Virus record (IMG/VR): IMGVR_UViG_3300017971_000507
Coordinates: 1 to 38,026 of that record
Reading direction: 5' to 3' (one strand)
Source of the DNA: a virus
DNA length: 38,026 bases
Part shown: positions 1 through 38,026 of the stretch, in pieces
Position numbering within the stretch: position 1 is the stretch's first letter
Layout of the letters: the number at the start of each line of letters is the position of its first letter
Position numbers and translations under genes: made by a program
Notes under the pieces: model-generated
Told to the model about the DNA's origin: nothing
Database searches by the model: none
What the model saw: only the letters and a program-made list of their open reading frames with translations

Positions 1-11
1 CAGATGTCCAT
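1..11 (-). CDS. Start of a gene cut by the window edge (begins Met-Asp-Ile-Cys)
   Basis: An ATG at 11-9 follows a strong ribosome-binding site (GGAGGAATAAAA) and reads ATG GAC ATC TG before the window ends. The same start and leader occur at 1652, where the gene begins MDICKCGS. This is therefore probably the first codons of a paralogue of that zinc-ribbon/coiled-coil gene. Only the first three full codons are visible. Confidence 0.5.
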
Positions 12-13
12 TT

Positions 14-193
14 TTATTCCTCCTTCGGAGGCTCGGGTAGTTCTATCTCCTCAATACGCGACACTCTATATGTAAATGCTTCCTCCACTGTAATATCATC
101 ATCTTGCGGAAGCTCATAATTGACGGACTTGACAGATATTCGGCCATCTTCTATCGCCTCAATTAACTCTTCAATCTTTTGTTTCGATATCAT
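14..193 (-). CDS. Small acidic hypothetical protein, 59 aa
   Basis: The function is not recognised. The ORF starts at ATG 193 behind a good Shine-Dalgarno (GGAG, 8-nt spacer) and ends at TAA 16-14. The first 20 residues are helical and charged (ISKQKIEELIEAIEDG). The C-terminus is Pro/Glu-rich (ELPEPPKEE), and its last codons double as the Shine-Dalgarno of the next gene. The same Pro/Glu-rich ending occurs in the proteins ending at 1655 and near 1284, so the 3' end belongs to a repeated module. It is too short for any family assignment, but spacing and codon content fit the neighbouring genes. Confidence 0.6.
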   Translation of the reverse strand: MISKQKIEELIEAIEDGRISVKSVNYELPQDDDITVEEAFTYRVSRIEEIELPEPPKEE

Positions 194-204
194 TTCAGTT
201 GCTC

Positions 205-564
205 CTAAAAAGATGCTTTATAATTTGGGCTACTGCATGAGGGGCAGTAGGTATCCTCATCTTCCAATTTTTCACATGCCTGCTTATGATCCTTTTCACA
301 AAGTATCTTCTGATGAAACATTTCAATGAAAGCATTACAGCAATTGAAAGAGTTTGGAAGCGCGGCAGGTTTCATCTTTGCATTAATGATCTTCTCAATG
401 TCTTCGGGAGACAGCATCTCCGCGCTCTCTTTCTCGATAGCCTCAATTAGTTTATCTGCTTTGTACCGGAATCGCCCATATTGAAAAGAGTTAATTCCCG
501 TCCAGATAATGGCCGCGATACATAAAGCTCCACTTATAATATATATAGGTGTATCAATTTTCAT
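205..564 (-). CDS. Small membrane-anchored Cys-containing hypothetical protein, 119 aa
   Basis: One N-terminal transmembrane segment is visible (about residues 6-26, rich in I, A, G and L). A charged helical stretch follows (about 30-60, KADKLIEAIEKESAEML). The C-terminal half holds Cys pairs (NCC, C90/C97 and CPSC near residue 107) that could bind a metal. The start ATG 564 overlaps the stop of the preceding gene as ATGA. Its Shine-Dalgarno (GGAGGAAAG) lies inside that gene's last codons. The topology suggests an inner-membrane protein with a cytoplasmic coiled-coil and a zinc-binding tail. The function is unknown. Confidence 0.6.
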   Translation of the reverse strand: MKIDTPIYIISGALCIAAIIWTGINSFQYGRFRYKADKLIEAIEKESAEMLSPEDIEKIINAKMKPAALPNSFNCCNAFIEMFHQKILCEKDHKQACEKLEDEDTYCPSCSSPNYKASF

Positions 565-743
565 CTTTCCTCCAGTTCCTCCACGCGGGCGCGAAGGGCG
601 TCGCGTTCGGCTTTTAACTCAGCAATTTTGTTTTGCACAACTGGTTGATTCAGAATGTCTTTGTTTGTTGCATTAACATAGCGCATAACATCCAATTTAT
701 CATCCGGCGACCCCACCCAAACAAATAATTGCGGCGTGTTCAT
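561..743 (-). CDS. Small protein ending in the LRARVEELEER coiled-coil module, 60 aa
   Basis: The first 25 residues (NTPQLFVWVGSPDDKLDVMR) are not recognised. The second half is a heptad coiled coil ending ALRARVEELEER. The DNA for LRARVEELE is nearly identical in four genes of this region (cores at 580, 1173, 1543 and 1863). The last codons, GAGGAACTGGAGGAAAG, also form the Shine-Dalgarno for the ATGA-overlapping downstream gene. The start ATG 743 has GAGGAAACGAA upstream. This is probably a small structural or adaptor protein. No function can be assigned. Confidence 0.6.
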   Translation of the reverse strand: MNTPQLFVWVGSPDDKLDVMRYVNATNKDILNQPVVQNKIAELKAERDALRARVEELEER

Positions 744-754
744 TTCGTTTCCTC

Positions 755-997
755 TTATTCTTTACCAATCTCCACAATTCCAATCGGCTCAAACAATATT
801 GATGTCTCGCCGATGTATTTACATCGGAATGTATAATTGTTTATCACATAATTTTCATCTACTCGAAAAATAGACCAGTGCTTCGGTACTGGCTCACCAT
901 TCGGCCTTAATAATCTTCCAAATTCTTTTTCAAGTCTTTTGTTGTCCTCTTCTACGATTGGATCTAACATTTCGAATTTATTTATTTCTGGATTCAT
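755..997 (-). CDS. Hypothetical protein, 80 aa
   Basis: Not recognised. It is a compact soluble protein with an N-terminal charged helix (residues about 10-30) followed by a beta-rich half (HWSIFRVDENYVINNYTF, CKYIGETSILFEPIGIVEIG). The start ATG 997 has a strong Shine-Dalgarno (AAGGAGG, 7-nt spacer). It is separated by only a few bases from its neighbours, so it belongs to the same minus-strand transcript. Unlike the flanking genes it lacks the LRARVEELE module. Confidence 0.6.
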   Translation of the reverse strand: MNPEINKFEMLDPIVEEDNKRLEKEFGRLLRPNGEPVPKHWSIFRVDENYVINNYTFRCKYIGETSILFEPIGIVEIGKE

Positions 998-1000
998 CTG

Positions 1001-1297
1001 TTAACCTCCTTCACTTTGAAGCGACTCGGATAGCAACAAGGTTTGTATTTCTCGTATTTCTGCAAGAGCTGTTCTCTCCATATCCTCCTGAACGGTATTG
1101 CCAGCTAATTCCTCTGCGGCAATACGGGCAAGAATTGCTTTCTCCCGCCCGTCCAAGTATCGCCTCAACTTCTCCACGCGGGCGCGAAGCTGGTCGACTA
1201 GCGCCTGTGTGCAATCTGGGCACATCCATTGGCCATCAATCACATGCGGCCCAGAAAGTTGACCGCACTTATCACAAATCCCGTCATATTTCCGCAT
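1001..1297 (-). CDS. Zinc-ribbon plus coiled-coil small protein, 98 aa
   Basis: The N-terminus has two Cys pairs, CDKC (residues 8-11) and CPDC (26-29), spaced as in a treble-clef or rubredoxin-like zinc ribbon. The LRARVEKLRRYL copy of the repeated coiled-coil module follows (about 38-49). The rest is helical and acidic. The start ATG 1297 lies within the end of the previous gene, whose Pro-Glu-Glu codons provide the GGAGGAG ribosome-binding site. The domain order (zinc ribbon, then LRARVE coiled coil) matches the next gene upstream. The function is unknown. Confidence 0.65.
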   Translation of the reverse strand: MRKYDGICDKCGQLSGPHVIDGQWMCPDCTQALVDQLRARVEKLRRYLDGREKAILARIAAEELAGNTVQEDMERTALAEIREIQTLLLSESLQSEGG

Positions 1298-1652
1298 GGC
1301 TTTGCTCCTCCGGCGGTCCGGGTAGTTCTAAGGGTTCTGACCACCACCATTTGATGATAGTTTGTCCGTCCAATTTGCAATCATGAGCCCAGCCTAAGCA
1401 ATTAAATATTAGCTCATTATCTCCGATTCGGCGATCAACACATGCAAACAAGGGCCTTTTAGGTCTTCCATCGTGCACAAAATACCAACCTTCTTTTGTC
1501 GGCGGTTCTTTGGTCCAGTGACCGCTCTTGCCTTCCAGCTCCTCCACGCGGGCGCGGAGTTTTTTTGCCTGCTCCCTCCAATAGCATTTATCACAAAGCC
1601 CGCTCTCCGGATGATCATTCAGTGCTGCGGAGCCACATTTACAGATGTCCAT
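1284..1652 (-). CDS. Zinc-ribbon, coiled-coil and Trp-rich C-terminal domain protein, 122 aa
   Basis: Three parts are visible. First, an N-terminal Cys cluster (MDICKCGS and CDKCYW) that probably binds zinc. Second, the LRARVEELEGK coiled-coil copy (about residues 32-42). Third, a C-terminal domain with W-x5-PPTKEGWYF and later IIKWWWSEPLELPGPP. That last pattern resembles small phage DUF551-type domains (PPt-GwYw ... WwseP). The start ATG 1652 has GGAGGAGGAATAAAA upstream, encoded by the end of the preceding gene. The first 24 bases of this junction recur exactly at positions 1-24. The function is unknown. Confidence 0.65.
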   Translation of the reverse strand: MDICKCGSAALNDHPESGLCDKCYWREQAKKLRARVEELEGKSGHWTKEPPTKEGWYFVHDGRPKRPLFACVDRRIGDNELIFNCLGWAHDCKLDGQTIIKWWWSEPLELPGPPEEQSHAEI

Positions 1653-1654
1653 TT

Positions 1655-2107
1655 TTATTCCTCCTCCGGCAGCTCGGGTTCGTCGATAATCTCTTTGACT
1701 TTCACCAGTCCCTCCACGCTGCCAAAATTATTTCCGTCGGCAATCTTTCTTATTCGGTCTAACTTGGCACGGAGCTTCCCATTTTGTTGTTTTAATTTGT
1801 CTTTGAGTCCGCGATGGTACTCTACCGACTCATCGAGTTCTGCTGCATGTTCTTCCAGCTCCTCCACGCGGGCGCGGAGCTGTTCCACCTCCTCAATCAA
1901 CGCCGGTACGGCGTCACAGGCGGTACGATAAAACCTGGCGTCTCTATTAGGGGCAACAGCGTCTTTACCGAAAGAGCATATTTCACCCGGTCTGCCAGCA
2001 GGCATGAGAGCACTTACTTTACCGTGACTAAAAAATTCAACGTAAGGCCCCGGAGTCGCCGCTTTCTTCACTAGCTTCCACTCTTCAATCGTTTCTTTCG
2101 GAATCAT
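1655..2107 (-). CDS. Phage Ea22-like hypothetical protein with long coiled coil, 150 aa
   Basis: The N-terminal third (AATPGPYVEFF ... DARFYRTACDAVPALIEEVEQL) resembles phage ead/Ea22-like proteins, which carry an AA-x-PGPW segment and an A-x-FIA-x-A-x-D-VPALL segment before a coiled coil. The middle (about residues 75-120) is a long heptad region that includes the LRARVEELEEH copy. The C-terminus is acidic (IIDEPELPEEE) and encodes the next gene's Shine-Dalgarno. The start ATG 2107 has AAAGGAG created by the second copy of a 17-bp tandem repeat. Ea22-like proteins have no settled function. Confidence 0.65.
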   Translation of the reverse strand: MIPKETIEEWKLVKKAATPGPYVEFFSHGKVSALMPAGRPGEICSFGKDAVAPNRDARFYRTACDAVPALIEEVEQLRARVEELEEHAAELDESVEYHRGLKDKLKQQNGKLRAKLDRIRKIADGNNFGSVEGLVKVKEIIDEPELPEEE

Positions 2108-2118
2108 TTTGTTTTCTC

Positions 2119-2152
2119 CTTTAACCCCGCACGCACTTTAACCCCGCACGCA
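2119..2152 (-). repeat. Perfect 17-bp tandem duplication
   Basis: On the minus strand TGCGTGCGGGGTTAAAG occurs twice in direct succession (2152-2136 and 2135-2119). The first copy encodes the last Cys-Val-Arg-Gly and stop codon of the DUF1566-like tail. The second copy is non-coding and supplies the AAAGGAG ribosome-binding site of the following gene. Confidence 0.9.
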
Positions 2153-2257
2153 ACGGACATAGTTGGCGGCGTCCTTGTCGTCGTAGCTCACGTAGCCGTA
2201 GTTGAAGTTCACGTACCACGCGAAGACCTTGGGTAGTTTGTCTATTTGTAATCTCAT
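2138..2257 (-). CDS. Orphan DUF1566-like C-terminal tail resembling a DGR variable region, 39 aa
   Basis: The ORF reads MRLQIDKLPK followed by VFAWYVNFNYGYV, SYDDKDAANYV and RCVRG. The last 28 residues match the extreme C-terminus of DUF1566/C-type-lectin-fold proteins (aWyVnFnnGnv ... yvRcVRg), which often carry diversity-generating-retroelement variable regions. The codons at the usual variable sites are TAC, TAC, AGC, TAC, GAC, GAC, GAC, GCC, GCC and AAC. All can be derived from AAC by adenine substitution alone. ATG 2257 has GGAG with a 7-nt spacer; an in-frame ATG at 2287 would give 49 aa. The body of the lectin fold is missing, so this is a remnant or a chimeric small gene. Confidence 0.6.
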   Translation of the reverse strand: MRLQIDKLPKVFAWYVNFNYGYVSYDDKDAANYVRCVRG

Positions 2258-2297
2258 GCATTCTCTCCAGTGGGGCCGTTCCGTCATCGTTGCCTAT

Positions 2298-2756
2298 TCA
2301 CCACAATCGACCTTCACGTACAAATTCAACCATTTCATCTGTTATGTTGTCTCCGGTTGGAACTGCTTTGATCATCGTAAAAGGAAACCGCGCATTGTAC
2401 TCCTCACAAAGCCTTTTGTTGATATCCTGCCATTTCTCCCCGTGACCCTCTTCATAAGGGATGTGTGGCCCAACAACTACGTGTGCCAATTCGTGCATCA
2501 ACACACTAACAACAAAAATGAGAGGCAGATTTGGATTGATAAGCACCCTGGCCCTGTTCGGTGCTGCGTGAAAGATCGTCATTCCAGCGGCACCGTTCAA
2601 AATTTCAAAACAAATATCGCAAGATGCTCCATAAAGCACCTCATAAATTTGCAAAGCTTCGCGCAACGGGTCAAATGGCAATTCGCATCGCGAAGCTTTT
2701 GGGGGTGTAAGGTTGGATGGTTCTGTAATGAAAATACCAGGATATTTTGCGGTCAT
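2298..2756 (-). CDS. SprT-like zinc metallopeptidase-fold protein, 152 aa
   Basis: The core motif is LMHELAHVVVG (H88, E89, H92) followed by EEGHGEKW, where H105 is the likely third zinc ligand. HExxH plus a downstream HG-x-x-W/F is the signature of the SprT/WLM group of small metallopeptidases, some of which act on DNA-protein crosslinks. The upstream hydrophobic strand and helix (VLINPNLPLIFVVSVL) fits the fold. The length is normal for a catalytic domain alone, and no C-terminal zinc ribbon is seen. The substrate is unknown. Proximity to DinG and a nuclease allows, but does not prove, a DNA-repair role. Confidence 0.7.
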   Translation of the reverse strand: MTAKYPGIFITEPSNLTPPKASRCELPFDPLREALQIYEVLYGASCDICFEILNGAAGMTIFHAAPNRARVLINPNLPLIFVVSVLMHELAHVVVGPHIPYEEGHGEKWQDINKRLCEEYNARFPFTMIKAVPTGDNITDEMVEFVREGRLW

Positions 2757-2828
2757 AGTTGGCCACCTACATCAGCATTTGAGCGGTTTTTCTGAGACTG
2801 CCACACAGGGTGTTCATCTTCCTATCCC

Positions 2829-3326
2829 TCACTTCTTCCCCCTCAGTAAATCTATGGCCATTTGGATCTCTGGTTGAATATGAGAGAGTTGTTCCAGGAG
2901 ACAAACGATATGGGCAATTTTCTCTTCCTGCGTTTTTCCCGGTGCCTCCATAATGAGGGGCCTCATCTCTTTGGAATGATCCATCCACTTCTCCCGAATC
3001 GCCCCCGATAGCTTCTGCCACGTCTCTATGTCTTCTTCTACGGTATCTGCACCAAAGACAAAGTTGAGATGTAGGCAGTTCTCGCACTCGAAGGAGACTC
3101 CATGTATCTCGGGGCTCCGATGCTCATGTTCCATCCAGACCCATCCAGGATGCTCGTCATCGGCTGTATCCTGCCTATAGTAGTTTCCCCTAGAGGGATC
3201 TCGATGGTAGCGACACGTCGCATTAGAGCACCTCCAGCGATAATCCTTAATAGGCGAGGGTGTTAAGATGACGTCAGATAGGCATGCCTTGCAAATACCC
3301 CTAAACCATTGATTTTTATTCTCCAT
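2829..3326 (-). CDS. Cys-rich zinc-binding hypothetical protein, 165 aa
   Basis: Several Cys pairs are visible: CKAC (residues 12-15), CSNATC (33-38) and CENC (about 81-84). These suggest two zinc-binding sites in the N-terminal two thirds. The C-terminal 80 residues are helical (IETWQKLSGAIREKWMDHS, KIAHIVCLLEQLSH). The start ATG 3326 lies directly after the stop of the upstream nuclease gene, with GGGGATGTATAG before it. It probably belongs to the dinG-nuclease transcript. No family is recognised. Confidence 0.65.
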   Translation of the reverse strand: MENKNQWFRGICKACLSDVILTPSPIKDYRWRCSNATCRYHRDPSRGNYYRQDTADDEHPGWVWMEHEHRSPEIHGVSFECENCLHLNFVFGADTVEEDIETWQKLSGAIREKWMDHSKEMRPLIMEAPGKTQEEKIAHIVCLLEQLSHIQPEIQMAIDLLRGKK

Positions 3327-4010
3327 CTATACATCCCCTTTCTCATCTGTCCCATCTGTCTCATCAGGATATAGTCGAATCAAGCGCCCCTCACGTTCGA
3401 TCCTAACACCCCCAACTCTGCCCTCCCGTATATGGAGGGACATCGATGATCTTGCCGTAGAGTCTGCACGATAATGATGGCCACACTCATCCATGATTTT
3501 CTTTAGGGAACATCCAGGGTGCATCTTCACGTACCGAGCCCACCGCTTACATGTGTCTCGCCACGGCGTATAATATTCATTGTTCGCATTTCCCGCCTCA
3601 CCCCATATCTTGAACTCGTCACACAACGCATCACCTAGTCGCGGAAAGATTTTTCGTCGCAACTGAGCCTTTACCGTCTCAACGACCCCTCCATAATCGT
3701 TCACCTCTAAGAGTCCTATTCCGAGATGATCAAGCAACACCTTCATGACATGCCGCCCCTTTGTCTGGCGAGATCTCCTTTGTACCGGAACTGCCACATG
3801 GATATAGTTCGCATATGGCCTCCACCAATATGCCTGTTCCACCAGGGCTGACGACAGAGACAGTTTTGTCTCAACAACCCTCACTAACGGCCCCAGCCTA
3901 GCCACAATATCGGCCCGTCCCTCTCCACAACTCACCTCCTGAAATACTTCCCATCGAGCCTCTTGTAGATTTGACACAACAAACCGGGCCAGCTCTACTT
4001 CCTTTTTCAT
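3327..4010 (-). CDS. PD-(D/E)XK nuclease-like protein, 227 aa
   Basis: The N-terminal 55 residues carry a restriction-endonuclease-like core. E25 lies in WEVFQEVSCG, D34 in GRADIVARLG, and E47-T-K49 in VVETKLSLSSALVEQA. These are the spaced D and E-x-K of the PD-(D/E)XK superfamily. The C-terminal part (about 150-220, KIMDECGHHYRADSTARSS) may be a winged-helix DNA-binding domain. The start ATG 4010 overlaps the dinG stop as ATGA, so the two genes are translationally coupled. A GAAC-N4-GTTC operator sits immediately upstream at 4012-4027. Co-regulation with a DNA-repair helicase is inferred from this arrangement. Confidence 0.7.
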   Translation of the reverse strand: MKKEVELARFVVSNLQEARWEVFQEVSCGEGRADIVARLGPLVRVVETKLSLSSALVEQAYWWRPYANYIHVAVPVQRRSRQTKGRHVMKVLLDHLGIGLLEVNDYGGVVETVKAQLRRKIFPRLGDALCDEFKIWGEAGNANNEYYTPWRDTCKRWARYVKMHPGCSLKKIMDECGHHYRADSTARSSMSLHIREGRVGGVRIEREGRLIRLYPDETDGTDEKGDV

Positions 4011-6079
4011 GGTGAACTCACGTTCACTTCGCTTTTATCCTTCTCGGCCAAGAATTGAGCAATCTCATTCCTCTTCAGGCCACCGAGACGTGTCATTCGG
4101 GGCAGGCTAGAAACAAAAATCGAACCATACCCTTTGGTAACCAACCTATTATCTAGGATCACCACAACTCCCCTATCGTCACGTCTCCGTATCAACCTCC
4201 CCACACCCTGTCTAAACTGCAAGACCGCCCTCGGAACCGACACTTTCCAAAATCCCTGCCCATTGCCTGCGGCCTCGCCCAAAGCATCCAAGACAGGATC
4301 TCCCGGCGCTGGAAAAGGGATCTTGTCAATCACTAAGCAGCTCAATGCTTCTCCCGATACATCTACTCCTTGCCAAAATGATTCCGTACCGAGCAAGACA
4401 GAATCAATATTAGATCGAAATTCTTCGACCAGGGCGGTTCGGGGTGCCTCACCTTGGACCAGGAATGTAAATTGCGGCAGCTCTTTCCGTAAATATTCTG
4501 CCGCATAATTCAACATCCTATACGATGTGAACAAACCCAAGGTGCGCCCCTTTGCCTGCTCTATAATCGCAACCATGTTTTTAGAGACACGCTCCGCATA
4601 GTCGGAGCACTTCGGATCGGGAGCATTTTTACTCAAGAGAATACGCGCTTGTGATCGCCAATCAAACGGAGACTCAACCACAATCTCCCGCCCCTTCTTC
4701 ATGCCCACCTCGTCGCGCACATAGGAACAGTCGCCCTCAATCGCCATAGTAGCCGACGTGACAATTGTTGAACGTGTCTTCATAAACATTTCGTCCCACA
4801 ATAGATCGGCAACTTTCAGTTTTCGCTTAACCAGCCGCAACTTTTGACTCCGGCCAAACTTCTCTAAATAGTACACACCATTGTCGTCTGCCAAGTCTCG
4901 ACATTCACGAATCTGTTCTGCAACCTTAATACAGAGCAACCCCTGCTTCTCCAGATCCGATTTGTGATCGGCAGAAATGGGTAGCTTTCTTAGATTAGCA
5001 AAGGCCCGGCTACTATCCGTAAGGGTCTGAGCCAACGCCGCTCCACCAATAGTGTCTCGATCTCTGATTCGAAATGCACCCTTACTGTCACCATAGAAAG
5101 CATCCATCTCCCGCCAATAAGCATCCATCTGACTCTCAATGGTACTGGCCAGTTCTCGATATTTTTCAGAATCACCCAACTGCCCCGTCGCAAAACCCCA
5201 CTGAACACCTTTTCTCAGCTTGTTCGATAAGCGTGTAATCGTATACCTAGAAATGGTCCAACCAAAAAAATCTCTAGCTATATCAGCAACCCGATGACCC
5301 TCGTCACAAATCAGATAGTCAAAAGGGGGAAAAACGATGTCCATGCCAGTCTCTTCGCGCACCCTGATCGCAGCAAAAAGCAAGTGATAATTGGTCACAA
5401 TAACATCCATGAGTTGCAACGCTCCGCGAGCTTTGTTCGCAAAACATTTATCAGAAAACTCACATGTGCTTCCCGTGCATTCTTCTGCTGTCACTGAGAA
5501 CTGTGACCAGACATAAGAAGGGGGCTGAAACGTCAACTCGCTTTTATCTCCAGTCTTCGTTTCTTTCGACCACTTACAAATGGCCCGCTCCACCTCGGAC
5601 ATTACCGGGTAAACTTTCTCAACAGGTACATCCATCACGTTCTTGCCAAATTCCAAAAGACCCTGAGCCTTATCTTTCCGAAACTCATCCAGGGAGTATT
5701 GGCACAAATAATTATTACGACCCTTAACCATCGCAAACGTAAAGGGGTCCGGCAACGCTTCTTGTAAAAAAGGAAGATCCTTCTCAGCCAACTGCTCCTG
5801 CAGCGCAATATTGGCCGTGGCAACAATTATCCGATTGCTCTCCGGCCTGTCGTCATTGTGCGGCCCCGCCTTTCTCGTTAGCACTTGACGAATCGCAGGC
5901 GTAAGGTACGCCAAACTTTTGCCACTCCCACATGGACCCTCGGCTGCTACATGATAACCCTCGGATATGCCTCCCTCAATAGCCAACGACAGATCAATCT
6001 GCGGCTGTCTCAGCTCATAGCCAGGAAGTTGTTTGGAAAAAAACCCACCCGGCTCAAAAACTTGTCGTATCGTCCACAT
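4007..6079 (-). CDS. dinG: DinG-type iron-sulphur XPD-family helicase, 690 aa
   Basis: This is a superfamily 2 5'-3' DNA helicase acting on forked and RNA-DNA structures. Visible motifs (numbered from the TTG at 6085) are Walker A GPCGSGKS at 50-57, the DEGH box at 261-264, and C-terminal motif VI GVGRLIRRRDDRG. Four cysteines (128, 203, 208, 214) have the spacing of the DinG 4Fe-4S cluster (C-x74-C-x4-C-x5-C). The length is normal for DinG. ATG 6079 is preferred over TTG 6085 because AAAGG lies 9 nt upstream of it. A GAAC-N4-GTTC operator lies about 85 bp upstream in the only sizeable gap, so damage-type regulation is plausible. Confidence 0.92.
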   Translation of the reverse strand: MWTIRQVFEPGGFFSKQLPGYELRQPQIDLSLAIEGGISEGYHVAAEGPCGSGKSLAYLTPAIRQVLTRKAGPHNDDRPESNRIIVATANIALQEQLAEKDLPFLQEALPDPFTFAMVKGRNNYLCQYSLDEFRKDKAQGLLEFGKNVMDVPVEKVYPVMSEVERAICKWSKETKTGDKSELTFQPPSYVWSQFSVTAEECTGSTCEFSDKCFANKARGALQLMDVIVTNYHLLFAAIRVREETGMDIVFPPFDYLICDEGHRVADIARDFFGWTISRYTITRLSNKLRKGVQWGFATGQLGDSEKYRELASTIESQMDAYWREMDAFYGDSKGAFRIRDRDTIGGAALAQTLTDSSRAFANLRKLPISADHKSDLEKQGLLCIKVAEQIRECRDLADDNGVYYLEKFGRSQKLRLVKRKLKVADLLWDEMFMKTRSTIVTSATMAIEGDCSYVRDEVGMKKGREIVVESPFDWRSQARILLSKNAPDPKCSDYAERVSKNMVAIIEQAKGRTLGLFTSYRMLNYAAEYLRKELPQFTFLVQGEAPRTALVEEFRSNIDSVLLGTESFWQGVDVSGEALSCLVIDKIPFPAPGDPVLDALGEAAGNGQGFWKVSVPRAVLQFRQGVGRLIRRRDDRGVVVILDNRLVTKGYGSIFVSSLPRMTRLGGLKRNEIAQFLAEKDKSEVNVSSP
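4012..4027. promoter_or_regulatory. Operator-like palindrome GTGAACTCACGTTCAC (box 1)
   Basis: The inverted repeat GTGAAC-N4-GTTCAC has perfect 6-bp arms. It lies at the 3' end of dinG, directly upstream of the nuclease start at 4010. On the minus strand a GATAAA element precedes it, with TTGCTC 17 bp further up as a possible weak -35. It shares the 12-bp core GAACTYRCGTTC with three other sites in the window. Confidence 0.65.
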
Positions 6080-6162
6080 GACCAATGCCCTTTCCAGCTC
6101 TCGCTAGGTGTGCAATGACCCTATCACATTCTGCAAATAAAGCAAGAATTAATTACTCAGAA

Positions 6163-6178
6163 ATGAACGCAAGTTCAC
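6163..6178. promoter_or_regulatory. Operator-like palindrome upstream of dinG (box 2)
   Basis: TGAAC-N4-GTTCA is perfect over 5-bp arms (6164-6177). Its minus-strand core is GAACTTGCGTTC. It sits in the 100-bp gap between the HTH zinc protein gene (stop at 6183) and dinG (start 6079). It overlaps a TTGCGT that could serve as a weak -35. The position fits a promoter operator for dinG and the genes that follow. Confidence 0.7.
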
Positions 6179-6182
6179 ATGC

Positions 6183-6767
6183 TCATATGGCGTTTTTTTT
6201 ACCCTTTATGGGTTGTTTTTTCTGCGTTCGCTTGCGTCTACTCTTGGGCAAACGGATCTGCTCGACGTCTTCTATTAAATCTTCAGCAAAAGTCGGAGTT
6301 ACATAATCCAGAAGTTGCCCAGCACTGCTCACCGGAGAAATTCTCGCCTCGTGCTGTTCCCGAATATCTCGCATATCACTGGCCAGGTCATGCCCCACAA
6401 TACAGGTCCGGCAATAATATCCGTTCCGCCAAAAATCTTGTGCCATCTGATTGCAACCAGGAGTCTGACAATAACCCCCAACACAAGGAAGATCGTCCTC
6501 ATCATACTCTTCGTGGACATCTATCTCCTCTAGCCAAAGCATTGAGGGAACGTATCTCTTCTCTTTTGCCTTGCCAACACAATGTATCCATCCCGCCCGC
6601 ATCAAAACTTTAATATGCGACCGAACCCGACTGTCGGATTTTTTAAAATGGATTCTGATCTGACTAACAGAGGCAGGACTATTTGCATCCGCAACGGTGC
6701 GATGCAATACCTTCATAAACTCTAATTGCCGAGCATTGAGACTTTTTGCACCCTTGCGCCTACCCAT
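6183..6767 (-). CDS. Winged-helix DNA-binding protein with zinc cluster, 194 aa
   Basis: Residues about 10-75 form a winged helix-turn-helix: LNARQLEFMKVLHRTV, then a recognition-helix region SVSQIRIHFKKSDSRVRSHI, then a wing (GWIHCVGKAKEKRYVP). A Cys cluster follows (CVGGYCQTPGC ... YYCRTC, about 96-123) and probably binds zinc. The C-terminus is strongly basic (KSRRKRTQKKQ, KGKKN). The start ATG 6767 has AAGGTGG upstream, and a terminator separates it from Gp157. A transcription regulator is the likeliest role. It lies next to operator box 2 and is one candidate to bind the GAAC-N4-GTTC sites, but this is only proximity. Confidence 0.65.
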   Translation of the reverse strand: MGRRKGAKSLNARQLEFMKVLHRTVADANSPASVSQIRIHFKKSDSRVRSHIKVLMRAGWIHCVGKAKEKRYVPSMLWLEEIDVHEEYDEDDLPCVGGYCQTPGCNQMAQDFWRNGYYCRTCIVGHDLASDMRDIREQHEARISPVSSAGQLLDYVTPTFAEDLIEDVEQIRLPKSRRKRTQKKQPIKGKKNAI

Positions 6768-6829
6768 CCAAGACCCACCTTTTGTTCTCGTCGTCTATCT
6801 CCCCATAAACAAATCCATAACATTTTTAT

Positions 6830-6869
6830 AAAAAAATGCCGAGAGAGAAAAGCACTTTCGCTCCCGGCA
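6830..6869 (-). terminator. Rho-independent terminator after Gp157
   Basis: On the minus strand TGCCGGGAG (6869-6861) pairs with CTCTCGGCA (6845-6837) with one G-U, giving a 9-bp stem. Seven T residues (6836-6830) follow. It lies 20 bp past the Gp157 stop and before the HTH gene, so it separates two transcription units. Confidence 0.85.
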
Positions 6870-6889
6870 CTCAAAGACGAATAAAAAGC

Positions 6890-7429
6890 CTAGCGAGGCT
6901 TGACTTCTATCCTGTTTGTCTGTTCCAGATGCACCCCCGCTATGGACTGCACCTTTTCCCGTGTCAACGCTGCCTTGACAATGTTTTTGTCCACATCCCA
7001 CTCTTCCCACGGCGGAAGTGGCTTCGGCTCGTTTCGATATTTTTTGGGCACCACACTCAGATCGTCCACCACTACCCTGACAGGATTTGTCCGAACCTTG
7101 AATTTGAAATCCTTGGCCTCAAACTCACCCCCGAGCCCCTCCACCTCTGTTAGCGCCTGCACCTTCACCTTGTCCTTTACCTGAACCATGCGCTTTTTAG
7201 CCCTGCCTACTATGTCCCCCAGCTCTTTTGCCAAAAGCTCTATCGACTCACACTCCAGGATGAGCTTCGCCATTTCGTCCAGGCGCTCTGCCTGATCATC
7301 GATAGTCTCGACCTCCCCCAGCCGAGAGAGCGCTCGATCCTCGTTGTCCAGCAATCGCAGCACAGTCTCTTGGGACAATTTGATCTCGCTCTCCACATTG
7401 TCGAGATCTACTGTTGCAAATACTCCCAT
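6890..7429 (-). CDS. Siphovirus Gp157-like protein, 179 aa
   Basis: The N-terminal half is a long coiled coil (about residues 10-95, with DNEDRALSRLGEVETIDDQ and KELGDIVGRAKKRM). A C-terminal beta domain follows, with FKVRTNPVRVVVDDLSVVP, then VDKNIVKAALTREK and SIAGVHLEQTNRIEVK. The ending matches the Gp157 family pattern (v.v.d...iP..y ... DK..ik..lk ... i.Ga.l...n.i.ik). Gp157 is usually encoded with phage recombination or SSB genes and its biochemical role is unclear. The start ATG 7429 has AAGGAGGACAAAA. A sigma70-like promoter and a hairpin lie just upstream, and a terminator follows, so it may be a monocistronic unit. Confidence 0.75.
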   Translation of the reverse strand: MGVFATVDLDNVESEIKLSQETVLRLLDNEDRALSRLGEVETIDDQAERLDEMAKLILECESIELLAKELGDIVGRAKKRMVQVKDKVKVQALTEVEGLGGEFEAKDFKFKVRTNPVRVVVDDLSVVPKKYRNEPKPLPPWEEWDVDKNIVKAALTREKVQSIAGVHLEQTNRIEVKPR

Positions 7430-7435
7430 TTTTGT

Positions 7436-7499
7436 CCTCCTTCCTGCTCTCGCAGGGGTTAATTAATCCTTAACATAACACAAATTTAGAAAAAATCAA
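7436..7499 (-). promoter_or_regulatory. Promoter and 5' hairpin of the Gp157 gene
   Basis: On the minus strand TTGATT (7499-7494) and TATGTT (7477-7472), spaced 16 bp, form a plausible sigma70 promoter. Downstream, CCTGC-GAGA-GCAGG is a 5-bp stem closed by a GNRA-type loop (about 7456-7443). It ends directly at the AAGGAGG ribosome-binding site. The hairpin could tune translation or mRNA stability. Confidence 0.55.
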
Positions 7500-7520
7500 C
7501 AAAAAAAAGAACAAAATTTC

Positions 7521-8216
7521 TCACCGCTCATGACCGTGCCTCTCGGCCCTTTGTTCGTTTTTGGTCATTTTTTCAGCGTAACATTCCGGCCACTTTTCTC
7601 CTATGTCCCGAATCGCCCTAATACAAGATATCACGATGCGGCCTAATCTCCTATTGATTTCCTCAACAGCCTCCTTGGATCGCGTATCGTTAAGAGGCAC
7701 AATGTCGTCATCTATTGTTTCCAGTTTGACATCCCGGAATGCCTCCATGGCCCTACTCGCATTTGTTACCACAGTCTGAAATCTCCCATCTATTGACTGT
7801 AGCAGCATATCCAAACTGACTCTTCCATCGACCAGAAAAGACGGCTTAATACCTGACAAGAGCATATCGGCAGATAGAGCAGACTCATCTATTGACAATC
7901 CACAAGCCTCGATCAGTTCTATCGTTCGCACCATGATATCTACCCACTCCTCAATGTAGTTTTTTAAGTGGCTCTGTAACGCCTCAGCTGTCTCTTGAAT
8001 ATCCCCTACCTTAAAAAACAGGATCATCTTACTGTACGCTTCGATATTGCCACGAGCCTCTAACACCTCTACCGCCTCACTCACGATCAGCATCAATTTT
8101 TCAGCAAAATTGCCCCATCCCGTCTCAAATTTTTTACTCCTCCTCCATTCCCCTGTCTGCCCCACAATAGTGCTCATTGGCTCGTTGACTATTTTGCTCC
8201 AATCTCTTTTACTCAT
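7521..8216 (-). CDS. MazG-like nucleotide pyrophosphohydrolase, 231 aa
   Basis: Residues about 35-105 carry the helical acidic pattern of the MazG/dUTPase-2 superfamily: EKLMLIVSEAVEVLEA (E-x3-E) and, one helix later, NYIEEWVDIMVRTIELIE (E-E-x2-D). These acidic residues bind magnesium and NTP in family members, which hydrolyse (d)NTPs to monophosphates. The C-terminal 100 residues are an extension of unknown role. ATG 8216 is chosen because GGAGG lies 5 nt upstream, and it overlaps the end of thyX. Coupling to thyX suggests a role in the deoxynucleotide pool, such as supplying dUMP or removing an unwanted dNTP. Confidence 0.65.
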   Translation of the reverse strand: MSKRDWSKIVNEPMSTIVGQTGEWRRSKKFETGWGNFAEKLMLIVSEAVEVLEARGNIEAYSKMILFFKVGDIQETAEALQSHLKNYIEEWVDIMVRTIELIEACGLSIDESALSADMLLSGIKPSFLVDGRVSLDMLLQSIDGRFQTVVTNASRAMEAFRDVKLETIDDDIVPLNDTRSKEAVEEINRRLGRIVISCIRAIRDIGEKWPECYAEKMTKNEQRAERHGHER

Positions 8217-8982
8217 CATCTCCTCCATGAAATTTCTCATACAAATCATTGAACAGGCACGGAGCATAGGCATGAAATAATCTTAATGTGGATAGGGCTA
8301 ATCCTCTAATTTGCCACTGAGCATGCCTATCGCATCGCGTCTCAAAAAAATGCCTCCATTGTCGAAGATTATATGTAGTAACCACCTCGGTCTTCGTAGC
8401 ATTGGGCAGAACACTTCGAGCATCCTCTGCCTTAAGCTTGAACCCTAAAAGATCCAAATAGGCACGATAAGACGTCATGGTTGAAAAAGCCCAGACCCAT
8501 CCTGCTGACCCCTCAGGCAAAGCTTCCTTTGTTCCATCCGGCCTATGAATTATCAACCTACTACAAGATGTCCGTTGATCCGTTTCAAGAACAATAGAAA
8601 ATTTGGGCTGAAAAAATTTAGGATCATAAATGCTCTGAGGCACAATCACTTTGAGAGAATCAGTCTTTCCATAGTTACAATAACGCTGCGACTCCTGCGA
8701 GTATGCGGCGATCCTGTGCCTCACAAGTTGATGGCTCATTGATCTATCCCCCACAAACTTCACCGTGATAGAACAATGTTCTAAAACAGAATGATGACCA
8801 CGCCTAATGATCATTTTAACAAATCTCTCAGCCGAATCCTTGGTAATTTTTCCCTCACTTTTGTAACAGTTTCTCCCCGCCAATTCGATACGTTTCGGGT
8901 ACATTGCAATATCCGCAATGGGAGTCAAAAGATCCATCCGTGGTTCTACAATTTCCAACATTACATTTTTGACGTCTGACAT
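8209..8982 (-). CDS. thyX: Flavin-dependent thymidylate synthase ThyX, 257 aa
   Basis: It converts dUMP to dTMP using methylenetetrahydrofolate and FAD/NADPH. The ThyX motif is clear at residues 88-101: RHR, then AYSQESQRY, with the nucleophilic-site Ser98, Arg100 and Tyr101 kept. Upstream, RGHHSVLEHCSITVKF (61-76) is the conserved FAD-site H-x-S-x-x-E-H segment. The length is typical. The start ATG 8982 has AGGAGG with a 6-nt spacer and abuts the methyltransferase stop. The downstream MazG-like gene overlaps it. The cluster with a DNA methyltransferase is typical of phage nucleotide and DNA-modification modules. Confidence 0.93.
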   Translation of the reverse strand: MSDVKNVMLEIVEPRMDLLTPIADIAMYPKRIELAGRNCYKSEGKITKDSAERFVKMIIRRGHHSVLEHCSITVKFVGDRSMSHQLVRHRIAAYSQESQRYCNYGKTDSLKVIVPQSIYDPKFFQPKFSIVLETDQRTSCSRLIIHRPDGTKEALPEGSAGWVWAFSTMTSYRAYLDLLGFKLKAEDARSVLPNATKTEVVTTYNLRQWRHFFETRCDRHAQWQIRGLALSTLRLFHAYAPCLFNDLYEKFHGGDDE

Positions 8983-9638
8983 TATCTTCCTCCTGCGTAA
9001 AGAAAAACTGATCCTTCTCGAAAATCTATCACATTTCCAAGAGCGGTCATGCCTTCGAATACTTCTTCGTCTAATTCTGCCGATGAAAAAACCGCTATCA
9101 CATTTGGAAACGTTGCCATTGACTCGGCACCCACAAACCTATATCGACCCCGCATAAAACAAAGTAATTGAGCATAGGTCCAAACAGTTTGAAACCAATC
9201 CGTGTCTGTTCGGGCCGGTAATAAACATACCACTTTCGAATTCCACAAGAAACTCTGCCCATACGCTCTCTTAACCCAGTCCCCAATACCAGGAACACGC
9301 TGGCTAATATGGAATCCTCGTTCTTTGCATTTCTTCTTTTTGCACTTTTCCCATGGCTCAAGGCATGGCATTTCTGGCTTCCCATAGGGGGGATTCATCC
9401 AGCACGTGGCTGGTTTATTAGTCGACAACCGCCCCCTGGTCTTTAACGTCCACGACACTTTGAACGCATCTTGTTCTGGCGAAATAAAATTATCTGGAAC
9501 TTTGGAGTTTGCCTGGGTAGCACAGACGTCTAAATCAAAATCAAATATTTGGTTCACTATATTGAATATTTCTGGCGGTGTTTCCCAATCACTTTTTCTC
9601 GAACTCATCATAATTCTAAGATGATCTGGCAGTGGCAT
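8982..9638 (-). CDS. Phage DNA N-6-adenine methyltransferase (Dam family), 218 aa
   Basis: The protein begins SSRKSDWETPPEIFNIVNQIF followed by FDLDVCAT. This is the opening of the phage N-6-adenine methyltransferase family (S-x-x-D-W-x-TP ... fdlDvcA). The catalytic NPPYG motif is at about residue 83. A Cys/His-rich insert follows (CLEPWEKCKKKKCKERGFH), then DWVKRAYGQS and LLPARTDTDWFQ. The family transfers a methyl group from SAM to adenine in DNA, often in GATC. The start ATG 9638 has GGAGG. Likely roles are protection from host restriction or marking phage DNA. The recognition site cannot be read from the sequence. Confidence 0.88.
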   Translation of the reverse strand: MPLPDHLRIMMSSRKSDWETPPEIFNIVNQIFDFDLDVCATQANSKVPDNFISPEQDAFKVSWTLKTRGRLSTNKPATCWMNPPYGKPEMPCLEPWEKCKKKKCKERGFHISQRVPGIGDWVKRAYGQSFLWNSKVVCLLPARTDTDWFQTVWTYAQLLCFMRGRYRFVGAESMATFPNVIAVFSSAELDEEVFEGMTALGNVIDFREGSVFLYAGGR

Positions 9639-9647
9639 CCCATCCTC

Positions 9648-9995
9648 CTATAACGTATCACCTGGCACTAGTTCTCGCTCACCCAAAAACAAAAACCAGC
9701 GAACACTCTCATCCATGACCCAACGACTCCCTAATCCTACCAGCGCAAAAAAACCAAACAGCTCTTCCTCAGCATGGTTTCTCAAATTGTTCTCATTAAA
9801 TTTCTCTAACATTTTATTTGCATGAATTCCAAAGACCCGCCTACGCTGCACAGGAATAAACCAGAAAAATTCATTCCCTTTCTTTTTGTCCGGCTTACGC
9901 TTTGGTAATATCGTTCGCCAACATTCTTTGCTCCAAGATAATACAGCCGCTTCTATTACGCTCGATCCTTTACATATCACTAGGCTCAATTTCAT
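9648..9995 (-). CDS. Hypothetical protein, 115 aa
   Basis: Not recognised. It is a compact, aromatic-rich soluble protein (FFWFIPVQRRRVFGIHANK; FGFFALVGLG; VRWFLFLGER). The start ATG 9995 lies close after the stop of the upstream gene, with only a weak ribosome-binding site. Translational coupling is therefore likely. It sits in a run of unknown genes between the second ParB-like gene and the methyltransferase, so a role in DNA modification or segregation is possible but not shown. Confidence 0.55.
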   Translation of the reverse strand: MKLSLVICKGSSVIEAAVLSWSKECWRTILPKRKPDKKKGNEFFWFIPVQRRRVFGIHANKMLEKFNENNLRNHAEEELFGFFALVGLGSRWVMDESVRWFLFLGERELVPGDTL

Positions 9996-10001
9996 CAGAC
10001 A

Positions 10002-10454
10002 TTACCGAATCAGGGCTCTAATCCTCTCCTCTTCCCGCATCGCGCATCGTTTACAAGGACGGAAATAAGACGACTGATCCATGCTCAAAACAGTGACAGG
10101 CTCTCTTTTTACTAATGTCCCCCTAACGTTCCAATTAAAGACCGGGTACAGATCTAAGCTACAGCATGTCTCAACATATGGCCTTCCCTCAACAAGAGGA
10201 TCTTTTAATACAACTCTACTGATCAAGTGACGCACATGGCCACTCTTAAATGCCTTCACAATGCCCTCTCTCACTGGCTCCCAGCCTCTCACTACCCATC
10301 TATCCAAAAGCCTCCTCTCAAGCCACTCAAACACATCTTCGCCTATTTGCTCCTGGCTTGGATATCTATACATAATAAGATTACCCAAACGCTCCTCTGC
10401 TATCCGTGTAGGCATTCTCTTGCTAGTAGGAAACTGAATAATTTGAGCACTCAA
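10002..10454 (-). CDS. Hypothetical protein with C-terminal Cys pair, 150 aa (TTG start)
   Basis: Not recognised. The first residues, SAQIIQFPTSKR, resemble the short N-terminal IxFP tails seen in some small phage proteins. The middle contains EDVFEWLERRLLDRWVVRGW and a beta-rich part (VETCCSLDLYPVFNW, GTLVKREPVTVLSM). CKRC near residue 135 could bind metal. The start is TTG 10454, overlapping the preceding stop as TTGA, with GGGAG about 10 nt upstream. No in-frame ATG near the junction fits as well. Confidence 0.55.
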   Translation of the reverse strand: MSAQIIQFPTSKRMPTRIAEERLGNLIMYRYPSQEQIGEDVFEWLERRLLDRWVVRGWEPVREGIVKAFKSGHVRHLISRVVLKDPLVEGRPYVETCCSLDLYPVFNWNVRGTLVKREPVTVLSMDQSSYFRPCKRCAMREEERIRALIR

Positions 10455-10789
10455 TATTCTGGATCTCCCTCGACATCTAAATCTTCTGCTCTTACCCTAG
10501 CATCAGGATCTGCTTTCATTAAGGCATCAAATGGGATACTAATCTCGCTGTCTCGCATAAAAGAGACATTGTTGGATCTTAAGCGAATAACCCCCCCCTG
10601 TAACACTATTTCATAAACCTTCTGCCCGCTATCTCGCCCATTTCCAGATATGTATCGCACCCCCACAATCTTCCCGACGTCTCCTTCCTCAAAAGAAATC
10701 CACCTTCCAGTAATAACTCCATCTCTTTTTTCCGCCACTTTGCCTGCGATACGAAACGCAACTACTTCGCCAATCTCTTTAGGACGCAC
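10451..10789 (-). CDS. Hypothetical beta-rich protein, 112 aa (GTG start)
   Basis: Not recognised. The sequence reads as a small beta barrel: VVAFRIAGKVAEKRDGVITGRW, then GDVGKIVGVRYISG, then VYEIVLQGGVIRLRSNNV. This is compatible with an SH3-like or OB-like fold. An acidic tail follows (ADPDARVRAEDLDVEGDPEY). It starts at GTG 10789 inside the upstream gene's end and overlaps the downstream TTG start. It is part of the tightly coupled run following the ParB/glycosyltransferase genes. Confidence 0.55.
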   Translation of the reverse strand: MRPKEIGEVVAFRIAGKVAEKRDGVITGRWISFEEGDVGKIVGVRYISGNGRDSGQKVYEIVLQGGVIRLRSNNVSFMRDSEISIPFDALMKADPDARVRAEDLDVEGDPEY

Positions 10790-11121
10790 TGCTCTATCTC
10801 CATTTGTTTATGTTTATTAGATTTATTCTTATCACGAACATGACCAACCGTTTTCTTTGTCAACTCTCGCAAATTATCCCCTCTACCTCTCAATTTTATC
10901 ACACTCCCTGCCAGCACCTTAATCTTTATCCCCTCCTCATTAAGGACTAGCACGTTGCATTGCCCACCATGAAAACTTCTACGAACAGAAAAAACCTGAG
11001 CACTGACATATTCAGAGACAATAATATTTTTCTTGGCCATCTGTTTGCGACGGTACTCTGGAACTCTGACTATTGCAGGATAGCCAGTCTTACACAAAAT
11101 CTCAATCTGCCTTCTTAACAT
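10762..11121 (-). CDS. Basic hypothetical protein, 119 aa
   Basis: Not recognised. It is rich in Lys and Arg (RRQIEILCKTGYPAIVRVPEY, then RKQMAKKN), with a beta-rich centre (VSAQVFSVRRSFHGGQCNVLVL; GIKIKVLAGSVIKLRG) and a basic helical tail. The basic charge suggests nucleic-acid binding. ATG 11121 is preferred, with AAGGAG 13 nt upstream and a 20-nt overlap with the ParB-like gene. A longer reading to 11181 would overlap that gene more deeply and lacks a better ribosome-binding site. Confidence 0.55.
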   Translation of the reverse strand: MLRRQIEILCKTGYPAIVRVPEYRRKQMAKKNIIVSEYVSAQVFSVRRSFHGGQCNVLVLNEEGIKIKVLAGSVIKLRGRGDNLRELTKKTVGHVRDKNKSNKHKQMEIEQCVLKRLAK

Positions 11122-11944
11122 TTTCCGATCCAAGCTCCTTCGAAAAGAGACCAACCAAGACGTCATTGATGTCCCGATCATCTTTGCGGCATTTCGCCAT
11201 TATCTCTTCCAAAGCCCCCATGGCATCATCGGATAACATGATATACAAATGCCTCTTCCCGCCATATGTAAAAATCATAAAACTATGTTTGAGATCCGAT
11301 CCGTATTTTTTAAACAGCTGGTTTAGCACCCTTCCAAGCCCATCTATGCTGCGAATCTGCTTGGTTCGTTTTTTCAACTCACCCACTAATCCACTGCTGC
11401 CAAGCCCTGAAGTGGTCAGGGCCTGCTCAACCCCTTTTGTCACCTTTTTCCAGGCATCTGTCGATGTATAACCAAACAATGTCTGTAGTTGGTCGGCCCC
11501 ATATTTCTCCACCTTATCTTCGTAGAGCTTAGTAAACTTGTCTGGATTGATCCTGCCCTTGATAACATTGAGCCGGACCATAAGAAGCTCTTGCAAATCG
11601 ACGTCTACAAACCTTTCATCCGTCAATATGTTGCAGGGTATTTTTTCCCACGAAAGTACCTTGGCACCCTGCCACCTATGCTCGCCACCAATGATGCGAA
11701 ACTTTCCACCCTCAAACGGCACGACCTGAATAGGATCGATCATGCCCGTCGCTTCCATCTCAGCAACGAGACGATTGAAAGTAGGATCATCCATTTCGTT
11801 TGGATTCGAAGCTGTAGGCTCAATCAGAGAGACTGGCACATCGTATGTTGGAAGTGATTTTGACAATTCAACTCCCAACTCTTTCAATTCTTCACTAAGT
11901 TGCGGAACACTTTCTTTGATCAAATTAGGAGGTCTCTTGAACAT
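11102..11944 (-). CDS. ParB/Srx-domain protein (second ParB-like), 280 aa
   Basis: The N-terminal domain (about residues 35-110) shows the ParB/Sulfiredoxin fold: VPVSLIEPTASNPNEMDDP, then RLVAEMEATGMIDPIQVVP, then KFRIIGGEHRWQGAKVL. GGEHRW corresponds to the ParB G-E-R-R nucleotide-binding box. A helical region follows with no obvious HTH (LYEDKVEKYGADQLQTLFGY). The ParB fold binds CTP or ATP and DNA, and some family members are nucleases. ATG 11944 has AAGGAG with a 6-nt spacer and overlaps the glycosyltransferase end. No ParA is nearby, so a classical partition role is uncertain. Confidence 0.8.
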   Translation of the reverse strand: MFKRPPNLIKESVPQLSEELKELGVELSKSLPTYDVPVSLIEPTASNPNEMDDPTFNRLVAEMEATGMIDPIQVVPFEGGKFRIIGGEHRWQGAKVLSWEKIPCNILTDERFVDVDLQELLMVRLNVIKGRINPDKFTKLYEDKVEKYGADQLQTLFGYTSTDAWKKVTKGVEQALTTSGLGSSGLVGELKKRTKQIRSIDGLGRVLNQLFKKYGSDLKHSFMIFTYGGKRHLYIMLSDDAMGALEEIMAKCRKDDRDINDVLVGLFSKELGSENVKKAD

Positions 11945-13454
11945 CACACTCTCCTTTCAGCATCTCACTTGTCTGTGGCCAAGGCTCCCTCTCTCGTCGT
12001 AGCATGATATTGACGCCTGTACACTGATCTACCCACCCCAAATTGTCTAGCATTTGTCGAATATCATACAGGGTAGGCAATGCTGCCGATACCTCGCCCA
12101 ATTCTTTAAGTGTCCCCTTCTTGCTCCAAGGCTTTAACCAGGTAACATGCTCCTCCAAAATATCCAAAAAGACGTCTAGGGAAAATTCGTCTCCTAGTTT
12201 TTTCGCCAAATTATAAACAACAAAAAACAATGACTGTTTCTTATGGTCGGCTTCAGCCCGTGGACGCACCCGATGAAAAACATAGGTTTCATCTATTTTT
12301 TTTGTGATCTGCTCCCACGCTTTTTTAGCTGTACAGTCCTGATTGTGCTCTTTGCGCAGCCTAGCGATTATTGGTTTTATTTGTTCCTTTGCATCTCCAT
12401 AATTTTCAACGACCCATGCAGCCATCGCCATGGCTTCTTCTTGATTTTCAGAATTGTAATAAAAAGGATACTTTTTTCCAAGCCTCTCTCGTATCATCTC
12501 GATATATGGAAATACGCCTACCTGTCCCAGTAACAACCTACTCAACTCTTCTTCTCCGGCCAAGATATCGTATTCACCAATAGTAGAGACAAAAAACTGA
12601 GACCGAGCGACTTCTCTCAAATATGTATCCTTGGAAACACCAGCATTAATATACTTAATAAACGAAGAATCTTTCTTCGGCAAAGCATTCTCGATCTTAT
12701 AACGCGCCGACCATGACGTCACCGAAACATCAGATGCCCCCGCCACAAGCAAATATCTGCCTATCTCCAATTCTCTTTTTTTTCTCGTCGCATTACTGAA
12801 ATCACCACCACAAAACATCATGGGGCGAACCGGTCGCTTCATTTCGTCAACCAACCTATCAAACTTCCCAATATCGTAACCCCGTGGCCACCAAATTGAC
12901 TGCTCAACAAACAGCTTCCCCAAAGATGGATTAGCATAGCGATTCACAAACCTGGAAATCAACCTGCGCTCTGCCCTTGATCTAATTGCAGTGTAACAAC
13001 CAATATAGTTCATGGCCAACATCAACCAAGAAAAGGGGGAATCATCAATCGAGCCACTATCTTCATCATGATCTCGCACAAAAACCGGCATCAAGAATTT
13101 TGCTGCCGGATCTGACAAGAGCCGCTGCAAGTACAGCGAGAACTGCACACAATTAGTAAGCACACCATCGACAATATACCGCCCTCCCCGTCGAGCAAAA
13201 TACTGAGCCAGTTCAAACGATGGAAACCCAACGACGTCATTCACAGAGACATCCCTAGTGCCTTCCAGATAAACATACTGCATTCGATCATGGCCACGAA
13301 TCCCATCCGTGACCCACGAAGGTATTACCACATACCAAAACGCCTTCTCGTCAGAAGCCCTCAGAGCCTCTGTGAGAGCATAAAATTCCCTATACCCCTC
13401 GTTACTGGCAACCGACGTAGAGCCGACCAGGGGGACGTACAGAAGCCTTCGCAT
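11925..13454 (-). CDS. Putative GT-B glycosyltransferase-like protein, 509 aa
   Basis: The start (RRLLYVPLVGSTSVASNEGYREF) looks like the first Rossmann strand and loop of a GT-B fold. The C-terminal half has the group-1 glycosyltransferase donor-site layout: EVARSQFFVSTIGEYDILAG, then EEELSRLLLGQVGVFPY, where the E-x-x-S/G-x-x-L-E-A region normally lies. A long helical C-terminal extension follows (about 400-509). Donor and acceptor are unknown. It sits between two ParB-like genes and near ThyX and a methyltransferase, so DNA-base glycosylation is possible. This is an inference, and a role in virion or cell-surface glycan is equally open. Confidence 0.55.
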   Translation of the reverse strand: MRRLLYVPLVGSTSVASNEGYREFYALTEALRASDEKAFWYVVIPSWVTDGIRGHDRMQYVYLEGTRDVSVNDVVGFPSFELAQYFARRGGRYIVDGVLTNCVQFSLYLQRLLSDPAAKFLMPVFVRDHDEDSGSIDDSPFSWLMLAMNYIGCYTAIRSRAERRLISRFVNRYANPSLGKLFVEQSIWWPRGYDIGKFDRLVDEMKRPVRPMMFCGGDFSNATRKKRELEIGRYLLVAGASDVSVTSWSARYKIENALPKKDSSFIKYINAGVSKDTYLREVARSQFFVSTIGEYDILAGEEELSRLLLGQVGVFPYIEMIRERLGKKYPFYYNSENQEEAMAMAAWVVENYGDAKEQIKPIIARLRKEHNQDCTAKKAWEQITKKIDETYVFHRVRPRAEADHKKQSLFFVVYNLAKKLGDEFSLDVFLDILEEHVTWLKPWSKKGTLKELGEVSAALPTLYDIRQMLDNLGWVDQCTGVNIMLRREREPWPQTSEMLKGECDVQETS

Positions 13455-13460
13455 AGCTTT

Positions 13461-14306
13461 CTACGGTTTAATAACGAGACGGTTGCGCTCCATCAGGAAA
13501 TCCCAGAAATCCATCAACTGTGTCTGCACTCCCTCTGGCGGAGTTCTATCTCCCCAATGAAGAGAGATGAAATCGAGAATCAATTCTTTCTTTTGCTCGT
13601 TCTCACGCTCCTTCACCGGCTTGATCGTCCCTTGCTTATCTGCCGCACCCTTCTTGCGCCTACGAGCTTGACGTCGGGCTCCCTTAGTAGAAACCTTCTT
13701 CTTTCCCGCTGCCACTGCTTCTTTCTTGGCATCCTTTACCGCTCCGGCCTGTTCCGTCTTGGGTAATGCAGCGATCTGGCGAGCAGCAGCCAACCCCATC
13801 TCTCCATCTGCGACGGCCTTCTGAACCTTTTGATCAGCCTTCAACAAAGACATGTGCTGACTCACCCATCCTGGAGATTTCTTGGCCAACAGGGCTAGAC
13901 TAGACTGTTTAGAAATTCCCTTGATTTGACGAAGCTCTTCTAGGCTACGAGCAATGTCGAGAGGATTTAAATCTTTACGATGTACATTCTCCACAAGCTG
14001 AATAACTGCCTCGTCCTCTGTTTTTCCCTTGATAGATTTTGCATCAATACTCGTCTTGCCCAAGAATTGCATCGCCTTGAATCGACGATATCCAGCAATC
14101 AGACGATACTGTTTTCCCCCACCCATATCCTTCACAGTGATGGGGTTAAGCAACCCATGGTCAGAAATAGTCTCGGCAAGCTCCTGAATGCTTTCCCTAT
14201 CCTCTTGGGGAAACCTGTCGAGCGGCGTATCTAACAAGTCGTCTACGCCCGGAATGGTTCTTAGGTTTTTCGGAATTGCGATTTTGCTTAGAGCTATCAA
14301 TGTCAT
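13461..14306 (-). CDS. parB: ParB/RepB/Spo0J-family protein, 281 aa
   Basis: The N-terminal ParB domain is clear: ESIQELAETISDHGLLNPITV (about 38-58), QYRLIAGYRRFKAMQFLG with the GYRR nucleotide-binding box, then AVIQLVENVHRKDLNPLDIA (box I). A central HTH follows: GISKQSSLALLAKKSPGWVS, QHMSLLK. A very basic linker (GARRQARRRKKG) and a C-terminal helical domain end the protein. ParB proteins are CTP-dependent DNA clamps that load at palindromic parS sites. No ParA is seen in the window. A 6-4-6 inverted repeat 20 bp upstream could be its binding site. The start ATG 14306 has AAAGGA. Confidence 0.9.
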   Translation of the reverse strand: MTLIALSKIAIPKNLRTIPGVDDLLDTPLDRFPQEDRESIQELAETISDHGLLNPITVKDMGGGKQYRLIAGYRRFKAMQFLGKTSIDAKSIKGKTEDEAVIQLVENVHRKDLNPLDIARSLEELRQIKGISKQSSLALLAKKSPGWVSQHMSLLKADQKVQKAVADGEMGLAAARQIAALPKTEQAGAVKDAKKEAVAAGKKKVSTKGARRQARRRKKGAADKQGTIKPVKERENEQKKELILDFISLHWGDRTPPEGVQTQLMDFWDFLMERNRLVIKP

Positions 14307-14325
14307 CTTTGCCCTGTCCTTTCTT

Positions 14326-14341
14326 GCGGATTATTCCGCAT
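14326..14341. promoter_or_regulatory. Inverted repeat upstream of parB
   Basis: TGCGGA-TTAT-TCCGCA has perfect 6-bp arms and lies in the short gap between the upstream stop (14343) and the parB start (14306). No T-run follows on the minus strand, so it is not a standard terminator. The 16-bp size fits a parS-like or autoregulatory site, but it could also be an mRNA hairpin. Confidence 0.4.
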
Positions 14342-14342
14342 C

Positions 14343-15134
14343 CTATTTTTGGATCTTATCGAGCACAGCCTTTCCATGCACGACTTTGTTTGTCTCCTTA
14401 TCTACCGCAATAAGCTTTACTCCAAATTGAGCACCAATTCGATCCAGGTACTTCCCCCTGTTCCGGTCTCCCTTCTGAGCCATATTGGTGGCCACGTAAT
14501 CTTGGCAAATCATACTGATAATATGACCTTTTTTCTTGCTGCCCAGAGCTTCCTCGCCCATTTCCAACGCCTGCTCAATAATCTCGTGCTGCTCCTCTGT
14601 GACCCGGCCACAACTAAATACCTTCATCTTCTCAACCGAATCAGGATCGATCCCGTCTTTGGCTGCTAATGCTTTTCTCGTTTCATTCTCTAAGTCTGCG
14701 CTAGACATATTTTGCGCCTTTTCAATCCAATCATAGACGTTATCAACATTGGCTACCCCAACCAAACACCGTCCCTTTGTCCATCCCAGTTCGCGCACTG
14801 CCTCGATCATCTTTTCTCGCTCCGTGTCATCTGCTATTTCCTTGCCAATCTCATGAACAAACCAACCATACATAGAAATCAAATATCGAGTTGTCCGTAC
14901 CGTGGTGCCCACCTCCACCTCAACGTATTGGTCCCAGTTAATATAGCCCCAGTGACGATAGATTGTTTCATCGTGAATCTTCCACAAATTCCCAGCTAAT
15001 TCCCATCGGGACTTATCAATCATCCCCCTGAGATCTAAAACTGCCTTACGCAGATCGCTATAGGGCTCTTTTCCAGTATGAGGAACAATGCCCTCTATCG
15101 TTTTCAAATTGGTATTTTTGTCATTTGTTCCCAT
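14343..15134 (-). CDS. Hypothetical helical protein, 263 aa
   Basis: No family is assigned with confidence. The N-terminal third is helical with many aromatics (RWELAGNLWKIHDETIY, HWGYINWDQYVEVEVG, TTRYLISMYGWFVHE). This resembles small phage and plasmid proteins that precede ParB-like genes and carry a W-x-Y-x2-W-x-x-Y segment. The middle is acidic-helical (VEKMKVFSCGRVTEEQHEII, EQALEMGEEAL). It is followed closely by parB and preceded by the SSB gene. The start ATG 15134 has GGAGGCGAAGAG. A DNA-binding or partition accessory role is possible from context only. Confidence 0.6.
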   Translation of the reverse strand: MGTNDKNTNLKTIEGIVPHTGKEPYSDLRKAVLDLRGMIDKSRWELAGNLWKIHDETIYRHWGYINWDQYVEVEVGTTVRTTRYLISMYGWFVHEIGKEIADDTEREKMIEAVRELGWTKGRCLVGVANVDNVYDWIEKAQNMSSADLENETRKALAAKDGIDPDSVEKMKVFSCGRVTEEQHEIIEQALEMGEEALGSKKKGHIISMICQDYVATNMAQKGDRNRGKYLDRIGAQFGVKLIAVDKETNKVVHGKAVLDKIQK

Positions 15135-15153
15135 CTCTTCGCCTCCTACTTGG

Positions 15154-15444
15154 CTATCGGATAATAATCTCTTTGCAACGCACCTCGATTAAAGTATCGT
15201 TTTGTCCGCGCCGATTCATCAATTCACCGTCGATAACAACATAGTCTCCTTTGGTCAACTGTCTCTTCCTGCACACTTCCACATGTCCTGCATATACGTT
15301 AATACGGACATATAGAAGTGGCTTGTGCGCCTGCTCAATAGCGACCTTAAAATTGCAAGCATCATCACCGGACTTTGTTTTTCCGTAAAACACATCACTC
15401 GCTACATTGCCCGAACCATGCCAAACGTTCGTACCCTTGCTCAC
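15154..15444 (-). CDS. ssb: Single-stranded DNA-binding protein (OB fold), 96 aa, GTG start
   Basis: The sequence follows the SSB OB-fold pattern: GNVASDVFYGKTKSG, then ACNFKVAIEQAHKPLLYVRI, then CRKRQLTKGDYVVIDGELM, then TLIEVRCKEIIIR (l.kGd.v.v.Gel..r ... e.r..ei.i). It is shorter than bacterial SSB (about 170 aa) and ends right after the last strand, with no acidic C-terminal tip. It starts at GTG 15444 with GGGAG 7 nt upstream. It precedes RuvC and follows none of the core replication genes, which have their own gp32-like SSB. A recombination-linked or PriB-like role is possible. Confidence 0.8.
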   Translation of the reverse strand: MSKGTNVWHGSGNVASDVFYGKTKSGDDACNFKVAIEQAHKPLLYVRINVYAGHVEVCRKRQLTKGDYVVIDGELMNRRGQNDTLIEVRCKEIIIR

Positions 15445-15455
15445 TGCATTTCTCC

Positions 15456-16049
15456 CTACCCCGGACTATTGCCAAAATTCAATTCAACCTGCGGCAAGAA
15501 TCGACTGCAAATATTGTTGATTTTGCCATACCAACAATACCCCACAACAAACCCGTCCATTTCATCATCATTATCAAACCAGATATCATGCTGCTTCAAA
15601 AACCTTTCAACTTGCTTCTTTTGCCCCCCTTTTTTTAAACCACCCGTCAAAAACTTGCGTGCCGTATTCCCAGCTATCGGCACCACAGGTATTTTGCACG
15701 CTAACAGAACTTGTGTTTTTACACATCCGCCCAATTCTCCCAGCTTCGTAATTGACGACGACTGAACAGGTCTGCCCTGTTTGTCTTTTACCGTAGAAAA
15801 CGCATAATTCTCCACACAAACGTCTCTGGCCTTCGTCTTGTTCACAAAACGAATAACCTGGTCTGCAATCATAAGCTGTCGCTCACTTTCAATTCGAGCC
15901 AAAATATGGGGCTTCCCATACGCAGCCTTCTCACGCTCTGTCGGAATAGATGTAGTAACCAGTCCCAATCTGCTTCCATCCCAATCAGGAGGAATATAGC
16001 ACATCCCTGTTCGTCTCAATGACAAATCTAGGCCCACAACCCCACGCAT
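15456..16049 (-). CDS. ruvC: RuvC-like Holliday junction resolvase, 197 aa
   Basis: This RNase-H-fold resolvase keeps the catalytic acidic residues of the RuvC family. D8 is in VVGLDLSLRRTG, E80 in DVCVENYAFS, and the C-terminal acidic pair is in NDDEMDGFVVG (D162/D165). A Lys-rich loop (GGLKKGGQKKQVERFLK) corresponds to the DNA-binding region. It cleaves four-way junctions in phage DNA after recombination or before packaging. It starts at ATG 16049, 3 bp after the groES-like stop. The length is normal for phage RuvC-like proteins. Confidence 0.85.
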   Translation of the reverse strand: MRGVVGLDLSLRRTGMCYIPPDWDGSRLGLVTTSIPTEREKAAYGKPHILARIESERQLMIADQVIRFVNKTKARDVCVENYAFSTVKDKQGRPVQSSSITKLGELGGCVKTQVLLACKIPVVPIAGNTARKFLTGGLKKGGQKKQVERFLKQHDIWFDNDDEMDGFVVGYCWYGKINNICSRFLPQVELNFGNSPG

Positions 16050-16051
16050 AA

Positions 16052-16372
16052 CTAATCTATTTTTGCAGCAATCTGGTCCTGAGAAACCATAACCAGCTTG
16101 CAGATCGACGAATCTTCATGTTTGATCTCTTGCCCATAATACTTCCCCACCAACACCCTATGTCCCGGTGCAACATCTACTACCATATCCCCAACACTAA
16201 TAACCGTCGCGTACCGATAAACCTCCCCCTGCTGAGTATCAGGAGGCAGATAGATCCCACCAGAAGTTTGCTCTCCAGCGATCTCATCCAAGAGCAAGAA
16301 TACTCCATCTTTTCTAACAGGTCGCAACTTAAGATTTCTGATTGTTTTCACGACGTCTTTGCGCTGAACCAT
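16052..16372 (-). CDS. GroES-like co-chaperonin, 106 aa
   Basis: The Cpn10 fold signature is visible: NLKLRPVRKDGVFLLLDEIA, GEQTSGGIYLPPDTQQGEVY (mobile-loop region with SGGIYLP), YATVISVGD, and HRVLVGKYYGQEIKHED (GdrVlf.kyaG.evk). It is close in length to GroES (97 aa) and T4 gp31 (111 aa). It would cap host GroEL during folding of a phage protein. No GroEL gene is present in the window. The start ATG 16372 has AAAGGATGAGAAGATA. It neighbours RuvC and the Cas4-like nuclease. Confidence 0.9.
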   Translation of the reverse strand: MVQRKDVVKTIRNLKLRPVRKDGVFLLLDEIAGEQTSGGIYLPPDTQQGEVYRYATVISVGDMVVDVAPGHRVLVGKYYGQEIKHEDSSICKLVMVSQDQIAAKID

Positions 16373-16453
16373 TATCTTCTCATCCTTTCCTTGCCAACAT
16401 CTAGGTTTTCATGCCCACACACAATACAACACAAATCCATGGCCTGCAAGAAA

Positions 16454-17368
16454 TTATTGTTCAAAACAAACATCCACTAGTTGGCACTCCTTCGCTCGTG
16501 GACAGTCCAGCGAGATACAATCTCTCTCAGGAAGCGCTCCCCCAGCTAAACCATTCATCAGCTTTTCCAACGGCTTCACAACAAACATTTCAAACTTTTT
16601 CCTATCAAACTTTGGAGCAATGTCGCGAAGGAAACTCAACGAATCGCCCCATGGAGACTTGTTCATATACCAAACCTCAGCACTATCATCTCCACACATA
16701 TGTTGATAGGCCCAGATTTGCAAATCATGGCCCTCTCGCAAAGTCCTCCTAGACGAAAACCGATTAGCCCCGTGGCTCTTCAAATCTACCAACACTCGGG
16801 ACGAACCATGTCGCAAACTCCACCCATCTGGATGTCCATGTAGTCCGATATTCCGGTCCTCTATATACCACTCCTTGAATGTCCCATAGAGTTGCATATT
16901 GTCGTCTTCGTTGGGGGGCAAAATAAATGGAGCCCCACATCCCCCACAGACTTCTGGCATTTTCGCAAGTTTTCCAGGCGACGTAAGCTTTGCCTTGAAA
17001 GTAGGAGGAGATGAAAGTCCCGCCTTGTCAGTGTCCCAATCGCAGCGTAGACACTTCCAAGCTCCGGCCCATTCTCCCATCGGACCAAAATAGAAATCTC
17101 GATACAAATTATGAAAGAGGTTTCCAATATCAAACGTAATCTGAAGTCCAACTGGCTGATGCTTGACACGAATGACGTCATACCTGTTTGCCAAAATCTC
17201 TTCTCTCACGCACAGATATGGCAAGCTACTCGCCCGAAACGTATCTCCTATCTGCATCGGTTTTTTAATATCAGTTGCTCGATTTTGCTTCACAAATTCA
17301 AACAACCTATGTCCCGCTCGTCTCGCTCTCTCCTCGCTGATCTGTTTTCTTGCATCCGCTAGACCCAT
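16454..17368 (-). CDS. Cas4/RecB-like PD-(D/E)XK nuclease with predicted Fe-S cluster, 304 aa
   Basis: An N-terminal Cys in RASSLPYLCVREEIL (C53) pairs with C-terminal cysteines in CISLDCPRAKEC and VDVC (284, 289, 295, 301). This is the layout of the 4Fe-4S cluster in Cas4 and AddB-type nucleases. The core holds GLHGHPDGWSL and VLVDLKSHG, giving the D ... D-x-K catalytic motif, followed by the QIWAYQHMCG helix (QxxxY motif). An extra zinc-ribbon insert (CLRC ... CGGC) lies before the core. ATG 17368 is chosen, with GGAGG 9 nt upstream; the ATG at 17377 has no spacer. An exonuclease role in recombination or end processing is likely. Confidence 0.82.
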   Translation of the reverse strand: MGLADARKQISEERARRAGHRLFEFVKQNRATDIKKPMQIGDTFRASSLPYLCVREEILANRYDVIRVKHQPVGLQITFDIGNLFHNLYRDFYFGPMGEWAGAWKCLRCDWDTDKAGLSSPPTFKAKLTSPGKLAKMPEVCGGCGAPFILPPNEDDNMQLYGTFKEWYIEDRNIGLHGHPDGWSLRHGSSRVLVDLKSHGANRFSSRRTLREGHDLQIWAYQHMCGDDSAEVWYMNKSPWGDSLSFLRDIAPKFDRKKFEMFVVKPLEKLMNGLAGGALPERDCISLDCPRAKECQLVDVCFEQ

Positions 17369-17837
17369 CGTTTTCATCCTCCTTCACATCTGCCATATCC
17401 ATCGCCACGCCTCCAGGAAATCTCATCTGCAACCACTTAAATAAATAATCTACAACTGAATGTGCCATAGGAATATCCTTGTTCTTAGTCATTCCTCGTG
17501 GCTCAAATTTAAGATGTTCAAACTTTTCAGCAAAGACACTCAGGGGAATACCATATTGAAGTCCCACAGAAACAGCTATCATTAAACACTCATAAACTTT
17601 CCAAAGCCCTCCCTGTTTCCCAATGGTTAGAAATACCTCTCCTAACCGACCATCAGGATATACCCCGGCAGTCACGTAACCTTCGACGTCTACAAGTGTC
17701 TCCTCATACGTTCCATCTCCCCTGGGCACAATCTCCTTGTGAGAGTTTGGCAACACAAACTTATGAGTAATAGCTTTGCGCTCTGGCGACATATTTAGCC
17801 TTTTAGGCTCAGGTGGACTCCAAGAATCACGACCCAT
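17307..17837 (-). CDS. Stand-alone TSCPD domain of B12-dependent ribonucleotide reductase (NrdJ C-terminal type), 176 aa
   Basis: The protein matches the TSCPD domain that ends class II ribonucleotide reductases: RKAITHKFVL, then GYVTAGVYPDGRLGEVFLTI, GKQGG, VSVGLQYGIPL, LKFEPRGMT, and AHSVVDYLFKWLQMRF. In NrdJ this domain follows the catalytic barrel; here it is a separate gene. No large catalytic subunit is present in the window. It may complement a split NrdJ encoded elsewhere or have been reused alone. The 3' end overlaps the Cas4-like gene by about 60 nt. The C-terminus is acidic and polar and looks disordered. Confidence 0.85.
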   Translation of the reverse strand: MGRDSWSPPEPKRLNMSPERKAITHKFVLPNSHKEIVPRGDGTYEETLVDVEGYVTAGVYPDGRLGEVFLTIGKQGGLWKVYECLMIAVSVGLQYGIPLSVFAEKFEHLKFEPRGMTKNKDIPMAHSVVDYLFKWLQMRFPGGVAMDMADVKEDENDGSSGCKKTDQRGESETSGT

Positions 17838-17844
17838 ATTATCC

Positions 17845-18852
17845 TCACTTTATATACGGCAGATCTATGCCGTAAAATTCCTCAATGGCAGGTTTTATCC
17901 TCTTAATTCGAGGCGGATTCTTGCCACCACTCTGAATATACTGCTTTGATCTAAAGCCCCAATCAGCATAAGAACTCCGGTTCAGTCTGCGCCAAATAAT
18001 TTCCAGATAATCTTCTGCTGTACATCCCGGATTGATATCCAAATATCCATGGATAGAATTCTGAACAAAAATTCCCTTTCTTATCGCCTCTTTCAACGAA
18101 TTACTAAACAACCTAAACGAGCCCCCAGGCGAATTCTGAAACAGATTGTAAAAAACAGCCGGAACCGGACTGCCCCATACGTCGTCGGGCAACAAATGTC
18201 TAATTGTGCCCCCCACAGACAAGAGAGGTTTCCTGCGATAATCGAGAGCTTGCTTAAACTCCATTTTTGCATACTCTACTTGCGCCGCATGAATCTCTGG
18301 TGGCTGTCCTAACTCAGCAAACACCCCACACAGATCCTTTGCAAACAACTTCTGTTCTTTTGAACCAAACAGGGTGCGTCTTCCCATACAAATATCCACA
18401 ATAGCCTTACGCTGCTGTTTATTTCTTGGATTCAACTGCTTCATTGATGGAAGATGCACAAACTTGCCACCATGAATCTCAAAACTAAACCGTTTGAAAA
18501 TCTGGTCCCCATCTTTGTCTTCACACCACGCATCAAAAAGAGACTCGTCCCTTCCCGATTCGTCGCAAAAATCATAAAATGGAATCGCCTTAAATGATTG
18601 AAGCATTTTCTGCAAACGACCACTTTTAAATGTCCATTGCAAAAAACCAAAAGTGACACCTGTCTCGTCACACATGACGACAGTATCAAAAGTCCCCTCG
18701 CTTCGAGCTACCACTCCGATTATCTGCGACCAAACTCCCCACGGCTTAGGAGGATTGTAAACATGCATACGCTTCCCGCCCTCTTTCCGGCCAAGATAGC
18801 GCGGCCCCCCCATGTTTTTATATTTTACCCAATGTGGTTTGATTTTTGTCAT
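17845..18852 (-). CDS. Putative lysozyme-like peptidoglycan hydrolase, 335 aa
   Basis: Residues about 45-90 read VVARSEGTFDTVVMCDETGV, then TFGFLQWTFKSGRLQKMLQ. This resembles the catalytic region of lysozyme-superfamily hydrolases (E-G-x-x-D ... GvtfGflQw ... G-x-L), with Glu53 (in SEGTFD) as the likely acid. No signal peptide is seen, so export would need a holin or another route. The second of two tandem ATGs (18852) has a better spacer from GAGGAGG. It sits next to a membrane HExxH protein and near a secreted GDSL hydrolase, which supports a lysis or envelope role. The remaining C-terminal region is not recognised. Confidence 0.5.
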   Translation of the reverse strand: MTKIKPHWVKYKNMGGPRYLGRKEGGKRMHVYNPPKPWGVWSQIIGVVARSEGTFDTVVMCDETGVTFGFLQWTFKSGRLQKMLQSFKAIPFYDFCDESGRDESLFDAWCEDKDGDQIFKRFSFEIHGGKFVHLPSMKQLNPRNKQQRKAIVDICMGRRTLFGSKEQKLFAKDLCGVFAELGQPPEIHAAQVEYAKMEFKQALDYRRKPLLSVGGTIRHLLPDDVWGSPVPAVFYNLFQNSPGGSFRLFSNSLKEAIRKGIFVQNSIHGYLDINPGCTAEDYLEIIWRRLNRSSYADWGFRSKQYIQSGGKNPPRIKRIKPAIEEFYGIDLPYIK

Positions 18853-18866
18853 CATTACCCTCCTCG

Positions 18867-19586
18867 TTAAACATCAATCCCTTCGATCCCCGTCAACAAT
18901 TCATATACATCGACAAATGCCTCCGAATAATCAAAAATAATTGTCCCATCTGCTGGTCGAACCGTATCGACCCTGTAAATATATCTCTCATATCTATCAA
19001 TCGATTCTCGTACCGATTTAGGAAAAGGATACATTTTGTAATAGCTCCACCCCATAAACATTTCCGTAATCCAATCTTTTGTCTCCGGCAGGAGACTTCC
19101 GTGTCTCCAAATATTGATTGCAAGATTCATAGCATAACCACGCATCTCCAATAGGGCACGCCCAGGGGATGGCCACGGCAAGGCACAAAGCAATAATGAT
19201 AAAGCTATGAGCCACCAATTTGAAAAAAAGAATGCTAACAGTGCCAACACTACAAAAACAACAAATACTTGTGGAGATGCATAAAGAAGCTCGAACACAA
19301 TCGGATGTTTTTTTCTATCCAACAAATGGACATATTCATGACCCAAAACCTTAAATGCCCGCATCTTGCTTTCATTCACATATTCACGCGACGGAAACCA
19401 TACGGTTGATCCCAAAACACTAGTATAAGACGACATATATTTCTTATTAAAAAAAGCCAACTTACCAATAAGCTTTTGTGTACGACTCTCGTTTTTGAAA
19501 CGAATATTAAAACCAGGAATACGCCCCTTGATTTTTGCTTGTAGAGCATCAAATAACTGGTTATCCGATGGAACAGCATCTATCAT
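18867..19586 (-). CDS. Membrane HExxH metallopeptidase-like protein, 239 aa
   Basis: The zinc motif HEYVH (83-87) lies in MRAFKVLGHEYVHLLDRKKH. Two adjacent hydrophobic segments follow (about 107-121 and 124-138), and then E147 in ALLEMRGYAM, a candidate third ligand. This is the gluzincin-type order. The catalytic helix is just before the membrane, so the active site probably faces the cytoplasm or membrane surface. The start ATG 19586 has AGAGG with a 6-nt spacer and overlaps the upstream zinc-ribbon gene. The target is unknown. Its location suggests an envelope or lysis-associated function. Confidence 0.65.
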   Translation of the reverse strand: MIDAVPSDNQLFDALQAKIKGRIPGFNIRFKNESRTQKLIGKLAFFNKKYMSSYTSVLGSTVWFPSREYVNESKMRAFKVLGHEYVHLLDRKKHPIVFELLYASPQVFVVFVVLALLAFFFSNWWLIALSLLLCALPWPSPGRALLEMRGYAMNLAINIWRHGSLLPETKDWITEMFMGWSYYKMYPFPKSVRESIDRYERYIYRVDTVRPADGTIIFDYSEAFVDVYELLTGIEGIDV

Positions 19587-19885
19587 CGCTTACCTCTTTT
19601 TGCGGTTCTTTTTTTTGCTACTCTTTTCTTCCCCTTGCCACCCTTAGTCCTGTCAACCTTTCCCATCTTCATGACGAGAGTTCTTAGGTGAGAACTGCAA
19701 TGCTGGCAAATCCTGTTGTAGCTCACTAACACCTTTGCGTTTTCTAGCACCTCGAACTTTCCTTGGGACGTCGCATAAACCTTTTGCGCCAGAACATTGC
19801 CTTTTTTGTCCAACCTCTTCTCCTGGAACAGTGACCGGCATCTGTCGCATCTCTCCTCTACTAATCGCACTGTCTCTGTCGGCAT
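19583..19885 (-). CDS. Zinc-ribbon protein with basic tail, 100 aa
   Basis: Two Cys pairs, CDRC (about residues 13-16) and CQHC (about 61-64), flank a beta-rich spacer (FQEKRLDKKGNVLAQKVYA). This is a four-Cys zinc ribbon. The tail is strongly basic (TKGGKGKKRVAKKRTAKRGK), so nucleic-acid binding is likely. ATG 19885 is chosen because GGAGGGAAGA directly precedes it; a GTG at 19918 would add 11 residues. The coding sequence lies inside the 3' end of the preceding reading frame, in another frame. The clear Cys spacing argues this frame is the real one here. Confidence 0.7.
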   Translation of the reverse strand: MPTETVRLVEERCDRCRSLFQEKRLDKKGNVLAQKVYATSQGKFEVLENAKVLVSYNRICQHCSSHLRTLVMKMGKVDRTKGGKGKKRVAKKRTAKRGKR

Positions 19886-20489
19886 TCTTCCCTCCTCTTC
19901 TTTTTGGAACCAGGCCACGACGAGCCAAATCTCCCCGCCACGCCTCTTTTGTATATTCTATCGTAGTCTCTTCCCTACCATATGTAATCCGGGGACCAAA
20001 CATCTCTGGATTTTCGAACCGGGCAGCTAGGCGAGCCGTTCCACGTAACCTATGAAGAACCAGATTGACACCGTACCACGCCTTTGGATTCTGCACATAT
20101 TTTTTTTCGTCGCCCTGAGTAAGGAGGTACAAAAAAAACGCCTCTTGCAAAATCATTGTTGGCCGAACAATACCCGCTCCTTTTAACTCTTTGCAAGAAG
20201 CAACAATCCTCTCATCTAAGACACTCAAAAGATGTTTGTTTGCATCTTCCAATGGCCAAAACCTCTTCTCCACAAGAACCTCACGAGGCTCCCCGTTTAC
20301 CGGGTAAACACTCGGAACCTGCCGAGTCTCAATTTGTGCCTCTTTGACGTCCACACTCCTTCGCTCTCCCCATTTTTTAAGACTATCCAGCTCTTGGTCT
20401 AGGCTCGTTTTTTGCGCAGAAGAACTCGCGTTCACAAACTTTTGGTAAAACTCATGCAGATAAACCGATACCAACATCGGTATCACCAC
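19653..20489 (-). CDS. Hypothetical protein with anomalous 3' overlap, up to 278 aa
   Basis: Not recognised. The first ~200 residues look like a genuine protein (LVSVYLHEFYQKFVNASSS; EVLVEKRFWPLEDANKHLLS; RPTMILQEAFFLYLLTQGDE). The last ~75 residues (from about RRGGKNADRD) run out of frame over the zinc-ribbon gene and look like shadow translation. In the third frame the sequence ends after KKKRREECRQRQCD with a stop near 19860, so a one-base error or mutation in the A-run at about 19905 could explain the overlap. The start is GTG 20489, GTG 20486 or ATG 20477, none with a strong ribosome-binding site. Confidence 0.55.
   Translation of the reverse strand: MVIPMLVSVYLHEFYQKFVNASSSAQKTSLDQELDSLKKWGERRSVDVKEAQIETRQVPSVYPVNGEPREVLVEKRFWPLEDANKHLLSVLDERIVASCKELKGAGIVRPTMILQEAFFLYLLTQGDEKKYVQNPKAWYGVNLVLHRLRGTARLAARFENPEMFGPRITYGREETTIEYTKEAWRGDLARRGLVPKRRGGKNADRDSAISRGEMRQMPVTVPGEEVGQKRQCSGAKGLCDVPRKVRGARKRKGVSELQQDLPALQFSPKNSRHEDGKG
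20420..20435. promoter_or_regulatory. Operator-like palindrome inside the 278-aa gene (box 4)
   Basis: GAACTCGCGTTC (20422-20433) matches the GAACTYRCGTTC core found upstream of dinG, at the nuclease start and at the DUF932 promoter. It lies about 55 bp inside the coding region. It may serve an internal promoter, or suggest that translation starts further downstream than annotated. Confidence 0.45.
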
Positions 20490-21274
20490 TGGACTTGCTC
20501 GTAGATCATCTTTGCCAACTGTTTGGCTCCTCTCTGATTAAGATGAAGACCATCCCCCGCAGCATATTCATCTCTAAGCTGCCAACTCCTGTCACACCCC
20601 TCTTTGACCCGCTCTTCGGGGCAAACAATACGATACCCATCTTTGCAAAGCCCCGGTGTACAATTGCCTACCCATTCATAATAACAACAGGGCCAATCTG
20701 GATATCCCAGTTCTCGGGTATCTACGGTCTGAACTCCATCTGTGATTTCAGCATAAAAATTAAGCCATTCGTTGACTGCCCATGAACAACCCTTGCCAAT
20801 TGGAGTTCTATCCTGCAACGAAGCATCCCATGGATGGTGCTGAACCAAAACAAGATCAATTCCCTTGGTCAACACATAATCCATCACATACTCAACGTAT
20901 GTAACTACTCGATCAACCTGATCCCTTGTCGAAAACCTCTGTATTGCACAATCGTTTATACCTGCGTACCAAATAACATGAGTTGGCTTTCCTCGCACGA
21001 TACTGTTCCGTTCTCTCGCATATAGATGAAGACTCATATGCAAATACTCGAAGACGCCACCAACACCAGCACCTTCGCGTCCATAAACTTGCACATCGGC
21101 ACGATTACCAAAAAACTTTTGCAACTCCCTGGGATACATCCCCATCGTAATAGAGTCACCGAGGCATGAGATGTCCAACTTGCGATTTTGGTTTCCCACC
21201 GACTCCTTGCCAGCAAAAGCAAAAACTAAGATCTGCCAGAGAAAAATAACAACTAACAAAAAACGACCCTTCAT
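20483..21274 (-). CDS. Secreted SGNH/GDSL-family hydrolase, 263 aa
   Basis: The N-terminus is a signal peptide (KGRFLLVVIFLWQILVFAFA, then GKES). The SGNH blocks are visible: CLGDSIT (block I, catalytic Ser), WYAGINDCA (block III, GxND) and DGLHLNQRGA (block V, D-x-x-H). GDSL/SGNH enzymes are esterases or lipases that often deacetylate polysaccharides. ATG 21274 is preferred because AGAAGGAAGTCA precedes it; the reading from 21307 overlaps the upstream gene. Several Cys (CCYY, NCTPGLC) suggest disulphides, fitting export. A role in modifying host surface polysaccharide or peptidoglycan is likely. Confidence 0.85.
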   Translation of the reverse strand: MKGRFLLVVIFLWQILVFAFAGKESVGNQNRKLDISCLGDSITMGMYPRELQKFFGNRADVQVYGREGAGVGGVFEYLHMSLHLYARERNSIVRGKPTHVIWYAGINDCAIQRFSTRDQVDRVVTYVEYVMDYVLTKGIDLVLVQHHPWDASLQDRTPIGKGCSWAVNEWLNFYAEITDGVQTVDTRELGYPDWPCCYYEWVGNCTPGLCKDGYRIVCPEERVKEGCDRSWQLRDEYAAGDGLHLNQRGAKQLAKMIYEQVQW

Positions 21275-21284
21275 TGACTTCCTT

Positions 21285-21938
21285 CTAACTAGATGCAGTA
21301 AAGCCATCCATCTTCCTGAAAACTTTTGCTGGGATCATTACCCAGTCATCTTCCACTATCATCTCATCTGGCACGCTAGTAAACCTCACAAACAATAAGG
21401 GATCTTTATCTTGACTACCTGCCTCTCGCGAGATCTTGTCGAGCCATTCCAATTTTATCCCTATCGAGCTTGCCGCTGTCTGCTTGGCCTCCAGTTGCCA
21501 CGCAGCGCTAGAGGCATCGCTTTTAAGCCCTGAGAGCGCCCCGGAGCCAATGTGACGTCTTCCCCCAATAAGCCTTGCCCCTTCTTCCTCTTGGTTCGTT
21601 ACGCGCCTCCTGGCCCGCCTGGAGCTGTCTCTGCCATCAAATTGAAACGCGGAAACTTCTCTTCTCTCGCTCATCTCAGAGCAGTCCCATTCCAACAAAT
21701 ACCTAACGGCCCATTCCATAGCCCCCGACTCAGATGAAATTGGAACTCGCAACCTCTCTTTTTTTAATAGTGGCAAATTAATATCTTCGGCCAAATCGGA
21801 CCAGGCCGTAGCAGACACGAGTTTTGCACATAGCCGCTTCGGTTCAGTCAGGGTTATCAATATGTATTCTACCTTGGGGTCCGCAACAATGATGCGATTC
21901 GCAAGGGCAGAAAATTTTATTGGTTTAACTCTCGTCAT
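21285..21938 (-). CDS. PD-(D/E)XK nuclease-like protein next to recA, 217 aa
   Basis: The segment RHIGSGALSGLKSDASSAAW, then QLEAKQTAASSIGIKLEWL contains D141 ... E150-A-K152. This is the D ... E-x-K motif of restriction-endonuclease-fold nucleases, and the GSG-x4-GLK-x-D opening is seen in small phage Holliday-junction-resolvase-like proteins. A beta strand follows (DPLLFVRFTSVP). The first 100 residues are not recognised. The start ATG 21938 overlaps the recA stop, so translation is coupled with the recombinase. A recombination nuclease role is likely. RuvC at 15.5-16.0 kb would then be a second resolvase. Confidence 0.65.
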   Translation of the reverse strand: MTRVKPIKFSALANRIIVADPKVEYILITLTEPKRLCAKLVSATAWSDLAEDINLPLLKKERLRVPISSESGAMEWAVRYLLEWDCSEMSERREVSAFQFDGRDSSRRARRRVTNQEEEGARLIGGRRHIGSGALSGLKSDASSAAWQLEAKQTAASSIGIKLEWLDKISREAGSQDKDPLLFVRFTSVPDEMIVEDDWVMIPAKVFRKMDGFTASS

Positions 21939-23133
21939 CGATCCCCAGCTTTACCTTCAGCATCTGATCTTTTAAGCCCTCGAACTCTATTGGATTCTCA
22001 CCAAAATAACGAACCAACGTAGAGACCCCACGGTAATTTTGTCCCTTGTATTGGTACGTCACCTTGCTGGGCCTTTCGACAAACCCTAACGCAACAGCCT
22101 TCTCGATAACAGCTTCATGTTCCATGAGATCGCCCAGCTTAAAGACGTCGGTATTAGACATCCATTGCCGAAACGTTCCTTTCCCTCCGGGAGGACCAAC
22201 TTTATTCCTCTTCACGTGATAGTAAAAATCACCAATCAGTGGCTCTCCGGCCTCCTTGTCGATCTCAACCTTGCCTGGCCTAAATTCAATTTCCATAGTA
22301 TTCGCAAAATGCTGTCCCTTCCCACCTGGCACCACCTCGCTAGGACCAAACGTAACTCCGATCTTTTGCCGATACTGATTTATCAACCAAACAGTCATAG
22401 GTTTATCATTCTGATAAGCCTCGTTCATCAAACCTACAATTTTGCGGATAAACTTGTTGTTCATCCGGGCCGCTGCCCCCTGTTGCTTCTCCTCCATTTC
22501 TGCTTCGTGCTCTTCTGCTGGAGTAAGAGCGGCCAGAGAATCAACCACAATAATATCGATCTCTTGCAATTCAGCAAAAGCCGTTATGATGTCATAAGCC
22601 TGCTCCCCATATGTGGGCCTCATCAAAATAACTTTCTTTGTGTCTACTCCCATTCTCTCAGCCCAGGATGGTAACCAAACCCCCTCTGCATCTATCCATA
22701 GACCCAAGGTATCTCTTGGGTTGCCACAGGGACAATCGGTAATGATGTCCGTCTTGACTTTCTCAACCTTGCCCGTTTTTAAATTGGGAAGCTCAATCGT
22801 TCCCTCCTTGAACTCTCCAGGCTGGCTACAGTTCGCACAAAGCCGCTGTGCCCTTCCTAGTGCTCGCAAAAACGTAGTTGTCTTGCCACCACTCTTTCCC
22901 CCATATACAAGGGTTACACGCCTCAAAGGGATTCCCCCGTTGGTAGCCACATCTAAGCCGTATAGCCCCGTGCTCACCCTCGGAACTACCAGCATATCAT
23001 GGTCCCTCGCTGGACTGAGAACTGCCTTCTTGTAACGCTTCGTAGATCCTTGCACCACAAAGGCCAGCCGCTCCCCCCTTGATCCCTTGGCCCCATCAGC
23101 CATCCGCTTCCGCTTCGTTTTTTTCTCAACCAT
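21925..23133 (-). CDS. recA: RecA/UvsX-like recombinase with zinc-finger insertion, 402 aa
   Basis: The RecA core is clear: VSTGLYGLDVATNGGIPLRR, Walker A GGKSGGKT (78-85), Walker B IDIIVVDSLAAL, loop L1/L2 segments (AARMNNKFIRKIVGL; WLINQYRQKIG), then VPGGKGQHFANTMEIEF. Between Walker A and the next strand lies an insert with CANC (99-102) and CPC (134-136), a likely zinc site absent from bacterial RecA. The C-terminus has a winged-helix-like end (AVALGFVERPSKVTYQYKGQ). It drives strand exchange with the gp32-like SSB and UvsW-like helicase. ATG 23133 follows GGAGGG; a TTG at 23148 is the alternative. Confidence 0.93.
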   Translation of the reverse strand: MVEKKTKRKRMADGAKGSRGERLAFVVQGSTKRYKKAVLSPARDHDMLVVPRVSTGLYGLDVATNGGIPLRRVTLVYGGKSGGKTTTFLRALGRAQRLCANCSQPGEFKEGTIELPNLKTGKVEKVKTDIITDCPCGNPRDTLGLWIDAEGVWLPSWAERMGVDTKKVILMRPTYGEQAYDIITAFAELQEIDIIVVDSLAALTPAEEHEAEMEEKQQGAAARMNNKFIRKIVGLMNEAYQNDKPMTVWLINQYRQKIGVTFGPSEVVPGGKGQHFANTMEIEFRPGKVEIDKEAGEPLIGDFYYHVKRNKVGPPGGKGTFRQWMSNTDVFKLGDLMEHEAVIEKAVALGFVERPSKVTYQYKGQNYRGVSTLVRYFGENPIEFEGLKDQMLKVKLGIDDES

Positions 23134-23144
23134 ATTCCCTCCAA

Positions 23145-23894
23145 TCAAAAGCCCAAGTCATTGTCGTCATCGGGCTTAACAGCATGCCGAGACACTGTTT
23201 GCTCTTGTCGCCCTTCACTCGAACCACTTTCTTCACAAGCAGAAGACAGGGGGGGATCTATTTTTTTTTCTTGCATATCAATATTGGTATTGGCTCCATA
23301 TACCATACTCTCTGCATCTACTCCTACATCTACTTGGGGCGAGTCCCCACAACCACGAATCTTCGCAGCTTCCTGCTCCACTCGATCCCCTACCCATTGA
23401 TCAGCAAACTCAAACGCCTGATTGATTTCTTCTGGATAACACGGAACATGCAACGAATAATCTATTCGTGCCGATTCCCAATTGCCTAGATTGACCGTCG
23501 CACCATATTTGACCGTCACCGACGAGACCGGCCCCAGAAACTTAGTAACAGCCAGTGTCTCCTCTTTTTCTTCTTCCCCGGTCTCGTTATGCCCATTAAC
23601 AACACGCCTAAGCCTAGCGATTGTAGAAAAAACCTTCATGGTCTGAACAGACGTCTCATCTGTCTGTCCCCTAAACTCATTCCAAGCAGTCAGCAAAGCA
23701 CCTCTTCCAATTGCCTTATGAGCCTTTGACGCTTTTCGTTCTACAATAACTTCCCATCCCATCAATGTATCGGGCTCCTCAACAGGGAGCCGCCCCTGCC
23801 CTTTGAGAAGAAACCATTTTGCTATCCAACCAACCGCGTCATCCCGAAGATGTTGACCCATCAACCACTCTTTGAACGATTGCTCGCCGCTCAT
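23145..23894 (-). CDS. YozE-SAM-like N-terminal, replication-associated hypothetical protein, 249 aa
   Basis: Residues 1-30 (QSFKEWLMGQHLRDDAVGWI) resemble the small YozE SAM-like helical domain. The centre (VKYGATVNLGNWESARIDYS, then LHVPCYPEEINQAFEFADQW) matches a conserved but unnamed phage and plasmid protein pattern (yGatv.lg.yes.ri....lPc.peE). The tail is long, polar and disordered and ends KPDDDNDLGF. That ending resembles the SSB acidic-hydrophobic tip and those of the adjacent gp32-like protein and DnaB. It is coupled to the SF2 helicase gene by ATGA. A recombination or replication accessory role is inferred. Confidence 0.65.
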   Translation of the reverse strand: MSGEQSFKEWLMGQHLRDDAVGWIAKWFLLKGQGRLPVEEPDTLMGWEVIVERKASKAHKAIGRGALLTAWNEFRGQTDETSVQTMKVFSTIARLRRVVNGHNETGEEEKEETLAVTKFLGPVSSVTVKYGATVNLGNWESARIDYSLHVPCYPEEINQAFEFADQWVGDRVEQEAAKIRGCGDSPQVDVGVDAESMVYGANTNIDMQEKKIDPPLSSACEESGSSEGRQEQTVSRHAVKPDDDNDLGF

Positions 23895-25270
23895 TTTAGA
23901 GCCTCCTTTTTCTTCTCCTTAAACATCCCCTCTTTGATGTAGAACCGCCTGCGATCATTCCACAGCTTTGCAAATCGCTTCACTTTCGTATCAATAAAAT
24001 CACTTACAATAGGATCTTTTTTCTCATCGCATTCGCGCATGACTCGCCCTACCGCCTGTTTCACATCAGAAATAGGAGTAACTAAAAATATAGTATCCAG
24101 GTTGGGAATATCTAAACCCTCCTTGACCATCTGGTAGGTACACCACAAGACGTCAGCCTCCTCTGCCTGGTCCAACTCTCCCTGTGTCCTGCTGCCAACA
24201 TAAAAATCAGAAAAGCACCCCTCTGGTTTGATCTTTGCAAACATTTCATCCAGTAAAACGAGATGCTTCCGGCGCTCACTCAACACAGCAATCTTCCGTT
24301 TCGCTTTTACCGCTTTTTTTAGCTCATTAATGATTAGTTTGTTGCGAGCAGGATTTTTGCAAAGAAACCTCAACAGAATTGCTTTGTCCACACGATCAGG
24401 ATCAAACGTAGGGGTACGGCGCAGCTCAAAACCAGTAATAATACGCCGCAACCGAGGTACGATTCGGCTGGTCTGTGAGCGATAACAAACATTGCCAATA
24501 TGATAAAAAAACACATTCTGCGCCCCATCTCTCCGATAAGGCGTAGCTGATAGTCCCAACCGGTAATGCGCTTTGAATCGAGGAAACACTTTGGCCCACG
24601 TAGGTGCTGCAACCCTATGAACCTCATCTGCAATCGCTAAACCAAAAGTATTCCACAGTTCTTCAGGGTAACTATCGAAACGACTCACCAAGGATTGAAT
24701 CATCGCAATTGAAATGTCATAATCCTTTCCGAACTCACAACGCTCTCCCTGAATAATTCCCACCCTTGCATCTGGTAGAAATCCATCGTGCCCTTTGCCA
24801 TCACCTTTGATTCTCATCAACCACTGATTTAACAAAAACTCCTTATGAACCACTATGATCGTTCGCCTCTGCATAGTGGCAAGAATATGTAACCCAACCA
24901 CCGTTTTTCCCCAGCCAGGTGTGGCCTGAACAATACCCCCAAGATCACCGCCCTTCCAACTGTCCACAATCACATTACTAGCTGCCGCCTGGTCTGGCTT
25001 AAGGACTCCATTAAACTCTGCGGCGATTTCGTCCCCCTCCGATGTCGTCAATGTTAGATCGGTTTCTAGCCGTTTCCGATCCAAATAAAACGTCCGGGGA
25101 ATACCAATGCGAGCACCAACTTCGCGAAACAACTCTATCGGGTCTGGATCTGCTTGCTTCTCATGTGTTCTGCGAGGCAGAACCGTCAAGAGATCTTTTA
25201 ATCGAGAGAGCTTGCTCGATGGATATCCCTCAAGGGGTAACCACGCATAATCCGATATCTCGACCTTCAT
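23891..25270 (-). CDS. UvsW/XPB-like superfamily 2 DNA helicase, 459 aa
   Basis: The helicase motifs run in order: Q-like GVLKPDQAAASNVIV, Walker A ATPGWGKT (about 116-123), Ia TIIVVHKEFLLNQW, DEVH box (about 213-216), SAT motif LGLSATPYRRDG, and C-terminal motifs (ADVLWCTYQMVKEGLDIPNLD; QAVGRVMRECDEK). This is the DEAD/H-ATPase type shared by T4 UvsW and XPB, which remodels branched DNA. The position between the gp32-like SSB and RecA fits recombination-dependent replication. The start ATG 25270 has GGAGG with a 6-nt spacer. The length is typical for a phage SF2 enzyme. Confidence 0.9.
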   Translation of the reverse strand: MKVEISDYAWLPLEGYPSSKLSRLKDLLTVLPRRTHEKQADPDPIELFREVGARIGIPRTFYLDRKRLETDLTLTTSEGDEIAAEFNGVLKPDQAAASNVIVDSWKGGDLGGIVQATPGWGKTVVGLHILATMQRRTIIVVHKEFLLNQWLMRIKGDGKGHDGFLPDARVGIIQGERCEFGKDYDISIAMIQSLVSRFDSYPEELWNTFGLAIADEVHRVAAPTWAKVFPRFKAHYRLGLSATPYRRDGAQNVFFYHIGNVCYRSQTSRIVPRLRRIITGFELRRTPTFDPDRVDKAILLRFLCKNPARNKLIINELKKAVKAKRKIAVLSERRKHLVLLDEMFAKIKPEGCFSDFYVGSRTQGELDQAEEADVLWCTYQMVKEGLDIPNLDTIFLVTPISDVKQAVGRVMRECDEKKDPIVSDFIDTKVKRFAKLWNDRRRFYIKEGMFKEKKKEALK

Positions 25271-25293
25271 CTTTGCCCTCCATGTTTCTCGAA

Positions 25294-25986
25294 TCAGTAA
25301 AGAGCGTCGTCATCTCCACCCTCGAAATTATCCGGCTCCTTATCAGAATCATCCATACCTTTGGAAGAACCCAATCCAAGGGCACGCATCTCCTGGCAAG
25401 ACAAAGGCATAAAGATCTCTTTGTAATCGAATACCTCTGGGGGCTTTTTCTTTCCCTCCATACGAGAAGTAAACCAGTATTTCTCGTCCTCGAACGGATC
25501 AACTGTCTCAATGTAATCCCAAACATCCCCCAAACGAGGAGCACTATCGCTAGATCGGGTCAACTCCCATACCGTCCCCACTAGAGACGTCTTTCTGTCT
25601 CGTACAGTAGCGAACCTCTCTAAGATTTGAATAGACATGGGGAACAACTGCCGCCCATATTTGATCATTTCCCCCTTTGAGTTCTTCCATCCAGTCTCAT
25701 CCAAAACGGTAATGAACCCAGTATATGACCGGCTCGCCTTGGACGTACAGAGGGGACAAGATGGATCATTTTGGTCCGCCCCTTTACGACAGGTAAAAAA
25801 GTTGCCCCACTGCCCGTTTATTTTGAGATGGTGCTCCCAGATACAAAACTCTTGATCATCCAACATGATGATACGTCGAGTCTCTTTTCCTTTCAGAAAG
25901 AACCGACCGATTTTTCTGTTTGAACGAGCCTCTTTGCGGGCACGCTCTCTACTCTCCGCCGTAGAACCTTTTTGATACCAACCCAT
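25294..25986 (-). CDS. T4 gp32-like single-stranded DNA-binding protein, 230 aa
   Basis: The zinc-site spacing matches T4 gp32: H53-x12-C66-x10-C77-x2-C80, in EHHLKINGQWGNFFTC, then NDPSCPLC (gp32 is H-x12-C-x9-C-x2-C). Basic N-terminal residues (ERARKEARSNRK) resemble the cooperative B domain. The C-terminus is acidic and ends FEGGDDDALY, like the protein-interaction tails of gp32 and SSB. It coats ssDNA at forks and recombination sites. It has its own promoter and a structured 110-nt leader. It follows primase and precedes the SF2 helicase. This is the second ssDNA-binding protein of the window. Confidence 0.82.
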   Translation of the reverse strand: MGWYQKGSTAESRERARKEARSNRKIGRFFLKGKETRRIIMLDDQEFCIWEHHLKINGQWGNFFTCRKGADQNDPSCPLCTSKASRSYTGFITVLDETGWKNSKGEMIKYGRQLFPMSIQILERFATVRDRKTSLVGTVWELTRSSDSAPRLGDVWDYIETVDPFEDEKYWFTSRMEGKKKPPEVFDYKEIFMPLSCQEMRALGLGSSKGMDDSDKEPDNFEGGDDDALY

Positions 25987-26006
25987 AACATTCCTCCTTT
26001 GTGTGT

Positions 26007-26114
26007 GGCGACTATGCGCCGACTTGTTAGTCCAAACAGGACCGCTTCAATATTTCAGCCCCTTACTCGTGGGGCAACAAAATGATCCTTATACCATTAT
26101 CGCACAGACGTCAA
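26007..26114 (-). promoter_or_regulatory. Promoter and structured leader of the gp32-like gene
   Basis: On the minus strand TTGACG (26114-26109) and TATAAG (26093-26088), spaced 15 bp, form a candidate promoter at the primase 3' end. The leader contains a GCCCC/GGGGC stem (26075-26071 with 26062-26058) and a shorter GGCG/CGCC stem (26020-26007). The AAAGGAGG ribosome-binding site follows. T4 gene 32 mRNA is autoregulated through a leader structure, so a similar control is possible here. Confidence 0.5.
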
Positions 26115-27137
26115 GCCAATCATGCGAGCGTTTTTCAACGCCCCACCTATTTCCTTCTCGGTGGCCCCCCCAGGGTCCATTCCGTCTCCGAGACGAGCAT
26201 CAAATACAGGCACCCTACCACCGATCATCTCTCCAAACTTCCGCACAAGCTTGCGGCCCGACTCATCCCCGTCCGCCATAATGACGAGTCTACCTGTGCG
26301 GGGCACCATCGTAATCAATTTCTCAACCTGTGCCTCGTGCGGATACGAGCCTAACACCCCCACAACATTCCACCCCATCTGCCAAACCCTGAGCACATCG
26401 ATAGGCCCCTCTACCACGATCAAGTCATCGCTACATCGATCTGACTTGCCCACAGATACGTCCCAAGCCTTGTGCTCGCCATACAAAAAATAGCGCTTCG
26501 TTGGCCCAATAAAATCCTTCTCTCGATCATGATCAATAAATGGAACCATACATTTATTTTTCCGATCCAACACGTAATTCGAATATTTAACAACAGACTT
26601 GCCAGTAATATCCCTACCAATAACCACAGCTAGTCGTCCCTTGAAATCTCTCACAGTAAAAGTCGCACGCCTAAACCGCTTATCCAAGCCAAGCTCCCAT
26701 GATCGCGCCGTTTCTAAACTAACCCCTCTTTTTTTTAAATATCCTGAGAGCACACCAACAAAAGGCTCCAAATAATCATCTCTAAATAAGACCGGCCTTT
26801 TTCTCTTACGAAATACTGGACCAAATACCCCAGCATTTGTAGAGGGAATATTGAGCCAACTCCTGCCCTTCACGCTTCGAGGCTTCCAACCCGGAACCAG
26901 ATCAGTATAGCCATTTCGAACAGCTAAACCTTCCAGAGTCCCAGACTCGTGACATGCAAAACAAAAATATGGACTGCTTTCTCCTGTTCCTATATTTGCA
27001 GAAAACGAAGAGCGCCTATCACCCCTATGATGGTTACCAGGAAATGGACATGAACATATAATCTCCTCACCCGAGACACGTATCCTGCGACACCCCAACC
27101 TCTCCAAAAGAATATGAGCCTGCTCTTTATCCATCAC
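26097..27137 (-). CDS. dnaG: DnaG-type DNA primase, 346 aa
   Basis: The N-terminal CHC2-type zinc finger is visible: ICSCPFPGNHHRGDRRSSF (C30, H36) and PYFCFACHESGTLEG (C59, C62). A linker and RNA-polymerase N-terminal-like region follow. The Toprim domain has VVEGPIDVLRVW (catalytic Glu) and RLVIMADGDESGRKL (DxD). It is shorter than bacterial DnaG (about 580 aa), and the helicase-interaction domain appears missing, as in many phage primases. It starts at GTG 27137 or ATG 27134, immediately after dnaB. It makes RNA primers for lagging-strand synthesis. Confidence 0.92.
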   Translation of the reverse strand: MMDKEQAHILLERLGCRRIRVSGEEIICSCPFPGNHHRGDRRSSFSANIGTGESSPYFCFACHESGTLEGLAVRNGYTDLVPGWKPRSVKGRSWLNIPSTNAGVFGPVFRKRKRPVLFRDDYLEPFVGVLSGYLKKRGVSLETARSWELGLDKRFRRATFTVRDFKGRLAVVIGRDITGKSVVKYSNYVLDRKNKCMVPFIDHDREKDFIGPTKRYFLYGEHKAWDVSVGKSDRCSDDLIVVEGPIDVLRVWQMGWNVVGVLGSYPHEAQVEKLITMVPRTGRLVIMADGDESGRKLVRKFGEMIGGRVPVFDARLGDGMDPGGATEKEIGGALKNARMIGLTSVR

Positions 27138-28454
27138 CTAAAACAATGCGCCAGAATCTCCGTCGTCATCATCTCCCCACCCGTCATCACCAATAGAGAT
27201 ACCAGGAATTCCATCCAAAGATTCATCGTCAAAACCGCTCTCAATATCACTATCCACAGCCTCTTGATCGAATACCATCTCGTCGAAATTCCACTTGCAA
27301 AAAAAATCCTGCCCTTCCCCCTCTCGTAACTTGAGAGGACGAAACCCCATCATTTTGTCTTCCCTCATATCTTCGTTTTGATACATCCCGAAAATCACAT
27401 CTGAATCCCAACCTATAACATCCGTTATGCCGATGTTTGCAGCATTTACAGCACCCCTCGTATTGACAGCCACTTCCCGATTGAATTGCGAACTCGCTAT
27501 GATCGGAATGTTTTTTCGACGTGCCAACCGTTTTAGATCGTCCACTGTGTTGCTCACACGCTCATGCCTACTTATGCCCGTATTTCGCACCAGATATAAA
27601 CCGTCAACAAAAAGAATGTCCGGCTGAACCTGCTCTACCGCCGCCTCAATCTCAGCTATTTCCGCCTCAAAATCGTCTCCTACGACGTCCAACCCTCTCT
27701 CGTTTAGGAGCGCAGAAATCTCTTCTATCATTTTTTCCTCAGTAAAAGCGGCCAACTGACCACGACGGAATTCTTTGTAGGGCAACTTAAGATGAATAGC
27801 ATAAAACCTCATGGCCAATTTGACTCGGCTCATCTCGGTGCCGACAAACAACACCTTATAGCCATCTAGCCAAGCCTGACGTGCCAACATCATCAACGTA
27901 AATGTTTTTCCCACCGACATGCGAGCAACAAACACCACTAAATCACCGGGCCACCAACCTAGCGTCATCTGATTCATAGCATCCCAAGGAGAGAGAACGC
28001 CTCGCTCTCCACTCTTCATTCTCTTGTAAAATGCTAAAACATCAGAGCCAAGACCGAGTAGACTGCCTATTTTATTTCCCGTTATCCCGTCCCTATGCGA
28101 CTCTCTGACAGCCTCCTGTAAACATTCGAGCGCCCCATGCCCATCATTGTTTTCAAGCAGTTGCCTAGCCGTCTCGTGAGCCCCCTTGAGCTTATTCCAT
28201 AACGCTCGATCTCTAATATCAGCGACCAGGACATCCGCCCTCTCCTTGACGTCTAAAACCTCAATACCTGTTTTGGCAGAAAAAAACTCGATAGAAGGAA
28301 GATCCCCAAACTCCAAAATATGATTATCGATAAATTCCCAACCAGCAGGAGCTGCCCCTTCCAGCATCTCCGTTTTGATACCCTCGCGCTTTGCCAGCAC
28401 AAAGGCACCCTTTTGGCGCAATACAGCGCCGATAAACGAAAGGTCTAGATCCAT
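27138..28454 (-). CDS. dnaB: DnaB-type replicative helicase, 438 aa
   Basis: The RecA-like core carries Walker A VARMSVGKT (177-184) in GDLVVFVARMSVGKTFTLMM, a downstream EMSR motif (GTEMSRVKLAMRF), Walker B DILFVDGLYLV, and the motif SSQFNREVAVNTR. The N-terminal domain (about 1-100) is a shortened DnaB collar (SFIGAVLRQKGAFVLAKREG). The C-terminus is acidic and ends GDDDDGDSGALF, like an SSB tip. It unwinds the fork 5'-3' and works with the DnaC-like loader and DnaG primase encoded on either side. Confidence 0.93.
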   Translation of the reverse strand: MDLDLSFIGAVLRQKGAFVLAKREGIKTEMLEGAAPAGWEFIDNHILEFGDLPSIEFFSAKTGIEVLDVKERADVLVADIRDRALWNKLKGAHETARQLLENNDGHGALECLQEAVRESHRDGITGNKIGSLLGLGSDVLAFYKRMKSGERGVLSPWDAMNQMTLGWWPGDLVVFVARMSVGKTFTLMMLARQAWLDGYKVLFVGTEMSRVKLAMRFYAIHLKLPYKEFRRGQLAAFTEEKMIEEISALLNERGLDVVGDDFEAEIAEIEAAVEQVQPDILFVDGLYLVRNTGISRHERVSNTVDDLKRLARRKNIPIIASSQFNREVAVNTRGAVNAANIGITDVIGWDSDVIFGMYQNEDMREDKMMGFRPLKLREGEGQDFFCKWNFDEMVFDQEAVDSDIESGFDDESLDGIPGISIGDDGWGDDDDGDSGALF

Positions 28455-28472
28455 TTCTTTCTTAACGCTATC

Positions 28473-28793
28473 TCAGCCGCTTTGTACCAACCGAAGCTTT
28501 GGCGGTGGACGCATTAGCTCCTCTGCCAATTGTTCGACAGGCAATTCCCAACACTCTTCATCATAAGGAAAGACTTCGCCTTGATTCAGTGCCCTTACCG
28601 CACACGGTAAATGAACCTTACTGAGAACTGACCAATCGTGAATATTAGACCAATAATCCTCATCCTTCCCATCCACAACCGGCCCAAGCTCTTCACCGCT
28701 CTCAATCTGAGAAGCTACCTCTATGACAACTCTAATGATCTGCTCCCCAATACGAAAACGCTTTCCACATACAGGACAAGTTTGACCAGTCAC
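28473..28793 (-). CDS. Small zinc-binding hypothetical protein between dnaC and dnaB, 106 aa (GTG start)
   Basis: One CPVC pair at the N-terminus (residues 6-9) and C64 in HLPCAVRAL suggest a partial zinc site. The rest is acidic (IESGEELGPVVDGKDEDYW, ELPVEQLAEELM). It starts at GTG 28793 with AAGGGG and a 6-nt spacer, 3 bp after the loader gene. It is embedded between helicase loader and helicase, so an accessory role in loading is possible. No family is recognised. Confidence 0.6.
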   Translation of the reverse strand: MTGQTCPVCGKRFRIGEQIIRVVIEVASQIESGEELGPVVDGKDEDYWSNIHDWSVLSKVHLPCAVRALNQGEVFPYDEECWELPVEQLAEELMRPPPKLRLVQSG

Positions 28794-28796
28794 GTT

Positions 28797-29465
28797 TTAC
28801 CCCTTAAAAAACTCTGCCAATTCCTCTTTGCCTCGCTCCCTCTGAGATGGCCCTACCATCTCAACCATAACTGCCGATTCCTGCATTAATCTGGAAAAAG
28901 ACTTGCCATAGCGCTCCTCCATTCGACCCATATCAATGTTCATTGTCAAAATTGTAGATTTCATATTTGACGAACGAGATCGCAAAAGATCTTCCAAAAT
29001 TGCTACAACACCATCGTGCAAAAGATCCTTGTGCATCGCCTCTTTGCCCACATCATCGAAAACTAAAAGATCCACCGAACGTGCCCGTTGTTCCACTGTC
29101 TGAGCATCATCAAAGGCCCTTCTCGACATTACGGCCCCGACATATTGATTCGCTGTTAGAAACAAACCGGTAGCTCCCCATCGGCGTGCCTGCTTCAAAC
29201 ACAACGCTGCCGCAGCAGTTTTTCCCACACCGTTATTGCCCCACAGAATCATCCCAAAGCCTTTGGAAAGAGCCCGCTCGATTCCTCGTAAATAGCTTTC
29301 GAGAACAGCCTTGTGGCCACCTTCTGAGATTCGTTCAAAATTCGCCTCCCAAAAACGCCTCGGCAACCACATGCGCTCCAGGCTTCTACGGGTCAATTTG
29401 CGCGGAACTTTACCACGCTTACAAGAAGGAGATCCCTCCATCTTTTGTGCCTGTTGCTTCATCAT
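28797..29465 (-). CDS. dnaC: DnaC/IstB-like AAA+ helicase loader, 222 aa
   Basis: This AAA+ ATPase has Walker A GNNGVGKT (76-83), Walker B VDLLVFDDVGKE (131-142) and a sensor-1-like STILTMNIDMG, followed by arginine-finger region SFSRLMQESAVMVEM. The length and motif order match DnaC and phage DnaC-like loaders. The N-terminal ~45 residues (RRSLERMWLPRRFWEANFER) would be the helicase-binding segment. The 5' end overlaps the initiator gene by about 47 nt; starts at 29465, 29462 or 29441 are possible. It probably loads the DnaB encoded downstream at a site chosen by the upstream initiator-like protein. Confidence 0.88.
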   Translation of the reverse strand: MMKQQAQKMEGSPSCKRGKVPRKLTRRSLERMWLPRRFWEANFERISEGGHKAVLESYLRGIERALSKGFGMILWGNNGVGKTAAAALCLKQARRWGATGLFLTANQYVGAVMSRRAFDDAQTVEQRARSVDLLVFDDVGKEAMHKDLLHDGVVAILEDLLRSRSSNMKSTILTMNIDMGRMEERYGKSFSRLMQESAVMVEMVGPSQRERGKEELAEFFKG

Positions 29466-30474
29466 AGTCCCTCAAATCTCTGGCCCCTCGTTTTCGCCGG
29501 GGCCTGATCAACTCCCTTTCTATATTAGGTAACCATGAATCAGCATATGCCGCAACCAAATTCATACTCGGATACCCACTCAGGCCATACTCGTCCACAT
29601 AGTGGCTTTGCCAGCGAACAATCACATCTCTTACCAATCGAATAACTTCTGCAGTCCCACACCTGTCACACAAACTTCTAGTAATTCCACGCCACATCCC
29701 AGGATTTGCCTTCTTATCCCACGGACCATACAGGGACGGGGCATCTGGCCATGTCTCTTTTGCAGCAACCCTCCACTCATCCTCAACATCACGTACCGAT
29801 TCCACTGCTCCCAACTCTTCTTCCCTCTCCATCTTAGCTGCAGCTTTGTTTGCAGCTTTTTGCGCCACATATTGGGGATCTTGAGAAAGCTTTTTCTTGC
29901 GACTAATCCGCTTCTCACTAGCGGCCCGGCTGATTTTTCGCTTCTCCTTAGATCTATCTAAAACCTTTTCAAAACGAGGCTTACTTTGCGGCTCATCGCC
30001 ACCGTCACTCTTCTCCCCTGCCTGCCGTACCTCCCCCTCTTTTGGATCGTCCCCTACGGGGGTATCACGCCTATCCAGAATCGTCTCTACAACCTTCTCC
30101 TCACCGCTTTCCCTCAACATGGAGATAATATCGTCCCGAAGACGGTTTCCCTTCCCCTCCCCATATGCATTGGCCATCTCCTCTATCCAGTAGACAGAAG
30201 ATCTCCCCTCCCGTTGCTCCCTAGTAATCAGCCCGAGATCTTCCAAGTCCTTGATTAGATTATAAACCTGCCGAACCTGAAGACCCAACCCTTTTGCTAT
30301 CTTGCCAATACCTGGAAAACAATAATTGTCAGACCCTGCGTAGCGCAGAAACATCGCATAGAGAATCTTCTTGGTGCTAGTTAATCGCTTATCGCACAGA
30401 ACCAGCGTAGGTAACTGAACAAACCCTAACGAAGCAGTTTCATTGCGATAACGTGTCTCGATCTGTTCTTCCAT
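29419..30474 (-). CDS. Replication-initiator-like winged-helix protein, 351 aa
   Basis: Residues about 18-95 form a winged HTH: FVQLPTLVLCDKRLTSTKK, then ILYAMFLRYAGSDNYCFPG, IGKIAKGLGLQVRQVYNLI, KDLEDLGLITREQREG. This is the HTH_36/RepA-type domain that opens many phage replication initiators encoded before a DnaC-like loader. The middle (about 115-245) is charged, basic and probably disordered. The C-terminal ~90 residues (WDKKANPGMWRGITRSL, LVRDVIVRWQSHYVDEYG) form a DnaD-like helical region. The gene starts the replication block and has its own candidate promoter. It is likely to bind the origin and recruit the loader. Confidence 0.75.
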   Translation of the reverse strand: MEEQIETRYRNETASLGFVQLPTLVLCDKRLTSTKKILYAMFLRYAGSDNYCFPGIGKIAKGLGLQVRQVYNLIKDLEDLGLITREQREGRSSVYWIEEMANAYGEGKGNRLRDDIISMLRESGEEKVVETILDRRDTPVGDDPKEGEVRQAGEKSDGGDEPQSKPRFEKVLDRSKEKRKISRAASEKRISRKKKLSQDPQYVAQKAANKAAAKMEREEELGAVESVRDVEDEWRVAAKETWPDAPSLYGPWDKKANPGMWRGITRSLCDRCGTAEVIRLVRDVIVRWQSHYVDEYGLSGYPSMNLVAAYADSWLPNIERELIRPRRKRGARDLRDYDEATGTKDGGISFL

Positions 30475-30506
30475 CGGACTCTCTCCGGTCTATAAGGCAA
30501 CTTTGA

Positions 30507-30535
30507 GCTTTACCAGGCAACGAAACGTTAGTCAA
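30507..30535 (-). promoter_or_regulatory. Candidate promoter for the replication block
   Basis: On the minus strand TTGACT (30535-30530) and TAAAGC (30512-30507) are spaced exactly 17 bp in the 140-bp gap before the initiator gene. The -35 is good and the -10 is weak. It is the only gap upstream of the replication genes. Confidence 0.45.
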
Positions 30536-30615
30536 GTATTTTATCCATCAACTCCGCTTTTCTCGCTCGCTCTGCCTACCCTCAACACCCCAACAAACGA
30601 TTACAAAACGCTGCT

Positions 30616-31500
30616 TCAAAGAGAAGATAGAAGTGAACTCGATTTCATGTTGCGAATCACCTCTAAATGTCTATTGACTCTCTTCCAGTATCTCTCACTC
30701 CACCTGTGTTCACCACTATGGTGATGAACCCAATATGCCTCCTCGGGATCAAGTTTGCGAATTTTTCTTCCATTTCGTGAACGCAGCCAATGGGTATGGT
30801 TGCGACAAGCTTTTTTAAAATATGCCAAATCTTCGACCAGCATCTGAATAGCAACATCGAAATCAAATATCTCCTTTAAGGTAACTCCCTCAATCGTTCT
30901 GCCGCAAGGTAAAACAACGTGTCGTCCCCGCATCCTCCCTCCGGGCCAACGATATTGTGCCCCTCCCAAGTCCCAACCATGAATCCCTCGGTATTCTGGA
31001 CTGGTTTTGCTAAAATATCTACCAATACACTTCATATCGTTGGGTAAATTTTTCTCTCGACAGTCCTTCCTTGCCTCAGAATAGATACGAATCCAGGTTT
31101 TTACATGAGCAATAATCTCTTTTTTCTTTGGAGCCCTTCCCAACTGTTCAGTCAGTTTACGTGTTTCCTGCTTTCCGATCACGCACTCGTCATGAGACGA
31201 CTCTCTAAATAAAATAGCCACCACATGATCTGGATCGATATACTCTCCAGTTTTTTTCTCAACATCAAAAATAGAACTAATAATAGCCTCTGAATATTCT
31301 TGGGCACGTTCAATTGCCCGCTGTCCCCCTAGCCGTTTCCCACATTCATGCCATAGAATATAGTCCCTCGCCGGACCTTTTGATACATGAAGTTCCAGGA
31401 TGGATCGACTCACATGATCCGACAACTCAGACCAAGTTCTTTCCATCGGTTTTGAAGCAATAAAAAACAACAACAAGATAGAGATCAATAGACGTCGCAA
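30616..31500 (-). CDS. Membrane-anchored lytic-transglycosylase-like protein, 294 aa (TTG start)
   Basis: The start is TTG 31500, with AAGGAG exactly 7 nt upstream (31513-31508). An ATG at 31629 would overlap the preceding gene deeply. The new N-terminus, RRLLISILLLFFIAS, is a signal peptide or anchor. The catalytic region reads DPDHVVAILFRESSHDE, with Glu100 followed by SS as in soluble lytic transglycosylases. It is followed by HGWDLGGAQYRWPGG, resembling the G-x-x-G-x-x-Q motif. His/Trp-rich C-terminal segments follow. It would cleave peptidoglycan glycan strands. Whether it acts at entry or lysis is unclear. Confidence 0.65.
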   Translation of the reverse strand: MRRLLISILLLFFIASKPMERTWSELSDHVSRSILELHVSKGPARDYILWHECGKRLGGQRAIERAQEYSEAIISSIFDVEKKTGEYIDPDHVVAILFRESSHDECVIGKQETRKLTEQLGRAPKKKEIIAHVKTWIRIYSEARKDCREKNLPNDMKCIGRYFSKTSPEYRGIHGWDLGGAQYRWPGGRMRGRHVVLPCGRTIEGVTLKEIFDFDVAIQMLVEDLAYFKKACRNHTHWLRSRNGRKIRKLDPEEAYWVHHHSGEHRWSERYWKRVNRHLEVIRNMKSSSLLSSL

Positions 31501-31856
31501 TTTTTTTCTCCTTTTTCTTTTTTTTGCCTCGCACGCACCCGCCTGCTTTCCGCCTTGGCAAGAGTTTCCTTTTGCCCCTCCTCCATCATGCTCGCACGAG
31601 ACCTGGCAGCAACCAAACATCTGGTACAATAGTAAACCGTATGTTTCTTGCCGCCTTTTTGGCCCGGTTCAAAATAGAAACAAACAGGAGCCATTTCGCG
31701 CAACTTATGCTTTTTCTTGCAGCGCCCCCCACATAAAACAAGAGATTCCCGTCTGGCCGTAGAACACGTAGGACAAATCCCCTTCCTGTCTGGCCCCCAG
31801 AAGTTTAGATCCTCTCCACAAACCTTACAGGGCCGTCTTCGTTTTGGCTTATACAC
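31485..31856 (-). CDS. Cys-rich zinc-finger protein, 123 aa (GTG start)
   Basis: Four Cys groups are visible: CKVC (10-13), CPTC (28-31), C42/C46 (LCGGRCKKKH) and CTRC (about 77-80). These are enough for two zinc sites. The C-terminal 40 residues are basic and helical (RSRASMMEEGQKETLAKAES, RRVRARQKKEK). It starts at GTG 31856, shortly after the stop of the upstream gene, with no strong ribosome-binding site. Its end overlaps the TTG start of the lytic-transglycosylase-like gene by 16 nt. It probably binds nucleic acid. No family is recognised. Confidence 0.65.
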   Translation of the reverse strand: MYKPKRRRPCKVCGEDLNFWGPDRKGICPTCSTARRESLVLCGGRCKKKHKLREMAPVCFYFEPGQKGGKKHTVYYCTRCLVAARSRASMMEEGQKETLAKAESRRVRARQKKEKGEKNCDVY

Positions 31857-31858
31857 GA

Positions 31859-32044
31859 TTAATCAACGAGAAGTTTTCGACTGCCAATTCGCTGCTTCTC
31901 GATACGTCTCTCCAAAACAGCTTCTCGACAGATATGACACAGAAAGTTTTTCTTACCCTCTTCGGTTAAATGCCCCGTTGGCATTTGCGTAACCGCACCA
32001 CACTGAACACACCTGACGTCTTCCCTCTTTAGTTCTTGATTCAT
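31859..32044 (-). CDS. Small zinc-ribbon protein, 61 aa
   Basis: Two Cys pairs, CVQC and CHIC, are separated by 20 residues (VTQMPTGHLTEEGKKNFL lies between them). This forms a classic four-Cys zinc ribbon. A basic helical tail follows (EAVLERRIEKQRIGSRK). ATG 32044 overlaps the upstream stop as ATGA, which decides the start. It is one of a run of small zinc proteins at 31.5-34.7 kb. The function is unknown, possibly a transcription or nucleic-acid adaptor. Confidence 0.65.
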   Translation of the reverse strand: MNQELKREDVRCVQCGAVTQMPTGHLTEEGKKNFLCHICREAVLERRIEKQRIGSRKLLVD

Positions 32045-32307
32045 TCCTCGTCTCCATCCCATGAGTCAGCATCAATAGGAACTGATCTCCCCTTTTTTTC
32101 CCATACCTTAATGGCTTTTTGAAGATCAGAATCTCTCACAAATAACGAATAGATTGCCGGATTAGCTACGCCTGGATTATCTGCAAAAATAATAAACCCA
32201 TCGGCAGGAATAGTCGCTGCGACTCGACCGCATTCTGCAATAGGCTTAATCCCTTTGTCACCTTTGAGCACACGCTGAATCTTCACTACAATCCTATCTA
32301 GCATCAT
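32041..32307 (-). CDS. Hypothetical protein, 88 aa
   Basis: Not recognised. It has an alternating strand/helix pattern: LDRIVVKIQRVLKGD, then VAATIPADGFIIFADNPG, then SLFVRDSDLQKAIKVWEKKG, with an acidic end. This is compatible with a small ferredoxin-like fold. ATG 32307 is chosen because GAGGAGAAAAG directly precedes it; a longer reading from 32322 overlaps the upstream gene. The stop is coupled to the zinc-ribbon gene by ATGA. Confidence 0.55.
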   Translation of the reverse strand: MMLDRIVVKIQRVLKGDKGIKPIAECGRVAATIPADGFIIFADNPGVANPAIYSLFVRDSDLQKAIKVWEKKGRSVPIDADSWDGDEE

Positions 32308-32771
32308 CTTTTCTCCTCGCATTTACACTGGTCAAAATCAGAATTGCTCTTCTTGCTCTTCCCACACTTCATACAATATTGATCAAAAATCTTTTTTCGT
32401 TCTTCTGCTGCACAGAAGTACAGATTTCTTAGCACGCTTCTCATCATCCCAATATTTTCAACCTTATCACGTTGAGCCATAAGCTCCTCTGGATCAAAAC
32501 CACACGCTACTGCAACATTATGAACAAGAGCAATAAGCGTTCGAGCATCTTCCTTTCCGAAAAGTGGATACAAAAAACTTTCCGTAAAAAACGGAGCATT
32601 CTCATCACCATCTTCGTAGTAATTGCCATCATTGGCAACTTGCATTAACTTTTTTGCATGCGCTTTGAACTCAACATCAAAACCTAGTAGTGCCGACAAA
32701 GCAGCCTCAACATCGGAATGGCATTTGTGCTCAATCTCTAATCCACATTCAGTGCAACGAATCCCCTTCAT
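32304..32771 (-). CDS. Hypothetical protein with N- and C-terminal Cys pairs, 155 aa
   Basis: CTEC near residue 6 and CMKC near residue 134 (with a further CKCEE at the end) suggest the termini come together at a zinc site. The centre is helical (SDVEAALSALLGFDVEFKA; DARTLIALVHNVAVACGFDP). ATG 32771 is chosen because AAGGAGGAAGAGG precedes it; the longer reading to 32855 lies mostly inside the upstream gene. Not recognised. Confidence 0.6.
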   Translation of the reverse strand: MKGIRCTECGLEIEHKCHSDVEAALSALLGFDVEFKAHAKKLMQVANDGNYYEDGDENAPFFTESFLYPLFGKEDARTLIALVHNVAVACGFDPEELMAQRDKVENIGMMRSVLRNLYFCAAEERKKIFDQYCMKCGKSKKSNSDFDQCKCEEKR

Positions 32772-33099
32772 CCTCTTCCTCCTTGCTGGCCCCAAAAAGC
32801 TCCTTTGCCCGATCCAGGGCCATGAGCCCTTTCGCAATATCCCCCACCACTTCATGCAAGATCGCTTTAGATTTCGTCAGCTCTATTACTTTCTCCTGTT
32901 CTTTTTCATACGATGCACGACGAATCGATGCAAGCTTTAGCACAGTAGACGCTATTACCATCCAATTATAGACACAATCTTGACACGACTCCGAAGGCCC
33001 AAAATATGGACATGCCTTCTCAGGTCTTAGTACCGTTCGAAGCGGGCATCGCTCCTTTATGATATATGATATTTTCTCTCTAGTAGTCGGATCAGGCAT
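32749..33099 (-). CDS. Hypothetical Cys-containing helical protein, 116 aa
   Basis: An N-terminal Cys group (RCPLRTVLRPEKACPYFG, then CQDCVYN) holds four or more cysteines with spacing suitable for a zinc or Fe-S site. The rest is helical (VIASTVLKLASIRRASYEK, EQEKVIELTKSKAILHEVV), with an acidic tail. ATG 33099 is chosen, with AAAGGGG about 10 nt upstream and an 8-nt overlap with the previous stop; the alternative is TTG 33126. The function is unknown. Confidence 0.6.
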   Translation of the reverse strand: MPDPTTREKISYIIKERCPLRTVLRPEKACPYFGPSESCQDCVYNWMVIASTVLKLASIRRASYEKEQEKVIELTKSKAILHEVVGDIAKGLMALDRAKELFGASKEEEDEGDSLH

Positions 33100-33700
33100 C
33101 GATAATTTTCCCCTTTCTTTCGGCAAACAAGTTTCCCACCAGATCCTGCCGATTGATAATTTTCAAACGAAGCTTTACCACGTAAACCTCTCGACCCATC
33201 GCAACCCTTAAACTATTCAACAAATCCTCAAACTCAGCATCACTAAGGCCCTCCAACTCGCCATGGTCGGCCATGGCCATAACTTCATGCCTATCAACCT
33301 CATGGCCAACTAGAGAAAGCCCAATGCTGTATGCAACCGCTTCGGCATATTTCTCGAAAAGCATCCAATTGGTTTTCCCCTGCAAAAATACCTGAAGGGA
33401 AGGGGGGACCGGCCCCAATGCGACAATTGTCTTGCCTCCTACAATCGCAGCCAGGTCCATATTGCCTTCTTCGGCCAATATTCCAAAATGTATCGACGAC
33501 GACTTGTTGAAACTAATCGCTCCTAAAAACTCCCCCCCCTCCATGTTGCAACATACCTTGAACTCCAAGGTAGCATCTTGACCATCAAGGGAAGCATTAA
33601 TCCTGGCACCACTATCCAACCAGCCCTGATGCTCAGTCTGATTCAACTCCCCCTTCAGGGACATCATTCCCCTGAAGACTATCCCGTCCCTCACTATCAT
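33092..33700 (-). CDS. Hypothetical protein, 202 aa
   Basis: Not recognised. The N-terminal half is beta-rich (ARINASLDGQDATLEFKVCC, then FLGAISFNKSSSIHFGILAE). The C-terminal half is helical, with AVAYSIGLSLVGHEVDRHE, then LSDAEFEDLLNSLRVAMG. ATG 33700 is chosen because AGGAG with a 7-nt spacer precedes it, even though this leaves a 68-nt overlap with the upstream YkgJ-like gene. No catalytic motif is visible. Confidence 0.55.
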   Translation of the reverse strand: MIVRDGIVFRGMMSLKGELNQTEHQGWLDSGARINASLDGQDATLEFKVCCNMEGGEFLGAISFNKSSSIHFGILAEEGNMDLAAIVGGKTIVALGPVPPSLQVFLQGKTNWMLFEKYAEAVAYSIGLSLVGHEVDRHEVMAMADHGELEGLSDAEFEDLLNSLRVAMGREVYVVKLRLKIINRQDLVGNLFAERKGKIIDA

Positions 33701-34682
33701 CTTTTTTCTCCTGCTGCCGATCTCTGGCAATCACAGCTTCCGTCATTGTGCGAGCAGCTATAAAGACCGTCTTAACATCCTGCGGCCCATACTCTAATAC
33801 CTCTTCCAAGGGTTGTAGCAAATGCTCAATAGAATACCTATGCCAATCGAACAAAAGAACCGTAGCAAATTTCCAGTGAAATTCACTTGTGGTCAATCGT
33901 TGCAACCAACCAATAAATCCATGGAATAGATCTGACTCCATTAGGCGCTCTTCCATTCCACATGAGATTAGCCAATCCTCAACCTTCTCTTCTCGCATCT
34001 TATCATCGGCAGCTTGGTCACATTCTAGGCACGGCTGATCAATAAGCCCATAGTCCCAACCACAGAGACGTCGCTTAGCGTTAAGCCTAGATAGGCGACA
34101 AACCGGATCTGCCTTGCATTGCGTCAAACGGTCCTCTCCCAAGATGCACTCGGGTCCATTTTTCCCCATCTCAAAAAATGGACATACCTGATCAACCTTC
34201 CCATCCTTGCCTTGCATCTCGACCCGATGAACACCACAGAAGGGTAGGTGCGTTTGCTTATCTGTATAATAAGCCAAAGGCCCCGGCTCTTTGTCCTTGG
34301 GATAGAGATCAGAGGTAGTTATCAAGTTAAACTTCTCGCGTGCTCGTGTATTTTTCATAATCCTGAACACGTCAGAAGGCTCAACAAATATTGGCCGATT
34401 CTTGCAGCACTCCCCTACCCCATCACAATATGCAAACGTGGCCGTGTCGTCTAAAGACAAAGCTTTGCTGGCCTGAATTGGTGTCGGCCCCGTTGGTTTT
34501 TGTTCAGCCCTCGGAGGAGATGGCCTTCTCGTCCCCTTCAAATATCGACGCACCTGTTCCTTAGCCTTCTGGTTCAATTTCTTTCGAGCAGCCTCTTTGA
34601 CGGCACGTTGCTGCACCCGCTTCTGATGAGATCGAGCCTTCTGCTTCACCTTGTTTTGTGACTTTCGTTTTTGTGACTTCAT
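33633..34682 (-). CDS. YkgJ-type cysteine-cluster protein with basic N-terminus, 349 aa
   Basis: The core segment FAYCDGVGECCKNRPIFVEPSD (about 83-104; CxxxxxCC then a hydrophobic strand and P-x-D) matches the YkgJ zinc- or iron-chelating family (C-x-x-C-x-x-CC...i.l...D...i). Later cysteines (CGVHR, CPFFE, ECILG, CKADPVC, CGWDYG, CLECD) complete a Cys-rich domain typical of these proteins. The first 60 residues are extremely basic (KSQKRKSQNKVKQKARSHQK) and probably bind nucleic acid. The C-terminal 130 residues are helical and unknown. The start ATG 34682 overlaps the upstream stop as ATGA. The biochemical role of the family is unsettled. Confidence 0.7.
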   Translation of the reverse strand: MKSQKRKSQNKVKQKARSHQKRVQQRAVKEAARKKLNQKAKEQVRRYLKGTRRPSPPRAEQKPTGPTPIQASKALSLDDTATFAYCDGVGECCKNRPIFVEPSDVFRIMKNTRAREKFNLITTSDLYPKDKEPGPLAYYTDKQTHLPFCGVHRVEMQGKDGKVDQVCPFFEMGKNGPECILGEDRLTQCKADPVCRLSRLNAKRRLCGWDYGLIDQPCLECDQAADDKMREEKVEDWLISCGMEERLMESDLFHGFIGWLQRLTTSEFHWKFATVLLFDWHRYSIEHLLQPLEEVLEYGPQDVKTVFIAARTMTEAVIARDRQQEKKDDSEGRDSLQGNDVPEGGVESD

Positions 34683-34921
34683 TTTGCCCTCTCTATTTTC
34701 TGGAGAGACTTACGAATCTTAGTCAATTCAGAATAAATATCTCGCAACACCTTGGTCTGCCCCTTAATAGCATCAGCAATCACTTTGTCTGGACGCTCCA
34801 TCCTGTTCCCATCATATTGACTCGCCTCGGCTTCTTTCTCAGGCATAACGAACACACCTCCAATCCATATAGCGACCACTACGATTAGAAAAAAATACGC
34901 AACAAAATGAGCCCTGTCCAT
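34679..34921 (-). CDS. Small single-pass membrane protein with coiled coil, 80 aa
   Basis: One N-terminal transmembrane segment (about residues 6-26, FVAYFFLIVVVAIWIGGVFV) is followed by a polar linker and a C-terminal coiled coil (DAIKGQTKVLRDIYSELTKI, RKSLQKIE). Size and layout resemble phage spanin- or Rz1-like accessory or small holin-associated proteins, but no lipobox is seen. The start ATG 34921 overlaps the previous stop (TAATG). It lies upstream of genes that include a lytic-transglycosylase-like protein. The function is uncertain. Confidence 0.6.
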   Translation of the reverse strand: MDRAHFVAYFFLIVVVAIWIGGVFVMPEKEAEASQYDGNRMERPDKVIADAIKGQTKVLRDIYSELTKIRKSLQKIERAK

Positions 34922-35442
34922 TATGTCCTCCCTGGCAGGGACGTTGGCTTTTGGCCCCTGTTACATAGAAAAGTCTTCGCTATCCCCTCTCGTCGCAACA
35001 AAAGTCCAAGACCCCCCTTTTTTACCACCTCATCAAACCGCCTGATTAACCCTGTAGTATGCGCTGGGGCAACCCGGTATCTCTCTCTCATCTTTTTTGG
35101 CAAACGGCCACAGAGCGCATCCAGAAGCGTTAGACGCTCTTTCCAATACTCACCACGAACCGATTTGCGATTCAGCATCAAAAGGTCCAACAGAAACACT
35201 ACACCGTCCCTAGACACGCTCCCTATTAAAACAGTGTCAGAAATCCCTGTATGAATATTGCGTAGCTCCTTATCAGCCTCTACGGTCACTCCACCAATTG
35301 TTTCCAGGTCCACGCTGGTCTGATGAAAGGTAACAACCAAAAGTTGTGAACCAACCACCTCTTGGGCAAATACTCCACGCCTCTCATGTGCAGGAAGCGA
35401 TAATCGAGAAATTTCCTCTGCCACAAATGTTTTTCGTGCCAT
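34921..35442 (-). CDS. ATP-dependent DNA-ligase-like nucleotidyltransferase fold lacking the catalytic lysine, 173 aa
   Basis: The sequence follows the order of ligase adenylation-domain motifs but with key residues changed. The motif I region reads AQEVVGSQ (27-33) where E-K-x-D-G-x-R is expected, so the AMP-accepting Lys is a Val. The motif III region is VLIGSV (for vlDGEv). Motif IIIa, FLLDLLML, then RKSVRGEYWKERLTLLDAL, is well kept. Motif IV is GLGLLLR (for EGivvK). The OB domain is absent. It is probably a pseudoenzyme or a decayed ligase, possibly DNA- or nick-binding. This is a motif-level reading and needs structural confirmation. Confidence 0.5.
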   Translation of the reverse strand: MARKTFVAEEISRLSLPAHERRGVFAQEVVGSQLLVVTFHQTSVDLETIGGVTVEADKELRNIHTGISDTVLIGSVSRDGVVFLLDLLMLNRKSVRGEYWKERLTLLDALCGRLPKKMRERYRVAPAHTTGLIRRFDEVVKKGGLGLLLRREGIAKTFLCNRGQKPTSLPGRT

Positions 35443-35503
35443 CTCACGTCACTTTCTCCTAGACGTCATCTTGACCGTCCCTCACCTATGCTCCTCCCCC
35501 TGT

Positions 35504-35536
35504 AAAAATCCCCTTCCCAGTAAACCAGGAAGGGGA
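35504..35536 (-). terminator. Rho-independent terminator after the DUF932 gene
   Basis: On the minus strand TCCCCTTCC (35536-35528) and GGAAGGGGA (35517-35509) form a perfect 9-bp stem with a 10-nt loop, followed by five T residues (35508-35504). It lies 9 bp past the stop codon, a strong intrinsic terminator. Confidence 0.9.
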
Positions 35537-35544
35537 ATAGAAAA

Positions 35545-36720
35545 CTACGCAGCCACCTGGATTTGTTTGTCGATTACCTGCCCAGCCGTTTGTCGCAACT
35601 CAACCGCCCGTTCCTTGTTCCCCGTCTCCTCCATTATGTTTGCGAAACGTGAAATAGCATTGGTCGCTCTCCACACGGTCTGGCCCGCTGGCATCAATTC
35701 TATATCCGAAGTGTTGTAGAGCTTGGAAATCTCCTCCGCTTCCTTTTTGAGCAGGCCACCACTCGTCCTGAGTTGAGTAAACAACTCGTCAGGATTAACC
35801 TGTTGAGTCCCCGCAACACCGATACGATTCGTATACGCATTGATACGAGAATCGGCCATCAGAGTCCGGGTAATGTCTCGCACGGCCAGCGCCATGGTTT
35901 TGGTGTCAGCCGCATATGTATCATCACCAAACCGGATATCTTCCGGTAGCCGTGCTCCCAAGTGAACCTTTCGCAACTCGTTCTGCGTGATCATCAGGTT
36001 CATGCAAATGATACGCATCGCGATCAGACTCACAGATAGCGCACTGGCTCCGAAATCCGAATTCTGCACCATGATCCCGATGATCAAAAACTCCTGCTGC
36101 ATGCTGTCAATTGGATTGAACACGTAGGGGAGAAACAACGTGAGCCCCACCTTGGTATCATGGTAATAGTTGGACTGGAAATGTCTACCATACCCGTCTC
36201 GCACAGAGATAGGTACAGCTCCGAACTCATCCATTGCCGTTTCTGCAAACTGATCCATGATAGGCACAGTATCCATCCGCCTATATTTGTCGCTCAAGAA
36301 TCCCCGCACTTCTTCGGGACCACCAGGGGTTGGAACAGTACGCAGCAGGACACGCTCTCGCTCCGTTTTTCTGAAAATGGTCCGTAGATTGTGCAGCAAC
36401 AAATCGCGCCCCCACCGGTCATCCTGCGTTGCCGCCTCAACCATTTTGTTGGCCACTGCCGTGGTAAGAATTCCAGTCTTTTGGACCATTTGAGAAACAG
36501 CGTGCCGATGCAACAACCACTCGTTTTGTTGCCCCTGAACATAGATGCGGCCATTTCGCACATCAAAGTTCAGCTCACCCGTGTTTACCAGGTAATCCTT
36601 GGGCGTTTCGCGAAGCATGCGCTGGAAAAACCCTTGCGCATCTTGCTTGCCTTGCTCGATTGCCCCTGCCAACCGCTCATGCCTAGCATCCCGGATCTGA
36701 ATCGCCTTCTCATATTGCAT
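35545..36720 (-). CDS. DUF932 phage/plasmid protein, 391 aa
   Basis: The segment VPTPGGPEEVRGFLSDKYRR, then MDTVPIMDQFAET, is the most conserved part of the DUF932 (phage/plasmid-like TIGR03299) family (vRg.lSdrYr.idn). The preceding region (LLHRHAVSQMVQKTGILTT) also fits the family, and the overall length is typical. DUF932 proteins are common in phages and plasmids and their function is unknown. The gene stands alone between its own promoter/operator (36773-36816) and a strong terminator, suggesting high, independently controlled expression. The start ATG 36720 has AGGAAGGACAAGACA upstream. Confidence 0.82.
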   Translation of the reverse strand: MQYEKAIQIRDARHERLAGAIEQGKQDAQGFFQRMLRETPKDYLVNTGELNFDVRNGRIYVQGQQNEWLLHRHAVSQMVQKTGILTTAVANKMVEAATQDDRWGRDLLLHNLRTIFRKTERERVLLRTVPTPGGPEEVRGFLSDKYRRMDTVPIMDQFAETAMDEFGAVPISVRDGYGRHFQSNYYHDTKVGLTLFLPYVFNPIDSMQQEFLIIGIMVQNSDFGASALSVSLIAMRIICMNLMITQNELRKVHLGARLPEDIRFGDDTYAADTKTMALAVRDITRTLMADSRINAYTNRIGVAGTQQVNPDELFTQLRTSGGLLKKEAEEISKLYNTSDIELMPAGQTVWRATNAISRFANIMEETGNKERAVELRQTAGQVIDKQIQVAA

Positions 36721-36772
36721 TGTCTTGTCCTTCCTCTGGCTTCTCGCCAGGAATCGTTTCTCCCATTTTAGG

Positions 36773-36816
36773 AGGAACGTAAGTTCACTTTTATCTTGTC
36801 ACGCGCTTGTTGTCAA
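36773..36816 (-). promoter_or_regulatory. Promoter with operator box 3 upstream of the DUF932 gene
   Basis: On the minus strand a perfect -35 TTGACA (36816-36811) and GATAAA (36795-36790, 15-bp spacer; ATAAAA gives 16) precede GAACTTACGTTC (36786-36775). The operator thus covers the expected transcription start, the usual position for repression. The promoter lies at the 3' end of the preceding gene. Confidence 0.72.
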
Positions 36817-37546
36817 CTGCCAAAATCCTAATTATTTCAGGAGGGAGATCGTCCCGTTGCAACGGAATCTTTTTAACCCCTTGGAAAAACGCCAAATAGG
36901 CCCAAATCATAGCATTGTCCGGCGTTCCCTCTTCTCCACCCGAAAATCCCACTGCCGTCCCTCCATCTGCATGGGCACTCGCCACATAGCCCCCAGAACA
37001 GGCACGGCGCACATTGAGATCCAAATATATCCGTCTCTCCTCTGGCTCACCAGAACCCTCCCTAAGACCATCAAAACTGACACAGGCACGAATGCGGCAG
37101 ACTCGCCTCGCAACAACATACCCCTTCCATAGCAACACACCGTCTTCGCCACGGCTATCCTGCTTGGCCCCTCTCCCGTTTCCCATATTGCTGTCAGTAG
37201 ACCTGATCTCCCAAAAGAGAAGGGGGGAATCGAAATCTCCAACTGTCTCTGCCAATTGACCCATAGCCTCTGCCTCACTGACACGGGCTTTTTTTGCCTG
37301 AAACAATCGATCAAAAACAAGATCCTTCTGTTTCTCCACCACCTCTTTATCTTGGCCAGAAAACAACCCGTGTTTTTCCGCAGCCTCACCAATGCAATAC
37401 AGGGCTTTTTCACGCCGCCTATTAATCATCTCCTGACGCTGCGTTTGCTTGGCTACAGTAGCACGCCGCACATCAGCAATCATCTGGTCCACAATATGTT
37501 CACTCATTAAATTTTCCTTTTTCCCTGTCCCTGTCTGTATTTCCAT
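36791..37546 (-). CDS. Hypothetical protein, about 251 aa, first gene of the window's transcripts
   Basis: Not recognised. The N-terminal half is helical and charged (EHIVDQMIADVRRATVAKQT, RREKALYCIGEAAEKHGLF). The C-terminal half is beta-rich (VLLWKGYVVARRVCRIRACV, ERRIYLDLNVRRA) and ends in a helix (NAMIWAYLAFFQGVKKIPLQ). ATG 37546 is chosen because GGAGGAAGGACACGGC precedes it. ATG 37507 with AAAAGGAAAATTTA, or ATG 37579, remain possible. It precedes the DUF932 promoter and follows the long non-coding right end. Confidence 0.6.
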   Translation of the reverse strand: MEIQTGTGKKENLMSEHIVDQMIADVRRATVAKQTQRQEMINRRREKALYCIGEAAEKHGLFSGQDKEVVEKQKDLVFDRLFQAKKARVSEAEAMGQLAETVGDFDSPLLFWEIRSTDSNMGNGRGAKQDSRGEDGVLLWKGYVVARRVCRIRACVSFDGLREGSGEPEERRIYLDLNVRRACSGGYVASAHADGGTAVGFSGGEEGTPDNAMIWAYLAFFQGVKKIPLQRDDLPPEIIRILAVDNKRVTR

Positions 37547-37579
37547 GCCGTGTCCTTCCTCCAGTATCCCACTGGGCAT

Positions 37580-38026
37580 AGTACAAACCTATAAGCACCA
37601 TACCATAATAAGGGAAAAAAACAAAGAAAAAAGAGAATTCAATTTCTCCGCATTCCCACCCTCCCCCAAAAAAATTTCGGGACGTCTAGGGCCAGGCCAG
37701 AAATTACAACTTCTCCCCATATCGGATCAAAAATGCTGCGTTTTATTCTTTTTTTCCATAGGGTAATCAATTTTTTCTCATCTCTTTCTATTTCAAAATC
37801 AAATTTTAGAAAAAGAAGGAAGAAGGAGAAGAACGCATGCCGCTAGGCATGCAGCTCTGCTTCTTGGTTCTGCTTATTTGTTTTTCTTAAGTGGATCTTC
37901 TTATGGGTGCAATGAATTGCACCCCCCCCCCCCCCCCCTTTTACAACCCCACTTCACCCCCCCACTCCCCCCCCCCCCCCCCCACCCCCATCCACCCCCC
38001 CCCCAACCCCCTACACCCCCCCCCCC
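37580..38026. other. Non-coding right end: AT-rich leader, two perfect hairpins and poly-C tail
   Basis: No convincing minus-strand gene is present. Positions 37600-37830 are AT- and purine-rich and probably hold the promoter of the first gene (several TATTAT/TATGGT-like elements). GCATGCC-gcta-GGCATGC (37835-37852) is a perfect 7-bp hairpin. GGGTGCAA-tgaa-TTGCACCC (37905-37924) is a perfect 8-bp hairpin. From about 37922 the sequence is almost only C with scattered A and T, and looks like a sequencing or assembly artefact. Confidence 0.7.
37837..37890 (+). CDS. Possible tiny hydrophobic peptide, 17 aa, plus strand
   Basis: ATG 37837 follows GGAGAAGAACGC and opens MPLGMQLCFLVLLICFS, then TAA. 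The peptide is a single hydrophobic segment. It would be the only plus-strand gene and overlaps the 37835-37852 hairpin. There is no further support, and chance occurrence in an AT-rich stretch is quite possible. Confidence 0.2.
   Translation: MPLGMQLCFLVLLICFS

What the first reader, a model, noticed from the sequence alone, without database searches (positions are those of the whole stretch)
2119..2287. Orphan diversity-generating-retroelement-like variable region fused to a tiny ORF
The minus-strand ORF ends in a DUF1566 C-terminus (FAWYVNFNYGYV ... NYVRCVRG). At the positions that are AAC in typical DUF1566 template repeats, this copy has TAC, TAC, AGC, TAC, GAC, GAC, GAC, GCC, GCC and AAC. 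All are explained by changes at A only, with the third-position C kept each time. That is the hallmark of mutagenic retrohoming. The rest of the lectin-fold protein is missing, no reverse transcriptase or template repeat is visible in the window, and the end of the region is duplicated as a 17-bp tandem repeat. It may be a displaced or failed retrohoming product, or a new minimal target.
Basis: partly seen in the sequence, partly recalled or inferred. Interest (0 to 1): 0.8.

Follow-up and report, generated by a model that had tools for sequence, protein, structure and literature searches.

The report
Stranded DGR variable repeat in phage
A phage genome fragment carries just the last 28 codons of a hypervariable lectin-type gene, bearing the adenine-only mutation pattern of a diversity-generating retroelement but with neither the rest of the gene nor the machinery nearby; it is probably a clipped relic or remote target, interesting but not a new kind of system.

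Summary
Window 2141-2224 (-) encodes FAWYVNFNYGYVSYDDKDAANYVRCVRG-stop, the last 27 positions of Pfam Lcl_C/DUF1566 (E 2.4e-5). I found 48 bacterial and 3 viral loci with the same tail. In eight loci (seven of these, plus a gut phage record) an AAC-rich copy lies just before a reverse transcriptase: genuine DGR template repeats (TRs). Against the closest one (L016, Nitrospirae MAG), 14 of 31 adenines at codon positions 1+2 differ in the window copy, but 0 of 25 non-adenines (Fisher 4.6e-5); the other 9 differences are third-position. This is the pattern shown by L016's own two variable repeats (13 and 15 adenines, 0 non-adenines). So the copy is a diversified variable repeat (VR), not chance and not a TR. 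Unusually, it has TR-like extent: no DUF1566 body precedes it, only 73 bp back to a SprT-like gene, with an in-frame ATG and Shine-Dalgarno giving a 39-aa ORF. No RT or TR is in the 38-kb fragment, which holds only replication-type genes. Absence therefore proves little: in related phages the RT lies at least ~16 kb from its targets. Best reading: a truncated DGR target tail, diversified in trans. Ectopic cDNA capture, a minimal live target, or misassembly remain open.

The parts
2141..2224 (-). diversified DGR variable-repeat tail (28 codons, F22-G49 of the 49-aa ORF), DUF1566/Lcl_C C-terminus
   Evidence: Pfam Lcl_C positions 91-117; adenine-only differences at codon positions 1+2 from the L016 template repeat
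2225..2227 (-). codon GTC just before the tail; compatible with one more AAC-derived codon, so the repeat may start here
   Evidence: same position reads AAC in the L016 and L039 TRs and GTC/GAC/GGC in phage VRs; inference
2138..2257 (-). 39-aa ORF (MRLQIDKLPKV + tail), the most likely translated form
   Evidence: in-frame ATG at 2257-2255 with GGAGAG at 2268-2263, 5 nt upstream (read from sequence)
2138..2287 (-).
2119..2152 (.). exact 17-bp tandem duplication (2 copies) spanning the end of the tail, the stop codon and the junction with the next gene's ribosome-binding site
   Evidence: Tandem Repeats Finder, 100% match
2298..2756 (-). upstream neighbour, SprT-like putative metallopeptidase, 152 aa; its stop is 73 bp from the tail
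   Evidence: Pfam SprT-like E 3.4e-5, just under the cut-off
1655..2107 (-). downstream neighbour, 150-aa coiled-coil phage protein

Best explanation
The segment is the 3' terminal variable repeat of a DUF1566-type DGR target, written by mutagenic retrohoming (reverse transcription of an AAC-rich template with errors at adenines) by an RT and TR outside this 38-kb fragment, either elsewhere in the phage genome or in its host. The rest of the target gene is gone: a deletion or illegitimate recombination joined a phage gene start (Shine-Dalgarno, ATG, MRLQIDKLPKV) in frame to the repeat, leaving a 39-aa ORF. A later slippage event duplicated 17 bp across the new 3' junction. Shown: homology to DGR tails, adenine-only pattern, VR-class composition, absence of body, RT and TR in the window. 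Inferred: that the source was a phage-borne target gene, that loss was by deletion, and that the peptide has no binding function because the C-type-lectin scaffold is missing.
For: Adenine-only differences at codon positions 1+2 from the L016 TR: 14/31 A against 0/25 non-A, all three substitutions seen (6 T, 6 G, 2 C), equal to L016's own VRs (13/31 and 15/31, both with 0/25). Eight relatives' TRs sit directly before a DGR RT. Of 87 related copies, VR-class ones follow a body or a long upstream frame, and copies without a body are TR-class; the window alone is VR-class (10 of 24 adenines at variable sites, real TRs 17-24) without a body. Related phages carry several short DUF1566 VR genes with one RT well away (L053/L054: RT at 121,952 on the 190-kb record, VR-bearing stretch 138,092-154,169), and one of those genes (L053 8782) appears broken by a frameshift between body and VR, so decay of extra targets does occur. 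Targets more than 370 kb from the RT are published (PMC3521204).
Against: The copy begins within about one codon of where short TRs of this family begin to match their VRs (L052, L031, L003, L055), a coincidence a random deletion need not produce. No trace of the DUF1566 body remains. The frame is open and has a well-placed Shine-Dalgarno, which could mean a kept gene. No close relative of the phage was found to show the ancestral state.
Confidence: 0.5

Rival explanations
1. Displaced retrohoming: a mutagenised cDNA of a short TR was captured at a non-cognate phage site (or recombined from another VR), so that a TR-length diversified segment was inserted next to the SprT-like gene.
For: The homologous unit has TR extent (about one codon before GCGTGG to the stop), as in the short TRs L052, L031, L046, L003, L055, while its letters are VR-like. 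Flanking genes are phage genes on both sides.
Against: No target-site duplication flanks it: both copies of the 17-bp repeat are at the 3' end. [quoted passage not shown] Other TRs of the family (L016, L035, L039) reach about 45 bp further upstream, so TR extent here is unknown.
Confidence: 0.2
2. A live minimal target: the 39-aa peptide is a maintained, still diversified DGR target in a phage whose RT and TR lie outside the fragment.
For: Open frame, Shine-Dalgarno 5 nt before ATG, fits as one gene in a tightly packed gene row; no nonsynonymous change at non-adenine sites; RT well away from targets is seen in related phages.
Against: The C-type-lectin scaffold that displays the variable residues is absent. 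VR-class copies with an intact frame in the fetched loci have a body or long upstream frame. No population variation could be tested.
Confidence: 0.13
3. Assembly artefact: a VR shared among several loci led the assembler to join unrelated sequences.
For: DGR repeats are shared sequences; the contig's left end (1-38) is itself a 92% repeat of 1642-1679 and the right end is low-complexity poly-C, so assembly at the ends is imperfect.
Against: The tail is enclosed by phage-type genes on both sides with similar G+C (0.45-0.50), which would need two false joins within 200 bp; the 5' junction has no obvious repeat to drive a join.
Confidence: 0.12
4. Ordinary DUF1566 tail shaped by normal selection, unrelated to a DGR.
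For: DUF1566 tails not shown to be DGR-linked also vary at these positions: a Leptospira tail differs at 18/31 adenines.
Against: That control also differs at 7/25 non-adenine sites, against 0/25 here. All variable codons keep third-position C, and the best DNA match among phage records is a DGR TR next to an RT (L003).
Confidence: 0.05

Closest known systems
DUF1566 (Pfam PF07603, Lcl_C) DGR target genes with C-terminal variable repeats, e.g. L016 (Nitrospirae MAG JACRPZ010000031.1) and IMG/VR phages L053/L054
   Same: tail sequence AWYVNF..G.V....K....YVRCVRG, NNC variable codons, adenine-only nonsynonymous differences from the TR, stop right after the tail
   Different: no DUF1566 body, no RT or TR within the record; ORF of 39-49 aa against about 100 aa or more for full phage targets
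DGR template repeats preceding the RT (L016, L031, L035, L039, L046, L052, L055, gut phage MT835523/L003)
   Same: length and extent of the segment; several also lack a body
   Different: they are AAC-rich (17-24 of 24 adenines at the variable sites against 10 here) and lie next to an RT
Remote or non-coding VRs reported before (Pseudogulbenkiania sp. NH8B targets more than 370 kb from the RT; a VR in Pelodictyon phaeoclathratiforme outside any identifiable coding region; PMC3521204)
   Same: VR separated from its RT or without a proper gene
   Different: those lie in genomes where the RT and TR are known; here neither is seen

Membership tests
DGR variable repeat of DUF1566 type | sequence homology to the DUF1566 C-terminal variable tail | tested here: met
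   Pfam Lcl_C 91-117, E 2.4e-5; 51 related loci, up to 71% identity over 28 aa
DGR variable repeat of DUF1566 type | differences from the TR confined to template adenines (synonymous drift aside when a relative's TR is used) | tested here: met
   14/31 A against 0/25 non-A at codon positions 1+2 versus the L016 TR, Fisher 4.6e-5; own TR unknown; more distant TRs show 2-11 non-A differences
DGR variable repeat of DUF1566 type | located at the 3' end of a C-type-lectin-fold target gene | tested here: not met
   73 bp of unrelated sequence between the SprT-like stop and the tail; no YWSS/FWSS body motif
Complete DGR system | DGR reverse transcriptase | tested here: not met
   none in the 38-kb record; the rest of the phage genome is not available
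Complete DGR system | template repeat | tested here: not met
   best window match to the L016 TR other than the tail itself is 41/84; no exact pattern match in IMG/VR or GTDB contigs, nor with 3 mismatches in 775 sampled genomes
Complete DGR system | ongoing adenine-site variation in the population | not testable with these tools
   no reads, no close relatives
Template repeat (alternative identity) | adenines (AAC) at the variable codons | tested here: not met
   10 of 24 adenines against 17-24 in eight real TRs

The most novel reading that the evidence does not exclude
A mutagenised DGR cDNA can be captured at a non-cognate phage locus and fused to a small gene's start, seeding a new minimal hypervariable peptide gene diversified in trans.
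Probability: 0.15. Interest if true: 0.7.

Novelty: new variant of a known kind. Interest (0 to 1): 0.42.

Why it matters
Multi-target DGRs are thought to spread by duplication of whole target genes (PMC3521204). A diversified repeat with template-like extent and no gene body would, if it arose by cDNA capture, show another route by which hypermutation targets move. If it is a deletion relic, it is a fossil of DGR activity in a phage fragment that RT-centred surveys would miss: the largest survey says it cannot see targets away from the RT (PMC8144416).

Tried and rejected
Exact DNA patterns of the tail with adenine sites left open gave nothing in viral or genome contigs, nor with 3 mismatches in 396 genomes of L016's phylum and 379 of L014's phylum. 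The single-protein viral search gave one chance match inside a terminase-like gene in the wrong frame (L002). The helicase query found no relative in IMG/VR. The SprT query found no phage-record match and one 37% relative without any repeat (L060). A hairpin after the tail, as in some DGRs, is not supported (fold z-score 1.1). Considered and rejected: that the segment is a TR (adenine content), and that it is chance (0 in shuffles).

Full report
What is there. The window is a virus record of 38,026 bases held as a linear record. Its genes, nearly all on the minus strand, are of replication and nucleotide-metabolism type: helicases, DnaB-like helicase, UvsX-like recombinase, ThyX, Dam methylase, two ParB-like proteins and a Gp157-like protein. 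No structural gene was recognised among the proteins I scanned, so this is probably part of a larger phage genome. At 2138-2287 (-) a 49-aa ORF ends in FAWYVNFNYGYVSYDDKDAANYVRCVRG. Its last 27 residues match the last 27 positions of Pfam Lcl_C, formerly DUF1566 (E 2.4e-5).

Is it a DGR product? I used the tail as a query and fetched 48 bacterial loci (Nitrospirota, Desulfobacterota-type, Elusimicrobia, Campylobacterales, KSB1 and others) and 3 viral loci. In eight loci (seven of these, plus gut phage L003) an AAC-rich copy lies directly before a reverse transcriptase, for example L016: TR 4988-5071, RT match from 5091. Against that TR the window differs at 23 of 84 bases: 14 are adenines at codon positions 1 or 2, 9 are third-position differences, and none of the 25 non-adenine bases at positions 1+2 differ (Fisher 4.6e-5). 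L016's own two VRs give 13/31 and 15/31 adenines with 0/25 non-adenines. A Leptospira DUF1566 tail not shown to be DGR-linked gives 18/31 and 7/25. The replaced adenines became T (6), G (6) and C (2). More distant TRs show some non-adenine differences, as expected from divergence between systems. The tail is therefore a diversified VR. The closest match in annotated phage DNA is likewise a TR next to an RT, in the unannotated gut phage MT835523.

What is odd. Of 87 related copies, those of VR-class composition follow an in-frame DUF1566 body or a long upstream frame; copies with no body are TRs. One phage VR gene (L053 8782, also in L054) has body and VR in different frames, that is, it looks broken. 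The window copy has VR composition (10 of 24 adenines at variable sites) but TR extent. Its homology starts at TTC-GCG-TGG, or one codon earlier, and 73 bp of unrelated DNA separate it from the stop of a SprT-like gene. An ATG at 2257-2255 with GGAGAG 5 nt upstream would give the 39-aa peptide MRLQIDKLPKV + tail, which fits as one gene in a tightly packed row. An exact 17-bp tandem duplication (2119-2152) includes the stop codon and the junction to the next gene's ribosome-binding site. Because it contains the junction, it most simply arose after the junction formed (inference).

Where are RT and TR? Not in the window. This is weak evidence for an orphan: in phages L053/L054 several DUF1566 VR genes lie at least 16 kb from the RT, and published targets lie over 370 kb from theirs (PMC3521204). 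The Roux survey states that it cannot detect remote targets (PMC8144416). I could not find the cognate TR in the collections searched, so the donor is unknown.

Mechanism. Most likely the tail was written by mutagenic retrohoming in trans and later lost its gene body by deletion or illegitimate recombination, leaving a short ORF (0.5). Capture of a mutagenised cDNA at a non-cognate site (0.2) explains the TR-like extent better, but lacks target-site duplications and any known mechanism without homology. A live minimal target (0.13) and misassembly (0.12) are not excluded. Ordinary DUF1566 divergence (0.05) is poorly supported.

Verdict. 'Orphan' and 'failed retrohoming' are not shown. This is an unusual state of a known element, not a new kind of system.

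Noticed in passing
window 1-38 and 1642-1679: The contig's left end is a 38-bp, 92% identical repeat of a stretch between two small early genes, so the assembly probably broke in a repeat.
   Followed up: no
window 569-611, 1162-1204, 1532-1574, 1852-1894: Four small early ORFs share a conserved GC-rich stretch encoding an ARVEEL-type coiled-coil piece (CTCCACGCGGGCGCG), as if a module had been copied between genes.
   Followed up: no
window 37922-38019: Low-complexity poly-C/A stretch at the right contig end, likely an assembly or sequencing artefact.
   Followed up: no
window 166-206 and 2080-2120: The ribosome-binding site and start region of the gene at 2107 is 80% identical to that of an ORF near 206: duplicated gene-start cassette.
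   Followed up: no
L003 3915-5336 (MT835523.1) and L055 7926-9269: In these two phage records the template repeat lies in frame inside the 5' part of the reverse transcriptase ORF.
   Followed up: partly
L053 and L054 (IMG/VR, 190 kb and 125 kb records): Near-identical large phages with several scattered short DUF1566 VR genes and a distant RT; one VR gene (L053 8483-8923) appears frameshifted between body and VR. Their TR was not found within 18 kb around the RT.
   Followed up: partly
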